Part shown: piece after piece, positions 1 to 64,000 of the stretch | How positions within the stretch are numbered: position 1 is the first letter of the stretch | How the letters are laid out: each line of letters opens with the position of its first letter | NCBI GenBank assembly: GCA_015063845.1 | Contig: SVTJ01000001.1 | Coordinates: 62,001-126,000, forward strand | Direction: 5' to 3' | DNA length: 64,000 nt | DNA from: Oscillospiraceae bacterium | GTDB taxonomy: Bacteria; Bacillota; Clostridia; Oscillospirales; CAG-272 | Notes under the pieces: model-generated | The model's database searches: none | What the model was told of the DNA's origin: nothing | What the model saw: the letters and a program-made list of their open reading frames with translations, nothing else | Program-made: the position numbers and the translations under genes

Positions 1-2
1 AG

Positions 3-479
3 AGGGGAGAAAAGATACCCGAGAGGGCGGAGTGTACGGTTACACTGAAATGTGACGCGTATATTCCCGATAAATACGTTCCGTATTCCGCTCAGAGAAT
101 GGGGCTTTATAAGAGAATAGCCGCTATTGAGTGCGAGGAGGACAGAGTGGACGTTCTTGATGAGCTTATAGACAGATACGGTGATGCGCCGAAGCCTGTC
201 ACCAATCTGCTCACCATAGCTCTTTTGCGCGCGTCTGCAAAGAAGTGCGGTATAACTTCGATAATTGAGGAACAAGCGATTGTAAAACTTAATTGCAAGT
301 CTCTTGATTATCTTGTTTGGCAAGAACTTTCGGGAGAATTTCGCGGAAGACTTCGCCTTGGCGGCGGAGATGCTCCAAGCGTTAATTTTAAAAAGCAGTC
401 TGGAGATAATATTCCCGAGATCTTGCTGAAATTGTTTTACAGATATGCAAAAATACTTGAGGAACAAGAAATAGAGTAG
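3..479 (+). CDS. mfd: Transcription-repair coupling factor Mfd, C-terminal end (5' truncated by window)
   Basis: The reading frame is already open at base 3 and has no start in the window, so this is the last 158 codons of a longer gene. The translated start carries the DAYIPDKYVPYSAQRMGLYKRIA-type block that precedes the C-terminal TRCF (D7) domain of Mfd. Mfd is a DNA translocase that removes stalled RNA polymerase and recruits UvrA. The ATG at 99 is internal and not a start. Only the regulatory C-terminal domain is visible; the helicase motifs lie upstream of the window. The gene for a PrsA-like lipoprotein begins 21 bases downstream on the same strand, a pairing common in Firmicutes, so co-transcription is likely. 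Confidence 0.87.
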   Translation, partial: RGEKIPERAECTVTLKCDAYIPDKYVPYSAQRMGLYKRIAAIECEEDRVDVLDELIDRYGDAPKPVTNLLTIALLRASAKKCGITSIIEEQAIVKLNCKSLDYLVWQELSGEFRGRLRLGGGDAPSVNFKKQSGDNIPEILLKLFYRYAKILEEQEIE

Positions 480-500
480 TTATAAGAAAGGATAACACAA

Positions 501-1805
501 ATGAAGGTGTTGAAGAGAATTTTGGTGATCGTGCTTTGCGTAGCGTTGCTGGTCACAAGTCTTGTCGGTTGCTCATCAAGAGGAAAGAAGCTCATGGAGC
601 TCGAAAAGTCCAATATAACCGTTAATATGTTTATGCTTTTGATGTCCAGAACAAAAGGAAATCTTGCGGCGGCATATGGAGACAAGGTAAATACAGAGGC
701 TTTTTGGGATACAGTGATAGATGCGTCGACAGGAAAGACCTATAATGACTATTATAAAGAACAGGTGCTTCAAAGTGCAAAGACTTACCTTGCCTGTCTG
801 TATCTGTTTGACGAGCTTGACCTCAAGCTCCCCGATAGCTATATAGATGAAATAGACGCAGAGCTTGCGGAGCTCATCGAGTATGATGCTAACGGTTCGA
901 AGGCTGAGTTCAATTCAATGCTCTCATCTTTCGGTGCGAACTATAAGATACTTCGCGAGGCGTATATAATGGAAGCAAAGATATCTTATCTTAACGACTA
1001 TTTGTTTGGCGCAACGGGAGAAAAGATAGCAACTGATCTTTATGAGGATTATTATCAGCAAAATTACGTTCGCTTTAAGCACGTGTTCTTCTATACTATG
1101 GATATAGCGTACGTTGAGGACGAGAACGGTGACGACGTTTACTTTACTTCCGAGGGAAGAGTTGCATACGACAAGGAAAACGGCACAAAGAAGCAAGAGA
1201 ACGGAGCGGTCGTTAAGGATGTTAACGGAGATATTATCTTTATAACGTCAGACGGAAAGATAGCGTACGATAAGGAAAACGGTACGCGTAAGGCACAGAC
1301 CGACAGCAAGGGAAATGCTATTACCGAAAAACTGAGCTCAGACGAGATAATCGCTATCAGTGATAAGGCAACGCTTATGACTGAGAGCGTAAAGAAAGGC
1401 GACTATCAAGCATTTGACGCGCTTGTTTCCGAGTATAGCGAGGACGAGGGTACTGCCAAGTATACAAACGGATATTATCTTACAAGGACAAGTGATTATA
1501 TACCTGCCGTAAGAGATGCTTTGTTTGATATGGAAGTAGGAGAGGTAAGAAAGATCGTTCCCGAGGGTGAGGACGCATACGGTATACACGTTGTTATGAA
1601 GTACGAGCTCGATAAGGGCGGATATGCAGAGGAGGCAAACGGAGACTTTTTCCGTGCGAGCGACGGATCGTATAACTTCCTTTCCAATATCAAGCAGGAA
1701 TTGCTCGCTGACTATATTGATAAATACATTTCTCAGATAGTCATTGACGAAAAGCTTTTGTCAACTGTAAGTATGAAGTCGGTAAAAGCAAATTATCACT
1801 ATTGA
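501..1805 (+). CDS. PrsA/SurA-like peptidyl-prolyl isomerase lipoprotein
   Basis: A 434-residue exported lipoprotein. Residues 1-23 form a basic, hydrophobic signal peptide ending in a lipobox with Cys24 (LVGC). The middle is helical, as in SurA/PrsA chaperone domains. Roughly residues 280-367 resemble a parvulin rotamase (FDALVSEYSED..., GYYLTR, ALFDMEVGEV, YGIHVVM). Such proteins help exported proteins fold outside the membrane. The position directly after mfd matches PrsA-like foldases in other Firmicutes. Just before the rotamase-like part are two near-identical units of about 32 residues (around 213-231 and 244-264, each with AYDKENGT), an internal tandem duplication. The rotamase assignment is by pattern, and activity is uncertain because the domain looks divergent. 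Confidence 0.7.
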   Translation: MKVLKRILVIVLCVALLVTSLVGCSSRGKKLMELEKSNITVNMFMLLMSRTKGNLAAAYGDKVNTEAFWDTVIDASTGKTYNDYYKEQVLQSAKTYLACLYLFDELDLKLPDSYIDEIDAELAELIEYDANGSKAEFNSMLSSFGANYKILREAYIMEAKISYLNDYLFGATGEKIATDLYEDYYQQNYVRFKHVFFYTMDIAYVEDENGDDVYFTSEGRVAYDKENGTKKQENGAVVKDVNGDIIFITSDGKIAYDKENGTRKAQTDSKGNAITEKLSSDEIIAISDKATLMTESVKKGDYQAFDALVSEYSEDEGTAKYTNGYYLTRTSDYIPAVRDALFDMEVGEVRKIVPEGEDAYGIHVVMKYELDKGGYAEEANGDFFRASDGSYNFLSNIKQELLADYIDKYISQIVIDEKLLSTVSMKSVKANYHY

Positions 1806-1819
1806 TTTTTGATAACCTA

Positions 1820-1848
1820 TTGACAAGAATAGGAAAGTGTGGTATAAT
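1820..1848 (+). promoter_or_regulatory. Sigma-A-type promoter for the TPP riboswitch/thiT transcript
   Basis: TTGACA at 1820-1825 and TATAAT at 1843-1848 are separated by exactly 17 bases, a consensus vegetative promoter. Transcription would begin near 1855, just ahead of the TPP aptamer. Confidence 0.85.
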
Positions 1849-1869
1849 TACCCACGTAAAACCGCATAG

Positions 1870-1952
1870 AAATCGGGGGTGCCTATTATGGCTGAGATGG
1901 CGAGAGCCGAACCCTTTAACCTGATACGGATAATGCCGGCGTAGGGAGATTG
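1870..1952 (+). promoter_or_regulatory. TPP (THI-box) riboswitch aptamer
   Basis: The conserved THI-element blocks occur in order: GGGGGTGCC, GGCTGAGATGG, ACCCTTTAACCTGATACGG, ATAATGCC and GGCGTAGGGA. A short P1 stem can form between AATC (1871-1874) and GATT (1948-1951). The element lies between a consensus promoter and an intrinsic terminator, and thiT follows. This is the arrangement of a transcription-attenuating switch that turns thiamine import off when thiamine pyrophosphate is abundant. Confidence 0.95.
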
Positions 1953-1990
1953 GTTTCCGACCTTTTAGAAAAGATACGGAATTTTATTCA

Positions 1991-2018
1991 ACCGCACGGA
2001 GATTTCCGTGCGGTTTTC
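1991..2018 (+). terminator. Riboswitch-controlled intrinsic terminator
   Basis: A perfect 10-base-pair GC-rich stem (1991-2000 with 2005-2014, loop GATT) is followed by TTTTCGTATTATTTTT. It sits between the TPP aptamer and the thiT start, so it is the likely expression platform. Confidence 0.85.
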
Positions 2019-2042
2019 GTATTATTTTTAAGGGGGTGTAGT

Positions 2043-2711
2043 ATGAAAACTACGTTCAAAACTCAAAGGTTGACGGTTTCCGCCGTCATGCTCGCATTCG
2101 CCACCGTGCTCGCCATAGTGTGCGAATTTATTCCATTCCTCAATCTGCCTTTCGGCGGAGGATTTACGGTGGCAAGTATGTTGCCTATTGTTGTGATATC
2201 CTATATGTACGGACTTAAATGGGGCTTCTTTACGTCCTTTACTTATTCCGTGATACAGGTGCTTATGTCACTTATAATGGGTAAGACTGTGCTCGCACTG
2301 TTTACCCCGTCCTCGGACGATTATATGGGACTTGGCGCGGCATTTGCGATAATTATAATCGATTATCTTATTGCGTATACTGTGCTAGGTATCGGCGGTA
2401 TATTCCGCAACTGCATCAAAAACAAGGTGCTGGCTATCGTTCTCGGAGTTGTGGTAGCACTGTCGCTCAGATACGTTTGTCACATTATATCGGGATATAT
2501 CTTTTACGGCGCATGGGCTGAATGGTTTTTCTCGCAGGAGGGCTTTTACGCAATAGGCGAGAAGATACTCGGTACTTTCAGCGGTAAGGGACTTGCACTG
2601 CTTTATTCAATATTCTATAACGGACTTTATATGATCCCCGAAATTATAATAACGGCGATCACGGCATCGGTCGTGTCTCCGATATCTTACATCAAAAAAA
2701 TGGACAACTAA
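2043..2711 (+). CDS. thiT: Energy-coupling factor thiamine transporter S component ThiT
   Basis: A 222-residue, very hydrophobic protein with about six membrane segments. It carries ThiT-like blocks: RYVCHIISGYIFYGAWA around the middle and NGLYMIPEIIITA near the end. S components bind thiamine and dock onto a shared EcfA/EcfA'/EcfT module, which is not in this window. The upstream TPP riboswitch independently supports thiamine as the substrate. The ATG at 2043 was chosen because AGGGGGTG ends about five bases before it. The frame is open back to 1950, but that stretch would overlap the riboswitch and terminator. The coding end overlaps a hairpin shared with the convergent sigG. Confidence 0.9.
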   Translation: MKTTFKTQRLTVSAVMLAFATVLAIVCEFIPFLNLPFGGGFTVASMLPIVVISYMYGLKWGFFTSFTYSVIQVLMSLIMGKTVLALFTPSSDDYMGLGAAFAIIIIDYLIAYTVLGIGGIFRNCIKNKVLAIVLGVVVALSLRYVCHIISGYIFYGAWAEWFFSQEGFYAIGEKILGTFSGKGLALLYSIFYNGLYMIPEIIITAITASVVSPISYIKKMDN

Positions 2712-2750
2712 AATGATAGGCAGAAGCGTTTTGCTTCTGCCTATCATTTT
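2710..2750. terminator. Bidirectional terminator between thiT and sigG
   Basis: An 18-base-pair perfect stem (2710-2727 with 2733-2750) has a five-base loop, flanked by A-run and T-run so that it works in both directions. It overlaps the stop codons of both convergent genes. Confidence 0.85.
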
Positions 2751-3525
2751 ACATTCTTTTTCTCATGTTCTCAAGCGCGCCCTTTTCAAGACGTGACACC
2801 TGTGCTTGTGAGATCCCTATCTCCTTGGCAATCTCCATTTGAGTTTTGTTGTTGTAATAACGCATGGTGATTATAGTTCTCTGGCGCTCGTCGAGAGACC
2901 GTATAGCTTCCTTTAATGCAATATTTTCAAGCCATACCTCGTCGTTGGACGAGGTGTCGCTTATCTGATCCATGACATATATCGAATCTCCGCCTGAATC
3001 GTTGTATACAGGCTCGTAAAGTGATATCGGCTCGATGATCGCTTCCATGGCTCTGACGACGTTTTCTTTGGCTTCACCTAAGCGAGCGGCTATATCGTTG
3101 ACGGTTGGCTCGCATTCCTTTTCTCGTATGAGCTCTTCTTTTGCTTGCAGAGCACGGTATGCGAGATCTCTAAGAGAGCGGCTAATGCGTATAGAATTAT
3201 TGTCGCGCAGATATCGTCTTATCTCGCCAATTATCATAGGGACAGCATAAGTCGAGAACTTTACTTCGAGTTCTATATTAAAATTGTCTACCGCCTTGAC
3301 AAGACCGATACACCCGACCTGAAAGAGATCGTCAAGATTTTCCCGCCTGCCTGTAAAACGCTGAACAACACTGAGTACAAGCCTTAGATTTCCACCGATA
3401 AGCTCACATCTTGCTTGCTCGTCTCCTTGCTTTGTGCGTAAAAGAAGCTCTTTCTTTTCTTCGTCCGTCAACACCTTGAGCTCGGAGGTGTTGACACCGC
3501 ATATTTCAACTTTGTTATAATACAT
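2749..3525 (-). CDS. sigG: RNA polymerase sporulation sigma factor SigG
   Basis: A 258-residue sigma-70-family protein. The N-terminus (MYYNKVEICGVNTSEL) is the diagnostic SigG start. Region 2 follows (NLRLVLSVVQRF, DDLFQVGCIGLVKAVDNF, FSTYAVPMIIGEIRRYLRDN), then region 3 and a region 4 helix-turn-helix (TQMEIAKEIGISQAQVSRLEK). SigG directs late forespore transcription, for example of small acid-soluble spore proteins and germination genes, so the organism is probably an endospore former. The frame is open to 3579, but the ATG at 3525 has a GGGAG ribosome binding site and begins the conserved N-terminus. In Bacillus and Clostridium, sigG normally follows spoIIGA-sigE; here the upstream neighbour is an ABC transporter, so sigG has moved or lost its usual context. 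The start region is buried in a leader hairpin described separately. Confidence 0.95.
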   Translation of the reverse strand: MYYNKVEICGVNTSELKVLTDEEKKELLLRTKQGDEQARCELIGGNLRLVLSVVQRFTGRRENLDDLFQVGCIGLVKAVDNFNIELEVKFSTYAVPMIIGEIRRYLRDNNSIRISRSLRDLAYRALQAKEELIREKECEPTVNDIAARLGEAKENVVRAMEAIIEPISLYEPVYNDSGGDSIYVMDQISDTSSNDEVWLENIALKEAIRSLDERQRTIITMRYYNNKTQMEIAKEIGISQAQVSRLEKGALENMRKRM

Positions 3526-3527
3526 AA

Positions 3528-3574
3528 AATACTCCCGAAAGTGTAGCACGAGTGTGCCTCTTATCGGGAGTATT
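3528..3574 (-). promoter_or_regulatory. Leader hairpin that sequesters the sigG ribosome binding site
   Basis: On the minus strand, the 11 bases at 3574-3564 (AATACTCCCGA) are perfectly complementary to 3538-3528 (TCGGGAGTATT), which contains the GGGAG ribosome binding site of sigG. The loop also holds a small GCAC/GTGC pairing. Any transcript starting upstream of 3574 would fold the site into a stem, while a start inside the loop would leave it open. Confidence 0.7.
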
Positions 3575-3592
3575 GACATTTTGTGGGGTTGT

Positions 3593-4198
3593 TTATTCAG
3601 CTACATCACTGTCACTTTTTACCTCTGAAAGGGAAGAGACAAGCGAGTTTTCCAGACGATAGATTTTATCACACATTACAAGCTCATCCTTGTCGTGCGT
3701 AATAAGTATTGCGGTCTTATCGGTGAGATACTCGGAAACTACCGATATAACACTTTTCTTTGTGTCCTCGTCGAGCCCCTTGAAGGGTTCGTCAAGCAAA
3801 AGAAGGTCGGGCTCGTATGCAAGTGCTCGAGCGATAGATACGCGTTGCTTCATTCCGCCCGATAATTCGTTGGGGTATTTGTCTGCGCTATCGGGAAGCA
3901 AAAGATTCAGATATTCACGTGCCTTTTGCTTGTCGTCACAAACGCATTCCACGTTTTCAAGTGCGGTCATCCAAGGGAACAAACGTGGCTCTTGGAAAAT
4001 GTAGCCTACCTTTTTATAGCTGTGAGTTATAGTTCCTTGGTAACGAACAAGTCCCGCTATGGCATTTATCAGTGTGGTCTTTCCAATGCCAGATGTACCC
4101 GTTAATGCGTGAACCTTTTTATCGTCAAAAGAGAAGCAAAAGTTATCGAGTACCGTTTGCTTATCGAATTTTACGGTTACGTTTTTAAGTATCAGCAT
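3593..4198 (-). CDS. ABC transporter ATP-binding protein, NitT/TauT (SsuB/TauB-like) family
   Basis: A 201-residue nucleotide-binding subunit. Visible motifs are Walker A GTSGIGKTT (about residues 34-42), Q-loop FQEPRLFPW, signature LSGGMKQR, Walker B LLLLDEP and switch histidine ITHD. The FQEPRLFPW block is typical of the nitrate/sulfonate/taurine import family. At about 200 residues it is short, lacking most of the variable C-terminal tail. Its start overlaps the permease stop by 14 bases, so the two are translationally coupled. It powers the permease and binding protein encoded upstream. The imported compound cannot be read from the sequence. Confidence 0.9.
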   Translation of the reverse strand: MLILKNVTVKFDKQTVLDNFCFSFDDKKVHALTGTSGIGKTTLINAIAGLVRYQGTITHSYKKVGYIFQEPRLFPWMTALENVECVCDDKQKAREYLNLLLPDSADKYPNELSGGMKQRVSIARALAYEPDLLLLDEPFKGLDEDTKKSVISVVSEYLTDKTAILITHDKDELVMCDKIYRLENSLVSSLSEVKSDSDVAE

Positions 4199-4976
4199 TG
4201 TTTGCTCCTTTCTTTACGACCCTCAGCTTGCGCGCAAGTGCTTCAAGTCCCCAAACGAAAAGCTTTTCGATGATAATGCTGAGAACTATAACAACAAGTG
4301 TCCACGCGAAAAGCGCAGGGGTCTCGAGATAGGTCTTTGAGAAGTACAGCTCTGTGCCGATCGCGTTTTTTGGCGTTGACAGTACCTCCGCGGATATGCC
4401 TGCTTTCCACGCCATGCCGAGAGATGAACGGCATGCCGCCATAAAGAACGGCGCGACAGACGGAACGTAAAGCTTAAAAAGCTTTTTAGCGGGTGTGAAA
4501 TTGTAGACCCTGCTTACCTCAATAAGGCTCTTGTCGACCGATCTTATTCCTTCCGAGACGTTGGACCAAACTATCGGAATGACAATAAGCGCGGTGATGA
4601 ACAAAGGAAGAGAATTTCTATTTATCCATAAAAGAGCAAGTATGATAAAGGAAGCAACGGGAGTGGATTTTACGACCGCGAGTACAGGGGAGAGCAAAGC
4701 GTTAAGTATTTTCGAATGCTCCGTTATTACAGCGAGAAGCGTACCTATTATAAGCGATATGATTATACCTGCGACGATCCTCAATAGAGATGTACAGGCT
4801 GTTTGCCAAAATTCGGCTGTAACTGCCAGCTCTCCAAGAGCTTTAATGACCGACGTCGGTGAGGGGAAGAGCAGCTCGCTGTTTACACGAAAGGAAACAA
4901 GACACCAAACGGCGACCCAAAATGCGATGACGCCGATGATCTTTAAAGCATTAAACAGTATTTTTTTAGCTTTCAT
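4185..4976 (-). CDS. ABC transporter permease, NitT/TauT (SsuC/TauC-like) family
   Basis: A 263-residue membrane protein with about six segments. The first follows a short basic N-terminus, and the last precedes a basic tail (ALARKLRVVKKG). The cytoplasmic coupling loop (VSRVYNFTPAKKLFKLYVPSVAPFFMAACRSSLGMAWKAGISAEVL) matches the EAA-type loop of SsuC/TauC permeases. It forms the membrane channel for the adjacent ATPase, whose start it overlaps, and for the binding protein encoded 29 bases upstream. Substrate unknown. Confidence 0.88.
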   Translation of the reverse strand: MKAKKILFNALKIIGVIAFWVAVWCLVSFRVNSELLFPSPTSVIKALGELAVTAEFWQTACTSLLRIVAGIIISLIIGTLLAVITEHSKILNALLSPVLAVVKSTPVASFIILALLWINRNSLPLFITALIVIPIVWSNVSEGIRSVDKSLIEVSRVYNFTPAKKLFKLYVPSVAPFFMAACRSSLGMAWKAGISAEVLSTPKNAIGTELYFSKTYLETPALFAWTLVVIVLSIIIEKLFVWGLEALARKLRVVKKGANNADT

Positions 4977-5005
4977 ATCCGTTTCCTTTCGTAATATTAA
5001 TAATT

Positions 5006-6088
5006 TCAGCCTGCGTTTGCAGTGTTGAGAGCGACGGTTACCTTAGGCTCGGGAAGTACGGCAAGAGGAGCAAGTCCGGCTGCGAATGCCGTTGCAAGAG
5101 CATCGGGGCTGTTATAGGTCGTGGTGTCGAGAATGACATCCTTTCCAACTTCAAGTCCTGCTGCTGTGAGAAGAGCAGCTGTGATATATTCGGGATTAGA
5201 GCCTGCACCGGGAAGATAAATGGTCTTACCCTTAAGGTCAGCCAAAGTCTTTATGCCCTGATCTTCGTTCTGAAGGAGATAGAGCACACCAAGCGTGTTG
5301 AGTGCGAGTAGCTGAAGCTTGCCGTTAGATGCGTTGAACAGCTTGACTGCAACGTTTGTGGGAAGAGCTGCAATAGCGCATTCCCCCTTAACGATAGCAC
5401 CCGTTATACCCTCGGCAGATGCGTGAAGCTCAATGTTATAATTCATACCTGCGTTACCAACCTTGCTGTCTTCAATGACCTTTGCCATTCCGAGAGCAGT
5501 TGTTCCGTTCAGGGCGTATATCTTTATTTCGGTATCCTTGTTAGCGGCAGATGCGTCACCGCTTGCGGTGTAATAGAAGCTGTCGGTGGGAAGCTTACCT
5601 CCGATAGATGTCTTGTTATAAGCAAATATCTTCTCGGAGAAAGTGTTCATAACGGGCTTCATATCGTTGCCTGCTATATAGCAGATGTTGCAATTGGGAA
5701 GAGCCTTCTTTGCTATCGCTGCCTTGGGAAGTATTCCAGCATTTACGATAGTGTTGATGGCGTCGTCGCTTCCTGTCTTGATAAACTCTACGGATGCGCT
5801 GTAATCAGCGAGAAACTTTGCAAGCTCATTGGGATGTTCGGCAGCCCAAGCGGTATTTACGACAAGGCAACCCTGAACAAGAGTATTTGCGCCGTTGAGC
5901 GTTTCCCATTCTTTTGTCATGTCAATGGCAACGGTTGCCTTTGCGGCGGTAGTGCCGTCAGTACCCGACGGAGTATTGCTGTTAGGCGCAGCAGGTGTAT
6001 TAGTGTTGTCAGCCGCGCAAGCCGTAAATAATACGAGCATAAGGAGCGCGAGCATAAGCGATAAAATTTTTGTTAGTGTTTTTTTCAT
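5006..6088 (-). CDS. ABC transporter substrate-binding lipoprotein, apparently circularly permuted
   Basis: A 360-residue lipoprotein: signal peptide with lipobox Cys24 (LFTAC), then a Thr/Pro/Asn-rich linker to about residue 50. The folded part is NitT/TauT-like, but its two halves are in swapped order. Residues about 50-173 (VAIDMTKEWETL, LVQGCLVV, FLADYSASVEF, KKALPNCNI, SIGGKLPTDSFYY) normally end such proteins. Residues about 186-360 (IKIYALNGTTALGMAKV, CAIAALPTNVAVKL, LLALNTLGVLYLL, DLKGKTIYLPGAGSNPEY, LPEPKVTVALN) normally begin them. The junction is a short linker (about 174-185). The last residues (LPEPKVTVALNTANAG) would in a normal relative run straight into VAIDMTKEW, so the two ends match. 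The swap is read from remembered family order. The protein should deliver substrate to the permease encoded downstream. Confidence 0.82.
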   Translation of the reverse strand: MKKTLTKILSLMLALLMLVLFTACAADNTNTPAAPNSNTPSGTDGTTAAKATVAIDMTKEWETLNGANTLVQGCLVVNTAWAAEHPNELAKFLADYSASVEFIKTGSDDAINTIVNAGILPKAAIAKKALPNCNICYIAGNDMKPVMNTFSEKIFAYNKTSIGGKLPTDSFYYTASGDASAANKDTEIKIYALNGTTALGMAKVIEDSKVGNAGMNYNIELHASAEGITGAIVKGECAIAALPTNVAVKLFNASNGKLQLLALNTLGVLYLLQNEDQGIKTLADLKGKTIYLPGAGSNPEYITAALLTAAGLEVGKDVILDTTTYNSPDALATAFAAGLAPLAVLPEPKVTVALNTANAG

Positions 6089-6148
6089 GGTGATGTTTCC
6101 TTTCTTGGGGGTAGATTAAATATATAAAAACCTCTTTTTGAGTTAGTT

Positions 6149-6817
6149 TTATTTGTAACTGAAAAGAGCATTTTTATCTAAAACTAAAATGTTTTTTCCG
6201 TCTTTCTTTATTAGGCCCTCGTTTTCAAGCGTCTCGATAGCTCTGTAAAGAGAAGCACGACCGACACCTAAAAGTTCGGCGAGCGATGACATCGATACCG
6301 ACGGAAGTGTCATATCCTCGGTGCAGTTCTTTGCAATATAAGCGGCGAGCTTGTTTTCAACCGTGCCCGCTGTAAGCGTGGATATCTTTTTATTTAGATA
6401 AACTATCTTGTTGCTCATTAACAAAAGGTAAGCTTTGAGCACGACAGGGTCGTTTTCGATCAAATCGCAAAAAGCTTTGCCGTCTATAAAAAGAACTTTT
6501 ACCGCTGTCTTCGCAATGATGATGCTTGGGAAGGGCTCGTTATCGCAATAAAGATTTGCAACACCGAACATATCGCTTTCGCACATAAGCTTTAGCAGGG
6601 CGTTATCCTTTGCTCCGTACGGTTCGCATTCTGCTTTTCCCGAAACGATGATACCGACAAGCTTTTTTTTGCTGTCCCTTGAATAGATCACCTCTCCTGA
6701 GCGATATTCTTTTACGAACAGTTTGTCATCAGTAAGATATCTGTCAATATTTTTTGTATCGGCGCAGGCAAGTATTCTGTTTTTTTGTGTACAAGAATAA
6801 AGTACGTCTCTTTTCAT
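6149..6817 (-). CDS. Crp/Fnr-family transcriptional regulator
   Basis: A 222-residue regulator. The N-terminal two-thirds is a cyclic-nucleotide-binding-like beta roll (YRSGEVIYSRDSKKKLVGIIVSGKAECE, LKLMCESDMFGVANLY). The C-terminus is a Crp-type winged helix (SMSSLAELLGVGRASLYRAIETLENEGLIKKDGKNILVLD). The beta roll lacks an obvious cAMP phosphate-binding RxS block and there is no iron-sulfur cysteine cluster, so the signal is unknown. The ATG at 6817 was chosen over 6886 because AGAGGTG lies just before it and a consensus promoter with a palindrome lies upstream. The gene reads toward the ABC transporter 60 bases downstream, which it may control or be co-transcribed with. Confidence 0.85.
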   Translation of the reverse strand: MKRDVLYSCTQKNRILACADTKNIDRYLTDDKLFVKEYRSGEVIYSRDSKKKLVGIIVSGKAECEPYGAKDNALLKLMCESDMFGVANLYCDNEPFPSIIIAKTAVKVLFIDGKAFCDLIENDPVVLKAYLLLMSNKIVYLNKKISTLTAGTVENKLAAYIAKNCTEDMTLPSVSMSSLAELLGVGRASLYRAIETLENEGLIKKDGKNILVLDKNALFSYK

Positions 6818-6836
6818 ATTGCACCTCTGGATAAAA

Positions 6837-6852
6837 TGTCTCATATGAGACA
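6837..6852. promoter_or_regulatory. Perfect 16-bp palindromic operator at the crp-like gene
   Basis: TGTCTCATATGAGACA is a perfect palindrome. It begins about six bases past the -10 box of the minus-strand promoter, so it covers the expected transcription start. That position fits repression, most simply autorepression by the Crp/Fnr-like protein encoded next to it. Whether this protein binds it is inference. Confidence 0.75.
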
Positions 6853-6857
6853 ATTTT

Positions 6858-6886
6858 ATTATAACATCAATTTTTCTGTTTGTCAA
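6858..6886 (-). promoter_or_regulatory. Consensus sigma-A promoter for the Crp/Fnr-like regulator
   Basis: On the minus strand TTGACA (6886-6881) and TATAAT (6863-6858) match consensus exactly with a 17-base spacer. A strong promoter with a palindrome on its start site is a typical tightly repressed arrangement. Confidence 0.85.
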
Positions 6887-7004
6887 TATCTATACCGCAT
6901 AATTTGTAAACAAAATGTAAATATAATTAAAAAACTATTCTATTAATGTATGTAAAATGGTACAATTAATATTCAAGGAATATTAGATATTAGGAGGATT
7001 ATTT

Positions 7005-7898
7005 ATGACACTTTTAATACTTGCAGCGGGAATGGGATCACGTTATGGCGGACTTAAACAGCTTGATCCGATAACCAAAAACGGAGAGTTTATTATAGAC
7101 TTTTCGGTATATGACGCAGTTATAAACGGTTTCGATAAAATAGTATTCGTAATTAAGGAAGAGAATCTGGAGATATTCAGAGAGACCATTGGAAAGAGAT
7201 TTGAGAAAAAGGTAAAGGTTGAATATGCTTTCCAGAAGCTTGAGAATATACCTTGCGGCTTCAGCGTTCCCGAGGGTAGAGTTAAGCCTTGGGGTACTAC
7301 GCAGGCAGTACTTTCCGCAAGGTCTCTTATCAACGAGCCTTTTGCGGTCATAAACGCAGATGACTTTTACGGCAGAGGCGCATTTGAAATGCTCTCGAAG
7401 CACCTTAAGTCTGCAAAGAATGCAGAGTATTGTATGATAGGTTATATACTTAAGAACACTCTTACAGAAAACGGTTCTGTCGCAAGAGGCGTATGTACTG
7501 TTGAGAACGGATACCTTAAGAGCATAAACGAAATGACAAAGATCAGCCGCGCGGGAGAAGTTGCGGTTTGTGAGACCGACGACGGAAACGTTGAGATTCC
7601 GCTTGATACTATTGTTTCTATGAACTGCTGGGGCTTTACACCCGATGTCTTTGATAAGCTTGAAAAGAGCTTTTTGGATTTTCTTGCAAATGACGACGGC
7701 AATATAAAGAGAGAGTGCTATTTGCCTATGTCTGTTGGTGAGTTTATGGCAGACGGTATCTGTACGGTCAAGGCATATGCTTGTGAAGATAGATGGTACG
7801 GTGTTACATATCAAGAGGATAGAGAAGGCGTTGTAAACAGCCTTGCAAAGCTTGTTGAAAATGGAACGTATCCTGATAAGCTTAACGAAAACGTTTGA
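7005..7898 (+). CDS. Sugar-phosphate nucleotidyltransferase (NTP_transferase family)
   Basis: A 297-residue protein starting with the nucleotide-binding loop LLILAAGMGSRYGGLKQL. NADDFYG (about residues 117-123) is the metal- and sugar-nucleotide-binding segment, and RWYGVTYQED lies near the C-terminus. These enzymes join NTP and sugar-1-phosphate to make an NDP-sugar. galE begins 18 bases downstream and galM follows, with no galT nearby. A uridylyltransferase for glucose- or galactose-1-phosphate is therefore the best guess, although the protein is not a classical GalU. The ATG has AGGAGG eight bases before it. A weak -10 (TACAAT at 6961) lies upstream. Exact nucleotide and sugar specificity cannot be read from the sequence. 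Confidence 0.82.
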   Translation: MTLLILAAGMGSRYGGLKQLDPITKNGEFIIDFSVYDAVINGFDKIVFVIKEENLEIFRETIGKRFEKKVKVEYAFQKLENIPCGFSVPEGRVKPWGTTQAVLSARSLINEPFAVINADDFYGRGAFEMLSKHLKSAKNAEYCMIGYILKNTLTENGSVARGVCTVENGYLKSINEMTKISRAGEVAVCETDDGNVEIPLDTIVSMNCWGFTPDVFDKLEKSFLDFLANDDGNIKRECYLPMSVGEFMADGICTVKAYACEDRWYGVTYQEDREGVVNSLAKLVENGTYPDKLNENV

Positions 7899-7916
7899 TA
7901 AAGAGAGGTAATAAAT

Positions 7917-8930
7917 ATGGCTATTCTTATTACTGGTGGAGCAGGTTATATAGGCTCGCATACCATGGTGGAGCTGCTCGAGGCAGGAAGAGAGCTTGTT
8001 GTTGTTGATAATTTTCTTAACAGTAAGCCTGAATCTCTTGAAAGAGTGAAGAAGATAACGGGTAAGAATTTTAAGTTTTACGAGGTAGATCTTCTTGACT
8101 ACGATGCTCTTGATAAGGTCTTTTGCGAAAACGATATCGACAGTTGCATTCATTTTGCGGGACTTAAGGCAGTTGGAGAGTCTTGTGCAAAGCCGCTTCT
8201 TTACTATCACAACAATATCACGGGAACACTCAATCTTTGCGAGATAATGCAGAAGCACGGTGCAAAGAGAATAGTGTTCAGCTCTTCCGCAACTGTTTAT
8301 GGTAAGCCTGCAAGCGTACCGATAACAGAGGATTTTCCTCTTTCCACCACCAATCCTTACGGTGAAACGAAGCTTATGATAGAGAGGATCCTCAAGGACT
8401 TGCATGCGGCTGACAACGAGTGGAGCGTTTCCGTTCTTCGTTATTTTAATCCCATCGGTGCTCATAAGAGCGGACTTATAGGTGAGGACCCGCAGGGTAT
8501 TCCCAATAACCTTTTGCCGTATATCACACAGGTTGCATCGGGCAAGCGTGAGTGTCTCTCTGTGTTTGGTAACGACTATAATACACCCGACGGAACGGGA
8601 GTACGTGATTATATTCACGTCGTTGACCTGGCAAAGGCGCACCTTAAGGCTATTGAGCGCGCAGAGACCGTGACGGGTATCGAATACTTCAACGTTGGCA
8701 CGGGAATCGGATATTCAGTCCTTGATATCGTTCACGCATATGAAAAGGCAACGGGAATCAAGATAAACTACAAGATAGTAGACCGCCGTCCCGGTGACAT
8801 AGACGAGTGCTACGCTAACCCCGAAAAGGCATATAACGTGCTTGGCTGGAGAGCGGAGAATAACATCGAGGATATGTGCAGAGACTCCTATAATTGGCAG
8901 CTCAAGAACCCTAACGGATACGGAGATTGA
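7917..8930 (+). CDS. galE: UDP-glucose 4-epimerase GalE
   Basis: A 337-residue extended short-chain dehydrogenase. The NAD-binding GGAGYIGSH is at residues 7-15. The catalytic set is SSSATVYG, Tyr148 and Lys152 in YGETK. The epimerase blocks [41 protein letters not shown] and [11 protein letters not shown] follow. It interconverts UDP-glucose and UDP-galactose (possibly also the N-acetyl forms) in the cytoplasm. Length and motifs are normal. It sits in the middle of a three-gene galactose set, 18 bases after the nucleotidyltransferase and 2 bases before galM, so co-transcription is likely. Confidence 0.95.
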
Positions 8931-8932
8931 AA

Positions 8933-9994
8933 ATGAATATAGAGAAAAAACTTTTCGGTACACTTTCTGACGGCAGAGAGGTGTACGCATATACGCTTAA
9001 GAATAAAAACGGGATGTCCGTAAAGCTTCTGACTTACGGTGGCGCGATAGCGCAGATCGTAGTTCCCGATAGAAATGGTTGCTTTTCAGACGTTGTCGGC
9101 GGATATGACTGCATTGAGTCTTACGTTGGCGGTGACGGATATCAGGGCGCACTTATCGGACGTTTTGGTAATAGAATAAATAAGGGTAAGTTTACGCTTG
9201 ACGGCGTGGAGTATAGCCTGTTTATCAATAATAACGACAATCATCTTCACGGTGGAGAATACGGATTTGATTCAAAGATATGGGATGCAGAGCCGATAGA
9301 CGGTGACGAGCCTATGCTCGTGCTTCGCACGACCTCTCCCGACGGAGATGAAAGCTATCCCGGCAACCTTGATGTTAAGGTTACTTACCGTCTCACAAAT
9401 GATAACGGACTTGTTCTGAGATATGAGGCTACTACCGATAAGGCGACGCCCATAAATCTTACAAACCACTGTTATTTCAACATACGTGGATATGCGTCGG
9501 GAAGCGTACACGATCATGTGCTTATGCTCGATGCGGATACGTTTCTTCCTACCGACGAGCGTCTTATTCCCACGGGTGAGCTCAAGAGCGTTGAGGGAAC
9601 AGCGTTTGATTTTCGTACCCCCAAGGCTATCGGAAATGATATCAATACCGACTGTGATGAGATAAACTTTGCGGGCGGATATGACCACTGCTTTAATTTC
9701 ACAGGCGGCGAGACTGTAGAGCCTGTTAAGAGAGCGGAGCTTTATGACAGTGTAAGCGGCAGAGTTATGACCGTTTATACAAATCAGCCCTGTGTTCAGT
9801 TCTATACGGGTAACTTCCTTACGAACGAAAAGTATCCCTTTAAGGGTGGATACCGTCAGTGCCCGCAGACGTTTTTGTGCCTTGAAACCCAGCATATGCC
9901 TGACAGTATAAATCATGAAAACTTTACGAACTGTGTCCTCAGACCGGGAGAAAAGTACGATTATACAACAGAATACCGTTTTTCGGTAAAATAA
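8933..9994 (+). CDS. galM: Aldose 1-epimerase (galactose mutarotase) GalM
   Basis: A 353-residue galactose-mutarotase-family protein. Visible signatures are GALIGRFGNRI, the substrate and catalytic histidine regions NDNHLHGG and NLTNHCYFNI, and the C-terminal ETQHMPDSINH block. It interconverts alpha and beta anomers of aldoses, feeding the galactose kinase step. The ATG at 8933 is preferred over an in-frame TTG at 8927 because CGGAG at 8921-8925 is properly spaced from it. It is the last gene of the nucleotidyltransferase-galE-galM set. Confidence 0.93.
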   Translation: MNIEKKLFGTLSDGREVYAYTLKNKNGMSVKLLTYGGAIAQIVVPDRNGCFSDVVGGYDCIESYVGGDGYQGALIGRFGNRINKGKFTLDGVEYSLFINNNDNHLHGGEYGFDSKIWDAEPIDGDEPMLVLRTTSPDGDESYPGNLDVKVTYRLTNDNGLVLRYEATTDKATPINLTNHCYFNIRGYASGSVHDHVLMLDADTFLPTDERLIPTGELKSVEGTAFDFRTPKAIGNDINTDCDEINFAGGYDHCFNFTGGETVEPVKRAELYDSVSGRVMTVYTNQPCVQFYTGNFLTNEKYPFKGGYRQCPQTFLCLETQHMPDSINHENFTNCVLRPGEKYDYTTEYRFSVK

Positions 9995-10003
9995 TATAAA
10001 AGG

Positions 10004-10036
10004 AACACGGGCAAGATAATCAGTCTTGCCCGTGTT
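10004..10036 (+). repeat. 13-bp perfect hairpin between galM and the pseudo-ATPase gene
   Basis: AACACGGGCAAGA (10004-10016) pairs exactly with 10024-10036 across a seven-base loop. No T-run follows on the plus strand, so it is a poor intrinsic terminator there. It ends 10 bases before the chosen downstream ATG and contains the alternative TTG start, so it may affect translation or stabilise the upstream mRNA end. Confidence 0.7.
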
Positions 10037-10046
10037 GAGTAATTAT

Positions 10047-10757
10047 ATGTTTGTTGATGAAATATTGCTTGCGACGAGAGACGAGGAGATAGATTATTTC
10101 AACTCGGGAGAGCATACCACGGATATGCCACTTGGATACGTCAGTGCTCGTCCGTTTGGTATCTTTCCGCGTCTTGGTATTGAGAAATTGAGTTTGGGCA
10201 GAATAACGCTGTTTTGCGGAAGCAGTATAACGCCTATCGACTATTTGCTCAGAGTTGTTGCTTCGCTGCTGGGTGCGTCGGACTGCTTGGAAAACGATGA
10301 CGCGCGTTACGTGTCGGAATATAAAAGATTTTGTATTACACGTCACCGCTCGCAAAGAAGAGCGGAGTGTGTGTTTGTTGGCAAGGACCAAATAACGCAA
10401 GAAATGAACAAAATACGCAAAAGCCGTGATTACAAGAATATGATAAGTATGGAGGAGCTTTATGATGATAGGATAAACGGTGAGGCGATATACGTCATTG
10501 AGATGCCCGAATGTGGAATGTCGGTAGAGGAATGTGCCTCGGTGGCAGACCTTATTTATGACACGTCAAAGCATACGGGAGCTCAGTTTATAATATCAAC
10601 CAACTCTCCGATATTTATGGGGATAAAGGGTGCTTTGATATACGACTTCGACAGACGTCCGTTAGTGCCGCAGCCTTATTACCGTTCAAGCGTGCGCAAA
10701 AGCTTTACAAGGATAAATGAGCAGATATGCGCTTCGCATACAAGAAAAAAGGACTAA
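10047..10757 (+). CDS. Degenerate AAA/ABC-type ATPase-like protein (probable pseudo-enzyme)
   Basis: A 236-residue protein whose layout matches predicted small ABC-like ATPases. The expected Walker A position reads CGSSITPID instead of GxxGxGKS/T. Walker B reads YVIEMPECGMS instead of LLDEPExxLS, losing the catalytic acidic pair. The switch position reads ISTNSP instead of ATHSP. The surrounding framework is intact, including FIISTNSPIFMGIKGALIYDFD. The protein therefore probably does not hydrolyse ATP in the usual way. The start is uncertain: an in-frame TTG at 10026 lies inside the hairpin, and the ATG at 10047 has only a weak GAG upstream. It follows galM, but any role in sugar use is unsupported. 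Confidence 0.65.
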   Translation: MFVDEILLATRDEEIDYFNSGEHTTDMPLGYVSARPFGIFPRLGIEKLSLGRITLFCGSSITPIDYLLRVVASLLGASDCLENDDARYVSEYKRFCITRHRSQRRAECVFVGKDQITQEMNKIRKSRDYKNMISMEELYDDRINGEAIYVIEMPECGMSVEECASVADLIYDTSKHTGAQFIISTNSPIFMGIKGALIYDFDRRPLVPQPYYRSSVRKSFTRINEQICASHTRKKD

Positions 10758-10791
10758 AAAAGACAAAAATTTATTTTTGCGCAATATTATG

Positions 10792-10820
10792 TTGAAATTA
10801 CGGAGAAATAGTGATATAAT
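10792..10820 (+). promoter_or_regulatory. Sigma-A-type promoter for the CysK-like gene
   Basis: TTGAAA (10792-10797) and TATAAT (10815-10820) are 17 bases apart, 41 bases before the downstream start codon. Confidence 0.8.
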
Positions 10821-10861
10821 ATACGGGTATAGACATAAACTGTTTAACAGAGGTAGATAAT

Positions 10862-11791
10862 ATGATTTGTAATTCCATACTTGACGCTATGGGTAAAACG
10901 CCTATAATAAGGCTTTCGCGTATGTGCGATGAGGATAGCTCCGAGGTGCTTGTAAAATTTGAGGGCCTTAATATCGGCGGCTCTATTAAGACGAGAACCG
11001 CGTACAATATGATACTTGATGCGGAGAGCAAAGGTCTTATCAATAAAGATACGATAATAGTAGAGCCTACAAGTGGAAACCAGGGAATAGGCCTTGCGCT
11101 TGTAGGGGCTGTAAGAGGTTATAAAACAGTCATTATAATGCCCGATAGCGTTAGTGAGGAGAGAAGAAAGCTGGTTAAGCATTACGGTGCTGACGTTATT
11201 CTCGTTCACGACGACGGCAATATAGGCGAGTGTATAGAGGAATGTATGCTGACCGCTCTCAGAATGCAGAGAGAGGATAAGAACGTGTTTGTTCCTCAGC
11301 AGTTTGAAAACCCCGCAAATCCTCAGATACAAAGAGAGCAGACCGCTGTTGAGATACTTGAGCAGGTTGACGGACCTATCCACGGCTTTTGTTCGGGTAT
11401 AGGAACGGGCGGAACTATCACGGGTATCGGAGAGGTGCTTAAGGCGGCAAACCCCGATATGGAGATCTGGGCAGTCGAGCCCGAGCATGCGGCAATACTT
11501 TCGGGAGGCTCTATCGGCACACATATCCAAATGGGAATAGGAGACGGACTTATCCCTAAGATACTTAACGTAAATATTTATGACGATATCTGCATAGTAA
11601 AGGACGAGGAAGCACTTCGTACCTCAAAGGAGCTTGCCTCTAAAGAGGGAATCATGTGCGGTATATCAAGCGGCACAAACGTAGCGGCGGCAATAAGACT
11701 TGCTAAAAAGCTCGGTAAGGGAAAGACGGTCGTGACCGTTCTGCCCGACACTGCTGAGAGATATTTCTCGACCCCCTTGTTTGATGAATAA
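10862..11791 (+). CDS. Cysteine synthase-family PLP-dependent enzyme (variant active site)
   Basis: A 309-residue fold-type II PLP enzyme. Lys43 in GGSIKTR is the expected Schiff-base lysine, GTGGTITG binds the PLP phosphate, and the C-terminal GISSGTN and TVLPDTAERYFST blocks match O-acetylserine sulfhydrylase. Two usually conserved spots differ: the lysine loop reads GSIKTR rather than GSVKDR, and the substrate loop reads TSGNQG (Gln74) rather than TSGNTG. The protein most likely makes cysteine from O-acetylserine and sulfide, but the loop changes leave room for another beta-substitution reaction. It is transcribed alone, from a consensus promoter to a strong terminator, with no cysE beside it. 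Confidence 0.83.
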   Translation: MICNSILDAMGKTPIIRLSRMCDEDSSEVLVKFEGLNIGGSIKTRTAYNMILDAESKGLINKDTIIVEPTSGNQGIGLALVGAVRGYKTVIIMPDSVSEERRKLVKHYGADVILVHDDGNIGECIEECMLTALRMQREDKNVFVPQQFENPANPQIQREQTAVEILEQVDGPIHGFCSGIGTGGTITGIGEVLKAANPDMEIWAVEPEHAAILSGGSIGTHIQMGIGDGLIPKILNVNIYDDICIVKDEEALRTSKELASKEGIMCGISSGTNVAAAIRLAKKLGKGKTVVTVLPDTAERYFSTPLFDE

Positions 11792-11823
11792 AAAAGAAGG
11801 ACAGCTTGGCTGTCCTTCTTTTT
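11791..11823. terminator. Bidirectional terminator between the CysK-like gene and trxB
   Basis: A 15-base-pair stem (11791-11805 with 11809-11823, loop TTG) has A-run and T-run flanks. It follows the CysK-like stop directly and lies 38 bases beyond the convergent trxB stop. Confidence 0.85.
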
Positions 11824-11861
11824 TTGAACACAACGAGCTCTTTGCTGTGTTCATTCTACTT

Positions 11862-12770
11862 TTAAAGTGAATCAATATATCTACACGCTGCAAGAGCGGC
11901 AACTGCGCCGTCAGCGGTAGCGGTCGTTATCTGTCTTACGTTCTTTGTACGGCAGTCTCCTGCAACGAATACACCGGGAGTTTTTGTTGTGCATGCCTCG
12001 TCGGCAACTATATATCCGTAGTTGTTGAGTTCTGCTACGTTGTCAAACGCATCGTTTTCGGGAACGTGACCGATGGCAACGAACAATCCGTCAACGGGCA
12101 GAGAAGTGTCTTCTCCTGTTTCCGTATTATGAAGCTTTACCCCCGTAAGCACGTCAGTCTTTTCAAAGCCCGTAACAACAGTGTTGAATATCATCTTTAC
12201 GTTAGGCTTGCTCTCAAGTGCGCGTATCATCTTTGGCTCACCTGTGAGTATAGCAAGATTTTGAATTATTGTTACCTCAGCGCAATTTTCGGATAGCATC
12301 ATAGCCTCAACGAGCGCGGAATTTCCGCCACCCACAACACCTACCTTGCGACCTGCATAGAAAGCTCCGTCACATACGGCGCAGAACGAGATGCCCTCAC
12401 CGATAAGCTCGTCTTCACCCTCAACACCAAGATGTCTGTGCTTACAGCCTGTTGAGAGAATTACCGTTTTTCCCTCAAAGCGGTCTGTGTCGGTTATGAC
12501 AGTTTTTGTCGCGCCATTGTCGATAACACCCGTGACCTCGCACATTTCGATGTCCGCACCGTGCTCGGTGACCTGATCAAGCAGCTTCTCGGCAAACTCG
12601 TTACCGCTCATCTGCATAAATCCGGGATAATTCTCCACCTTGGGAGAGTAGGTTATTTGACCGCCAAAGGTCTCTTTTTCTAAGACAAGGACCTTTTTGT
12701 CGGCTCTAAGAGCATAAAGTGCGGCAGTAAGTCCTGCGGGACCCGCACCTACGATTATTACGTCATACAT
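11862..12770 (-). CDS. trxB: Thioredoxin reductase TrxB
   Basis: A 302-residue flavoprotein. It has an FAD-binding GAGPAG at the N-terminus, the redox-active CAVCDGAF (CxxC) in the middle, an NADPH-binding GGGNSA, and GVFVAGDCR near the end. It reduces thioredoxin-like proteins using NADPH. It lies 60 bases downstream of an nrdD gene with its own fused redoxin domain, which suggests that this reductase supplies electrons to ribonucleotide reduction. A hairpin and a possible TCGACA-16-TATAAT promoter lie between the two genes, so trxB may be expressed both with and apart from nrdD. Ribosome binding site AGAGGTGAT precedes the ATG. Confidence 0.93.
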   Translation of the reverse strand: MYDVIIVGAGPAGLTAALYALRADKKVLVLEKETFGGQITYSPKVENYPGFMQMSGNEFAEKLLDQVTEHGADIEMCEVTGVIDNGATKTVITDTDRFEGKTVILSTGCKHRHLGVEGEDELIGEGISFCAVCDGAFYAGRKVGVVGGGNSALVEAMMLSENCAEVTIIQNLAILTGEPKMIRALESKPNVKMIFNTVVTGFEKTDVLTGVKLHNTETGEDTSLPVDGLFVAIGHVPENDAFDNVAELNNYGYIVADEACTTKTPGVFVAGDCRTKNVRQITTATADGAVAALAACRYIDSL

Positions 12771-12790
12771 AATATCACCTCTTGAAAATT

Positions 12791-12816
12791 GGGGTGTTGC
12801 GTTGGAGCAACACCCC
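12791..12816 (-). terminator. Hairpin terminator (leaky) between nrdD and trxB
   Basis: A 10-base-pair GC-rich stem (12791-12800 with 12807-12816) is followed on the minus strand by a short AATTTT run. The weak T-run suggests partial termination or a processing site. Confidence 0.65.
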
Positions 12817-12830
12817 GCTTTTATTATAAT

Positions 12831-15209
12831 TTACGCGTTGATAGTGTCGATATACTTACGGATATTGGATACGCCCATTATCTTTTCAGCCTTACCGTCC
12901 TTGAAAACTACCAGCGTGGGAGCCTGCATGATGCCATACTCCTTTGCGAGATCGGGCTGCTTGTCAGCGTAAACAGTCTCGTAAACTACGCCTGCTTCGC
13001 CAAGGAATCTCTCAGCCATTTTACAGTTGGGACAAGTTGCTGTCTTGAAAAGTATAAGTCTGTCAGCAGCACCGTCTTCATATACTGCTTCCTCTGCTAT
13101 TTTGGCATCGACCTTTTGCTTGTCGAACTTCTCAACGGAGGAAGCAATATCGTAAAGCTTTCTGTTCTTGTACTCTTCAGCCTTACCGTCGTTCCAGTTC
13201 TGAACGGGACGGTAGTAACCTGTTATACGGCTGTAGACCTCAGTCTTTTCACCGCAGAAGGGGCAAGTGAACTTCTCGCCTGCGATATATCCGTGTGCCT
13301 TACATACGGAGTACGTGGGAGAGAGAGTATAGTAAGGAAGCTTGTAGTTCTCAGCAATCTTGCGAACAAGGCTTGCTGCGGAATCCCATGTGGGAAGCTT
13401 CTCACCGAGGAATGCGTGGAATACTGTACCCGAGGTGTAGAGTGTCTGGAGCTCGTCCTGAATGTCAAGCGCCTCGAATATATCGTCGGTATATCCAACG
13501 GGAAGGTGAGAGGAGTTGGTGTAGTAAGGAGTATTTCCTTTTTCGGAAGCAGTGATGATCTCGGGGAATCTCTTAACGTCGTGCTTAGCAAGACGGTAGG
13601 ATGTGGACTCAGCGGGAGTTGCCTCAAGGTTGTAGAGGTCACCGTACTTTTCCTGATAGTCAGAAAGTCTCTCTCTCATATGATTGAGAACGTTCTTCGT
13701 GAATTCCTGAGCCTCAACGGTTGTGAGGTCCTTCTTGATCCAGTTAGCATTGAGACATGCTTCGTTCATACCAACAAGTCCGATGGTGGAGAAGTGGTTG
13801 TTGAACGTTCCAAGGTATCTCTTGGTGTAAGGATAAAGACCCTCGTCAAGAAGCTTTGTGATAACAGTTCTCTTTATCTTAAGCGAACGAGCTGCGATAT
13901 CCATCTTGTGGTCAAGTCTCTCGTAGAAGTCTGCCTCGTTTTCAGCAAGATATGCGATTCTGGGGATGTTGATAGTAACAACACCTACAGAACCTGTGCT
14001 CTCGCCGCTTCCGAAGAATCCACCGGACTTCTTTCTGAGCTCACGAAGGTCAAGACGCAGACGGCAGCACATACTTCTTACGTCGCTGGGCTCCATATCG
14101 GAGTTGATGTAGTTGGAGAAGTAGGGAGTACCGTACTTGGATGTCATCTCGAAGAGAAGCTTGTTGTTCTCGGTCTCGGACCAGTCAAAATTGCTTGTGA
14201 TGGAATATGTGGGGATAGGATACTGGAAGCCACGGCCATTAGCGTCACCCTCGATCATCGTCTCGATGAACGCCTTGTTGACCATATCCATTTCCTTCTT
14301 ACAATCCTTATACTTGAAGGGCATCTCCTTACCGCCTACGATAGCGGGAAGCTCTGCAAGGTCAGCGGGAACTGTCCAGTCAAGTGTGATGTTGGAGAAG
14401 GGAGCCTGAGTACCCCAACGTGAAGGTGTATTAACACCGAAGATGAAGGACTCGATGCACTTCTTTACCTGATCATATGTGAGGTTGTCTGCCTTAACAA
14501 ACGGAGCGAGGTATGTGTCGAAAGAAGAGAATGCCTGAGCGCCTGCCCACTCGTTCTGCATGATACCGAGGAAGTTTACCATCTGGTTGCAGAGCGTTGC
14601 GAGGTGACTTGCGGGAGCGGAAGTGATCTTACCCGTAACACCGCCGAGACCCTCCTGAATGAGCTGCTTAAGCGACCAACCTGCACAGTAACCTGTAAGC
14701 ATAGAGAGGTCGTGAATGTGAATATCTGCGTTTCTGTGAGCGTTTGCTATCTCGTCGTCGTAGATCTCGGAGAGCCAGTAGTTAGCTGTGATAGCACCCG
14801 AGTTGCTGAGGATAAGTCCACCTACGGAGTACGTAACTGTGGAGTTTTCCTTAACTCTCCAGTCGGTATTCTTAACGTAGCTGTCAACGATATCCTTGTA
14901 GTCAAGAATAGTGGACTTCATATTACGCATCTTTTCTCTCTGCTTACGGTAGAGAATGTATGCCTTTGCAACGTCTGCATAACCTGCCTGAACAAGTGTG
15001 GACTCAACGCTGTCCTGGATATCTTCGACAGCTATCAAGCCTTCCTTTATTTTAGGCTCAAAGTCAGCTGTGACCTTAAGTGCGAGAAAATCGATTACGT
15101 TGGGATGATACTGCTTTTCCTGAGCTTCAAAAGCGAGCTTTATAGCTTCGCTGATCTTCTCAAGGCTGAAATCGGCGACCTTGCCGTCTCTTTTTAATAC
15201 CTGATACAT
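12831..15209 (-). CDS. nrdD: Anaerobic ribonucleoside-triphosphate reductase NrdD with fused C-terminal redoxin domain
   Basis: A 792-residue class III ribonucleotide reductase. Residues about 1-95 are an ATP cone. The barrel follows (IHDLSMLTGYCAGWS, MCCRLRLDLRELRKKSGGFFGSGESTGSVG, TIGLVGMNEACLN). The metal-binding site is built from Cys636, His639 and CPFC (649-652), and the glycyl radical is at Gly664 in RITGYYRPVQNWN. After the usual end, about residues 718-792 form a thioredoxin/glutaredoxin-like domain with Cys726-Pro-Asn-Cys729 and a cis-proline block QAPTLVV. The enzyme makes deoxynucleotides without oxygen. The fused redoxin and nearby trxB point to a protein dithiol rather than formate as reductant. 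Its activase, nrdG, is 1.6 kb upstream in a separate transcript. Three NrdR boxes lie upstream of its promoter. Confidence 0.93.
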   Translation of the reverse strand: MYQVLKRDGKVADFSLEKISEAIKLAFEAQEKQYHPNVIDFLALKVTADFEPKIKEGLIAVEDIQDSVESTLVQAGYADVAKAYILYRKQREKMRNMKSTILDYKDIVDSYVKNTDWRVKENSTVTYSVGGLILSNSGAITANYWLSEIYDDEIANAHRNADIHIHDLSMLTGYCAGWSLKQLIQEGLGGVTGKITSAPASHLATLCNQMVNFLGIMQNEWAGAQAFSSFDTYLAPFVKADNLTYDQVKKCIESFIFGVNTPSRWGTQAPFSNITLDWTVPADLAELPAIVGGKEMPFKYKDCKKEMDMVNKAFIETMIEGDANGRGFQYPIPTYSITSNFDWSETENNKLLFEMTSKYGTPYFSNYINSDMEPSDVRSMCCRLRLDLRELRKKSGGFFGSGESTGSVGVVTINIPRIAYLAENEADFYERLDHKMDIAARSLKIKRTVITKLLDEGLYPYTKRYLGTFNNHFSTIGLVGMNEACLNANWIKKDLTTVEAQEFTKNVLNHMRERLSDYQEKYGDLYNLEATPAESTSYRLAKHDVKRFPEIITASEKGNTPYYTNSSHLPVGYTDDIFEALDIQDELQTLYTSGTVFHAFLGEKLPTWDSAASLVRKIAENYKLPYYTLSPTYSVCKAHGYIAGEKFTCPFCGEKTEVYSRITGYYRPVQNWNDGKAEEYKNRKLYDIASSVEKFDKQKVDAKIAEEAVYEDGAADRLILFKTATCPNCKMAERFLGEAGVVYETVYADKQPDLAKEYGIMQAPTLVVFKDGKAEKIMGVSNIRKYIDTINA

Positions 15210-15253
15210 GGTCTATTCTCCTTTTTCGTTATAAATTTATTTAAGCATATATA

Positions 15254-15282
15254 ATTATAAATGAATTTCGACAAAAAGTCAA
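15254..15282 (-). promoter_or_regulatory. Sigma-A-type promoter of nrdD
   Basis: On the minus strand TTGACT (15282-15277) and TATAAT (15259-15254) are 17 bases apart, 45 bases before the nrdD start codon. Confidence 0.8.
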
Positions 15283-15292
15283 TTGTGAGATA

Positions 15293-15372
15293 TCACAATA
15301 TATAGGGGTCGATATTGGAACTTATCACAATATCTTGTATAAATGTTGACAACTCAACACAATATTTAGTGT
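15293..15372. promoter_or_regulatory. Three NrdR boxes in register upstream of nrdD
   Basis: The box at 15357-15372 is ACACAATATTTAGTGT, an excellent match to the palindromic NrdR box. Two partial matches, each sharing the CACAATAT core, start at 15325 and 15293. Corresponding bases are exactly 32 apart, about three helical turns, so all three face the same side of the DNA. NrdR is the ATP/dATP-sensing repressor of ribonucleotide reductase genes; its own gene is not in this window. Confidence 0.82.
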
Positions 15373-15395
15373 TGCGCAGAAGGGTAGAACTTGAG

Positions 15396-15436
15396 CAAAA
15401 AAATAACGCCGCAAGCGACTGAAATCCTTGCGGCGT
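15396..15436 (-). terminator. Intrinsic terminator after the O-antigen-ligase-like gene
   Basis: A 10-base-pair stem (15406-15415 with 15427-15436) is followed on the minus strand by TTATTTTTTT. It separates the nrdG transcript from the nrdD promoter. Confidence 0.82.
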
Positions 15437-15442
15437 ATAGGT

Positions 15443-16813
15443 TTATTCGTTGCTTTTGAGTGTGTTTCCGTCGATCAAAGCGAATATAATTACGGTTATA
15501 AGCGAGTACGGTAGTGGGCAAAACAGTCCTGGATTTACTTGTGACATAAGGAGCACACCGACGTAACTCATTCCAAGTGCACAGATCAAGATATTGTCCT
15601 TGGTGAACATACCTTTGATAATAGTACGCGCTCTTACGAAGAGTTGATATCCGTAAGCAAGTATTCCTATACTGCCAAGACTTCCGACTATTTGAGGAAT
15701 TATCATATGATACCACGTAAGAGCGCCCGCCTTTGGACTGTATAAGTCTGTATTGCCGGTATATCCTAGTCCGTGACCGAACATTGAGTTTTGTTTGTAG
15801 CCTTCCCATGCGCGAGTAAGTAGCATATAGCGATCCTCGTCTTTGCTAATGAGTGATGAGAACGTTTTCTTCCTTAACACGATACGTAATATATCTTTCG
15901 AAAAGTAGAAGGCGAAAAAAACAGCAAGGGTAGCTATAATTATATAAATGTATCTGTTTCGTTTGTCAATGATAGCAAACAAGATATAGCACAAAAGAAG
16001 TTCTAATGAACCGAATATAATACCGCCTCTGGATTGCGATAGAAGTATTGCGGCAAACATGATAATGGGGGACACGATATGAAAGCGATTTTTTGAAGCA
16101 AAGAAGAAAGGGCACGGAATAGCAAACATCAAAAACGTAGATAGATTATTCTTTGCCTGAAGCTGAATGCTTGCGGAAAGCTTTTTATAAGTAAGAATAA
16201 ATCCTCTGCTGTCGTATATGCCTTTAAATGCCATAACACACGCCAACAATCCCGCAATATAAAGTATCGCAAGAAGCCTTGCGCGCACGTCGTAATCTCT
16301 TTCGACGCACATCTGAGATTTGAGCAAAATATACGCGACCACCATTCCGACACCTAAGAATACAACGTAAAAAAGCGATACAGGACGAAAATAGTCAGCT
16401 GCCGATATCGTTCCTATACCGCCAAGCATAAGTGCTGCGGAGACGGCAATAAGAGCATAGAAGGTTGAGCCGAGCTGTATCTTTTTACTGTATATAACAA
16501 AATGAAACAATATAGAGAGAACTGCCGGAATAGCTATCCACCAGAACTTTATAAACGTGTCAAACGAATTGTAGCATTTAGTTATAAAAACGCAAAGAAG
16601 CATAAAGGGAAGTGTGGTGGCAAGAATATCCTCGCAAAGAACGAGTGCGAGGCAGATTAGTATAACAAATCCGACAGCGCCTATAACTTCCTTGCTGAAT
16701 AGAGTGATAAGGCAGGCAAGAGAGAATAAAAGCAGATAAAAGAAAGGATTCAGGAAAATTTTATTAAATATCCTTGATGGCTTTTCAAATATTTTTCTTG
16801 TCTTTTCTATCAT
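15443..16813 (-). CDS. O-antigen ligase/polymerase-like membrane protein (Wzy/WaaL fold)
   Basis: A 456-residue polytopic membrane protein with about ten or more hydrophobic segments. The LLSQSRGG motif and the following long extracytoplasmic loop (RYMLLTRAWEGYKQNSMFGHGLG) are typical of the O-antigen ligase family (PF04932). Members join or polymerise lipid-linked glycans, so a role in capsule, teichoic-acid-like or other surface polysaccharide assembly is likely. No glycosyltransferase is next to it. Its ribosome binding site overlaps the end of nrdG, so the two are co-transcribed even though their functions look unrelated. Confidence 0.75.
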   Translation of the reverse strand: MIEKTRKIFEKPSRIFNKIFLNPFFYLLLFSLACLITLFSKEVIGAVGFVILICLALVLCEDILATTLPFMLLCVFITKCYNSFDTFIKFWWIAIPAVLSILFHFVIYSKKIQLGSTFYALIAVSAALMLGGIGTISAADYFRPVSLFYVVFLGVGMVVAYILLKSQMCVERDYDVRARLLAILYIAGLLACVMAFKGIYDSRGFILTYKKLSASIQLQAKNNLSTFLMFAIPCPFFFASKNRFHIVSPIIMFAAILLSQSRGGIIFGSLELLLCYILFAIIDKRNRYIYIIIATLAVFFAFYFSKDILRIVLRKKTFSSLISKDEDRYMLLTRAWEGYKQNSMFGHGLGYTGNTDLYSPKAGALTWYHMIIPQIVGSLGSIGILAYGYQLFVRARTIIKGMFTKDNILICALGMSYVGVLLMSQVNPGLFCPLPYSLITVIIFALIDGNTLKSNE

Positions 16814-16819
16814 TAAAAG

Positions 16820-17512
16820 TTACTCCTCCATTCCTCTCAGACCTGCAACGCAAACGTAAGGCTTGACAAGCTCCAGCATTTCTCTCATAGTCTGTTCGGA
16901 GTGAGCGGAATATCCTTCCTCTATAAGCTCGCCGCTATCCTTGAAGCGCTGCAGATAATACTGCTTAGCCCCTTCGATAAGCTGTGCGATCCCGAGGATA
17001 TCTTCCTTTGTGTGGAGCTGTTCGACGACAGTCGTACGAAATTCATATTCGATATTGCTTTGCTTGAGAAGTGCGATACTTTCAAGTATTCCTTCGGGCA
17101 TTTGCAAAAGACCGATGGCTTGCGCGTACTTATCGGGTACGTTTTTTATATCCATAGCAACGTAATCGATTATACCGAGCGAAATGATCTCTTTGAGTCT
17201 TTCGGGAAAGGCACCGTTTGTATCAAGCTTTACGAGAAATCCCATTGAATGAATTTTCTCGATAAAGGGAACTATATCCTTATGAAGCAAGGGTTCGCCA
17301 CCTGTGATACATACTCCGTCGAGAATGCCTTTTCTTTTTTCTAAAAAAGAGAAGAATTGTTGTTCCGATAAGTCACCGTCGCTTTCATTTATGACAAGAG
17401 AAGCGTTGTGACAAAACGGGCAACGAAAATTGCATCCAAAAGTAAACACAGTGCAAGCTACCTTGCCGGGGTAATCAAGAAGTGTGGTTTTTTGAAGTCC
17501 TTTGATCTTCAT
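16820..17512 (-). CDS. nrdG: Anaerobic ribonucleoside-triphosphate reductase activating protein NrdG
   Basis: A 230-residue radical SAM enzyme. The cluster motif CNFRCPFC lies near residue 28 after the family start GLQKTTLLDYPGKVACTVFTFGC, and the SAM-binding GGEP follows (CITGGEPLLHKDI). The longer C-terminal part is typical of the NrdG2 subgroup. It installs the glycyl radical on NrdD using SAM and an electron donor. It is not next to nrdD: a membrane protein gene and a terminator separate them, and no NrdR box was seen at its own start. The gene diverges from the Na/Pi symporter with only 36 bases between, so its promoter probably overlaps that gene. Confidence 0.92.
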   Translation of the reverse strand: MKIKGLQKTTLLDYPGKVACTVFTFGCNFRCPFCHNASLVINESDGDLSEQQFFSFLEKRKGILDGVCITGGEPLLHKDIVPFIEKIHSMGFLVKLDTNGAFPERLKEIISLGIIDYVAMDIKNVPDKYAQAIGLLQMPEGILESIALLKQSNIEYEFRTTVVEQLHTKEDILGIAQLIEGAKQYYLQRFKDSGELIEEGYSAHSEQTMREMLELVKPYVCVAGLRGMEE

Positions 17513-17548
17513 ATAAGCTCCTTAAAAAGTTTTTTGTGGGTAATAACA

Positions 17549-18538
17549 ATGAGTATTTTTGATGTATTAACGCTGATATTTGGACTGTCTCTTTTTCTGT
17601 TTGGAATGAGCTTGATGAGCGATACTCTCAGAATGAGCACGGGAGACCGTCTAAAAGACGTGCTCGGAAAACTGACGGACAAGCCTATATCAGGTTTTTT
17701 TCTGGGGTTTGGAGTGACCGCTTTGATACAGTCGTCTTCCGCAACTACTGTGATGATCGTCGGTTTTGTCGACGCGGGTACTATGGTACTAAAACAAGCG
17801 GTAAGCGTTATAATGGGCGCAAACGTGGGTACGACCGTTACGTCATGGCTAACGGCACTGGCAGGTATTGAAGGGGGCGGTGGTGTAAGCTCGATAATGC
17901 AATGGCTGAAGCCGTCGTCGTTCACACCCATAATAGCGTTTATCGGTCTTATATTTTATATGAACACAAAAAACGACAAACGAAAGAGCATAGGTCTGGT
18001 AATGCTTGGATTTTCCGTTCTTATGATAGGTATGGAAACCATGTCGGCAGCCGTATCGGGGCTTTCGGAAAACGAGAGCTTCAGATCTATACTGCTTGCT
18101 TTCGAAAATCCAATACTTGGAGTTGTCGCGGGTCTTGTTATGACCGCGGTGGTCCAAAGCTCATCGGCGTCTATCGGTATACTTCAATCCTTCACTTCTA
18201 CCGGTGCGATAACACTTGGAAATGCGGTGCCCATCATTATGGGACAAAACATCGGTACTTGCGTGACCGCACTCATATCATCGGTGGGGAGCGGTAAAAA
18301 CGCAAAAAGAGCCGCATTCGTGCATTTGCTTTTTAACGTTTTTGGATCGGTAGGATGTCTTACTGTTTTTTATATATTTACAAGATTTTTGCCTGCCAAC
18401 GTTATACACGGAAGTATTGATATGTGGGGGATTGCGATCGCCCATACCGCCTTTAATCTTATATCGGTAGTATTCTTGTTTCCGCTGTCTCGTTTTATCG
18501 AGAGCGTCGCTACCCGAATGGTCGTTGGCAATAAGTAA
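17549..18538 (+). CDS. Na/Pi cotransporter family protein (short form)
   Basis: A 329-residue membrane protein built of two inverted halves, each with the diagnostic QSSSA signature (QSSSATTVMIVGFV and QSSSASIGILQSFT), plus paired GANVGTT/GQNIGTC motifs. The family imports phosphate with sodium. The C-terminal PhoU-like domain of larger relatives is missing, as in YqeW-type proteins. The start at 17549 was chosen because it begins the first membrane segment. The frame is open back to 17408, but that part lies opposite nrdG. A GTGGG sequence precedes the ATG; the ribosome binding site is weak. Confidence 0.88.
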   Translation: MSIFDVLTLIFGLSLFLFGMSLMSDTLRMSTGDRLKDVLGKLTDKPISGFFLGFGVTALIQSSSATTVMIVGFVDAGTMVLKQAVSVIMGANVGTTVTSWLTALAGIEGGGGVSSIMQWLKPSSFTPIIAFIGLIFYMNTKNDKRKSIGLVMLGFSVLMIGMETMSAAVSGLSENESFRSILLAFENPILGVVAGLVMTAVVQSSSASIGILQSFTSTGAITLGNAVPIIMGQNIGTCVTALISSVGSGKNAKRAAFVHLLFNVFGSVGCLTVFYIFTRFLPANVIHGSIDMWGIAIAHTAFNLISVVFLFPLSRFIESVATRMVVGNK

Positions 18539-18570
18539 GATACTGTGCTTGAAAAAATATAAGTATCCTC

Positions 18571-18599
18571 TTGAATAATTTTTTTGCGTGTGTTATAAT
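18571..18599 (+). promoter_or_regulatory. Sigma-A-type promoter for the XRE regulator-cyclase pair
   Basis: TTGAAT (18571-18576) and TATAAT (18594-18599) are 17 bases apart, 34 bases before the ATG at 18633. Confidence 0.8.
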
Positions 18600-18632
18600 T
18601 AGGTAACAGTTTTGTGCTACAAGAGGTATTTG

Positions 18633-19499
18633 ATGAATATTGGTGAAAAGATAAGAATGCTGAGAACGTCAAAGCTTATGACGCAGTCAGAGCTCGCGGG
18701 AAGCGAGATCACGAGAAATATGCTCAGCCGTATAGAAAACGGGGCAGCTCAGCCCTCGCTTGATACCTTGAGATATCTTGCAAAAAAGTTGAACGTTTCT
18801 CCCGGGTTTCTTCTTGCCGAGGGTGGTGACGAGCAGATATATCTGAAGCATAACGAAATGCGCGACATCAAGACCGCATATCTTATGGGAAATTTCAGAA
18901 TATGTAGAGATATGTGCGTTAACAGTGAGAGCGGAGAAGACGATGAAGTTCAGCTTATTCTCGCTGAGTGTACTCTTGAGATAGCGATAGAGGAGTTTTC
19001 AAAAGGAAACCTCAGAGTTGCTTGCGAGTACTTTGACAAAGCAATAGATGCTTGTGCGGGAACTATATATAACACGAGCCATATCTCTTCGAGAGCGGCA
19101 ACGTATTTCAAGTATATGCGTAATTTGTCCGCAACTCTTTCTTCAAACAGTGTCGACGAAACTGACATTCCTGCTTGGTCTGCGTTCTCGGACGCTTTCA
19201 GTGTCTACGCAGAGGCTTTCCTTGCGTTGAGCGGTAACGGTGAGATATATGCGTACCCATCCGACCAAAGCATTTACGGTATGCATATCGCAGCTATCAA
19301 GGCTATAAAAGAGGAGCAATATGAAAAGGCGTACGAGTGTCTGCATAAAATCCTTGTCAGTGACGATATCGCGCCGGAGCCGATGATGTATTTTGTTTTC
19401 AGCGACATGGAGATAGCCAGCAAGCAGACGGGGGATTTCAAGGGCGCTTATGAGTATTCGATAAGCAAAATGGAGATATTACAAAAGCTCCTGTCATGA
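18633..19499 (+). CDS. XRE-family transcriptional regulator with helical repeat C-terminus
   Basis: A 288-residue protein. Residues about 1-65 are a Cro/C1-type helix-turn-helix (IGEKIRMLRTSKLMTQSELA, ITRNMLSRIENGAAQPSLDTLRYLAKKLNV). The rest is alpha-helical with TPR-like spacing (YFDKAIDACAGTIY, EQYEKAYECLHKIL, GDFKGAYEYSISKMEIL). This resembles RRNPP-type peptide-sensing regulators or general XRE-TPR proteins. No small signal peptide gene was found beside it, so a quorum role is not supported. The ATG at 18633 has AAGAGG six bases before it and is preferred over a GTG at 18612. A cyclase-family enzyme begins nine bases downstream. Confidence 0.82.
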   Translation: MNIGEKIRMLRTSKLMTQSELAGSEITRNMLSRIENGAAQPSLDTLRYLAKKLNVSPGFLLAEGGDEQIYLKHNEMRDIKTAYLMGNFRICRDMCVNSESGEDDEVQLILAECTLEIAIEEFSKGNLRVACEYFDKAIDACAGTIYNTSHISSRAATYFKYMRNLSATLSSNSVDETDIPAWSAFSDAFSVYAEAFLALSGNGEIYAYPSDQSIYGMHIAAIKAIKEEQYEKAYECLHKILVSDDIAPEPMMYFVFSDMEIASKQTGDFKGAYEYSISKMEILQKLLS

Positions 19500-19508
19500 G
19501 GTGTAAAA

Positions 19509-20048
19509 ATGATTTATGATATAACTCAAGAACTTTTCAGCGGAGGGGTTTGGCCGGGAGACTTCGCTCCCGAATACGAAAGAACAAGATCGTTTGATAA
19601 GGGCGATACCTCAACTGTGTCTATCTTTAAAATGAGTGCTCATAACGCAACTCATATCGACGCTCCCATACATAGGATAAAGGGAGGAAAGGGAATAGAC
19701 GAGATTGCTCTTGATGCTTGCGTCGGTGAGTGCGAGGTCATATCTATAAACGATAAGCAAAGACTTATTGACACAGATGCCAAACGGATACTTATTCGAG
19801 ACTGTAAGACCATAGACGTTGAAGTGGCACGGCTCCTTGTTGATAAGGGCGTCGTGTTCGTTGGCGCAGAGGGTCTTGGTATTGGCGACAGACCGACTCA
19901 CAACGTGCTTCTAAGTGCAGAGGTGGTTATACTTGAGGGCGCGGTGCTTTCGCACGTTCCCGAAGGAAAGTATTTTTTGAGCGCGCTTCCCATAAAGCTT
20001 GGTGGGTTTGACGGCGCGCCCTGCAGAGCTATTCTGATATCTCAGTAA
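19509..20048 (+). CDS. Cyclase-family metal-dependent hydrolase
   Basis: A 179-residue protein with the family's metal motif HxTHxDAPxH (NATHIDAPIHRIKGG, about residue 45) after the typical opening MIYDITQEL. It ends with the usual GAPCRAI block. The family (PF04199) includes kynurenine formamidase and other amide or ester hydrolases; the substrate here cannot be told. It starts nine bases after the XRE regulator, so that protein may control it. Its 3' end overlaps the last 20 bases of the convergent membrane-protein gene. Confidence 0.82.
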   Translation: MIYDITQELFSGGVWPGDFAPEYERTRSFDKGDTSTVSIFKMSAHNATHIDAPIHRIKGGKGIDEIALDACVGECEVISINDKQRLIDTDAKRILIRDCKTIDVEVARLLVDKGVVFVGAEGLGIGDRPTHNVLLSAEVVILEGAVLSHVPEGKYFLSALPIKLGGFDGAPCRAILISQ

Positions 20049-20805
20049 GCTTTTTGTTTTTCTCGCAGAGCTTAGAGAGAAGCAGCCAGCAAATAACGTA
20101 GAATCCAACGCATACGAATACGTCAAAGAAATAATAAACGATCATAGTGATTATCTCTGCACCGCTTGACGGAGCACCGTAAACCGATGCATAGAATATG
20201 TCGTAGCGTATTCTGGAGATTATCTTAATTACCGAAAGCATGATTCCTGCTATAAGCATAGTGCTGTGCATGGGATTTGCTTTAGAAAATATCTTGTTAA
20301 AACCAAGCGGATCACCGTTTAATTGGCTGCCCAGATGTTGGGCGGCCTTTTTTAGTTCCGCACGCTGCATATGGTATGCTTTAGCAGCTCTTGTGGCAAG
20401 CAAAAGAACGACGAGCACTTGAGCACTCTCCATGATCACAGCGAATACGACCGATGAAATGTCAAGGCCGTCAATGTAATTGTAGGTAAGAAATGTTATA
20501 AGAAGATCGAGGGCGCGTCTTATAAAACATGCTGCTATGTATATTCCCGAAAGTACAGCGGCTTTTTTTGCCGAATATATTATTGCAGCGAATATTATGA
20601 ATGAATAACAAAGGGCAAACGCGAAAACCTCTGTAAGCTCAATGACCGAGTCTAGCAACTCGGGAATTGCTGTTACGCTTACCGTAAAGTCGGAAGCGGT
20701 ATAAACATACAGCGGTGCGAGTACAAGCGAAAGCAAGAGAAACAGCACGCTTGTCGCAAGGATCATATATTTTATCAAGGGAACGGTCTGAGTATTCTTT
20801 TTCAT
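20029..20805 (-). CDS. Unknown multi-pass membrane protein
   Basis: Not recognised. 258 residues with about six hydrophobic segments, a basic cytoplasmic loop in the middle (THE AKAYHMQRAELKKAAQHLG region) and a charged C-terminal tail (LCEKNKKLTEISE). No catalytic motif is visible. The ATG at 20805 was chosen because GGAGAGG is just upstream; the open frame begins four codons earlier at a TTG. It converges with the cyclase gene, overlapping it by 20 bases, and is divergent from the permease gene. It is presumably transcribed alone. Confidence 0.7.
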   Translation of the reverse strand: MKKNTQTVPLIKYMILATSVLFLLLSLVLAPLYVYTASDFTVSVTAIPELLDSVIELTEVFAFALCYSFIIFAAIIYSAKKAAVLSGIYIAACFIRRALDLLITFLTYNYIDGLDISSVVFAVIMESAQVLVVLLLATRAAKAYHMQRAELKKAAQHLGSQLNGDPLGFNKIFSKANPMHSTMLIAGIMLSVIKIISRIRYDIFYASVYGAPSSGAEIITMIVYYFFDVFVCVGFYVICWLLLSKLCEKNKKLTEISE

Positions 20806-20911
20806 ATACCTCTCCAATTTTTATAGTTATACATATATATTCTATCACATATGACACCGAAATTGGTGATTTATTTGTAAATATTTAAAAAAAATCGAAT
20901 TTTTTTATTCC

Positions 20912-20940
20912 TTGACAATCGAATACTTTTGGAGTATAAT
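20912..20940 (+). promoter_or_regulatory. Consensus sigma-A promoter for the ArsB/NhaD-type permease
   Basis: TTGACA (20912-20917) and TATAAT (20935-20940) are exactly 17 bases apart, 36 bases before the start codon. Confidence 0.85.
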
Positions 20941-20976
20941 ATTCGGGTCGATATTTTACAAAAAGGACTTTAATTT

Positions 20977-22266
20977 ATGGTAGTTTCACTAACGATATCC
21001 GTCGTAACTGTGCTCGTCTTTCTTTTGAGCGTTTTGTTCTTTCCAAGCGTTGGAAACAGCAAGAAGATAAAAATATATCCGTTCGTACCTCTCTTGGGGG
21101 CTATTATGATAATCGCTCTTAGCTCGCTGAGTTTGGGCGAGGTTGTATCCTGCTTTACCGAGAATACATCGGTAAATCCCGTGAAAATACTCGTTTTGTT
21201 TTTGTCTATGACAGTATATTCTATTATACTTGACAAAACGGGATTTTTTGTTTACATATCGAATGCTGTGCTCAAAAGGGCGGGGCATAACCAGTACAAG
21301 CTGTTTTTGTCGTTGTATGCGGTCATTTCGGTGCTGACCGTTTTTACTTCTAACGATATAGTTATTCTGACTTTCACGCCGTTTATCTGTCATTTTTGCA
21401 AGAGCGCAAGAATAGATGCAGTACCGTATTTGATTATGGAATTTGTTGCTGCGAACACATGGAGTATGCTGTTGCTTATAGGTAATCCGACAAACATATA
21501 TATTTCGGGTGCTTTTGGTATAACCTTCTCTGAATATCTTGTCAATATGGCATTACCGGCAGTGTGTGCAGGTGCTGTCTCGTTGTGCATAATGCTTGCT
21601 GTTTTCTCGAAAAAGCTTAAGCAAGAGATGAGCGCCGATACACAGCCGTGTGTTATCACCGATATACCCCTTATGACGGTTGCTCTTATACATCTCATTG
21701 TATGTATTATATTGCTGTCAGTTTCGCAGTACACGGGTATGGAAATGTGGCTGATCTCTCTTGGAGTTGCTGTCTCTGCGATAGTATGCTCTGTGGTGGT
21801 TTTGGTTACGCGCAAAAAGAGCGTTGCACCTATTGTCGTCTCTCTCAAGGGTCTGCCCTATGAGATAATACCGTTTGTCGTAGGTATGTTTATTATCGTG
21901 CTCTCACTTGACAAAGCGGGAGTTACGTCGCTTCTCGCAACTCTTATCGGAAAGGGCGATCCGTGCTTTTCTTACGGTATATCGTCAATGCTATCGTCAA
22001 ATCTTTTGAACAATATACCGATGAGCGTGCTTTTCAGTAAGATACTCGCAGCAGGTGGCACTAAGCAGGCAATATATGCTACGATCGCGGGCTCGAATAT
22101 CGGCGCATTCCTCACTCCCGTCGGAGCGTTGGCGGGAATAATGTGGTCTAACATTATCAAACAGAACGGTGTTCATATGTCTGTGGGAAAATTTGTGATA
22201 TACGGTGTTTGTATAGGTGTGCCGACCATGCTTTCGTTGTTGTTTGTTATAATGCTTACCGTGTAA
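20977..22266 (+). CDS. ArsB/NhaD-type ion transporter superfamily permease
   Basis: A 429-residue membrane protein with about eleven hydrophobic segments. It carries the superfamily's two re-entrant motifs: FTSNDIVILTFTPFI...LLIGNPTN in the first half and SSNLLNNIPMSVLFS...GSNIGAFLTPVGALAG in the second. Related proteins move arsenite, sodium, citrate or dicarboxylates. The GNPTN block is especially common in ArsB-like members, but no arsR, arsC or arsA is nearby, so arsenite resistance is not supported. The gene has its own consensus promoter and sits before the pyrH cluster. Confidence 0.82.
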   Translation: MVVSLTISVVTVLVFLLSVLFFPSVGNSKKIKIYPFVPLLGAIMIIALSSLSLGEVVSCFTENTSVNPVKILVLFLSMTVYSIILDKTGFFVYISNAVLKRAGHNQYKLFLSLYAVISVLTVFTSNDIVILTFTPFICHFCKSARIDAVPYLIMEFVAANTWSMLLLIGNPTNIYISGAFGITFSEYLVNMALPAVCAGAVSLCIMLAVFSKKLKQEMSADTQPCVITDIPLMTVALIHLIVCIILLSVSQYTGMEMWLISLGVAVSAIVCSVVVLVTRKKSVAPIVVSLKGLPYEIIPFVVGMFIIVLSLDKAGVTSLLATLIGKGDPCFSYGISSMLSSNLLNNIPMSVLFSKILAAGGTKQAIYATIAGSNIGAFLTPVGALAGIMWSNIIKQNGVHMSVGKFVIYGVCIGVPTMLSLLFVIMLTV

Positions 22267-22320
22267 GTTTGTGCGAATTACCGAAAATATTATGGATTTG
22301 TAAAAATCTCGCAATAACCG

Positions 22321-22349
22321 TTTACAAAATTAGAAAAATGTAGTAGAAT
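22321..22349 (+). promoter_or_regulatory. Sigma-A-type promoter for the pyrH-frr cluster
   Basis: TTTACA (22321-22326) and TAGAAT (22344-22349) are 17 bases apart, 42 bases before pyrH. Confidence 0.7.
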
Positions 22350-22391
22350 ATATGTATTAATTATTATAGTTATTTGAAAGGTGTATAATTT

Positions 22392-23105
22392 ATGCAGAAC
22401 CAGCCTAAGTATAAGAGAGTGCTTTTGAAGCTCTCGGGTGAGGCGCTTGCACAGGGTGCAGACGGAATTTTGAATTTTGACTTTATAATGTCGGTGGCAG
22501 ATGCTCTTAAAAAGTGTATAAACGAGGGTGTTCAGATCGGCATCATTGTTGGCGCGGGCAATATCTGGCGCGGCAGACAGGGCGGAAAAATGGATAGAGT
22601 AAGAGCGGACAGTATGGGAATGCTTGCAACTACTATTAATGCACTTGCTCTTCAGGATACCTTTATTCAGGCGGGACTTGACGCAAAGGTCATGACTGCC
22701 GTTGAAATGGAGACCTTTGCAGATAAGTACGTTACCCGTAATGCCGTTGCGGCGCTTGAAGCAGGCAAGATAGTTATCTTCGGATGTGGACTTGGCGCTC
22801 CGTATTTTTCGACGGATACGGCAGCGGTGCTTCGCGCGGCAGAGATACAGGCGGATGCGGTGCTTATGGCAAAGAACATAGACGGCGTTTACTCGGCAGA
22901 CCCCAAGCTTGATCCTACAGCTGTTCGCTATGATGAGATCACATATAAAGACGTTCTTGAAAAAGAGCTTAAGGCACTTGACCTTACGGCAACAACGTTC
23001 TGTATGGATAACGATATCAAGTGCTATGCATTTGAGCTCAAGGATCCTATGAATATCTATCGCGTCATTATGGGCGAGAAGATAGGAACAGAGCTTCACA
23101 GATAA
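22392..23105 (+). CDS. pyrH: UMP kinase PyrH
   Basis: A 237-residue amino-acid-kinase-fold enzyme. It shows the phosphate-binding KLSGEALAQG at the N-terminus, VGAGNIWRG, DSMGMLATTINALAL, TRNAVAALE, FGCGLGAPYFSTDTAA and AKNIDGVYSADPK. It phosphorylates UMP to UDP for nucleic acid and UDP-sugar synthesis. It opens the conserved pyrH-frr-uppS-cdsA-dxr-rseP-ispG-polC run. The usual upstream partners rpsB and tsf are absent, replaced here by a permease gene with its own promoter. Confidence 0.96.
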   Translation: MQNQPKYKRVLLKLSGEALAQGADGILNFDFIMSVADALKKCINEGVQIGIIVGAGNIWRGRQGGKMDRVRADSMGMLATTINALALQDTFIQAGLDAKVMTAVEMETFADKYVTRNAVAALEAGKIVIFGCGLGAPYFSTDTAAVLRAAEIQADAVLMAKNIDGVYSADPKLDPTAVRYDEITYKDVLEKELKALDLTATTFCMDNDIKCYAFELKDPMNIYRVIMGEKIGTELHR

Positions 23106-23147
23106 GAGTAAAAAATAATTGTTTAAATAAATTCACGGAGGACTATT

Positions 23148-23702
23148 ATGAAACTCAACACAACAGAATTTGAAAACAAAATGGCTAAGGCTGTTGCAAA
23201 CTACCAGGAGAACCTTTCTACAATTCGCGCAGGACAGGCAAACTCTGCAATACTTAACAAAGTAACCTTTGAGTATTGGGGCTCTCCCACACCTATCAAG
23301 GATATGGCTGATATAAGAGTAGCGGACGCAAAGACGCTTACCGTTACTCCTTACGATGCATCTACACTCAAGGAGATGGAAAAGGCAATACTTGCTTCTG
23401 ACGTTGGAATTACTCCCACTAACGACGGTAAGGTAATTAGACTTATTTTCCCTCAGCCCACAGAGGAGCGCCGTCGTGAGCTTGTAAAGCAGATACAAAA
23501 GTTCGGTGAGGAAGCAAAGGTAGCTATCCGTAATATCAGAAGAGACGCAAACGATCTTTGTAAGAAGATGAAGAAGGACGGGGAGATGACTGAGGACGAG
23601 CAGAAGGCTTCGGAAAAGTCGGTCCAGGACCTTACAGACAAGTTCATAAAGGAAGTTGACGCTGTAACTGCAAAGAAGGAAAGCGAGATAATGAAGATCT
23701 GA
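23148..23702 (+). CDS. frr: Ribosome recycling factor
   Basis: A 184-residue protein of normal length. Signature parts are the N-terminal ENKMAKAVANYQENLSTIRAGQAN, LTVTPYD, PTNDGKVIRLIFPQPTEERRRELVK, and the C-terminal coiled helix ending VDAVTAKKESEIMKI. With EF-G it splits post-termination ribosomes. GGAGGA precedes the ATG, and it lies 42 bases after pyrH, the conserved neighbour. Confidence 0.96.
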   Translation: MKLNTTEFENKMAKAVANYQENLSTIRAGQANSAILNKVTFEYWGSPTPIKDMADIRVADAKTLTVTPYDASTLKEMEKAILASDVGITPTNDGKVIRLIFPQPTEERRRELVKQIQKFGEEAKVAIRNIRRDANDLCKKMKKDGEMTEDEQKASEKSVQDLTDKFIKEVDAVTAKKESEIMKI

Positions 23703-23726
23703 GTAAGATCTCGTTTCCAACAAAAA

Positions 23727-23750
23727 CAGGGCGGGTTTTTGCCCGTCCTG
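23727..23750 (+). terminator. Hairpin after frr, weak terminator or attenuator
   Basis: A nine-pair GC-rich stem with one G-U wobble closes a TTTTTG loop, followed by ATTTCTATATT rather than a clean T-run. It probably reduces rather than stops readthrough into uppS. Confidence 0.55.
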
Positions 23751-23786
23751 ATTTCTATATTAAGTGTTTAAGTTAAGGAGCAGCAT

Positions 23787-24485
23787 ATGGCAGTTGAAGA
23801 GAGAACAGAATGTCCGATAGCGCATATAGCCTTTATTATGGACGGAAACGGCAGATGGGCAAAAAAACGCGGTATGCCGAGAGAGTTTGGTCACAGACAA
23901 GGAGCGGAGGTGTTCAGAAAAATACTTCGCAGATGCTGTGAGCTTGGAATATGCGCGTCGACCTATTACGTGTTTTCGACCGAAAATTGGAAAAGACCCA
24001 AAAAAGAGGTAGACGCTATAATGGAGCTGCTCGAGAGATATCTTGACGAATGTGAAAGAGAGATGGAAAAGAACGACGTCCGCTTCGTTTTTCTCGGGGA
24101 TAAATCCGTATTTTCGGAAACCGTGCAAAAAAAGATGCTTCACATTGAGGACGTCTCAAAGAAAAACCGCTATATCGCAAATCTCGCGCTTAACTACGGA
24201 GGGAGGAGCGAGATATGTATGGCAGTAAATAAGCTTATCGACGAAGGAAAAACTAATATTTGTGAGGATGATATCACAGGCGCGCTTTATACCGAAGCGT
24301 CTCCTCCGCTTGACCTGATAGTAAGAACGGGAGGGGATCTGCGTATTTCAAATTTTCTTTTGTGGCAGGCGGCTTATGCGGAGTTTTATTTTACGGATAA
24401 GCTATGGCCCGATCTTGTTCCGACCGACGTTGATATGATCGTAGAAAACTTCACAACGCGAAACCGTCGTTTTGGCGGAGTTTGA
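23787..24485 (+). CDS. uppS: Isoprenyl transferase (undecaprenyl diphosphate synthase) UppS
   Basis: A 232-residue cis-prenyltransferase. The catalytic aspartate lies in FIMDGNGRWAKKRGMPREFGHRQGA. VFSTENWKRP, NYGGRSEI and the C-terminal VRTGGDLRISNFLLWQAAYAEFYFTDKLWPD blocks are intact. It builds the undecaprenyl lipid carrier for peptidoglycan and other wall polymers from isopentenyl diphosphate. That precursor is made by the MEP pathway, and two MEP genes (dxr and ispG) lie in the same run. cdsA follows after eight to seventeen bases, depending on its start. Confidence 0.95.
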   Translation: MAVEERTECPIAHIAFIMDGNGRWAKKRGMPREFGHRQGAEVFRKILRRCCELGICASTYYVFSTENWKRPKKEVDAIMELLERYLDECEREMEKNDVRFVFLGDKSVFSETVQKKMLHIEDVSKKNRYIANLALNYGGRSEICMAVNKLIDEGKTNICEDDITGALYTEASPPLDLIVRTGGDLRISNFLLWQAAYAEFYFTDKLWPDLVPTDVDMIVENFTTRNRRFGGV

Positions 24486-24502
24486 GGAGGTAAGTGGTTG
24501 AT

Positions 24503-25342
24503 ATGTTAAAAAGAATAATTACGTCTCTTGTGGCGGTATGTGTGCTCGTTCCTGTGCTTATACTTTCGGGAACGGCAGTTCTGCCTGCTGCGGTGGCGAT
24601 TGTAACTATTATAGGCGTATATGAGATGCTCAAGTGTCTTGGTGTGGAAAAGAAGTATTATTTGTCCGTGCCTGCTTACGTAATAGCGGCGGGAATGCCT
24701 TTTTTGATGAGATATGCGGATGAGTTTTCAGTGGCATTTTCGGTAGGCTTTGTCGTTGCGGTCGCAATGCTGGTGTTCGTTTTCGTATGCGTGATATGGT
24801 CGCACGGAAGTTTTAAGTTTTCGGATGCGATGGCGGCTTACGTACTTACGGCATACATAATAATCGCCATGAACTCGATAATATACGTGAGAGATTTTGA
24901 TGATAACGGTAAGTACGCGTATTTGCTTATTTTCATCGGCGCGTGGATGACAGATATATTTGCTTATTTTTCGGGCGTGTTCTTCGGCAAGCATAAGCTT
25001 ATAGAGGACGTCAGCCCCAAGAAGACCGTAGAGGGAAGTATTGGGGGCATATTGTTCTGCGCACTGTCGTTCGTGTTGTTCGGTGTGATCACCAATATAT
25101 TCTTCTACACCGATGCAAATCTCATTTTCCTTGCTGTAAGTGGAGTTATCGTTTCGGTAATATCCCAGATAGGAGACCTTATCATGTCAGTCATCAAGCG
25201 TCACTACGGTATCAAGGACTATGGAAAGATATTCCCCGGACACGGCGGAGTGCTTGACAGATTTGATTCGGTTCTGATCGTTTCGATTGGCTTGGCGGCT
25301 ATTTGTATGTTTGCGAGCATTGTTGGTATCGAGCTTTTGTGA
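24503..25342 (+). CDS. cdsA: Phosphatidate cytidylyltransferase CdsA
   Basis: A 279-residue membrane protein with about eight hydrophobic segments. The family signature is at the C-terminus (SVIKRHYGIKDYGKIFPGHGGVLDRFDS), and WMTDIFAYFSGVFFGKHKL...SPKKTVEGSIGG precedes it. It makes CDP-diacylglycerol, the precursor of phosphatidylglycerol and related lipids. The ATG at 24503 follows GAGGAGG by 12 bases. A GTG at 24494 in the same frame is an alternative but is only three bases from the Shine-Dalgarno. Confidence 0.94.
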   Translation: MLKRIITSLVAVCVLVPVLILSGTAVLPAAVAIVTIIGVYEMLKCLGVEKKYYLSVPAYVIAAGMPFLMRYADEFSVAFSVGFVVAVAMLVFVFVCVIWSHGSFKFSDAMAAYVLTAYIIIAMNSIIYVRDFDDNGKYAYLLIFIGAWMTDIFAYFSGVFFGKHKLIEDVSPKKTVEGSIGGILFCALSFVLFGVITNIFFYTDANLIFLAVSGVIVSVISQIGDLIMSVIKRHYGIKDYGKIFPGHGGVLDRFDSVLIVSIGLAAICMFASIVGIELL

Positions 25343-25354
25343 TTGGAGTAAACT

Positions 25355-26509
25355 ATGTACGATAAAAATATCGCGGTCCTCGGCTCAACGGGGTCGGTCG
25401 GTGAGCAGGCGCTCGACGTTGCTGACAAATTCGGAATGCGCGTGAGCGCGATAAGCGCGAACAAGAACGTAAAAAGAGCAGAGGAGCAGGCAAGGAAATT
25501 CGGTGTTTTATGTGTTGCCATGGCGGATGAAAAGTCCGCTGCAGACCTTAAGCTAAGGCTTGCGGATACCGACGTTAAGGTGTATTCGGGCGAAAACGGA
25601 ATATGCGAGATGATAGCGAGTGAAAAACGAGATGTGGTGCTCAATTCAATAATCGGAGAGGCGGGTCTTATGCCAACGCTTGCGGTTATCGATACGGGTA
25701 GCAGACTTGCGCTTGCCAATAAGGAGTCCTTAGTTGTCGCCGGAGAGATAGTTATGGCGAGAGCTAAGAGGAACGGCGTGGATATCCTTCCTGTTGACAG
25801 CGAGCATTGCGCTATATATCAGTGCCTTAAATCAGGAAAGCAAAATGAGATAAAGCGTATACTTCTTACGGCGTCGGGCGGTCCTTTCTTTGGAAAGAAA
25901 GCTGATGACCTTAAGGACATTCGCGTTGAGCAGGCGCTTGCTCATCCTACGTGGTCTATGGGTGCCAAAATCACTATTGATTCCGCTACAATGATGAACA
26001 AAGGATTTGAGGTTATAGAGGCTGCGCATTTGTTTGGTGTTGACGCTCAAAACATTCAGGTCGTCGTTCATAGGGAGAGTATAATACATTCGATGGTGGA
26101 ATATATTGATAACAGCGTTATCGCTCAAATGTCAGTACCCGATATGAGACTTTGCGCGCAGTATGCTATCACTTATCCCGACAGAATGGATGCCGTAATA
26201 AAGGAGCTTGATCTTTTTGACGTTGCAAATCTTACGTTTGCAAGACCCGATACGGATACCTTCCGCTTACTTGAATATGCATTTGATTGTGCGCATAAGG
26301 GCGGCGCTCTTCCTGCGGTGCTCAATGCCGCAAATGAGATCGCGGTAGCACGTTTTCTTGAGAACAAGATAGGATTTTTTGACATTATCGAAAGTGTGTG
26401 TGATACGGTCGACAAAATGCAGACCGCAAGAGACGTACACACTCTCGAGGGAATAATCGAATGTGACAGAGAAGCAAGAGAGAGGATATCGGGCTTGCTT
26501 TGTGTGTGA
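25355..26509 (+). CDS. dxr: 1-deoxy-D-xylulose 5-phosphate reductoisomerase
   Basis: A 384-residue enzyme of normal length. The NADPH-binding loop is VLGSTGSVGEQALDV. ALANKESLVVAGE, the metal-binding PVDSEHCAIYQCL, LTASGGPFFGKK, HPTWSMGAKITIDSATMMNKGFEVIEA and VVHRESIIHSMVEY are all intact. It carries out the first committed step of the MEP isoprenoid pathway. The start lies 12 bases after cdsA, and rseP follows. Confidence 0.96.
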   Translation: MYDKNIAVLGSTGSVGEQALDVADKFGMRVSAISANKNVKRAEEQARKFGVLCVAMADEKSAADLKLRLADTDVKVYSGENGICEMIASEKRDVVLNSIIGEAGLMPTLAVIDTGSRLALANKESLVVAGEIVMARAKRNGVDILPVDSEHCAIYQCLKSGKQNEIKRILLTASGGPFFGKKADDLKDIRVEQALAHPTWSMGAKITIDSATMMNKGFEVIEAAHLFGVDAQNIQVVVHRESIIHSMVEYIDNSVIAQMSVPDMRLCAQYAITYPDRMDAVIKELDLFDVANLTFARPDTDTFRLLEYAFDCAHKGGALPAVLNAANEIAVARFLENKIGFFDIIESVCDTVDKMQTARDVHTLEGIIECDREARERISGLLCV

Positions 26510-26551
26510 CTGACATCCGTGTGAAATAATTGAACGGAGAAGATTTGCTTA

Positions 26552-27601
26552 ATGTGGGGCTTTATCGGATATTTTTTAATAATACTTTTGGTGTTCGGCG
26601 TACTGATCTTTATACATGAGCTTGGACATTTTCTGACAGCGAGAGCCTGCGGTGTTACCGTTAATGAGTTTGCTATCGGTATGGGTCCGAGACTGTTTTC
26701 TTGGACGTCGAAAAAGCATAAAACTAAATATGCGTTGCGTTTGTTCCCGATAGGCGGATTTGTCAGTATGCAGAATGAGGACGGCATAGACGAGGACGTT
26801 CCGCCCGATGACGAGGGTAGCTTTTGCAATAAGAGCGTTCCAAAGAGAATGCTTATAACCGTTGCGGGAGCTACTATGAACCTGTTGCTGGGTTTTGTCA
26901 TTATGGTGGTGATAGTTTTCGCAACCAAAAATCTTGGTTCTACCGTCGTTCGAGAGTTCGCGCCTAACGCGATATCGAGCGAAAAGCTTATGGTGGACGA
27001 CGAGGTGCTTAAGGTAGGAAACACAAGAGTTCACACGTGGAACGAGCTCGCGTACGAGATAATGAACAGCGGATATGAGCCTGTTGATATCACGGTAAGA
27101 CGAAACGGAGAAAAGATAGTTCTTGAGGACGTAAGGTTTGGTACTTTTGAGGATACGGGTGCTACGTTTGGAGAATGCGACTTTCTGCCATACGCGGAAA
27201 AGGCTACTTTTCCGAATTTAATGAAACATGCTTTCTTCAGGTCAGTATCAACAGTCAAAATGGTACTTGACTCTATAAAGGGACTTGTTACGGGACGTTT
27301 TGGAATTGATGCGGTGTCGGGGCCTGTCGGCGTTGTCGGAGTGGTGCAAACCGTATCAAGACAGGGCTTTATCAGCTTTTTGTATATCATAAGCGTTCTC
27401 ACAATAAATCTCGGTGTGTTTAACCTTATACCTTTTCCCGCACTTGACGGAGGAAGATTTTTGTTCCTCGCCATAGAGGGAGTTAGGGGAAAGCCGATAA
27501 ACAAAAACGTCGAATACTATATCAATTTCATTGGAATTATGATACTGTTCGCATTTATGATATTCGTGACGGTCAAGGATGTTTTAAATTTGATTTTTTG
27601 A
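26552..27601 (+). CDS. rseP: RIP metalloprotease RseP (site-2 protease)
   Basis: A 349-residue membrane protease. The zinc motif HELGH is in the first membrane segment (LIFIHELGHFLTARACGV). A PDZ-like domain occupies about residues 120-210, and NLIPFPALDGGRFLFL is the second active-site segment. It cuts membrane-anchored regulators such as anti-sigma factors and remnant signal peptides within the bilayer. The position between dxr and ispG is conserved. Its target here is unknown. Confidence 0.94.
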   Translation: MWGFIGYFLIILLVFGVLIFIHELGHFLTARACGVTVNEFAIGMGPRLFSWTSKKHKTKYALRLFPIGGFVSMQNEDGIDEDVPPDDEGSFCNKSVPKRMLITVAGATMNLLLGFVIMVVIVFATKNLGSTVVREFAPNAISSEKLMVDDEVLKVGNTRVHTWNELAYEIMNSGYEPVDITVRRNGEKIVLEDVRFGTFEDTGATFGECDFLPYAEKATFPNLMKHAFFRSVSTVKMVLDSIKGLVTGRFGIDAVSGPVGVVGVVQTVSRQGFISFLYIISVLTINLGVFNLIPFPALDGGRFLFLAIEGVRGKPINKNVEYYINFIGIMILFAFMIFVTVKDVLNLIF

Positions 27602-27611
27602 GTGATATTTT

Positions 27612-28700
27612 ATGAAGTATAACGAGATAAGAAGAAAAACAAGAAAGATAAGGATCGCAAATACAGAGATAGGCGGAGACTCGCGTATTGCTATACAGTC
27701 AATGACTAATACGGATACGCACGATAAACTCGCCACTCTTACACAAATAAAGGCTCTTGAAAATGCAGGCTGCGATATCGTAAGGATCACCGTGCCGGAT
27801 ATTGAGGCTGCGGATACTATCACGTATCTTAAGGAAAACGGTGTACGCATTCCCGTCGTTGCCGATATTCATTTCGATTATCGTGTTGCGCTCAGATGTG
27901 CCGAGCTTGGAGTAGATAAGATACGAATAAATCCCGGAAATATAGGTGACGATGACAGAGTCAGAGCGGTAGTTGATGCCTGCAAGAAAAATAATATCCC
28001 GATAAGGATAGGCGTCAACGGCGGCTCGCTTGAAAAGCATATACTTGCGAAGTACGGTGCGCCAACGCCCGAGGCACTTTGCGAGAGTGCGCTGTATCAT
28101 GTGTCGTTGTTGGAAAAATTTGATTTTTATGATACGGTCATTTCTATGAAGATATCCGACCCGTATAAAATGATACTTGCAAACAGGTTGCTTGCTGATA
28201 AGTGCGATTATCCGTTGCATCTCGGTGTAACCGAAGCGGGAGCGAGAGAGAGAGGAATGCTTAAGAGCGCGGTGGGTATTGGAGCGCTTTTATGTGACGG
28301 TATCGGTGATACTGTTCGCGTATCTCTCACAGATGATCCTATTGAGGAGATACGCGCCGCAAGAGCGATTTTGCAATCCGTAGGAATAGAGGGACAAGCA
28401 GGGCTTGATATAGTCAGCTGTCCTACTTGCGGTAGAACAAAGATAGACCTTATACCTTTGGTAGCAAGTTTTGAAGAAGCCGCCAAAAAAGAGGGACTTT
28501 TGGATATGCCTCTGAAGGTGGCTATTATGGGCTGTGTGGTAAACGGCCCAGGGGAGGCAAGAGAAGCTGACGTCGGTATCGCAGGCGGAAAGGGAGAGGC
28601 TGTCCTTATCCGCAAGGGCGAGATAGTTCGCAAGATATCGGAGAGCGATATCGTTGAATGCCTTATTTCCGAAATAAAGAAGATCAGAGACGGGGAGTGA
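27612..28700 (+). CDS. ispG: 4-hydroxy-3-methylbut-2-en-1-yl diphosphate synthase IspG
   Basis: A 362-residue [4Fe-4S] enzyme. The N-terminal barrel starts RKIRIANTEIGGDSRIAIQSMTNTDT. The cluster cysteines lie in SCPTCGRTKIDL and MGCVVNGPGEAREADVGIAGG. It performs the penultimate MEP-pathway step, so it works with dxr in the same run. It starts 10 bases after rseP. Oxygen-sensitive cluster chemistry fits the anaerobic lifestyle suggested by nrdD. Confidence 0.96.
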   Translation: MKYNEIRRKTRKIRIANTEIGGDSRIAIQSMTNTDTHDKLATLTQIKALENAGCDIVRITVPDIEAADTITYLKENGVRIPVVADIHFDYRVALRCAELGVDKIRINPGNIGDDDRVRAVVDACKKNNIPIRIGVNGGSLEKHILAKYGAPTPEALCESALYHVSLLEKFDFYDTVISMKISDPYKMILANRLLADKCDYPLHLGVTEAGARERGMLKSAVGIGALLCDGIGDTVRVSLTDDPIEEIRAARAILQSVGIEGQAGLDIVSCPTCGRTKIDLIPLVASFEEAAKKEGLLDMPLKVAIMGCVVNGPGEAREADVGIAGGKGEAVLIRKGEIVRKISESDIVECLISEIKKIRDGE

Positions 28701-28738
28701 CCTAAAAGCTCCTTGTCGATAGATAAATGGAGCATTAA

Positions 28739-31700
28739 ATGGGACAGAAAAATCTAAGAGAGTATTTAAGTAAATATCTGCCGCCAGAAAAGTATGAAAA
28801 CATACTTGAGAGCGGTAAGGTCAGCCGAGCACGGGTTGACAGAGATAGAAAGATTCTCGAGGTCTTTGTGGATTTTGAAGATATAATTCCAAAGACATTC
28901 CTTTACGATATAGAAAGACAGGTCGTTGAAGCATACAAGATAAATGCTTTCAAGCTGTTTCCACAGTATCCGTCGGAGCTTTTTAACTATGACTATGTGA
29001 CTGAGATACTCCGGGAGGCAGAGCGTACGGGGTACGTTGCGAGAGGATTTTTCTCAGATTATACGTATACGCTTGAGGACGACAAACTTCATATTCAAAT
29101 ACCGTTTCCCAAAAACGGTGTCGCGCTTCTTGAAAAGGCTGAGACCCCAACTGTTATTGAAAACATCATAAAGAGCGAATTCGGTATTAGAATTCACGTA
29201 ACTATTGAACACGATGATAACGTTACGCTTGAAATGTCTGATTATCAAAAGCAAAGACTTGAGGAATACGATAGGCAGATCCTCGAGGCGGAAAAGAACT
29301 ATTCCGCACATGATTCCGAAGAGAGCTTTGAATATAGAAATGCTCAGCCCGAGCAGCAAGAAGGACGTCTTCCGAGAGTCGCATCTATATATTCGAACGA
29401 AGCGACAACTGTCACAAAAGTGAACGGACAGCTCAAAATAGGCTGTAAGACCTTTGATATTTCTGCACCTAATTACGTTCTGGGAATGTCGTTTCAGATC
29501 GATCCCGTGCCGATATCCACGGTTAAAAAGCCAACGAGAAATATCACTTTTATTGGTGAGATATTTGATTTTACGACCGATACGAACAGAGCGGGAGATA
29601 AGTTTAATCTGTCATTTGCGATATTCGACGGAGACAGCTCTATCTACGTAAAGCGTTACAGTATGACGCAGGAGGATATAGGCGAAGTAACAGCTGCTAT
29701 TTCCAAGGGAAAGACAGTTGCCGTCCGCGGATATACAAAGCAGGAAAGAAACGATCCTTCAGAGCTCTTTATGAACTATACTGACATTGCCGTTGTTTCG
29801 ACTGTCGAAAGAAAAGATAACGCGGAGCAAAAAAGAGTAGAGCTCCATCTTCACACGAATATGTCCGCAATGGACGCGCTTATCCCCCCTGACGTTGCTG
29901 TTAAAACGGCGCAAAAGTGGGGACATAAGGCAGTTGCTATAACAGACCACGGAAACGTCCAGGGCTTTCCCGAGGCGATGCTTGCGGCAGACAAATGCGG
30001 AATGAAGGTCATTTACGGAATGGAAGCATATTTCGTAAATAATACAGCAAGTGCAGTTTACGGTAATTACGTTGGAGAATTTTCCGACGAGATAGTTGTT
30101 TTTGACCTTGAAACCACGGGACTTTCAAAAACCGACTGTAAAATAACCGAGATCGGCGCGGTAATAATAAAGGATGGCCAGATAATTGAAACTTTCAATA
30201 CGTTTGTAAATCCCGAATGTCCGATTCCTGAGGAGATACAAAAGCTCACGTCGATAACCGACGATATGGTAGTTGACGCACCTACTATTGAAAAAATACT
30301 CCCTGAATTTTTGGACTTTGTCGGGGATCGTTTGATGGTGGCACATAATACCGACTTTGATATCGGTTTTATAAGACACAACGCAAAGATGTGCGGCATT
30401 GAATTTAACAATCCGTATCTTGATACACTGGCGTTGTCAAGATACATAAACGGCGATCTCAAGAATCACAAGTTGAACGTGCTTGCAAAGCACTATGAGC
30501 TTGAGGAGTTCCATCACCATAGAGCGTGTGACGACGCGGCGATACTTGCGCATATATACTTCAAGATGGCTGAACAGATGCTGTCTGCGGACATAAGAAA
30601 TTTCAGAGAGCTCAACAATGATATGCAGACAAAGACTGATCCTCTATCCTTAAGACCGTATCACCAGATAATTCTCGTTAAGAACCAGATGGGTATGAAA
30701 AATCTTTATAAGCTTATTTCAAAGAGCTATCTTGATTATTTCCATAGAAATCCGAGAATACCTAAGACCGAGCTTGAGGCGCACCGAGAAGGACTTATCA
30801 TTGGCTCTGCTTGCGAAGCGGGAGAGCTTTTCAGAGCAATACTTGATAATAAGTCTGAGAAGGAAATCGAGGACATCGTTAATTTTTACGATTATCTTGA
30901 GATACAACCTATCTGCAATAATAGATTTCTCATTACCGAGGGAAGCGTTGCGGACGAGGAAGGACTGCGCGAGCTTAATCGCAAGATAGTCGCGCTTGGT
31001 GAAAAATACGGTAAGCCTGTTGTTGCGACGTGTGACGCGCATTTCCTCAACGATGAGGACGAGATATACCGAAAGATACTTCAGGCAGGAATGAAGTTTA
31101 AGGATTTTGACAGAGATATACACCTTTATTTCAGAACTACAGAAGAAATGCTTGAGGAGTTCTCATATCTTGGCGAGGAAAAGGCAAGGGAAGTCGTAAT
31201 CACAAATACAAACCTTATTGCTGATATGATCGAGCAGACCCGTCCAATTCCCGAGGGCTCGTTCACCCCTAATATGGAAGGCGCAGAGCAAGACCTTGAG
31301 AATATGTGTTGGGCAAGGGCTAAGTCGATGTACGGCGATCCTGTTCCGGAGCTTGTAAAAAACAGACTTGAAAAAGAGCTTACCTCTATAATCAAAAACG
31401 GTTTTGCTGTGCTATATATGATAGCGCAGAAGCTTGTTTGGTACAGTGAAAGTCAAGGATATCTTGTAGGTTCAAGAGGCTCGGTCGGTTCTTCCTTCGT
31501 CGCTACGATGGCGGGTATTTCCGAGGTGAATCCGCTGCCGCCTCACTACTACTGTCCTAAGTGTCAGCATTCTGAGTTTTTCACTGACGGTAGCGTAGGC
31601 TCGGGCTTTGACCTACCCGATGCGTACTGTCCCGTGTGCGGTGAGAAATATTGTGCCGACGGACATGATATACCGTTTGAAACCTTCCTTGGCTTCTACG

Positions 31701-33133
31701 GAGATAAATCTCCCGATATAGACCTTAACTTTTCCGGTGACGTTCAAGGTAAGGTGCATAAATATACCGAGGAGCTTTTCGGCGCGGAAAACGTTTTCCG
31801 TGCGGGAACGCTCGGTACGCTTGCCGACAAGACTGCTTACGGATTTATCGCAAAGTATTTTGAGACAAAGGGTGTCAGCGTCGGAAAGGCGGAGATGGAG
31901 AGACTTATCCAGAACTGTGTAGGCGTAAAGAGGACTACAGGACAGCACCCTGGTGGAATTATCGTTGTACCTCGTGAATATGAGGTCTACGATTTTACTC
32001 CTGTTCAGCATCCTGCGGACGACCCCAATTCCGACATAGTCACGACGCACTTTGCATTCTCTTATCTGCACGATACCATACTTAAGCTCGACGAGCTCGG
32101 ACACGATATTCCGACTAAGTATAAGTATCTCGAAAGATTTTCGGATACCAGCGTAATGGACGTCCCTATGAATGATCCCGATGTTTACGCGCTTTTCCAT
32201 TCACCAAAGCCGCTCGGCGTTTCTCCAGAGGATATTGATTCTCCGATAGGAACGTTTGGACTTCCGGAGTTTGGCACAAGCTTTCTCCAGCAGGTTCTCG
32301 TAACCGCGAAACCTAAGAATTTTGCTGACCTTTTGCAGATATCGGGATTGACACACGGTACGGGCTGTTGGCTTGGAAACGCGGACGAGCTTATCAAAGC
32401 GGGTATATGCGATATATCGAACGTTATAGGCTGTCGAGACGATATTATGAATGCTCTTATAAGGTACGGTCTTAACAATGCAACTGCGTTTAAGATAATG
32501 GAGAGCGTGCGAAAAGGACGAGGTCTTACACCAGAGTGGGAGGCGGATATGCTTGCGCATAACGTTCCCGAATGGTATATTGGCTCATGTAAAAAGATAA
32601 AGTACATGTTCCCGAAAGCACATGCTGCGGCATACGTTATGTCGGCAATACGTCTTGGCTGGTATAAAGTACATATCCCGATAGCATTTTATTGCTCAAT
32701 GTTCACAGTTGCCCCCGGTGCGTTTGACGCAGAGGTGGTAATGAAGGGAAGATCAAGTGTCAGAGCACTCATAAAGGATATTGAAAAGAGGGGAAAAGAG
32801 GCATCTCCCAAGGAGCAGAGCTCTATACCCGTTCTTCAGCTTATCAATGAGTGTATGGCAAGAGGAATAAGATTTTTGCCAATAGATATTGAAAAGTCGG
32901 ACGCATATATCTTTTTGCCCGAAAATGGAGCGATCCGTATGCCTTTCTCGGCTTTGCCGGGACTTGGCGAGAATGCGGCGCTGAATATAATTGCCGCGAG
33001 AAATGAAGAAAAGTTTTTCTCGGTAGATGATCTTAGAATAAGAGCAAAGCTTACTAAGAGCGTTATCGAAATATTGAGAAAGAATAAGGTTCTTGATAAC
33101 CTTAACGAAACTGACCAGCTGTCATTTTTCTAA
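28739..33133 (+). CDS. polC: DNA polymerase III PolC-type, alpha subunit
   Basis: A 1464-residue replicative polymerase specific to Firmicutes-type bacteria. In order: N-terminal domain, OB fold (about 275-370, RNITFIGEIFDFTTDTNR), split PHP domain (ELHLHTNMSAMDALI, AVAITDHGNVQGFPEA), an inserted proofreading exonuclease (VVFDLETTGLSKTDCKITEIGAVI ... HNTDFDIGFI), then the PHP remainder and the polymerase palm (GSRGSVGSSFVATMAGISEVNPLPPHY). Zinc cysteines are CPKC and CPVC, and the catalytic aspartates are in SPDIDLNF. The length and order are normal. It follows ispG by 38 bases at the end of the conserved run, and a second polymerase gene, dnaE, lies 2.3 kb downstream. Confidence 0.97.
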   Translation: MGQKNLREYLSKYLPPEKYENILESGKVSRARVDRDRKILEVFVDFEDIIPKTFLYDIERQVVEAYKINAFKLFPQYPSELFNYDYVTEILREAERTGYVARGFFSDYTYTLEDDKLHIQIPFPKNGVALLEKAETPTVIENIIKSEFGIRIHVTIEHDDNVTLEMSDYQKQRLEEYDRQILEAEKNYSAHDSEESFEYRNAQPEQQEGRLPRVASIYSNEATTVTKVNGQLKIGCKTFDISAPNYVLGMSFQIDPVPISTVKKPTRNITFIGEIFDFTTDTNRAGDKFNLSFAIFDGDSSIYVKRYSMTQEDIGEVTAAISKGKTVAVRGYTKQERNDPSELFMNYTDIAVVSTVERKDNAEQKRVELHLHTNMSAMDALIPPDVAVKTAQKWGHKAVAITDHGNVQGFPEAMLAADKCGMKVIYGMEAYFVNNTASAVYGNYVGEFSDEIVVFDLETTGLSKTDCKITEIGAVIIKDGQIIETFNTFVNPECPIPEEIQKLTSITDDMVVDAPTIEKILPEFLDFVGDRLMVAHNTDFDIGFIRHNAKMCGIEFNNPYLDTLALSRYINGDLKNHKLNVLAKHYELEEFHHHRACDDAAILAHIYFKMAEQMLSADIRNFRELNNDMQTKTDPLSLRPYHQIILVKNQMGMKNLYKLISKSYLDYFHRNPRIPKTELEAHREGLIIGSACEAGELFRAILDNKSEKEIEDIVNFYDYLEIQPICNNRFLITEGSVADEEGLRELNRKIVALGEKYGKPVVATCDAHFLNDEDEIYRKILQAGMKFKDFDRDIHLYFRTTEEMLEEFSYLGEEKAREVVITNTNLIADMIEQTRPIPEGSFTPNMEGAEQDLENMCWARAKSMYGDPVPELVKNRLEKELTSIIKNGFAVLYMIAQKLVWYSESQGYLVGSRGSVGSSFVATMAGISEVNPLPPHYYCPKCQHSEFFTDGSVGSGFDLPDAYCPVCGEKYCADGHDIPFETFLGFYGDKSPDIDLNFSGDVQGKVHKYTEELFGAENVFRAGTLGTLADKTAYGFIAKYFETKGVSVGKAEMERLIQNCVGVKRTTGQHPGGIIVVPREYEVYDFTPVQHPADDPNSDIVTTHFAFSYLHDTILKLDELGHDIPTKYKYLERFSDTSVMDVPMNDPDVYALFHSPKPLGVSPEDIDSPIGTFGLPEFGTSFLQQVLVTAKPKNFADLLQISGLTHGTGCWLGNADELIKAGICDISNVIGCRDDIMNALIRYGLNNATAFKIMESVRKGRGLTPEWEADMLAHNVPEWYIGSCKKIKYMFPKAHAAAYVMSAIRLGWYKVHIPIAFYCSMFTVAPGAFDAEVVMKGRSSVRALIKDIEKRGKEASPKEQSSIPVLQLINECMARGIRFLPIDIEKSDAYIFLPENGAIRMPFSALPGLGENAALNIIAARNEEKFFSVDDLRIRAKLTKSVIEILRKNKVLDNLNETDQLSFF

Positions 33134-33157
33134 AAACCTGAAGAAAGGAGGGAAGTA

Positions 33158-35428
33158 ATGAAAAGATTTATCGCACTTTTACTTTCTTGTGTATTTCTAT
33201 TTTTAATATTGCTTCCCCCCGTATCAGCTGAGAAAGCAGAGGTAAGCGAGGCGGAAAAGTTTAAAAATGCCGCTGTATTTTCGTGTGTTTACAGTGAAGC
33301 CGATAAGCAGATATTTATTGACGGTACTGTAAATCACGACGTTATGCTCAATCACCGAGACTTTACTATCAAAGTATATTCGTTTTCCGCTGATGGCACT
33401 TATGAGCAGTTTGCGCAAAGTGCTAATAAGGTTGCTCTCGCAAGCGCAAATATGACAATTAAATTCACCTTCCACTTTGATGCTATTACAACAAAGCAAA
33501 AATATGCGAAGTATGCTTTGGTATTTTGTTCGCCCGATGGCGAGGAATATCTTGTGGGAGATCCGCTTATTCCTACCGTAGCATCCGAATTTGAGTATAC
33601 CCTTGGAGACCGTTCCGCATATAAGGGAATTCTTATCGACGACCCTACCGAGATAGATATGTCAGGTGCGGGAAGAGTAATTATCGACGTTGATCTTGAT
33701 AAAGCTTTTGCCGATAACTCGGATAGCATTATATATCCTATAAACGATACGAGCGTTTATTTTGGAAGAACATTTGTAACCGATATTGACAAAAAGGTTA
33801 TTGAAGCATATGCCTCGGGCGCGAGCATATATTTGCGTTTTTTGACACGTGCATCAAATGCCAAAATGTCGGTAGCATATAACGCAAATGATAATAGATA
33901 TACCTTGCCCGATCTTTATAACGGTCAAGTTCTCGATATGATATATGCCGCTTCTAGTTTCTTTGCCGAACGCTATGACGGAAGTCACGGTCTTATAAAC
34001 GGAGTTGTGCTTGGAAGTAAGATCGACGACGTTGTTGATACCAATTACATATCCTCAATATCTCTTGATGAATATGCACAGCGTTATTCGTTTTATCTTA
34101 CCGTGGTCGCCAATGCTATGCGTACGGTGAATTCAAAGCTTGACGTTGTGATCCCTATTAGCGACGTTAACGATTATTCTGAAGCGGTTTCGCAAACACG
34201 CGAGTGGGGGGCGGACGAGCTTCTTGAAAGAATAGTCGCAAATCTTGACAGCAGTGTTTCGGGAAGCTTTGCTTGTACAGTGATGCTTCAATCTGCATAC
34301 GTCCCGTTTGGAATATCCAACCTCAATATAAAAAATGGAATAGATATGTCCAAGATAGACGATAGCGTAATCAACGCTCATAATATAGAGGGTTTTACAA
34401 CGTATTTAAGTGAGCTTTCGAAAAGATATTCGTGTGTTCCCACAAATGTGATCTATATGTGGGAGCAGCCGTCTGACTTAAGAGGAAATGCGCTTTGTTG
34501 CGCATACGCATATAACTTTTATAAGCTTTATTCCTCTCCCGTTGTATCGTCATTTGTAATTTCTGTTGATGCTTCTTCAATAGATGCCTATGAGGGTGTG
34601 GCGGAGCTTGTCAAGCATATTGATGCGAAAGATAATACCGAATATTCACAACGGTTTGCCGAATATTTTGGCAAAAAATCGTGGGAGCAGGTCTTGGGCG
34701 GCAGTGTCAACGTCAAGTCCTTGTATAGGCTTATAGAAAAAGAGATGAGCACGACAAGGAAAGACGGATTTATCGGTGAGTTTGACTATATTGATTTTTC
34801 AAATTCTTCGGTAATAAACTATATGCATAAGGGCAGTAATACCGAATATATACGATATGAGTATGACGGTATTGAAAAGCGAACTATGAAGGTGGCGTCT
34901 TCCACACTCAAGGTTGGCGATAGCTTCGGCTGCGTTGGAATTTATGAGTATAGCGAGGGATATGCGTACACACCGACAATGTCTCTTCGATTAAGAGTAG
35001 ACGGCGACGTTGATAATGCACTTTACGAAGTGTTGCTGATCTTTGGAAGCGGAAAAAATAGAATAGTTTCCAAAGGCGTTGTTGCTGATAATGAGATCAC
35101 TACACTGTATTTTGATGCTGATGACTATTCAGCCGAGTATATGGCGGACAACGTAAGAATAAGCGTCAGATGCCTGACCGATGGCTCTGAGGAGTGCGTA
35201 TTGTGGCTTTACGAGCTTTCGGGATACAGCGATAAATATGACTCCGAACAGCTTAGTTCTCTTATTGAGGAACAAAGAAGAAAAATAAGAAATCCCGATG
35301 ACACGGATGATGACAACTGGAACAGAAAAATGCTTATCACAGTTGTTGGTGTCGCACTTGCCATAATAGCTGTGGGGGCGGGACTTCTTATGGTGTTCAA
35401 AAATACAGACAGTAAAAAGAAAGAATAA
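33158..35428 (+). CDS. Large exported, membrane-anchored protein of unknown function (possible glycoside-hydrolase-like)
   Basis: Not firmly recognised. 756 residues: a signal peptide (residues 1-24, ending PVSA), a large extracytoplasmic part, and one membrane segment near the C-terminus (about 725-747, MLITVVGVALAIIAVGAGLLMVF) followed by a short basic tail. The middle (VYFGRTFVTDIDKKVIEAYASGASIYLRFL, FFAERYDG, INGVVLGSKID) resembles the TIM-barrel-like DUF5722 family found in gut bacteria, but catalytic residues cannot be assigned. A beta-rich N-terminal domain (about 40-140) and a C-terminal beta domain (about 590-700) flank it. It starts 24 bases after polC and ends 18 bases before dnaE, so it lies in a replication gene cluster. 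Confidence 0.72.
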   Translation: MKRFIALLLSCVFLFLILLPPVSAEKAEVSEAEKFKNAAVFSCVYSEADKQIFIDGTVNHDVMLNHRDFTIKVYSFSADGTYEQFAQSANKVALASANMTIKFTFHFDAITTKQKYAKYALVFCSPDGEEYLVGDPLIPTVASEFEYTLGDRSAYKGILIDDPTEIDMSGAGRVIIDVDLDKAFADNSDSIIYPINDTSVYFGRTFVTDIDKKVIEAYASGASIYLRFLTRASNAKMSVAYNANDNRYTLPDLYNGQVLDMIYAASSFFAERYDGSHGLINGVVLGSKIDDVVDTNYISSISLDEYAQRYSFYLTVVANAMRTVNSKLDVVIPISDVNDYSEAVSQTREWGADELLERIVANLDSSVSGSFACTVMLQSAYVPFGISNLNIKNGIDMSKIDDSVINAHNIEGFTTYLSELSKRYSCVPTNVIYMWEQPSDLRGNALCCAYAYNFYKLYSSPVVSSFVISVDASSIDAYEGVAELVKHIDAKDNTEYSQRFAEYFGKKSWEQVLGGSVNVKSLYRLIEKEMSTTRKDGFIGEFDYIDFSNSSVINYMHKGSNTEYIRYEYDGIEKRTMKVASSTLKVGDSFGCVGIYEYSEGYAYTPTMSLRLRVDGDVDNALYEVLLIFGSGKNRIVSKGVVADNEITTLYFDADDYSAEYMADNVRISVRCLTDGSEECVLWLYELSGYSDKYDSEQLSSLIEEQRRKIRNPDDTDDDNWNRKMLITVVGVALAIIAVGAGLLMVFKNTDSKKKE

Positions 35429-35446
35429 AGAAAGGCGGTGACGAGA

Positions 35447-38400
35447 ATGTCGGAGTTCGTTCATTTACATTTGCATAGTGAATACAGTTTGCTTGACGGT
35501 GCTTGCCGTATATCCGATATTCCCGCGCGCGCCAAGGAATGCGGACACGAGGCTGTTGCACTTACTGACCATGGAGTTATGTATGGCGCGGTAGCATTTT
35601 ATCAAGCTTGTAAAAAAGAGGGCATCAAGCCTATTATCGGTTGTGAGGTCTATGTTTGTGTGGGCTCGCGGTTTGATAAAACTGTGTATTCGGACGGAAG
35701 CGGAAGATATAATCATCTTGTCCTTTTGTGCAAGAACGAGACGGGTTACCGCAATCTTATATACTTGGTATCAAAGGCATTTACAGAAGGCTTTTATTCT
35801 AAGCCGAGAGTTGACCTTGAATTGTTGAGAGAACACTCCGAGGGACTTATTGCGCTTTCTGCATGTCTTGCGGGCAGAATACCCGCATTGCTTTCCGCGG
35901 GGGATTATGCCTCTGCCGTTGATTACGCAAAAACCATGTCGGATATTTTCGGCAAGGATAACTTTTATATCGAACTGCAAAACCACGGAATGGCAGAGCA
36001 GGTACAAATATTACCTTTGCTCGTAAAGCTTGCAAATGAATGCGAGCTTCCGCTTGTTGCTACAAATGACTGTCATTATCTCCGTAGAGAAAATGCGCAA
36101 ACTCAGGCGGTGCTTATGTGTATCCAAACGGGTAACGTTATAACAGACGGCCGTCCTATCGGATTTGAGACCGATGAGTTTTATTATAAGACAACGGCAG
36201 AGATGAAGATGCTGTTTGGCAAGTACGAGGGTGCTATTGAGAATACCGTTAAAATTGCGGATAGATGTAATTTTGAATTTACCTTTGATGACCCCAAGCT
36301 GCCTACATTCAAAACTCCCGACGGTACAAATTCAAAGGACTATCTGAGAAAGCTTACCTACGACGGACTTGAAGCAAAGCTAAGCAGTGGTGCTCTTGAT
36401 TACCGTCCGCAGGGGGAGAAGGTATACAAGGATAGAATTGAATACGAGCTTTCGGTTATATCCAAAATGGGGTATGACGACTATTTTCTTATAGTTCAGG
36501 ATTACGTTGGCTTTGCACGCTCCAAAAATATTCCCGTAGGTCCGGGAAGAGGCTCGGGAGCAGGAAGCCTTGTTGCATATCTCACGGGAATAACCGACGT
36601 TGACCCAATAAAATTTGATCTGCTTTTTGAAAGATTTCTAAATCCCGAGCGTGTAAGTATGCCCGATATAGATATCGACTTTTGCTATAACCGACGCGAC
36701 GAGGTCATAAAGTATATGTTCGAACACTACGGAGAGAACCACGTCTCGCAGATCATAGCATACGGAACACTTGCTGCGAGGGCTGCTATAAGAGACGTTG
36801 GACGTGCGCTGGGTATGTCTTATTCCGAGGTTGATCCTATCGCTCGCGCTGTTCCGCATGAGATAGGAATGACGCTCAAGGATGCACTCAAGCTTCCTGC
36901 GCTCAAAACGCTTTACGAGGGTTCGGATAGCGTAAAACAGCTTGTAGATACGGCTATGCAGCTTGAGGGAATGCCGCGAAACATAACGGTGCATGCGGCA
37001 GGACTTGTGGTAACTGATATGCCTGTTGCAAAATACGTGCCTTTGGCTGTGAGCAACGAGACGATAGTTACACAGTTTGATATGGATACTATCGCAAAGC
37101 TCGGGCTTCTTAAGTTTGACTTTCTTGCTCTCAGATATCTTACGATAATCGACGATGCTTGCTCATTTATAAAAGAGACGCAAAGCGAATTTGATATAAC
37201 AAAAATACCGATAGACGATAAAAAGACGTACGATCTTATTTCCTCAGGCGCTACTCTTGGCGTTTTTCAGCTTGAATCGGGCGGAATGAGACAAATGCTC
37301 TCCGAGCTTCGCCCCGAGGGAATTGACGACGTTATTGCGGCTATCGCGCTTTACCGTCCGGGTCCTATGGATTCTATCCCTCAGTATATTGAGGCTCGTC
37401 ACAATCCCGATAAGATAAGATACGCGCATCCGATACTTGAGCCGATACTTCGCTCCACGTACGGTTGTATCGTTTATCAGGAGCAGGTAATGAGTGTCTT
37501 CCGCGAGATGGCAGGATATTCATACGGACACGCGGATATCGTTCGACGCGCTATGTCGAAGAAAAAAGCGGACGTTCTTAATGCTGAGCGAGAGAGCTTC
37601 CTTGACGGATGTCGAAAAAACGGTATTGACGATAGTGTTGCGGGCGCGATATTTGATGACGTATCATCCTTTGCAAAATATGCATTTAACAAGAGCCACG
37701 CGGCGGCGTATGCTATGATATCTTATAGGACAGCATACCTTAAAGCGCATTATCCTTGCGAGTATATGGCGGCGCTTATGACGTCTGTGCTTGGCAATCT
37801 TACAAAGCTCGCTGAGTATATAGCGGAATGTTCAAAATACGGAATAAGAGTACTTCCTCCCGACATTAACGAGAGTAGAATGTATTTCCACCCAAGCGGA
37901 AAGAATATAGTTTTTGGATTGTTGGCGCTTAAAAACGTTGGAAAACAATTCGTGGAGAGCATTATTCGCGAGAGAATGACTGCGCCTTTCGCCGACTTTG
38001 AGGACTTTATCACTAGAATGTCGGATTACGATATCAATAAGAGAATGGTGGAGGGTCTCATAAAGGCGGGTGCTTTTGATAAGCTCGGCAATTTCAGAAG
38101 TCAGCTTCTCACCTCTTACGAGCGTCTTATAGATATCCGAGCAGAGAAGAGCAAGAGCAATATTTCGGGTCAGCTCGATATGTTCTCATCTGCCTTTGGA
38201 CAGATCGATAACTCGCCCAAATTCGAATATCCGAATGTTCCCGAATATTCCGTCAAGGAAAAGCTTATGATGGAAAAGGAATGCTCAGGAATGTATTTCT
38301 CTGGTCATATGATAGACGGATATTCAAAGCATATCGATACACTTTCATCACGCTCTATCTCAGAGCTTGTTGACAACGAAGATCTCGAAGAAAAGCAAAG

Positions 38401-38947
38401 TGTAACCGTTTGCGGAATTATCAGTAACGTTACCGTCAAGAACACCCGAAAAAACGAGAAAATGGCGTTTATCACAGTCGAGGATAGATACGGCGAGATA
38501 GAGTGTCTGGTTTTTCCAACGAAATATACCGAGTATAGGCATATGTTGAGACAGGACGCGGCCGTTTGCGTTGTGGGTAATATTTCTATCAAGGAAGATG
38601 AAGCTTCTAAAATACTTGTGAATTCTATTACAGAGCTTATCGAAAACTCAAACTTTAAGCCGAGTGAGAAAAAAAAGAGCCTCGAGCAGAGGCGTGAGCC
38701 TGCTGCCGAGAGCCCTCTCGCAAAGGCAAAGATCAACAAGATTTATTTAAGAGTTGACGATCTTGAATGCGTTTCTTATCTTAAGGTGAAGAATATTGTT
38801 GATATTTTTGACGGGGACGTTAGCGTGATCTTCTATGATCGAAGCACATCTCGTTATCTGAACTATTCACACGGTATCGCTCTTTCCGACTATGTCCTAT
38901 CGGAGCTTCGTGATATAATCGGTGATGAAAACGTTGTTACAAGATGA
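35447..38947 (+). CDS. dnaE: DNA polymerase III subunit alpha DnaE
   Basis: A 1166-residue polymerase. The PHP domain opens the protein (FVHLHLHSEYSLLDGACRI ... ALTDHGVMYGAVAFY). The palm has PVGPGRGSGAGSLVAYLTGITDVDP and the catalytic PDIDIDFCYNRRDEV. The finger region shows RPGPMDSIPQYIEARHNP and AFNKSHAAAYAMISYRTAYLK, and a C-terminal OB fold (SVTVCGIISNVTVKN) ends it. There is no exonuclease insertion. In PolC-containing bacteria DnaE usually extends primers on the lagging strand and works in repair. The ATG at 35447 has GGCGG eight bases upstream; a GTG at 35438 is a less likely start. Confidence 0.96.
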   Translation: MSEFVHLHLHSEYSLLDGACRISDIPARAKECGHEAVALTDHGVMYGAVAFYQACKKEGIKPIIGCEVYVCVGSRFDKTVYSDGSGRYNHLVLLCKNETGYRNLIYLVSKAFTEGFYSKPRVDLELLREHSEGLIALSACLAGRIPALLSAGDYASAVDYAKTMSDIFGKDNFYIELQNHGMAEQVQILPLLVKLANECELPLVATNDCHYLRRENAQTQAVLMCIQTGNVITDGRPIGFETDEFYYKTTAEMKMLFGKYEGAIENTVKIADRCNFEFTFDDPKLPTFKTPDGTNSKDYLRKLTYDGLEAKLSSGALDYRPQGEKVYKDRIEYELSVISKMGYDDYFLIVQDYVGFARSKNIPVGPGRGSGAGSLVAYLTGITDVDPIKFDLLFERFLNPERVSMPDIDIDFCYNRRDEVIKYMFEHYGENHVSQIIAYGTLAARAAIRDVGRALGMSYSEVDPIARAVPHEIGMTLKDALKLPALKTLYEGSDSVKQLVDTAMQLEGMPRNITVHAAGLVVTDMPVAKYVPLAVSNETIVTQFDMDTIAKLGLLKFDFLALRYLTIIDDACSFIKETQSEFDITKIPIDDKKTYDLISSGATLGVFQLESGGMRQMLSELRPEGIDDVIAAIALYRPGPMDSIPQYIEARHNPDKIRYAHPILEPILRSTYGCIVYQEQVMSVFREMAGYSYGHADIVRRAMSKKKADVLNAERESFLDGCRKNGIDDSVAGAIFDDVSSFAKYAFNKSHAAAYAMISYRTAYLKAHYPCEYMAALMTSVLGNLTKLAEYIAECSKYGIRVLPPDINESRMYFHPSGKNIVFGLLALKNVGKQFVESIIRERMTAPFADFEDFITRMSDYDINKRMVEGLIKAGAFDKLGNFRSQLLTSYERLIDIRAEKSKSNISGQLDMFSSAFGQIDNSPKFEYPNVPEYSVKEKLMMEKECSGMYFSGHMIDGYSKHIDTLSSRSISELVDNEDLEEKQSVTVCGIISNVTVKNTRKNEKMAFITVEDRYGEIECLVFPTKYTEYRHMLRQDAAVCVVGNISIKEDEASKILVNSITELIENSNFKPSEKKKSLEQRREPAAESPLAKAKINKIYLRVDDLECVSYLKVKNIVDIFDGDVSVIFYDRSTSRYLNYSHGIALSDYVLSELRDIIGDENVVTR

Positions 38948-38948
38948 A

Positions 38949-39347
38949 CTATACCGAATAGTCTTCAATAATTGAATAGAGTTGTTGCTTACCAACGACT
39001 TCAAAGCCCTCCTCAAGCAGCCGTCTGTCTGCTATGGGGAGGGTTTTTACGTATACCTCGATTATTTCCTTGAGAGTTCCGTCGGGCAAAAATATGCCGA
39101 TCTTCCCCATATGCTCACGTACTATAAATACTTGTTCCTCGTCTTCGTAATATATTTGCGTAATATTATCATCGGTATCTGTATTTACGTATACGTATTC
39201 TGTGCGAATGCTTCCAACTGTCTGAGTATTCTCCAAAGGTGAGTCCGAGCGTGAGATGAGCTTTACACTCAGCGTTACACACACAAGGAAAAGAAGCGAA
39301 TAAAGACAAGATATGCGTAAAAGCCTTTTTTTGAACGTTTCATTCAT
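38949..39347 (-). CDS. Small membrane-anchored protein with BofC-C-terminal-like domain
   Basis: A 132-residue protein with one N-terminal membrane segment (about residues 12-32) and an extracytoplasmic domain. Its end (VREHMGKIGIFLPDGTLKEIIEVYV ... LPIADRRLLEEGFEV ... IIEDYSV) resembles BofC C-terminal-like domains in Firmicutes. There one protein copy often occurs in spore formers; BofC itself moderates the SpoIVB checkpoint that activates sigma-K. It is convergent with dnaE, one base apart. The match is by remembered pattern and could also describe an unrelated small exported domain. Confidence 0.6.
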   Translation of the reverse strand: MNETFKKRLLRISCLYSLLFLVCVTLSVKLISRSDSPLENTQTVGSIRTEYVYVNTDTDDNITQIYYEDEEQVFIVREHMGKIGIFLPDGTLKEIIEVYVKTLPIADRRLLEEGFEVVGKQQLYSIIEDYSV

Positions 39348-39455
39348 TTTTCAATAACTTCCTCCGTTGATAAGTTTTACATTATTATTTGCCTACACGT
39401 GATTAAATATACGGTAGTGTGAAATAATAAGAAAAGTAAGCGTAGGAGGGAATAT

Positions 39456-41927
39456 ATGCTGCGTAGATTATCTGTTTTTTTACTCAAGCTTTTGCTCGTA
39501 AGTGCCATAATTATCGTGGGTGCTGCGATAATTATAGGTATAGTTTTTTCTATATACGTTGATAAATATGTTGACAAAAGCATTGACGAGGAGCTTTTTT
39601 ACGTTGTCGGCTCGAACGCACAGACAAAGTTGTATTATTATGATTACAGCGACCGTGCAGCAAGGCAGGGAGAGGCTGTTGAGATGAGCGAAGAGCCGCT
39701 TTACGGAGGTTATAGAAGCAAATACGTAAAAAGCACTGAAATACCTAACGATCTAAAAAACGCTTTTATAAGTATAGAGGACAAGCGATTTGAAAAGCAC
39801 AAGGGGGTTGACTGGTGGCGAACTGTCAGCGCAGGCTTTAACTATTATCTTAATTTCAGCGGAAGCTTTGGCGGATCAACTATCACTCAACAGCTTGTAA
39901 AAAACGTGACCGACAATGACGACTATTCATTTCAGCGAAAGATACAAGAGATATTCTGGGCTCTTGATCTCGAGACAAAAATGGACAAGCAGGAGATACT
40001 GGGGCTATATCTGAATATCATAAATCTATCACAAGGCTGTTACGGAGTTGGTGCTGCAGCGGATTATTATTTTTCTAAGGACGTATCAGAGTTAAGTCTT
40101 TCCGAATGCGCATGTATTGCCGCAATTACCAACAGCCCTACCTATTATGACCCTATCAGAAATCCCGAAAACAACGACAAACGCAGACTTTTAATACTTG
40201 AGCAGATGTATGACCAAGGGTATATAAATGAGGAGGAGTATATAGAGGCGTGTTCACAAAAGATCGTTCTCAACGTAAAGGATCATTATGAGGATACACA
40301 CATAAATTCTTGGTATACCGATATGGTCGTTGAGGACGTTATGAGAGATCTTATGGAACAGTACGGATATAGCAGAACGATGGCTAGCCTTATAGTTTAC
40401 ACGGGTGGGTTGCAGATATATACGGTTATGGACAAGGACGTTCAAGCTACACTTGATGAGTATTATTCAAACGAAAAAAACTTTGCCTCATCGAAGGGAG
40501 GAGAATTGCCCGAAAGTTCAATGATAGTTATTGACAGTCAAACTGGAGATATACTCGGTGTTGCGGGCGGTATTGGACTGAAAAAGGGAAATAGAATACA
40601 AAATCTTGCAACCACCAGCGTTCGTCCCGCAGGGTCGGTTATAAAGCCTCTTTCTGTATATGCGCCCGCGCTTGAAGACGGTGTTATCAATTACGCAAGC
40701 GTGTATGACGATACCCCCGTAAATTTTGGAAATTATAATCTTGATGCAAGTAAAGGAAAGATCGTACAGCCTATCGCGTGGCCGAGAAACGCAAATGGAA
40801 TATATAGGGGACTTACCAATATCAATTACGCAATAAAGCATTCCATTAATACAGTGACTGTAAAGGTGCTTGAAGACATCGGTGTTGATAGATCGTTTGA
40901 TTTTCTGTATAATGATCTGGATATGAAAAGCCTTATTGAAAGCAGGACGCTTGAAGACGGAAGTGTTATCAGCGATAAGGATTATGCCGCTCTTGCGCTC
41001 GGACAGTTCAATTACGGCGTCACAGTCAGGGAGATAACCGCTGCCTATTCGATATTTGCAAACGACGGTATATATAATTCATACCGTTCGTATTACGAGG
41101 TTACCGACTCGAACTCAAACGTTGTACTTGAAAACAAATATAACGGAAAGGCAGTTATGAGCGAGGAGAATGCCGATATTATGACGCTTATGCTTATGAA
41201 TGTAACAGATAGTGGAACAGCATCCGATATAAAACTTCGTGAAAGCATAAACTGTGCCGGTAAAACGGGAACGACACAAAACAAATATGATAATTGGTAT
41301 ATTGGATATACGCCGTATTATATAGGCGGAGTTTGGATGGGATATGAGTATCCAAAAGCACTATCAGATTATCAAAGCAATAAATGTATTGAAATATGGG
41401 ATGAGGTAATGACCGTCCTTCACGAAAAGCATATAAACGGAGAAAGTGTGAAGAAATTTGATATCAGCGATAATATAGTTCAATGCGAATACTGTGTTGA
41501 TTCGGGAAAAGCAATGACTACCGCTTGTAAAAGTGACCCGAGAGGGAGCAGAGCAGAGACGGGTTACTTTATAAAGGGAAGTGAACCGAAAGAGCCATGT
41601 GACAGACACCTGCTTGCAGATTATGACACGGTCAGCGGTGGGATAGTTATAGGCGCTTGTCCTAATGAAAACGTAATTAAGGTAGGTCTTATAAACGTCA
41701 ACAGAGCCTTTCCAATGCAGATATACGTCAGTGATGCGCAATACACCTGGAGAGATATCGGTAGGTACGTTCTCCCCGAAACATCTCCGCATTTACCTTT
41801 CTATAATAACATTCTCGGTAATAATATTTATAGCGGAATAAGCAAGGTCGAATACCAATATAACCGAGCTTGCAGAGAACATTTTAATTATTTCGATTGG
41901 AAAGAAAAACAAGAGGACGGCGGATGA
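39456..41927 (+). CDS. Class A bifunctional penicillin-binding protein (PBP1A-like)
   Basis: An 823-residue cell-wall synthase. A single N-terminal membrane segment (about residues 8-34) anchors it. The glycosyltransferase 51 domain follows (AFISIEDKRFEKHKGVDWWRT, GGSTITQQLVKN, RKIQEIFWALDLE). The transpeptidase domain has Ser394-Val-Ile-Lys397, SIN in KHSINTVTV, and Lys603-Thr-Gly605. Both activities appear intact, so it polymerises and cross-links peptidoglycan outside the membrane. The C-terminal region after about 680 is cysteine-containing and of unknown role. GGAGGGA precedes the ATG, and a terminator overlaps the stop codon. Confidence 0.94.
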   Translation: MLRRLSVFLLKLLLVSAIIIVGAAIIIGIVFSIYVDKYVDKSIDEELFYVVGSNAQTKLYYYDYSDRAARQGEAVEMSEEPLYGGYRSKYVKSTEIPNDLKNAFISIEDKRFEKHKGVDWWRTVSAGFNYYLNFSGSFGGSTITQQLVKNVTDNDDYSFQRKIQEIFWALDLETKMDKQEILGLYLNIINLSQGCYGVGAAADYYFSKDVSELSLSECACIAAITNSPTYYDPIRNPENNDKRRLLILEQMYDQGYINEEEYIEACSQKIVLNVKDHYEDTHINSWYTDMVVEDVMRDLMEQYGYSRTMASLIVYTGGLQIYTVMDKDVQATLDEYYSNEKNFASSKGGELPESSMIVIDSQTGDILGVAGGIGLKKGNRIQNLATTSVRPAGSVIKPLSVYAPALEDGVINYASVYDDTPVNFGNYNLDASKGKIVQPIAWPRNANGIYRGLTNINYAIKHSINTVTVKVLEDIGVDRSFDFLYNDLDMKSLIESRTLEDGSVISDKDYAALALGQFNYGVTVREITAAYSIFANDGIYNSYRSYYEVTDSNSNVVLENKYNGKAVMSEENADIMTLMLMNVTDSGTASDIKLRESINCAGKTGTTQNKYDNWYIGYTPYYIGGVWMGYEYPKALSDYQSNKCIEIWDEVMTVLHEKHINGESVKKFDISDNIVQCEYCVDSGKAMTTACKSDPRGSRAETGYFIKGSEPKEPCDRHLLADYDTVSGGIVIGACPNENVIKVGLINVNRAFPMQIYVSDAQYTWRDIGRYVLPETSPHLPFYNNILGNNIYSGISKVEYQYNRACREHFNYFDWKEKQEDGG

Positions 41928-41937
41928 CCGCCGTCCT
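41914..41937. terminator. Bidirectional terminator between the PBP and ABC exporter genes
   Basis: A 10-base-pair GC-rich stem (41914-41923 with 41928-41937, loop ATGA) overlaps the PBP stop codon. It lies eight bases from the convergent ABC gene's stop. Confidence 0.75.
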
Positions 41938-41944
41938 TGATCAT

Positions 41945-43708
41945 TTAGTTATCGAGCTTGGCAAATTGGCTGTTGTAGAGCTCAGTATAGAAGCCGCCCT
42001 TTGCTAGAAGCTCTTTGTGTGTGCCTTGCTCAATGACATTTCCGTCCTTCATAACGAGTATCTTATCTGCCTCTATTATTGTGGACAGTCTATGCGCGAC
42101 TATAAAGGAAGTGCGTCCTTGCATCATTGTCGCAAAAGCTTTTTGTATGCGTATTTCAGTACGAGTATCAATAGAAGAGGTAGCCTCGTCAAGAATAAGC
42201 ATCTCGGGTAAACAAAGAATTACGCGAGCGATACAAAGCAACTGCTTTTGTCCCTGAGAGAGCGCGCCGCCATCCTCACCTATTACCGTATCGTACCCGT
42301 TAGGCAATCTTCGGATAAAGCTGTGAGCGTGTGCTGCCTTTGCAGCGGCTTTGACTTCTTCATCGGTGGCATCTGGATTACCAAAAGCAATGTTTTCGCG
42401 TATCGTTCCTGCGCACAGCCAAGTGTCCTGAAGGACCATACCGAAAGAATTTCTCAGCGTATGTCTTGAGATATCGTTGATATTCTTTCCGTCAAGAAGT
42501 ATCTCTCCGCTGTCAACGTCATAAAAACGCATAAGCAGATTGATAAGTGTAGTCTTGCCACAGCCAGTAGGTCCGACTATGGCAACTCGCTGTCCCGTGC
42601 TCACCTTGAGATTGAAATTATCAATAAGCTTTTTGTCGGGAGAATAAGAGAAGCAAACGTTTTTGAACTCAATATCGCCCTTGAACTTTTTGTCCTCAAA
42701 TTCTTGTGCTTCCGTGAGTGTGGGTGCTTCTATAAGAGTAAATACCCTTTCAGCGCATGCGATAGAGTTTTGAAGCTCGGTGACGACCCCCGAAATCTCG
42801 TTAAAAGGCTTTGTGTACTGTGTAGAGTAAGCAAGGAAGCTTGAAAGCATACCGATACTTATGAAATCGGGGTTATTGATGCACAGTAGCGCGCCTGCAA
42901 GAGCGACCAACGCGTATACTGTACTGTTTACAAATCTTGTTGAGGGATTTACGAGAGAGGAGAAGAAAATCGCCTTGAGAGACGCTTTTCCAAGTCGTCC
43001 GTTGACTTCATCAAAGCTTTCCTTTGCATTATCTTCATAATTGAATGCAAGCACAAGCTTATGTCCCGATATCATTTCGTCAACAAGTGTTGTCTGCTCG
43101 CTTCTTATTTCGGATTGCAGCTTGAACATAGAGTAGGTCTTCTTTGCGATAAAGCTTGCAACGAAGAACGAAAGGGGAGTTAGGAATACAACTATCAGCG
43201 TGATAGGTACGTTTATCATCAGCATGAATATAAGCGTGCCAACAATAGTCATAATTCCGTTGAAAAACTGAGTAAATCCGAGCAGAAGGCCGTCAGCAAA
43301 CTGGTCAACGTCCGTTATAACACGGCTGACGATATCACCCGTTCTATTCTTGTCAACGTAAGAAATGGGGAAGCTTTGTATCTTGACAAACGCTTCGTGG
43401 CGGATATTCTTGACAATACCGTAAGTCATTCTGTTGTTGAGTACGTTGATTATCCATTGCAGAATAGCCGTGATAACAACTGCCACACCTATCTTTACAA
43501 GTATTGCTGCAATACCGTCGATGTCAACAGCGCCTTTACCAAGCGCTAGATCAATAGCGTTTCCGACAAGTATCGGAACGTAAAGCGTCAGAGCTACGGT
43601 AATAGCCGTAAATATCAAGGAAAGAATAAAGTGGATACGGTATATCTTGAGATATCCGAGTATTTTGAAGAAGGTCTTAATGCTTTGAGTGTTCTTTTTG
43701 TTTTTCAT
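41945..43708 (-). CDS. Heterodimeric ABC exporter, subunit with catalytic Walker B
   Basis: A 587-residue half-transporter: six membrane segments (about residues 15-310) then an ATPase domain. Walker A is GPTGCGKTT, Walker B is MLILDEATSSID with the catalytic glutamate, and the switch histidine is in IVAHRLSTI. The signature reads LSQGQKQ rather than LSGGQ. The ATG at 43708 overlaps the upstream partner's stop as TGATG, showing translational coupling. GAGGAGGTGA lies upstream. With the partner it forms an asymmetric exporter of the BmrC/D, TM287/288 or LmrC/D type, usually exporting drugs, lipids or peptides. The substrate is unknown. Confidence 0.92.
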   Translation of the reverse strand: MKNKKNTQSIKTFFKILGYLKIYRIHFILSLIFTAITVALTLYVPILVGNAIDLALGKGAVDIDGIAAILVKIGVAVVITAILQWIINVLNNRMTYGIVKNIRHEAFVKIQSFPISYVDKNRTGDIVSRVITDVDQFADGLLLGFTQFFNGIMTIVGTLIFMLMINVPITLIVVFLTPLSFFVASFIAKKTYSMFKLQSEIRSEQTTLVDEMISGHKLVLAFNYEDNAKESFDEVNGRLGKASLKAIFFSSLVNPSTRFVNSTVYALVALAGALLCINNPDFISIGMLSSFLAYSTQYTKPFNEISGVVTELQNSIACAERVFTLIEAPTLTEAQEFEDKKFKGDIEFKNVCFSYSPDKKLIDNFNLKVSTGQRVAIVGPTGCGKTTLINLLMRFYDVDSGEILLDGKNINDISRHTLRNSFGMVLQDTWLCAGTIRENIAFGNPDATDEEVKAAAKAAHAHSFIRRLPNGYDTVIGEDGGALSQGQKQLLCIARVILCLPEMLILDEATSSIDTRTEIRIQKAFATMMQGRTSFIVAHRLSTIIEADKILVMKDGNVIEQGTHKELLAKGGFYTELYNSQFAKLDN

Positions 43709-45426
43709 CACATCGTCACCTCCTCGGGGAATTGTGAGCGATAGATGTCGCGGTATACCTCGCAACTATCAAGTAGCTGTTCGTGCGTTCCGCTGCCTAC
43801 TACCTCTCCGTCATCAAGCACAAGTATAAGGTCCGCGTGAAGTATCGACGAGGTCCTCTGAGATACGATAAAGAGAGTAGGGGAGTAGTCAAGGGAGCAA
43901 ACAGCCGCGCGAAGTCTTGCCTCAGTCGCGTAATCAAGCGCGGATGCCGCGTCGTCAAGTATAAGTATCTGAGGCTTTTTGACAAGCGCACGCGCGATCG
44001 TCAGCCTTTGCTTCTGACCGCCGGAGAAATTGCTTCCGTTTTGCGCAACCTCGGTGTCAAGGCCTTCCTTTTCAAGAACAAACTCCTTTGCCTGAGCAGC
44101 GCTGAGCGCTTCCCAAAGCTCGTCGTCACTAACGTCGTTACCGAGAGTTAGGTTTGAGCGAACAGTACCTTTAAACAGCTGTGCCTTTTGAGGTACAATG
44201 GCAACCATATCGCAAAGCTCTTCCTTAGAGTAAAGGGAAGCGTGCTTTCCGTTGATAAATACGTCTCCCTCGGTTGCCTGATAGAAACGGGGAATGAGAT
44301 TTATGAGAGTGCTCTTTCCCGAGCCCGTTCCGCCGATAATACCGACGGTTTGACCTCGCTTGGCTGTAAAGCTGACGTTATTTATAGCATGGTCGCCCGA
44401 CGTACTGTATCCAAAGCAAACACCGTCGAATTTGACCGAGCTGTCGTCGTCTGCTTTTTCAGTTTGCGCATGCTTTATTTCTTCGGTCTCCATATTCAGA
44501 ATAGAGGAAACACGGTGCGCACTTGCCTGAGCCTTGTTCAGTGTTATAATAAGGCTCGCGAGCTTGATGAGCTCAACGAGGATCTGAGACATGTAATTGT
44601 AAAGAGCAACAAGCTCGCCCTGAGTGATGTTGCCTGTCTGTACGTTGAGCGCACCCAGCTTGATAAGTATTATTACGGCAAAGTTGATAATAACGTACGT
44701 AAGGGGATTCATAAGAGCAGAGATACGTCCGGCAAAGACTTGTATCTTGGTGAGATGCTCGTTCTTTTTGTCAAAATCCTCTATCTCGTCTGCCTCTTTG
44801 TTGAAGGCTCTTACAACACGTGTACCGTTATAGTTACCTCTTACCTTGCCGAGCACCTTGTCAAGTCTCGCCTGAGATCTTTTGAATATCGGAATGCTCG
44901 TAAGCATTATACCGAAAACGATGATAGCAAGTAGGGGAATTGTGACCGCGAATATCAGCGCAAGCGGTACGTCAATGGTAAATGCCATTATCATAGCGCC
45001 GAATACGATAAATGGCGAGCGCATAAACAAGCGCAGAAACATATTAATTCCCGTTTGAACTGCATTAACGTCGCCCGTCATTCGGGTGATAAGAGTTGAC
45101 GTGCCAAGCTTGTCCGTGTCAGAATATGAAAAGCTTTGTATCTTTGAGAACAGCGCGCTTCTTATCTTGGTGGAAACACCGACAGCCGCGCGAGCGGAGA
45201 AGTACTGTGCGCTGATGGCACAGACAAGACCTATGACCGCAAGCGCCATCATAACGCCGCACATAGTGAAAACGGTTTTAGTGTCGTTATGCTTTATACC
45301 GACGTCGATAATTCTCGTTACACATAACGGAACAAGTAATTCAAATATCGCCTCAAGACATTTAAAGAGAGGCGCAAGCACCGATTCCACTCGGTAGCCC
45401 TTGAAAAATTTAAGTAATGGTTTCAA
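43708..45426 (-). CDS. Heterodimeric ABC exporter, subunit with degenerate ATP site
   Basis: A 572-residue half-transporter with six membrane segments and a C-terminal ATPase domain. Walker A is GGTGSGKST and the signature is FSGGQKQR. Walker B ends LILDDAASALD, with Asp in place of the catalytic Glu, and the switch position reads VSQRTSSI, losing the histidine. This degenerate site pairs with the partner's off-consensus LSQGQ signature, exactly the asymmetry of heterodimeric exporters. The start appears to be a TTG at 45426 with AGGAGAG just upstream. A tRNA-Val gene and its terminator lie before it. Confidence 0.92.
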   Translation of the reverse strand: MKPLLKFFKGYRVESVLAPLFKCLEAIFELLVPLCVTRIIDVGIKHNDTKTVFTMCGVMMALAVIGLVCAISAQYFSARAAVGVSTKIRSALFSKIQSFSYSDTDKLGTSTLITRMTGDVNAVQTGINMFLRLFMRSPFIVFGAMIMAFTIDVPLALIFAVTIPLLAIIVFGIMLTSIPIFKRSQARLDKVLGKVRGNYNGTRVVRAFNKEADEIEDFDKKNEHLTKIQVFAGRISALMNPLTYVIINFAVIILIKLGALNVQTGNITQGELVALYNYMSQILVELIKLASLIITLNKAQASAHRVSSILNMETEEIKHAQTEKADDDSSVKFDGVCFGYSTSGDHAINNVSFTAKRGQTVGIIGGTGSGKSTLINLIPRFYQATEGDVFINGKHASLYSKEELCDMVAIVPQKAQLFKGTVRSNLTLGNDVSDDELWEALSAAQAKEFVLEKEGLDTEVAQNGSNFSGGQKQRLTIARALVKKPQILILDDAASALDYATEARLRAAVCSLDYSPTLFIVSQRTSSILHADLILVLDDGEVVGSGTHEQLLDSCEVYRDIYRSQFPEEVTM

Positions 45427-45470
45427 CTTTCTCTCCTGATAAAAGTGATAAAAAGAAATAATCTCATATA

Positions 45471-45497
45471 AAAAATTAAGCGACCCGAAGGTCGCTT
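45471..45497 (-). terminator. Intrinsic terminator downstream of tRNA-Val
   Basis: On the minus strand an eight-base-pair stem AAGCGACC/GGTCGCTT with a TTCG tetraloop (45497-45478) is followed by AATTTTT. Confidence 0.85.
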
Positions 45498-45505
45498 AAT
45501 GTGTT

Positions 45506-45582
45506 TGGTGGAGACAACTAGATTCGAACTAGTGACCCCTTGCATGTCAAGCAAGTACTCTAACCAACTGAGCTATGCCTCC
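45506..45582 (-). tRNA. tRNA-Val (anticodon GAC)
   Basis: The minus strand folds as a full cloverleaf of 77 bases. The acceptor is GGAGGCA/TGTCTCC with one G-U pair, the D arm is AGCTCAGTTGGTTAGAGT, the anticodon stem CTTGC/GCAAG closes the loop TTGACAT (anticodon GAC), and the T arm is ACTAG-TTCGAAT-CTAGT. The 3' CCA is encoded. Confidence 0.96.
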
Positions 45583-45595
45583 GACAACGTTTAGT

Positions 45596-45624
45596 ATTAT
45601 ATCATACTTTATTGACTTTTGCAA
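45596..45624 (-). promoter_or_regulatory. Promoter of tRNA-Val
   Basis: On the minus strand TTGCAA (45624-45619) and TATAAT (45601-45596) are 17 bases apart, placing the start about 8 bases before the mature tRNA. Confidence 0.8.
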
Positions 45625-45643
45625 TAGTTTTTTGAAAAAAGTA

Positions 45644-45671
45644 TTGTGTTTTTTAAAATAAATGCTATAAT
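45644..45671 (+). promoter_or_regulatory. Promoter of the structured RNA
   Basis: TTGTGT (45644-45649) and TATAAT (45666-45671) are 16 bases apart. Transcription would start near 45678 and read through the structured RNA into the zinc-ribbon gene. Bases 45583-45943 hold no gene besides these signals and the RNA. Confidence 0.65.
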
Positions 45672-45756
45672 TACCTTGTCACACAAACTAAATAATTTGG
45701 AATAGGGGTATTTTCTTTTATAGGGATACGTGCTGCGCACTTTTTATTGTTAATGA

Positions 45757-45920
45757 AAACCACCAGCTGTAAGGCTTTACATTTTGACAAAACCAAAGGG
45801 AGTTGACACATCTGTAGCTACAGGGTAACACCGCAAGTGGTAAAGGAATTACGAATCTATAGGCTCAGCGCATAGAATGCCCCAATGATGCAAAATGTAT
45901 GCCATCAAAAGGCTGGTAGT
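45757..45920 (+). ncRNA. Structured noncoding RNA, possibly raiA-motif
   Basis: No reading frame explains this stretch, but it can fold into a closed multi-helix RNA. ACCACCAGC (45759-45767) pairs with GCTGGTAGT (45912-45920), eight of nine pairs. TACATTTTG (45778-45786) pairs perfectly with CAAAATGTA (45891-45899). Inside are a CTGTAGCTACAG palindrome, a CACCGCAAGTG hairpin and a CTAT...ATAG hairpin, with conserved-looking unpaired runs. Size, domain shape and a Clostridia host recall the raiA-motif RNA, but the name is from memory and uncertain. The RNA may begin nearer 45700. It ends 24 bases before a start codon without a clear terminator, so it could be cis-acting or processed from a longer transcript. 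Confidence 0.72.
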
Positions 45921-45943
45921 AATATAATTTTTGGGAGGAAAAA

Positions 45944-46330
45944 ATGGTAAAATTTTTAAAAGGTATGGGTATTGTTGAATTAATTGTTTCAATAGTTATC
46001 GCAATATTTCTGTGTGCTAAAATGTGGGATTATGATGAGGCTTTGGCTTTAGAAACAGCTATTGGATTAATAATAGTAAGTGTAGTATCGTTTATCTGTT
46101 GTTTAGCTTTTGCAAATATGTACGGAAATATTGAGAGTATGTATGCAATGATCTATAGGATGTATCATAACGAAGAACGGAAAACTGAAAGTGATACCAC
46201 GTATAACTTTATAGGAATTAAAAACGAACCTGAAAGTACCAAGAGTAAACGAGGATGGATTTGCGCTCACTGTGATACACAGAATAGTGAACATGAGCAA
46301 TATTGCAAAAATTGTGGAAAATACAGATGA
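45944..46330 (+). CDS. Small membrane protein with C-terminal zinc ribbon
   Basis: A 128-residue protein of unknown function. Two hydrophobic segments (about residues 8-27 and 37-60) precede a soluble tail that ends in a CxxC...CxxC zinc ribbon (WICAHCDTQNSEHEQYCKNCGKYR). A strong GGGAGG lies six bases before the ATG. The gene is visibly more AT-rich than most of its neighbours, which may mark acquisition. It directly follows the structured RNA, so shared transcription is likely. Its role, for example as a sensor or chaperone adaptor, cannot be told. Confidence 0.72.
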   Translation: MVKFLKGMGIVELIVSIVIAIFLCAKMWDYDEALALETAIGLIIVSVVSFICCLAFANMYGNIESMYAMIYRMYHNEERKTESDTTYNFIGIKNEPESTKSKRGWICAHCDTQNSEHEQYCKNCGKYR

Positions 46331-46367
46331 TATTTGTCACTGCAAAAAATGAGTAAAGTCATAATGT

Positions 46368-47936
46368 TTATTTATGAGTTGATATATATCTTAGGCTATT
46401 AACTATCACCCTCGGCTTGATTCCTCCCGTGATTATCATCAGCAGGATATAGAGAACGGCGGAAAGCGCGATATGCGCCCAAACTCCGCCTAAGGGAGTG
46501 ACGTTATTTATAAGAAGATGTACCGCTTTTGTGGCGACAACGATACATCCGAGCGGTCTTGCCACCCAAAGAAACACGTGCGTTTTTACACGACTATTTG
46601 TCAGCAGTCTTGTGATACTCAGCGTTGCATTTATAAGCTCGGTGAAATAAACCGTGACTATATAGCCGTTTATTCCCATAATGGGTAGTAAAATAGCAAC
46701 GAGTATTACCGAAATAAAAGCGTCGGCAATGTTTACCCACATTGTGTAGACGTGCTCGCCAAGTCCTTTAAGCATAGAATCGACCGCGGTGTCAAGGTAC
46801 ATAACGGGTATAAGGGGCGCTATCATAAGTATGTAAAGTCCCGCAGTGTTTGACGTTGGATAAACGGCTTTTCCTAGCTCAAGGGAAAAACTCATTATCA
46901 CACCCGCACAGCCGATAGAGAATATCAAAACTGTTTCAAGAACTGTGCAAACAATGCCTTTAATACGTCTTTCGTCACCCGTCGCAACGCTTTCCGCGAC
47001 CTCGGGTATAAGTAGCCCTGCAAAAGATGCGGTTATAGCGGACGGAAACAACACAAGGGGGAATACCATACTGCCAACAGTTCCGTATGCCGCAAGTGAC
47101 ATATCTCGCGAGCTGCCGCTCTTTTCAAGTCCTCGCGGTATCAGAATATGCTCGATAGTTACAAGTGCTGAACGCATATACGCGCTGAGCGCAAGCGGCA
47201 GAGAATTACTGATAACACTTTTTGTTATTTGCTTTTTCTCAATCTTGTCAGGCTCTGCTTTTGCTTTTGCTCTGCCTAAAAAATACATAATAAGTCCAAG
47301 AGCAAACGAAATAAGCTCGGCGATGGCACCGCCTGCGACAACAGCAAGGCAAGCACTCTCGGTGTCGTTTGCTCCAAGTAGAGCAATAAGGGCGATGCAA
47401 GCATATATCTTTGCAGCTTGACCGAGTATCTGCGTAACGGCATTTTTATAAACCTTACGGACGGCGGAGAAGTAGCCGCCAAGCACGGACGACGCGGCAA
47501 TTGGCACGAGAGTGACGGACAGTACTTTTAGTGAAAGTACTGTTCTTTGGTCGCGTAAAATATTTATTCCGATAAATTCAGCGAATCCAAAAAGTACGAC
47601 CGAGGCAATGCTTCCAAATATTACCGAATAGCATATGCATCTTCTTAAAATGCAGTTTATCTTCCCTTGTTTATCGGGTGGGATACGACTGCTTTTTTCT
47701 GTGCCTGTATCTCCAAGCGCGCCCGCAACAAGTCTTGTGGTTGCAAGATTTATGCCCGACGTAGCAAAGGTCAACGCAAAGCCGTATACGGTCGATATCA
47801 GAGAGAAAAGTCCCATAGCGACTGCGCCGATCTTATTGGATATATATACGTTGAACGCAACCGCAACCGTTCGCATTATAACGGCAACGATGGCCATTAA
47901 AAGTCCGTTCAAAATAAATCTTCTTAGTCTGTTCAA
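46368..47936 (-). CDS. SpoVB-like polysaccharide/lipid flippase (MOP superfamily)
   Basis: A 522-residue membrane protein with about fourteen hydrophobic segments. The first segments (AIVAVIMRTVAVAFNVYISNKIGAVAMGLFSLISTVYGFALTFATSGINLATTRLVA) and the FPSAITASFAGLLIPEVAE block are typical of the SpoVB/polysaccharide transport branch of the MOP family. SpoVB-type proteins act in spore cortex peptidoglycan formation, and close relatives flip lipid II or other lipid-linked sugars, so the exact lipid is not certain. The most likely start is a TTG at 47936, nine bases after a GGAGG. The frame stays open to 47954, where another TTG lies upstream of that site. Confidence 0.85.
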   Translation of the reverse strand: MNRLRRFILNGLLMAIVAVIMRTVAVAFNVYISNKIGAVAMGLFSLISTVYGFALTFATSGINLATTRLVAGALGDTGTEKSSRIPPDKQGKINCILRRCICYSVIFGSIASVVLFGFAEFIGINILRDQRTVLSLKVLSVTLVPIAASSVLGGYFSAVRKVYKNAVTQILGQAAKIYACIALIALLGANDTESACLAVVAGGAIAELISFALGLIMYFLGRAKAKAEPDKIEKKQITKSVISNSLPLALSAYMRSALVTIEHILIPRGLEKSGSSRDMSLAAYGTVGSMVFPLVLFPSAITASFAGLLIPEVAESVATGDERRIKGIVCTVLETVLIFSIGCAGVIMSFSLELGKAVYPTSNTAGLYILMIAPLIPVMYLDTAVDSMLKGLGEHVYTMWVNIADAFISVILVAILLPIMGINGYIVTVYFTELINATLSITRLLTNSRVKTHVFLWVARPLGCIVVATKAVHLLINNVTPLGGVWAHIALSAVLYILLMIITGGIKPRVIVNSLRYISTHK

Positions 47937-48057
47937 GTGTACTGTCCTCCGCAAGAGGTGATAATTGATTATATGCTTAAGTGTTTTATGTTAGAATTTT
48001 TCGTGAAAACATGCTCAAAAATCTACATATTGACAAAGAAAAAACTATAAAAACCCG

Positions 48058-48086
48058 TTGACAACAGTCGAATAATTTGATATAAT
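48058..48086 (+). promoter_or_regulatory. Consensus sigma-A promoter for guaB
   Basis: TTGACA (48058-48063) and TATAAT (48081-48086) are exactly 17 bases apart, 50 bases before the guaB start codon. No purine riboswitch or other structured element was seen between them. Confidence 0.87.
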
Positions 48087-48109
48087 TTATTTTAATATTA
48101 TTTAAATAA

Positions 48110-49603
<1,494 letters not shown>

Positions 49604-49613
49604 TTTGAACGTT

Positions 49614-49650
49614 AAAAACTACCGATTTTTTCGAAAATCGGTAGTTTTTT
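49614..49650 (+). terminator. Intrinsic terminator of guaB
   Basis: A 16-base-pair stem (49614-49629 with 49634-49649) with a TTCG loop is followed by TTTTTT. Confidence 0.9.
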
Positions 49651-49683
49651 TGCATTTTTTGAGCAATATTATTCAAAATTGTA

Positions 49684-49712
49684 TGTACAAAAACAAAATA
49701 ATATGATATAAT
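49684..49712 (+). promoter_or_regulatory. Candidate promoter for the rlmB-like gene
   Basis: TGTACA (49684-49689, four of six to consensus) and TATAAT (49707-49712) are 17 bases apart, 34 bases before the ATG. Confidence 0.55.
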
Positions 49713-49746
49713 ATAAGATGTATATTTGTATATTTTGGAGAACAAA

Positions 49747-50583
49747 ATGGAAAAGAAAAACTATAAAAACACAAGACGCGACGGACGCATGCCGCAAAAC
49801 GGCAAAAGAGAGTTTCAAAAACGAGACAATACTCCCGTAGAAGAAGTAAACGAGGGGCTCGTTATTGGCAGAAATGCCGTTCGTGAGCTTTTGAAATCAG
49901 GAAGAGCGATCGATAAGATATTCGTTCAAAAAGGTGAACGTGAAGGCTCTATCGTCGTTCTTGTTGCCGAGGCAGTTGCAAGACATATACCTATGGTAGA
50001 GGTCGAAAAAGCCAAGCTCGATAAGATGACCGCTTTTGCAACACATCAAGGTATAGTTGCTATGGCATCGGAAAAAGAGTATTGCTCGGTCGAGGATATA
50101 TTGAAGATAGCTGAGGAAAGAGGAGAAAAGCCGTTTATTGTTATAGCGGACGGTATAACCGATCCTCATAATCTTGGCGCACTTATAAGATGCGCTGAGG
50201 GGGTTGGGGCGCATGGACTTATCATTCCTAAAAGACGCGCGGTGGGGCTTACTCCTGTGGTCACTCGCTCGTCGTGCGGCGCTATCGAGCATCTCGCAAT
50301 AGCAAAGGTAACGAATCTTGCTTCTACCGTGGATATGCTCAAGGAAAAAGGAGTATGGATATTTGCAGCCGAAGCAGGCGGAGATGCATATTATAATACT
50401 GATTTCAAGTGCGCTTGCGCAATAGTTCTTGGCAGTGAGGGTGAGGGAGTTTCAAGGCTTATCAAGGATAAGTCGGACTATATAACCTCGATCCCTATGT
50501 ACGGTCACGTAAATTCATTCAACGTTTCAACTGCTGCGGCAGTTATACTTGCAGAAGTAGCAAGACAGCACAGAACAGTTTAA
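49747..50583 (+). CDS. rlmB: 23S rRNA (guanosine-2'-O-)-methyltransferase RlmB-like (SpoU family)
   Basis: A 278-residue SPOUT methyltransferase. A basic, disordered N-terminus (about 1-38) precedes an RNA-binding domain (EGLVIGRNAVRELLKSGRAIDKIFV) and the trefoil-knot catalytic part with DPHNLGALIRCAEGVGAHGLIIPKRRAVGLTP, LGSEGEGVSRLIKDK and IPMYGHVNSFNVSTAAAVIL. It methylates 2'-hydroxyls in rRNA, most likely G2251 of 23S rRNA, though tRNA-modifying relatives look similar. The ATG at 49747 has TTTGGAG upstream, while the ATG at 49726 lacks one. The next gene starts 28 bases downstream. Confidence 0.87.
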   Translation: MEKKNYKNTRRDGRMPQNGKREFQKRDNTPVEEVNEGLVIGRNAVRELLKSGRAIDKIFVQKGEREGSIVVLVAEAVARHIPMVEVEKAKLDKMTAFATHQGIVAMASEKEYCSVEDILKIAEERGEKPFIVIADGITDPHNLGALIRCAEGVGAHGLIIPKRRAVGLTPVVTRSSCGAIEHLAIAKVTNLASTVDMLKEKGVWIFAAEAGGDAYYNTDFKCACAIVLGSEGEGVSRLIKDKSDYITSIPMYGHVNSFNVSTAAAVILAEVARQHRTV

Positions 50584-50611
50584 TCTATGAAGTTTCGCAG
50601 AGGAGGTACAT

Positions 50612-53596
50612 ATGAGCAACGAATATAATGTCAACGATATGTTGACTATGCTTAAGAGCTCTGTTAACTCACAGCAAGAGAATCCACCGCAAAATACAGA
50701 TATAGATGTGAGTGGTGATATGTCAGAGGATGCGCTTAAGGCGCAGCTCAAAAATAAATTTTTTGATAATGAAATAATTCCTTCGACCGAAGAGGAAAGT
50801 GCCATCGGTGAATATACTATTGACCATGATTTTCTGAGTGATATCGAAAATATGAGAGATCAGGAGCAAGAAGTTAAAGCGCACAAGGATGAGCTTCCCG
50901 AAGCTTCGATGGAAGAAGCACAGGAATTGGATGAGCCTCCGTTTGACGTTGATGTGAAAAAGAGTGTTGATGATGCACCTTTTGACGTTGATGCCGAAGA
51001 TAGCGAGGATGAAGCGACGTTTGAGCCTGAGGTGATTGCAGATGCGGAAAGCAAAGAGACGGGCGATGATACGTTTGTTTTTGAAGATTTTATACTTGTT
51101 CCCAATGAAGAGCCCGCATACTCCGAAGATAGCGAAAATATATCGGAGAGTGACGTTGAAGAGAAGATCGACGCTTTTGCCGAGAATGTTCAGATAGTTG
51201 CCGCCGAGGAGGACAGTGTTTTTATTGAAAACGTGTTTGATGAGACCGAAGATGAGGACGGAGATTTTGATGACGACGAGGACGCTGATGATCAAGTTAT
51301 TTTGGCAGACGATCTTTTCGAAAGTGCTGAGAAGGTGGCAGACGAAGCTCCCGTAGAACTGTCGGAGAGCATTGATGAATTGCTTAGTGTTGAAGAAATA
51401 GACGAATTTGAGGAATTCGATGAGAGCACTCCCGCCGACGAGACCGTTGATGTGGCAGAGACAAACGAGCAAGAAGATGTACAGGAAGAGGCACAAGAAG
51501 AGCCTCACGAGACTTTCATTGCTTCGATGAGAAAGATAGGGTTTGATTTTTCAAACGAAAGAACCGAAATCAAAGACACGTCAGAGCAGTCTCCCGTCGA
51601 GGATGCGGAGAGCGAAGAGCTTGGCGACGATCTCAGAGATGAGGATCTTGACTATTCGACAATAAATCTTATGATGCAGTTCTGCGACAAGGACGAGCTT
51701 GATAAGACTATTGGTGATGAAAAGATAGAGAGCTATTTGCGTCAAGAACAATCCGAGATAGCCGATGAACAGATATCCTCGGCTGGATTTGAGGGCGAGG
51801 AGTATTCAAATAACAAGCAAAATGAGCGCATATATGAGAATTATAAGCATGCTCGTTTTGTTGCGCTTGCAAAGCTTTGCGGTTGCGCGTTTCTTGCGGT
51901 AATAGCAACTGTTTTTGAGATGATCCCCTTACTCGGTGTAAATGCGGACGGTTTGTTCGATTACACGCAGTATCCCGCCGTTTACGTTTTGTTTGGCTTG
52001 CAATTTGTAGCGTTTGCCGCTGCAATCTGTTATAAACAGCTCTGGCAAGGTCTCAAGCGTGCATTCTCGTCTACACCAAACAAGGATTCTATCGTTGCGG
52101 TCATACTTGTTCTTACCTTTGTTTATGACGTGATAATCTCTATAATACTTGCTGTTACAGGTGACGATCTTCCCGCAATATTTAATGCTGTAGCCGTTAT
52201 TACGGTCGCAATTTCCGCTGCTGCCGATTACATTCGTATAACGGCAGAAATGCGTGCATTTTCTGTGTATTCTTCGGATGCGCAGAAATTCACAATGATA
52301 AAAGAAAGTAAGCAGGGAAGAGTTTCGTCCAAAATGTATGTCGGCGGTCTTCCTATGGAAAAAGACGTCTATACAATAAAGGCAATTGATTTTCCGCGTG
52401 GATTCTTTAAGTGCGTAGGTAAAGGCAGAAGTGCGGACAAAATAATAACCACGGCTCTTATACCGGTGCTTGTTATAAGCCTTATAGCCACGATCTTGAC
52501 GATAGTGTTGGGTGCGGGTGCGTATGATGCTTGCTCGGTATTCTTGCTTACCGTTTATGCTGTTTTGCCCATTGCATACATATATTCGGGTAATTTCCCC
52601 AATGCTTTCGCGGCACTAAAGCTTGCGAAGCGCGGCAGTGCCGTTGCGGGTGAAAAAATGATCGAGAAATACAACGGCTGTGACGTTATCGTATTTGAAG
52701 ATCTTCATATGTTTAGAAAGTGCAAGACCGAGGAGGTCGGTATCGCGATGTACGATACGCGATTTGCGTATCTCACGCTTGGCTGTATTGATGCACTCTA
52801 TTCAAAAATAGGCGGACCTCTTTCGGGTATGCAGATGCAGCTTCCCGACGTTTTCAAGTTCACCGACGTATCTATTCGCCGTATAACACGTAACGGTGTT
52901 GAGGCTGTGATAGACAAAAAGCATGTGATAATTGCGGGTGACATTGAGTTTATGAAGCGTTACGGACTTGCTTTTCCCGAGGATGAAAAGAAGAGTGACC
53001 GTTCGTCACTTTGTGTGTCTATAAACGGAGCTGTTTCGGCAAAGCTCAGCGTAAGATATGAGACTGAGCCCGTATTCGAAATGATAGTCGAAAGACTGTA
53101 CTCGGAGGGCATACTTTGCGCCATTGAAACGTACGACCCACTTATAAACAGCGCGATGCTTCAAAGAGCCAGAACACTTGGCTCGTCTCCCATCAGTGTT
53201 ATACATATGAATGCGGAAGATTTTGTTAAGAAAGAGGTGTCGGATTTCCGCGAGGAGCTTGACGGTATTGTATCTTGCGCTTCAAAGCTCAAGCTTGCAG
53301 AGGCTGAAGTGTGGGTGAAGCGTCAGTCGAAGATAAACAAGATACTTAAGACAGTCGCGATCGCATTTTCGGCGGGCGGCGCATTGCTGGTGACGCTGTT
53401 TGTTGCAGGCGGAGTGGTCGGAGCTATAAATCAGTTCCATATTCTTATGTATCTGTTGGCTCAGATAACCGCAGCGACGGTGATAATGCTTTTGAAATTC
53501 CCAAGAAAAAACTATTTTACTACTGACGCGCTGTATTTTGAGTATGAAAAACAGCACGAGAAAGAATTGAAAAAGCAGCAGGACAAAGACAATTAA
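50612..53596 (+). CDS. Large acidic membrane protein with a degenerate P1B-type ATPase fold
   Basis: A 994-residue protein with no recognised name. Residues 1 to about 405 are acidic and low-complexity, with repeated PPFDVDV/APFDVDA units. From about 410 on, the layout matches heavy-metal P1B-ATPases: two membrane segments, the GLKRAFSSTPNKDSIVAVI block, an actuator-like domain, a further membrane pair, AALKLAKRGSAVAGEKMIEKYNGCDVIVF, a soluble domain, and a final membrane pair. Catalytic motifs are lost. The phosphorylation DKTGT reads Glu696-Asp-Leu-His-Met700, the membrane CPC site reads LPIAYIYS, and no TGE was found. It probably does not pump ions. Cotranscription with the upstream methyltransferase and the downstream radical SAM gene is likely. 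Its role is unknown. Confidence 0.75.
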   Translation: MSNEYNVNDMLTMLKSSVNSQQENPPQNTDIDVSGDMSEDALKAQLKNKFFDNEIIPSTEEESAIGEYTIDHDFLSDIENMRDQEQEVKAHKDELPEASMEEAQELDEPPFDVDVKKSVDDAPFDVDAEDSEDEATFEPEVIADAESKETGDDTFVFEDFILVPNEEPAYSEDSENISESDVEEKIDAFAENVQIVAAEEDSVFIENVFDETEDEDGDFDDDEDADDQVILADDLFESAEKVADEAPVELSESIDELLSVEEIDEFEEFDESTPADETVDVAETNEQEDVQEEAQEEPHETFIASMRKIGFDFSNERTEIKDTSEQSPVEDAESEELGDDLRDEDLDYSTINLMMQFCDKDELDKTIGDEKIESYLRQEQSEIADEQISSAGFEGEEYSNNKQNERIYENYKHARFVALAKLCGCAFLAVIATVFEMIPLLGVNADGLFDYTQYPAVYVLFGLQFVAFAAAICYKQLWQGLKRAFSSTPNKDSIVAVILVLTFVYDVIISIILAVTGDDLPAIFNAVAVITVAISAAADYIRITAEMRAFSVYSSDAQKFTMIKESKQGRVSSKMYVGGLPMEKDVYTIKAIDFPRGFFKCVGKGRSADKIITTALIPVLVISLIATILTIVLGAGAYDACSVFLLTVYAVLPIAYIYSGNFPNAFAALKLAKRGSAVAGEKMIEKYNGCDVIVFEDLHMFRKCKTEEVGIAMYDTRFAYLTLGCIDALYSKIGGPLSGMQMQLPDVFKFTDVSIRRITRNGVEAVIDKKHVIIAGDIEFMKRYGLAFPEDEKKSDRSSLCVSINGAVSAKLSVRYETEPVFEMIVERLYSEGILCAIETYDPLINSAMLQRARTLGSSPISVIHMNAEDFVKKEVSDFREELDGIVSCASKLKLAEAEVWVKRQSKINKILKTVAIAFSAGGALLVTLFVAGGVVGAINQFHILMYLLAQITAATVIMLLKFPRKNYFTTDALYFEYEKQHEKELKKQQDKDN

Positions 53597-53617
53597 TCAG
53601 ATAAGAAAGACGTTAAA

Positions 53618-55477
53618 ATGAACAAAGAAAAAAGCACGATACTCAAGTCCGTAACAAAGCCCGGAAGATACTCGGGCGGTGAATACGGTCAGATAATAAA
53701 GGATAAAACAAAGGTCAAAGCGCGCTTTGCGTTTTGCTTTCCCGATACGTATGAGATAGGAATGTCCAACCTTGGATTGAGAATACTTTACGGAGTTCTT
53801 AATAAAGAGGATGACGTATGGTGTGAGCGCGTTTATGACCCGTGGGTGGATATGCAGGAAAAGATGCGTGAGCACAACTTGCCGCTCTGCGCTTGTGAGA
53901 GCGGAGACCCCTTGACGGTGTTTGATATGGTTGGATTTACGCTTCAGTATGAGATGAGCTATACCAACGTTCTAAATATGCTTGATCTTGCAGGTATTCC
54001 TTTGTATGCTAAGGATAGAGACGATAGCTTCCCGATAATCATTGGCGGAGGCCCTTGTGCATATAATGCCGAGCCCGTTGCGGACTTCTTCGACCTTTTC
54101 GATATAGGTGAGGGGGAAGAAATGCTCCCCGAGCTTTGCCGTCTTTATATCAAAATGAAAGACGAGGGAAGATACACAAAGCAAGCATATCTCCGCGAGG
54201 CGGCAAGAACTATTGAGGGGGTATACGTTCCGTCGTTTTACGACGTTACGTATAATGATGACGGGACTATAAAGGCGTATACACCTATTTACGACGATAT
54301 ACCAAAGCAGGTCAAAAAGAGAATAATCACCGATATGGATAAGGCGTATTTCCCCGACAAGGTGGTTATGCCGTACATAGAAACTGTACACGACAGAGTT
54401 ATGCTTGAGGTGTATAGAGGCTGTATCAGAGGCTGCCGCTTCTGTCAGGCGGGAATGATATACCGTCCCGTAAGAGAGAAAACTCCCGAGGTGCTCAACG
54501 AGCAGGCAAAATGTCTTTATGAAGCAACGGGATACGACGAGATATCGCTGACCTCACTTTCTATTAGTGACTATACCCAGCTTGAAAAGCTTACAGAGCA
54601 GCTGCTTGAATGGACAAATGACAATATGGTCAGCCTTTCGCTTCCGTCACTCCGTGTGGATAGCTTTACTAAGGAGCTTATGGACAAGATAGCTTCGGTC
54701 CGCTCCTCGTCGCTGACCTTCGCGCCCGAGGCGGGAACTCAGAGACTACGTGACGTTATCAATAAAAACGTTCGTGAGGACGATCTGCTCAGAGCCGTAA
54801 ACGTCGCTTTTGAAGCTGGCAAGAATACCGTCAAGCTGTATTTTATGTCCGGACTTCCTACGGAGACTTATGAGGATCTGAAGGGAATTGCCGATCTTGC
54901 GGTGTCTGTTATTGATGCTTACTATAAGTGTCCTACGAGAAACAAGGCAAAGAAGCCTCAGGTCACGATAAGCGTTTCCTGCTTTATTCCTAAGCCTTTT
55001 ACTCCGTTCCAATGGGAGGCCCAGGATACTATGGAGATGCTTGCCGAGAAGCAGGAATACCTTGGCTCTCAAATAACGGATAGAAAGATAAGATATACTC
55101 ACCACGATGCCCGTGTCAGCCGTGTTGAGGCGGTGCTCGCACGAGGTGACCGTCGTCTTGCACCCGCGCTTGAGCTTGCTTGCCGTGAGGGCTTTAAGTT
55201 CGACTCTTGGGACGAGTGCTTTGATTACGATAAATGGATGTCGGTGTTTGAGCGCACTGGTGTTGACCCCGCATTCTATGCAAACCGCGCATTTGGTCTT
55301 GATGAGGTGCTTCCTTGGGATATTATCGACTGCGGAGTATCAAAGGAATTCTTCCTGCGTGAAAGAGCAAAGGCATATGGTGAGACTACAACGCCCAACT
55401 GCCGTGAAAAGTGTAGCGGTTGCGGCGCAAATGCTTTAGGAGGTGAGAGAACGTGTTGCCCGAAAAAAGCAAATTGA
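53618..55477 (+). CDS. B12-binding-like/radical SAM protein (TIGR03960 family)
   Basis: A 619-residue enzyme. The N-terminal half resembles a cobalamin-binding domain (FAFCFPDTYEIGMSNLGLRILY, GGGPCAYNAEPVADFFDLFDIGEGEE). The radical SAM cluster motif is Cys269-x3-Cys273-x2-Cys276 in YRGCIRGCRFCQAG. The barrel follows (SLSISDYTQLEKL, LTFAPEAGTQRLRDVINKN, YFMSGLPTETYEDLKGI). A C-terminal cysteine-rich tail (CREKCSGCG ... CC) could hold a second cluster. The family is typically followed, and sometimes fused, with a DUF2344 protein, as here. Its substrate is not established; the usual genomic setting near rng and L21/L27 genes has suggested RNA or ribosome modification. Confidence 0.85.
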   Translation: MNKEKSTILKSVTKPGRYSGGEYGQIIKDKTKVKARFAFCFPDTYEIGMSNLGLRILYGVLNKEDDVWCERVYDPWVDMQEKMREHNLPLCACESGDPLTVFDMVGFTLQYEMSYTNVLNMLDLAGIPLYAKDRDDSFPIIIGGGPCAYNAEPVADFFDLFDIGEGEEMLPELCRLYIKMKDEGRYTKQAYLREAARTIEGVYVPSFYDVTYNDDGTIKAYTPIYDDIPKQVKKRIITDMDKAYFPDKVVMPYIETVHDRVMLEVYRGCIRGCRFCQAGMIYRPVREKTPEVLNEQAKCLYEATGYDEISLTSLSISDYTQLEKLTEQLLEWTNDNMVSLSLPSLRVDSFTKELMDKIASVRSSSLTFAPEAGTQRLRDVINKNVREDDLLRAVNVAFEAGKNTVKLYFMSGLPTETYEDLKGIADLAVSVIDAYYKCPTRNKAKKPQVTISVSCFIPKPFTPFQWEAQDTMEMLAEKQEYLGSQITDRKIRYTHHDARVSRVEAVLARGDRRLAPALELACREGFKFDSWDECFDYDKWMSVFERTGVDPAFYANRAFGLDEVLPWDIIDCGVSKEFFLRERAKAYGETTTPNCREKCSGCGANALGGERTCCPKKAN

Positions 55478-56196
55478 CCGAAAAAAAGCGACTCAGATCG
55501 CTCCCCGAGCTTGAGCGTCCTCTTACTGTAAGACTTAAGTTTAGAAAAACGGGTAGCCTACAATATATCTCGCATCTTGATCTTCAAAGAACCTTTATGA
55601 GAGTTATCGTAAGAGCGTGTATACCTGCGTGGTATACAAAAGGCTTTAATCCGCACGCAAAGCTTGTTTTTTCAACTCCTCTGAGTGTTGGCGCGCAGAG
55701 CACTTGCGAATATCTTGATATAAGAATAGACAGGGAAATGTCCTGCGATGAGATAAAGGATAGGCTAAACGCGGAGCTTACGGACGAGCTTTATATTACC
55801 GACGCATATATTCCCAAAAATGATTTTTCGGAGATAGCATGGTCGTCGTATGATATAGAAATACGCACGGCGGAAGCAAACGCAGAGCTTGCGAGCAAGG
55901 CAAAGACGTTGCTTACGACCTCTCCTCTTATGATGATAAAAAAGAGTAAGTCGGGAGAGAAAGAGGTCGATATAATTCCTATGATTAAGAGCGTGGATGC
56001 TTATTATCACGAGGAGAATAAAACACTTAAAATAAAGTGCGTTCTCAGCGCTTCAAGCACAGTTTATCTCAACCCCGAAATGCTCATAACGGCACTTAAG
56101 AACAATCTTGGTATTATGAGCGGTGATCCTACCGAGGAATGGTACACCATTATGAGAACGGGGCTTTATACGGGTGAGTTGGAAATATTTAGATAG
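55453..56196 (+). CDS. Radical SAM-linked protein (TIGR03936/DUF2344)
   Basis: A 247-residue partner protein. Its conserved start (RLKFRKTGSLQYISHLDLQRTFMRVIVRACIPAWYTKGFNPHAKLVFSTPLSVG) is diagnostic of DUF2344. The likely start is a GTG at 55453, six to seven bases after AGGAGGTGA, and it overlaps the upstream gene's last 25 bases, so the two are coupled. The usual next genes (rng, rplU, rpmA) are absent. Instead an AT-rich unknown membrane-protein gene follows. Confidence 0.87.
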   Translation: MLPEKSKLTEKKRLRSLPELERPLTVRLKFRKTGSLQYISHLDLQRTFMRVIVRACIPAWYTKGFNPHAKLVFSTPLSVGAQSTCEYLDIRIDREMSCDEIKDRLNAELTDELYITDAYIPKNDFSEIAWSSYDIEIRTAEANAELASKAKTLLTTSPLMMIKKSKSGEKEVDIIPMIKSVDAYYHEENKTLKIKCVLSASSTVYLNPEMLITALKNNLGIMSGDPTEEWYTIMRTGLYTGELEIFR

Positions 56197-56250
56197 GATT
56201 CTACACTATTGAGTAATAAACATAAATGAACATTTGGAGGACATCTTGGT

Positions 56251-57576
56251 ATGCAAAACATTGACGCTTTATTGGAACAATATAAAGTAAGTATTTATAC
56301 AGGAGATTCTGATCACGTCAAAGACTGGAACTTTCTTGTTGAAAATTGTGATCATAGTGCTATCTGCGATATGATAAATACATTGTGTGAGAATAGAGTT
56401 GTTAACGGGTGCGCTTTGTTTATATGTGAATATGAATACGGTATGCTGAAATACAAAAAGGGCTATAAAAAGTTTGAATTTATATGTACCGTTGATGATA
56501 AGGCAGTGACTAAAAAATTTTATGCTAAAGTGGTTTATCCTAATCAAATAAAGTTCACTGCTAAATACGAAAGAACTCAAAAGGCTCAGTTGTTAAAGGA
56601 GCAAAAAAAATATCAACCTTCCAAAAGAATATCTTTGGAAAAACAACAGAAATTAGAAAAAGCAAGAGCAATAAAGTTGGAAAAACAACGAATTAGACGT
56701 ATAAAACTGGACAAAGCATTCAGAATAATTAAAAGAGTTCTCGATATAACTTCAATTATTCTTATGGTTTGTGTATGTATATTCTTTTGTGTTGTTTCGA
56801 TAATGATGCTAAAAGATAACTCAGATGTTGATGATATAAAGATATTTATGGCAGACCATTATTCTTTTGAGGATGTAACTGATCAGAATATTGATGCAAC
56901 TGTAATGCTTTCTTTGCTGTTTTCTTTCGGTATATTGGGTTTCTTGGCAACGAGATGCCGCCATTATTGCAAGGGGGCATTAATTTCCAAGATTATTAAT
57001 GGAATATTACTTGGAGTATTTATTGCGGCATATGTCGGATTGACTATTACAACCATTGTTGAGTATTCAAAGTATGGAATAAGAGAGGTTTGTAACGGTA
57101 GTGCGGCAGATTGGTTTTTACATTCATTCCAAAGCTGGTTTGCAGTGTTTTCTATTTTTTTCACATTAGCGTCAATTATATGGTTTATTATTGCTATGGT
57201 ATATGACTTCTACAGTATAATCACAACAATAGGATATATATTGATAATAGTGGCACTTCCTTTGATGTTTGTTGTAGTTTGTGTGGGATTGTGTGTGTTG
57301 ATTCTTGGTGCTATTGGTGGTACAGAAAAAGATGAAGGCATTGGTTCGCTATTTTCAAGAATGGGAGACGATGGTGGATCATCAGATGACTCTTCAACAT
57401 ATAGCTATTATTCGAGCTACGGCGGACGTCAAGAGTTGACCACTACGGATGGCAAGACTTTTTACGATAGTAGCGGGCATATTGTCGGAAGAAGCGATGA
57501 TAATGGTACAACATTAAATTTGACCAATTATATGGGTGAAACGGTTGATAACGTTGAACTTCGAAAAGAAGATTAA
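56251..57576 (+). CDS. AT-rich unknown membrane protein with charged N-terminal domain
   Basis: Not recognised. 441 residues: a soluble N-terminal domain (1-105), a strongly basic coiled-coil-like stretch (about 110-160, EKQQKLEKARAIKLEKQRIRRIKL), about five membrane segments (about 165-365), then a Gly/Ser/Asp-rich tail ending in a short domain (TTTDGKTFYDSSGHIVGRSDDNG). Base composition and codon use are clearly more AT-rich than the genes around it, suggesting recent arrival. It sits where rng/rplU/rpmA genes normally follow the radical SAM pair. A terminator closes it, and its ribosome binding site (GGAGG) is about ten bases from the ATG. Confidence 0.7.
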   Translation: MQNIDALLEQYKVSIYTGDSDHVKDWNFLVENCDHSAICDMINTLCENRVVNGCALFICEYEYGMLKYKKGYKKFEFICTVDDKAVTKKFYAKVVYPNQIKFTAKYERTQKAQLLKEQKKYQPSKRISLEKQQKLEKARAIKLEKQRIRRIKLDKAFRIIKRVLDITSIILMVCVCIFFCVVSIMMLKDNSDVDDIKIFMADHYSFEDVTDQNIDATVMLSLLFSFGILGFLATRCRHYCKGALISKIINGILLGVFIAAYVGLTITTIVEYSKYGIREVCNGSAADWFLHSFQSWFAVFSIFFTLASIIWFIIAMVYDFYSIITTIGYILIIVALPLMFVVVCVGLCVLILGAIGGTEKDEGIGSLFSRMGDDGGSSDDSSTYSYYSSYGGRQELTTTDGKTFYDSSGHIVGRSDDNGTTLNLTNYMGETVDNVELRKED

Positions 57577-57605
57577 CATAAAATTGATGTTTTTTAGTTA
57601 AATTA

Positions 57606-57645
57606 AAAACAGTGCCAAAGCAAATGAAAGCTTTGGCACTGTTTT
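57606..57645. terminator. Bidirectional terminator between the AT-rich gene and mnmA
   Basis: A 15-base-pair stem (57606-57620 with 57631-57645) has A-run and T-run flanks and lies between two convergent genes. Confidence 0.85.
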
Positions 57646-57682
57646 GTTTATACGTAAAGAAATATAGTTACGTTATACTTGT

Positions 57683-58747
57683 TTATTCAATAATCCCGCC
57701 GCCGACTACCGTGTCGCCATCGTAAAAAACTACTGATTGACCGCTCGCGATCGCTCTTTGCGGTAGGTCAAATTTGACTGAAAGTCTATTGCCGTCAAGC
57801 TTGGTTACAGTAGCCATCGCGGGAGTATGTCTATACCGTATTTTTGCTTGCAATCTTACGGGTGTATCAAAGCTTTCATCAGTCAAGATGTTTATATCTG
57901 TTGCCGTCAAGGTATCTTTATAAAGCTGCTCGTCGGTACAAAGCATTACTGTGTTTGAGGTGACGTTTTTTTCTCCTACGAACATAGGAACGCCAAAAGC
58001 TACGCCGAGTCCTTTGCGCTGACCGATAGTGTAATTTATTATTCCTGAATGCTCACCGATGATATTTCCGTCGGTATCGATAAATCTTCCGCAAGGAAAA
58101 TCATAGTTACAGTTGCTTTTTATAAAGGACGCATAATCTCCGTCCGTAATAAAGCAAATATCCTGACTATCGGAACGATGAGCGTTAGAAAAGCCGTTTT
58201 CTTCGGCGATTTCTCTTATCTCGGGCTTTGAATAGTCGCCAAGCGGGAAATATAAAAAGGGAAGCAGCTCTTTTTTTATTGACCATAGAAAATAAGACTG
58301 ATCTTTATTTTCGTCCTTAGCTTTTTTTAGCAAATACTTTCCGTTTTCTTGCTCAATTCTCGCGTAATGTCCTGTTGCGAGCGCATCGTAGCCAAGTGAG
58401 CGCGCAGCATCAAACAGCTTTCCGAATTTTATATGCCTATTACATTCAACGCAAGGATTGGGGGTAGCTCCGTTTATATAGTCGCTTATAAATTTATCTA
58501 CGACCTTTTGTCTGAAGCTGTCTCCCAAAGAGAGCACGTGATGGGGAATGCTGAGGTTGTCTGCAATTTCCTTGGCATCAGCGCAGTTTTGGTCAAGTGT
58601 GCCGTCATCGGTATCGGTGATAATTTTGTCATTATCCCAAACCTTCATAGTGATGCCGCCGAGTGTGTGTCCTTCATTCTTCAGGAGCAAAGCGGCAACG
58701 GCGCTATCCACGCCGCCACTCATTGCTACAAGTACTTTTTTTTTCAT
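57683..58747 (-). CDS. mnmA: tRNA-specific 2-thiouridylase MnmA
   Basis: A 354-residue enzyme. The ATP-pyrophosphatase loop is SGGVDSAVAA. The two catalytic cysteines sit in NPCVECNRHIKF and DSQDICFITDGDY. GYDALATGHYARIE, NYTIGQRKGLGVA and the C-terminal beta domain are normal. It adds sulfur to U34 of Lys, Glu and Gln tRNAs, using persulfide from a cysteine desulfurase not present here. trmL lies just upstream, four bases away, so both tRNA-modifying genes form one transcript from the promoter at 59285-59313. Confidence 0.95.
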   Translation of the reverse strand: MKKKVLVAMSGGVDSAVAALLLKNEGHTLGGITMKVWDNDKIITDTDDGTLDQNCADAKEIADNLSIPHHVLSLGDSFRQKVVDKFISDYINGATPNPCVECNRHIKFGKLFDAARSLGYDALATGHYARIEQENGKYLLKKAKDENKDQSYFLWSIKKELLPFLYFPLGDYSKPEIREIAEENGFSNAHRSDSQDICFITDGDYASFIKSNCNYDFPCGRFIDTDGNIIGEHSGIINYTIGQRKGLGVAFGVPMFVGEKNVTSNTVMLCTDEQLYKDTLTATDINILTDESFDTPVRLQAKIRYRHTPAMATVTKLDGNRLSVKFDLPQRAIASGQSVVFYDGDTVVGGGIIE

Positions 58748-58751
58748 ATGA

Positions 58752-59255
58752 TCACCAATCTCTTGTAGTTAATTTGCCTTGTGCAATAAGGTTTTCAAAG
58801 CCTTTTTGGCGTATTATCTCATACACGGCTATTGCTACCGAATTGGAAAGATTGAGCGAGCGAATGGTATCTCTCATAGGTATACGCACACAAAAGTCTT
58901 TATTATCATATAGGATATCCTCGGGAATCCCGCGTGTTTCCTTGCCAAACATAATAAAAACATTGTCGGGGTACTCAATTTCCGTGTATCCCTTGGGGGC
59001 TTTTGTGGAAAAATAATAAGTATTTCCGATAGCTTCGGGACGCTTTGTGAGAAAGTCCGCGTAGTTATCATAATAGGTTATATCAAGCTTGTCCCAATAG
59101 TCAAGACCTGCTCTCTTGAGCTTTCTGTCGTCTATCTCAAAACCCATAGGACGGATTATGTGAAGGGAAGCACCCGTGGCAGCGCAGGTGCGGGCGATAT
59201 TTCCCGTGTTCTGCGGTATTTCGGGCTCGTGCAAAACTATGTTTATTCTATACAT
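58752..59255 (-). CDS. trmL: tRNA (cytidine(34)-2'-O)-methyltransferase TrmL
   Basis: A 167-residue minimal SPOUT methyltransferase. The knot motifs are HEPEIPQNTGNIARTCAATGASLHIIRPMGF, MFGKETRGIPE and RSLNLSNSVAIAVYEIIRQ. It methylates the wobble base ribose of certain leucine tRNAs. It begins the two-gene set with mnmA, both acting on tRNA position 34. Confidence 0.92.
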   Translation of the reverse strand: MYRINIVLHEPEIPQNTGNIARTCAATGASLHIIRPMGFEIDDRKLKRAGLDYWDKLDITYYDNYADFLTKRPEAIGNTYYFSTKAPKGYTEIEYPDNVFIMFGKETRGIPEDILYDNKDFCVRIPMRDTIRSLNLSNSVAIAVYEIIRQKGFENLIAQGKLTTRDW

Positions 59256-59284
59256 AACTAAATTCCTTTTGTTTTTATGAGTAT

Positions 59285-59313
59285 ATTATATTATCTTTTT
59301 ATATATTTTTCAA
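59285..59313 (-). promoter_or_regulatory. Promoter of trmL-mnmA
   Basis: On the minus strand TTGAAA (59313-59308) and TATAAT (59290-59285) are 17 bases apart. It diverges from the secA promoter about 50 bases away. Confidence 0.75.
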
Positions 59314-59364
59314 GGGTATAGAAAAAAGTTTACAAAGAACGCCCCCACTTGTTCGTTAATTCTC

Positions 59365-59393
59365 TTGAAAATGACATAAAAATGTAGTATAAT
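59365..59393 (+). promoter_or_regulatory. Promoter of secA
   Basis: TTGAAA (59365-59370) and TATAAT (59388-59393) are exactly 17 bases apart, 30 bases before the start codon. Confidence 0.82.
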
Positions 59394-59423
59394 AAAATGA
59401 ATATATGTTTTTTGGAGGTCACT

Positions 59424-62177
59424 ATGGGACTTGTAGATAAAATTTTCGGAACGTATAGCGAGCGTCAATTAAAGAAACTTGAAAAGGCTGTTGATTATAT
59501 CGAGAGCCTTGCCCCTAAATATGCCGCTATGTCTAATGAGGAACTCTCGGGAACGACAGCACGTTTAAAAGAGCGTCTTGCTGACGGCGAAACGCTTGAC
59601 GACATTCTTCCCGATGCCTTTGCCGCTATCCGTGAAGCAGACGATAGAATTCTCGGTAAGCGTCCGTTCCGTGTTCAGATAATAGGCGGTATCATTCTTC
59701 ATCAAGGAAGGATCGCTGAGATGAAGACGGGTGAAGGAAAGACACTCGTCGCAACTATGCCCGCATATCTCAATGCTCTCTCGGGCAAGGGCGTTCACGT
59801 TGTTACCGTTAACGACTATCTTGCGCGCCGTGACAGCGAGGAGATGGGACGTGTATATGAGTTTATGGGACTTAAGACAGGACTTGTTGTTCACGGAATT
59901 TCTCCCGATGACAAAAAGCAGGCATATCTTGCGGATATCACGTACGGAACTAACAATGAGTTTGGCTTTGACTATCTGCGTGACAACATGGTCGTTTATA
60001 AGGATCGAATGGTACAAAGAGGTCATAACTTTGCGATAGTAGACGAGGTGGACTCCATACTCATAGACGAGGCGAGAACGCCCCTTATCATATCTGGTGC
60101 GGGTGAAAAGTCTACCGATATGTATGATAGAGCAGATGCGCTTGCCAAAACGCTCAAAAAGTACGTTATCAAAGAGATGGACACCAAGGAAAGCTACGAT
60201 GATATAGACGCAGATTACATCGTAGACGAGAAGGCTAATAACGCTATACTCACACCGTCCGGTGCTGCGAAAGCAGAGAAGTTCTTTGGTATCGAAAACC
60301 TTTCCGATGCTGAAAATTCCGAGATCGCGCACCACGTTAATCAGGCTATAAGAGCTCGCGGTATTATGAAGCGCGACGTTGATTACGTTGTCAACGAACA
60401 AGGCGTAATGATAGTCGATACTTTCACGGGCCGTCTTATGCCTGGAAGAAGATATTCTAACGGACTTCATCAGGCAATCGAAGCTAAGGAAGGCGTTAAG
60501 ATAGAAAAAGAGAATAAGACTCTTGCTACAATAACCTTCCAGAACTACTTTAGAATGTACTCAAAGATATCAGGTATGACGGGTACGGCACTTACCGAGG
60601 AGCTTGAATTCCGCGATATATACAGCCTTGACGTGGTCGAGATACCCACGAACAAGCCGATGATAAGGATCGACCATCACGATATTGTTTACAAGTCTGT
60701 AAACGCGAAGTATGATGCGGTCGTTGAGCAGATCGTCGAGTGTCATGAAAAAGGACAGCCCGTGCTTGTGGGTACGGTATCTATTGACAAGTCCGAGGAG
60801 CTTTCACGCCGACTTAAGCGTGAGGGAATAAAGCATACCGTGCTTAACGCAAAGTATCACGATAAGGAAGCTGAGATCGTAGCTCAGGCAGGTAAGCTTG
60901 GCGCGGTTACTATCTCCACAAATATGGCGGGACGTGGAACGGATATTATGCTTGGTGGAAATCCCGAGCATATGGCGAAAAACGAAATGCGCAAGATGGA
61001 GATACCCGAGGAGCTTATAGCAATGGCTACGGGTACCGCACCTATTGATGACGAAGATGTCAAAAACGCAAGAGAGATATTCCGTGAGCTTCATGAGAAG
61101 TATAAGGCAGAGATAGCTCCCGAGGCTCAAAAGGTAAGGGAAGCGGGCGGATTGTTTATACTCGGTACCGAAAGACACGAAAGCAGACGAATCGATAACC
61201 AGCTCAGAGGACGTTCTGGTCGTCAGGGAGACCCCGGTGAATCGAGATTTTTCCTGTCTCTTGAGGACGATCTTATGAGACTGTTCGGCTCCGAGAGAAT
61301 GCTCGGTATGGTAGACCGTATGGGGCTTCCCGAGGATATGCCTATTGATGCAAAAATACTTTCGGGAACTATTGAGCGCGCTCAAAAGAATATTGAGGAA
61401 CAGAACTTTAAACGCCGTAAATACGTTCTTACCTATGACGACGTAATGAATCAGCAGAGAAATATCATCTATAAGCAGAGAAACGACGTTCTTAACGGTG
61501 AAGATATAAGCGAGACCATAAAGAAGATGATACTTGCTACAGTAGAGGAGACGGTAGACACCTTTATGCAAGGTGATGAGTCCGAAATGTGGGACTTCTA
61601 CGGGCTTAGAGAAGCTTATAAGGGGCTTCTTACCACACCTGATGATTTCGCGTACTCAGATGATGAGCTTAAGTCTGTTAAGAAGGATGACGTCGTTGAG
61701 CTTCTTTGCGATAGAGCGATGAAGCTTTATGATGAGAAGCAGGAGCTTATCGGCACAGAGAGATTTGAGGAGCTTCAAAGAGCTGTTCTTTTGCAGAACG
61801 TTGACAAGAGCTGGATGGAGCATATTGATATGATGGATGACCTTAAGGGAAGCATCAGACTTCAGTCCTATGCGCAGAGAGATCCCGTAAATGAGTATAG
61901 GATACAAGGCGCTGATATGTTCGACGCAATGGTCGACGAGATACGCGAGCGTACTTCGAGAATGATACTTTCCATAACGGTTAAGACGCCCGAGGTCAAG
62001 AGAGTGCAGATAGCAAAGCCTCTTAGTGAGGGCTTTGAGGGGGCAAACGGAGAGAAGCCTAAGAGAGTTACTGTTGTTAGAAAGGCGTCGGTCAATGTAG
62101 GCAGAAACGATCTGTGTCCGTGTGGCTCGGGTAAAAAGTACAAGAAGTGCTGCGGTGCGCCGCAAAATCAGCAGTGA
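59424..62177 (+). CDS. secA: Preprotein translocase ATPase SecA
   Basis: A 917-residue motor. The first nucleotide-binding fold has Walker A MKTGEGKTLVA and VDEVDSILIDEARTPL, and the second has STNMAGRGTDIMLGGNP and QLRGRSGRQGDPGESRFFLSLEDDLMRLF. The helical scaffold and wing domains follow. The C-terminus is the zinc motif CPCGSGKKYKKCC, which binds SecB or phospholipid. It pushes unfolded exported proteins through SecYEG. The ATG at 59424 has GGAGG upstream; the frame is open nine codons earlier. It has its own promoter and no clear terminator, so transcription may continue into the next gene. Confidence 0.96.
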   Translation: MGLVDKIFGTYSERQLKKLEKAVDYIESLAPKYAAMSNEELSGTTARLKERLADGETLDDILPDAFAAIREADDRILGKRPFRVQIIGGIILHQGRIAEMKTGEGKTLVATMPAYLNALSGKGVHVVTVNDYLARRDSEEMGRVYEFMGLKTGLVVHGISPDDKKQAYLADITYGTNNEFGFDYLRDNMVVYKDRMVQRGHNFAIVDEVDSILIDEARTPLIISGAGEKSTDMYDRADALAKTLKKYVIKEMDTKESYDDIDADYIVDEKANNAILTPSGAAKAEKFFGIENLSDAENSEIAHHVNQAIRARGIMKRDVDYVVNEQGVMIVDTFTGRLMPGRRYSNGLHQAIEAKEGVKIEKENKTLATITFQNYFRMYSKISGMTGTALTEELEFRDIYSLDVVEIPTNKPMIRIDHHDIVYKSVNAKYDAVVEQIVECHEKGQPVLVGTVSIDKSEELSRRLKREGIKHTVLNAKYHDKEAEIVAQAGKLGAVTISTNMAGRGTDIMLGGNPEHMAKNEMRKMEIPEELIAMATGTAPIDDEDVKNAREIFRELHEKYKAEIAPEAQKVREAGGLFILGTERHESRRIDNQLRGRSGRQGDPGESRFFLSLEDDLMRLFGSERMLGMVDRMGLPEDMPIDAKILSGTIERAQKNIEEQNFKRRKYVLTYDDVMNQQRNIIYKQRNDVLNGEDISETIKKMILATVEETVDTFMQGDESEMWDFYGLREAYKGLLTTPDDFAYSDDELKSVKKDDVVELLCDRAMKLYDEKQELIGTERFEELQRAVLLQNVDKSWMEHIDMMDDLKGSIRLQSYAQRDPVNEYRIQGADMFDAMVDEIRERTSRMILSITVKTPEVKRVQIAKPLSEGFEGANGEKPKRVTVVRKASVNVGRNDLCPCGSGKKYKKCCGAPQNQQ

Positions 62178-62214
62178 TATATCAGAGAACTGTTAAACAC
62201 AAAGGATTTCAAAA

Positions 62215-62898
62215 ATGGGATTTGGAATTTTATTTATAGGTTATTTTGTTGCAGCAATAATCTTTATCGGGTATATGTCGATAGTGAGAGTGTTGGGATG
62301 CGCTGTAATGCTCATCTCAACTCTTAAGCTGCGAAAGTACAATAGAACGTTCGATATGCTTTTGATAGTGCTGGGAGTATGTATCCTGTTCTATGGGTTT
62401 GATGCGGTAGTTGATATTTTGGGCATAACACTTGCAGGTACTACGGCAACGCTCGTGCTATTGGCGGATACGTTGATAAACTTTGCACTGAACTCAAGCT
62501 TGCTACTATCGATAAGAGCAATAGCCAAGGAGACTGAAACGGACAAGTTGTATTTTGCGGCGACGCGAAATCTTGTTTTCTTTGGAATATTGCTTGTTCT
62601 TCAGCTTATTGCTAAGCTGCCTTTTAAGGTCACGCAGAATCTTAATATTATAGCTATCATTTTGTTGCTTGTGCTTTCGGTACTCAATCTTGTCCTTATT
62701 TTCCGCTGTTACGCGCAGATATGTGATTCCGGCGACGTTGAGATGGAGAGAAAGCCTTCTCGGTTTGCGTTTGTAAATAAGTACAGAGATGAGATGGATA
62801 AAAGACGCGCCGAGGCAGATGCTGAGCGTGAACGCATAAAGAGGGAGCGTGATATTAAGGGCGAGCAAAAGAGAAGAAATAAAAAGAATAAGAAATAG
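62215..62898 (+). CDS. Unknown membrane protein with basic C-terminal tail
   Basis: Not recognised. 227 residues with about five hydrophobic segments, then a highly charged coiled-coil-like tail rich in Arg, Lys and Glu (about residues 185-227, ending RRNKKNKK). No catalytic motif. It begins 37 bases after secA and ends eight bases before another membrane-protein gene, so the three may be transcribed together. A role at the Sec translocon is possible from position only. Confidence 0.72.
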   Translation: MGFGILFIGYFVAAIIFIGYMSIVRVLGCAVMLISTLKLRKYNRTFDMLLIVLGVCILFYGFDAVVDILGITLAGTTATLVLLADTLINFALNSSLLLSIRAIAKETETDKLYFAATRNLVFFGILLVLQLIAKLPFKVTQNLNIIAIILLLVLSVLNLVLIFRCYAQICDSGDVEMERKPSRFAFVNKYRDEMDKRRAEADAERERIKRERDIKGEQKRRNKKNKK

Positions 62899-62906
62899 GA
62901 GGAAAT

Positions 62907-64000
62907 ATGCAAAGGTCAAAAAGATATGTAAATTTTAAAGCTATTGGATTATCACTTATATTCTTGTTCAATCCAAATATCAATATCATAGATGTTCTTC
63001 CAGATTTCATAGGTTACATACTTCTTTGTCTGGCACTTGTTAAGCTTGCGGATCTTAATGATACGCTTTCGGAGGCACTCGATGCTTTTAAAAAGCTTAT
63101 AATAATCGATGCAGCAAAGATACTTGCGCTTATGTGGACCTTTGGTATCAGCGTGAGCAGTGAACGCAACTCATCGATCCTTTTGTGGGCGTTTGTTTTC
63201 GGAGTGCTTGAGCTTATATTTGTGATCCCCGCTTTTATCAAGCTTTTCAAGGGATTGTCAGAGATAGGTTATCTTTATGAGAATAGCTCAATAATCGCCA
63301 GCAAGCGCGCGTATTCAAAAAACAAAACGGACAAACTTTGCGTTTTTACGGTAGTATTTCTTGGATTTAAGGCACTTATGTCGTTTGTCCCAGAGCTATT
63401 GAATTTGACGTCTCCAGAGTATTACGACGGAAATACAACGCAAAATCTCTATCAGTTTATAGGTACTATTCGCCTTTTGGCATTTGTTCCCACGCTTATT
63501 TTCGGTATCGTGTGGCTCTGCCGTGTATTGGCGTATTTCAAAAAGGTAAACAGTGATGAGATACTTATGCCTGCACTTGATAAGGCGTATGCAGAAAAGG
63601 TGCTTCCGAGAGACGGAATATTTATTATAAGAAATGTTACTACGGCTCTTTTGATACTTGCCGTCTCATGTGTGCTTTGTTTTGATCTGAGACTTGAAAA
63701 TATAAACGTTATTCCAGATTTTTTATCTGCTGTACTGCTTATATGCTTTTTTATTGTGCTGGGGAAAAAGATAAAAATAAAAAAGGCAATACCTATATTG
63801 CTGGGTGCCGTATATTTTGTCACATCAGCATTGGCAAGTTTTTTTGAATTTAAGTTCTTTGAGAATTATTATTACAGTGCGGTTTACAGAAGTGCTGACG
63901 CATTGAACGCTTACAGAGCGATGCTGATATCATCAATAGCAAACGTTTTGGCATTTGTTGCAATATTTGTTTGCGTATTGATCTCTCTAAAGAAGATCAT
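62907..64000 (+). CDS. Unknown multi-pass membrane protein with repeated PDF motif (3' truncated by window)
   Basis: A frame open from the ATG at 62907 to the window edge (at least 364 residues), with AGGAGGA just upstream. It starts MQRSKRYVNFKAIGLSL and has about nine hydrophobic segments. Two similar units stand out: NPNINIIDVLPDFIGYILLCLAL near the start and ENINVIPDFLSAVLLICFFIV near residue 270. This suggests an internal duplication, with a conserved Pro-Asp-Phe at the membrane edge. I do not recognise a family with known function. It follows the previous membrane-protein gene by eight bases. Confidence 0.75.
   Translation, partial: MQRSKRYVNFKAIGLSLIFLFNPNINIIDVLPDFIGYILLCLALVKLADLNDTLSEALDAFKKLIIIDAAKILALMWTFGISVSSERNSSILLWAFVFGVLELIFVIPAFIKLFKGLSEIGYLYENSSIIASKRAYSKNKTDKLCVFTVVFLGFKALMSFVPELLNLTSPEYYDGNTTQNLYQFIGTIRLLAFVPTLIFGIVWLCRVLAYFKKVNSDEILMPALDKAYAEKVLPRDGIFIIRNVTTALLILAVSCVLCFDLRLENINVIPDFLSAVLLICFFIVLGKKIKIKKAIPILLGAVYFVTSALASFFEFKFFENYYYSAVYRSADALNAYRAMLISSIANVLAFVAIFVCVLISLKKI

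Follow-up and report, generated by a model that had tools for sequence, protein, structure and literature searches.

The protein encoded at positions 5006-6088 of the window (the whole stretch of 64,000 nt that was analyzed, from an Oscillospiraceae genome, G000) is very probably a true circular permutant among the type II (NMT1/THI5-like, NitT/TauT) substrate-binding lipoproteins, one that serves an ABC importer and whose gene was permuted in place at least eight times within one family of gut Clostridia. The two sequence blocks of the permuted genes are swapped, their old termini are joined, and a new signal peptide with a lipobox precedes the new start; these genes occupy the same operon slot as their canonical relatives and have several origins, and no further copy turned up in the searched genomes. 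The circular permutation proposed in a sequence-only reading of the window is supported by the data.

Architecture of the permuted gene and its operon

The gene is situated away from the edge of a 353-kb contig and belongs to an operon with permease and ATPase genes, as in NitT/TauT-type systems. The operon and the parts of the encoded protein are the following (positions in the window).

3593-4198, minus strand: cognate ATPase (PF00005; profile match, locus comparison)
4185-4976, minus strand: cognate permease (PF00528; profile match, locus comparison)
5006-6088, minus strand: permuted substrate-binding lipoprotein gene, 360 aa (phmmer against 3hn0, congener comparison)
6017-6088, minus strand: signal peptide and putative lipobox up to Cys24, residues 1-24 (by-eye reading)
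5936-6016, minus strand: residues 25-51, a T-, P-, N-, A-, and G-rich linker at the new N-terminus (ORF dissection)
5570-5935, minus strand: residues 52-173 (122 aa), TVAIDMTKEW...DSFYY, corresponding to the C-terminal block of canonical relatives (sequence comparison)
5534-5569, minus strand: 12-residue linker from the old C-terminus to the old N-terminus, residues 174-185 (ORF dissection)
5036-5533, minus strand: residues 186-351 (166 aa), TEIKIYALNGTT...LPEPKVT, corresponding to the N-terminal block of canonical relatives (sequence comparison)
5009-5035, minus strand: residues 352-360, a tail of nine residues at the cut, followed by the stop codon (5006-5008)
6149-6886, minus strand: CRP/FNR-like regulator upstream of the operon (profile match; start approximate)

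A phmmer search against the PDB aligned residues 184-355 and 109-171 of the window protein to residues 3-159 and 216-278, respectively, of 3hn0 (BDI_1369 of Parabacteroides distasonis, deposited as a nitrate transport protein/ABC transporter). This protein is the nearest solved relative in both sequence and fold, but it has the canonical order and aligns in sequence to the permuted protein only as these two swapped pieces. The swapped block order described in the sequence-only reading is borne out by them and by the opposite order found at this locus in 13 congeners and three outgroup genera. The block borders drawn there proved right to a few residues (52-173, linker 174-185, 186-351, and the nine-residue tail), and the signal peptide and linker noted ahead of the new start were recovered in the ORF dissection. 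The secondary structure of the C-terminal-type block fits the canonical elements from strand 226-230 onward. The 12-residue linker resembles the linkers of the permuted congeners G011, G005, and G015, and that of G021 to a lesser degree. We take the Cys24 motif to be a lipobox; the cysteine is invariant in a 14-row alignment (A4). Read by eye, all 15 permuted ORFs begin with a signal peptide and a cysteine in a lipobox-like setting, and they are predicted to encode lipoproteins.

Membership of the NMT1/THI5-like family is indicated by Pfam profile PF09084, against which the window protein (P0001) scores 28.3 bits, above the curated cut-off of 20.5. Among the relatives, the canonical proteins L039 and L040 score 32.7 and 35.8 bits and the permuted L037 scores 22.3 bits, while the permuted L038 falls under the cut-off with 15.8 bits. 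PF09084 matches a single stretch per protein, and both swapped pieces within the window protein itself come from the phmmer comparison with 3hn0. The matched stretches depart from the segment order of the profile: residues 272-332 of the window protein fall on profile positions 78-137, and residues 72-111 of its permuted orthologue L038 fall on positions 171-210. The window protein also narrowly passes PF12974 (Phosphonate-bd; 27.7 vs. a cut-off of 27), and both it (48.4 bits) and the canonical L039 (44.6 bits) remain below the 163.5-bit threshold of TIGR01728 (SsuA_fam). Since profile annotation yields only partial matches, more permuted proteins may have been overlooked.

Binding-protein matches were found in 18 of 30 genomes of the window's genus (g1). 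The gene slot in this genus is bordered by the CRP-like regulator and by the permease and ATPase genes, and galE and a nucleotidyltransferase-like gene are mostly present on the other side. The block order is C-N in five genomes (G000, G011, G005, G015, and G021) and N-C in the other 13. Because permuted and canonical genes share one operon slot, the switch happened in place and not in a second gene; no second binding-protein copy was found in the window's genome, where the six other matches cover query residues 1-64 only (E ≥ 0.009). The CRP-like gene and the permease flank the permuted gene at all 15 permuted loci. The ATPase gene is absent from view at two of them, in G291, where the contig stops within the permease, and in G175, where no query match was obtained. 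The permease gene of the permuted G011 (L056:6274-7058) is split between two reading frames, one giving residues 1-40 and the other 39-262, which points to a frameshift or a sequencing error. A sigma-factor-like gene lies beside the transporter operon (2749-3579 in the window) and is present at 14 of the 18 g1 loci; by-eye resemblance suggests the sporulation type.

Distribution and conservation of the permuted order

A total of 128 loci were dissected, the window included (130 fetched minus L166 and L224, each with one block missing), as a subset of all matching loci. The canonical order was observed at 113 loci and the permuted order at 15, each of the latter carrying the gene as one open frame. 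The sequence-only reading had proposed checking whether relatives have the swapped order as the standard, and they do not: within the 128 loci, permuted genes are confined to six genera of one bacterial family, and all 34 loci outside these genera are canonical.

Larger samples were screened for matches spanning both blocks. At least 196 of 295 genomes of the family matched (at most six candidates were scored per genome), and at least eight had a single match spanning both blocks in the permuted order; five of these eight (G175, G291, G338, G074, and G260) belong to genera other than g1. Searches within the other five genera gave permuted genes in 3/48 matching genomes of g46, 2/17 of g51, 3/24 of g52, 1/2 of g42, and 1/5 of g55. 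Among the matches listed for the 205 matching genomes of the order sample, a two-block permuted match was observed in G000 and G074, both from this family, and four further genomes had a single weaker match each. The class sample, searched with a stricter threshold, contained one both-block permuted match (G000) in 76 matching genomes. A distant canonical relative of the binding protein is present in a spirochaete, a Sphaerochaeta metagenome-assembled genome (L042). One locus filed under genus g63 (L243, contig C125 of G232) carries a g1-type canonical operon with match values equal to those of G029, which suggests binning contamination.

The sequence-only reading held that the protein looks functional, and this view gains support from low dN/dS where measurable, conserved residues, and operon context. 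Among the eight pairs of permuted genes compared, dS is finite although high in five, whose dN/dS ratios range from 0.07 to 0.13, and the remaining three pairs are saturated at synonymous sites; the eight pairs share species. Twenty-four columns are at least 95% conserved in the 113 canonical proteins, and 23 or 24 of them are kept in 14 of the 15 permuted proteins. The exception, G364, keeps 20 of 24, and two of its misses are prolines in a moved segment outside the aligned block. These observations support purifying selection on the permuted genes, and the permuted protein is predicted to be the binding protein of its own ABC importer.

Number of origins and probable gene replacement

When both blocks were compared, the nearest canonical protein of the same genus was 55-82% identical to each of the 15 permuted proteins, vs. 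40-61% for the nearest permuted protein of another genus. In comparisons with other genera, the best canonical protein equaled or exceeded the best permuted one in identity, again in all 15 cases. The permuted congener is nearer than the canonical congener in g1, in g51, and for G338, so the events per genus may be fewer than the changes on a tree. A 66-row tree of both blocks (15 permuted rows and 51 canonical rows chosen by the analyst from 113) requires 10 changes of block order, at least nine of which are forced by well-supported branches; a quick tree of 128 rows requires 11. A single origin was seen in none of 200 bootstrap trees for the 66 rows (the bootstrap being not fully settled), and the log-likelihood drops by 813 units when all 15 permuted proteins are forced into one clade (AU p = 3.3e-6). 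Such counts carry no direction, which is provided by the canonical outgroups as a change from canonical to permuted.

The cut lies at a common surface loop in 14 of the 15 permuted proteins. One origin for the three permutants of g52 is not rejected (p = 0.105). For g46, the grouping of G074 with G350 is rejected (p = 0.014), and G364 (L144/L234) is cut elsewhere, before and not after the LPEP-holding segment. A conservative tally assigns three permutations to g46, one or more to g52, and a single one to each of g1, g42, g55, and g51, which makes at least eight independent events. In G364 the chain begins within the portion that belongs to domain II (INLVSEADHDAVV...LPEPKATV) and continues with the C-block, a linker, and a shortened N-block.

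A single ancient permutation, with cross-genus spread by horizontal transfer, would fit the shared cut loop of 14 of the 15 proteins and the good support, inside g1, for movement of the binding-protein gene on its own. However, a canonical congener being nearer in every case than any permuted protein of another genus, the rejection of one clade by the AU test, the different cut of G364, and linkers that by eye are unlike between genera refute this scenario across genera, barring whole-block gene conversion models that restore one clade, and we regard it as highly improbable. Still less credible is a permuted order ancestral to the family, from which most lineages reverted in place. The directionless change counts are compatible with it, but the 34 loci dissected beyond the six genera are uniformly canonical, as are the deep branches all through the family, 3hn0, and the Sphaerochaeta protein, and two-block permuted matches are confined to G000 in the class sample and to G000 and G074 among the matches listed in the order sample; moreover, reversals would far outnumber gains, each reversal being itself a permutation. 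An assembly or binning artefact has a negligible probability. The six named relatives are indeed metagenome-assembled genomes, but the permuted order recurs in 15 genomes and six genera, in one operon slot and with clean in-frame linkers, the dN/dS ratios between permuted orthologues are low where measurable, and the window gene is well inside its contig. With so many cases a local assembly rearrangement is hardly an explanation, and chance is excluded.

The five permuted genomes of g1 were compared by several genes. The rpoB gene, considered as a species-tree marker, was matched in 21 of 30 genomes and missed in G005, G015, and G021, and therefore flank and operon genes were used in its place. 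A clade of the five permuted genomes is rejected by the flank genes (p = 0.00094), by the permease and ATPase (p = 0.0005), and by the CRP-like gene (p = 0.0006). The binding-protein trees join all five, with support of 96/92 in the 66-row tree and 89/92 in another tree. Single-block trees are weaker than joined ones: the C-block alone joins the five permutants (95/90), and the N-block tree does not join them, yet joining is not rejected (p = 0.32).

The simplest reading seems to be a single origin of the permuted gene in g1, followed by its transfer into another lineage, where it took the place of the resident binding-protein gene while the permease and ATPase genes stayed. Two permutations without transfer, one in the lineage of G000 and one in the ancestor of G011, G005, G015, and G021, would agree with the flank genes and the permease and ATPase, which place G000 with the canonical G009, G029, and G024, and since the binding-protein data do not reject this placement (p = 0.31), two events in g1 are still conceivable. 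Against them stand the union of the five in the binding-protein trees, the TASGDAS motif common to the 12-residue linkers of G000 and G011, and the rejection by the binding-protein data of the placement of the other four permutants beside G019/G010 given by the partner genes (p = 0.018). We therefore consider two events in g1 unlikely and favor a single event followed by gene replacement.

Probable cut site, proposed route, and known permuted binding proteins

The model predicted for the permuted protein is of fair quality (pLDDT of 78.4), and four other models have values of 51.6-65.9. In structure, a canonical relative best matches 3hn0 and SsuA/TauA-type proteins; together with the sequence match of the window protein to 3hn0, these matches point away from the type I (cluster B) fold. 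TauA and SsuA belong to class II, and their domain borders, as given in the accessible parts of two publications (PMC6906117, PMC3839906), were used to place the cut. In one structural alignment of the fair model, the C-terminal residue 357 aligns to residue 187 of TauA, inside domain II (105-201), so the permuted model lacks the placement of both termini in domain I that is typical of NitT/TauT-type proteins. The cut thus appears to fall within domain II, immediately ahead of the second hinge. A cut at the second lobe crossing, with one crossing left, had been considered and was overturned by the TauA/SsuA alignment. Since the cut would precede the crossing, both crossings between the lobes should remain, and both hinge crossings and the pocket are probably preserved. 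The old termini would lie in domain I, joined by a linker of 10-13 residues, and the new termini in domain II, and hence the lipid anchor has probably shifted from domain I to domain II.

The linkers of the permutants are 10-13 residues long, and the tails of the 14 proteins cut at the common loop have 5-14 residues. The linker end in g1 resembles the post-lipobox residues of canonical congeners (KADKNLEMKIY in G005 vs. KADKELEIKVY in G029), a trace to be expected if the gene was duplicated in tandem and the copies were then fused, the inner signal peptide being lost. Such a route might begin with a tandem duplication that keeps the reading frame, or with a template switch to the same effect, after which the end of the first copy would be fused to the start of the second with loss of the inner signal peptide, the N-terminal half of the first copy would be deleted behind its signal peptide, and the second copy would be truncated at the loop. 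Tandem duplication and loss is the likeliest route of permutation; it is unproven, as no tandem or fused intermediate was found in the 128 fetched stretches (about 2-12 kb each), which hold one place per block throughout. Two candidate block-joining intermediates suggested by tblastn across stop codons, G129 and G318, have one block each in the canonical order, and the extensions were therefore spurious.

Natural circular permutation is usually seen as rare and old; it is deduced from comparisons of distant families whose intermediates have disappeared. The permutation described here is recent, with permuted and canonical orthologues in one operon slot reaching 82% protein identity, and the close pairs G436/G422, G175/G132, G291/G228, and G000/G009 open its route, its neutrality, and the choice of the loop to direct test. 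Tentatively, the gene may be a permutation hot spot, in which the same loop is reused because an anchor on domain II, in place of one on domain I, is repeatedly favored (e.g., in opening or permease docking) and whose permuted form also spreads between species by replacing the resident gene; we hold this reading possible rather than probable. If true, it would constitute a replicated natural experiment on circular permutation.

The nearest precedent found for a natural permuted binding protein is TpMglB-2 (Tp0684) of Treponema pallidum, for which its authors, in the accessible text, proposed the name "Type Ic" (PMC4990184), and the surprising part of the present case is its recurrence. Both are natural, tethered, circularly permuted binding proteins of ABC systems, and the available parts of that paper raise tethering as a possible reason for the permutation and report that TpMglB-2 still binds ligand and has relatives of the same topology in treponemes and in Gram-positives, many of these being gut commensals (PMC4990184). 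According to the same partial source, the fold of TpMglB-2 is type I (cluster B) and carries a fourth crossover as an addition; the moved part of TpMglB-2 is only 13% identical to its counterpart, and the authors leave an origin from another gene open (PMC4990184). The window protein, by contrast, is of type II and NMT1-like, permuted and canonical congeners are up to 82% identical, and the event is recurrent. TauA and SsuA, class II sulfonate-binding proteins of the NitT/TauT family, share the fold class of the window protein, but they have the canonical order and both termini in domain I, as far as their available descriptions go, and 11-20% identity in structural alignments. Engineered permuted halves of the ribose-binding protein and a "domain dislocation" model that leads from type I to type II, as described in the accessible parts of one paper, show that rearrangement is tolerated by the fold (PMC9815098); these are laboratory single-lobe constructs and a deep evolutionary model, in contrast to recent natural permutants.

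A partial literature search, covering few subscription papers, returned neither a permuted type II binding protein nor a gene permuted repeatedly. Circular permutation has reportedly occurred in the OpuAC family, a claim that was not found in the portion of the OpuAC literature consulted. Foldseek alignments of the permuted model with the OpuAC chains 5nxx_C, 2b4m_A, 2b4l, and 3chg were weak, extending over 211-257 columns with an rmsd of 12.4-13.5 Å and TM scores of 0.22-0.40.
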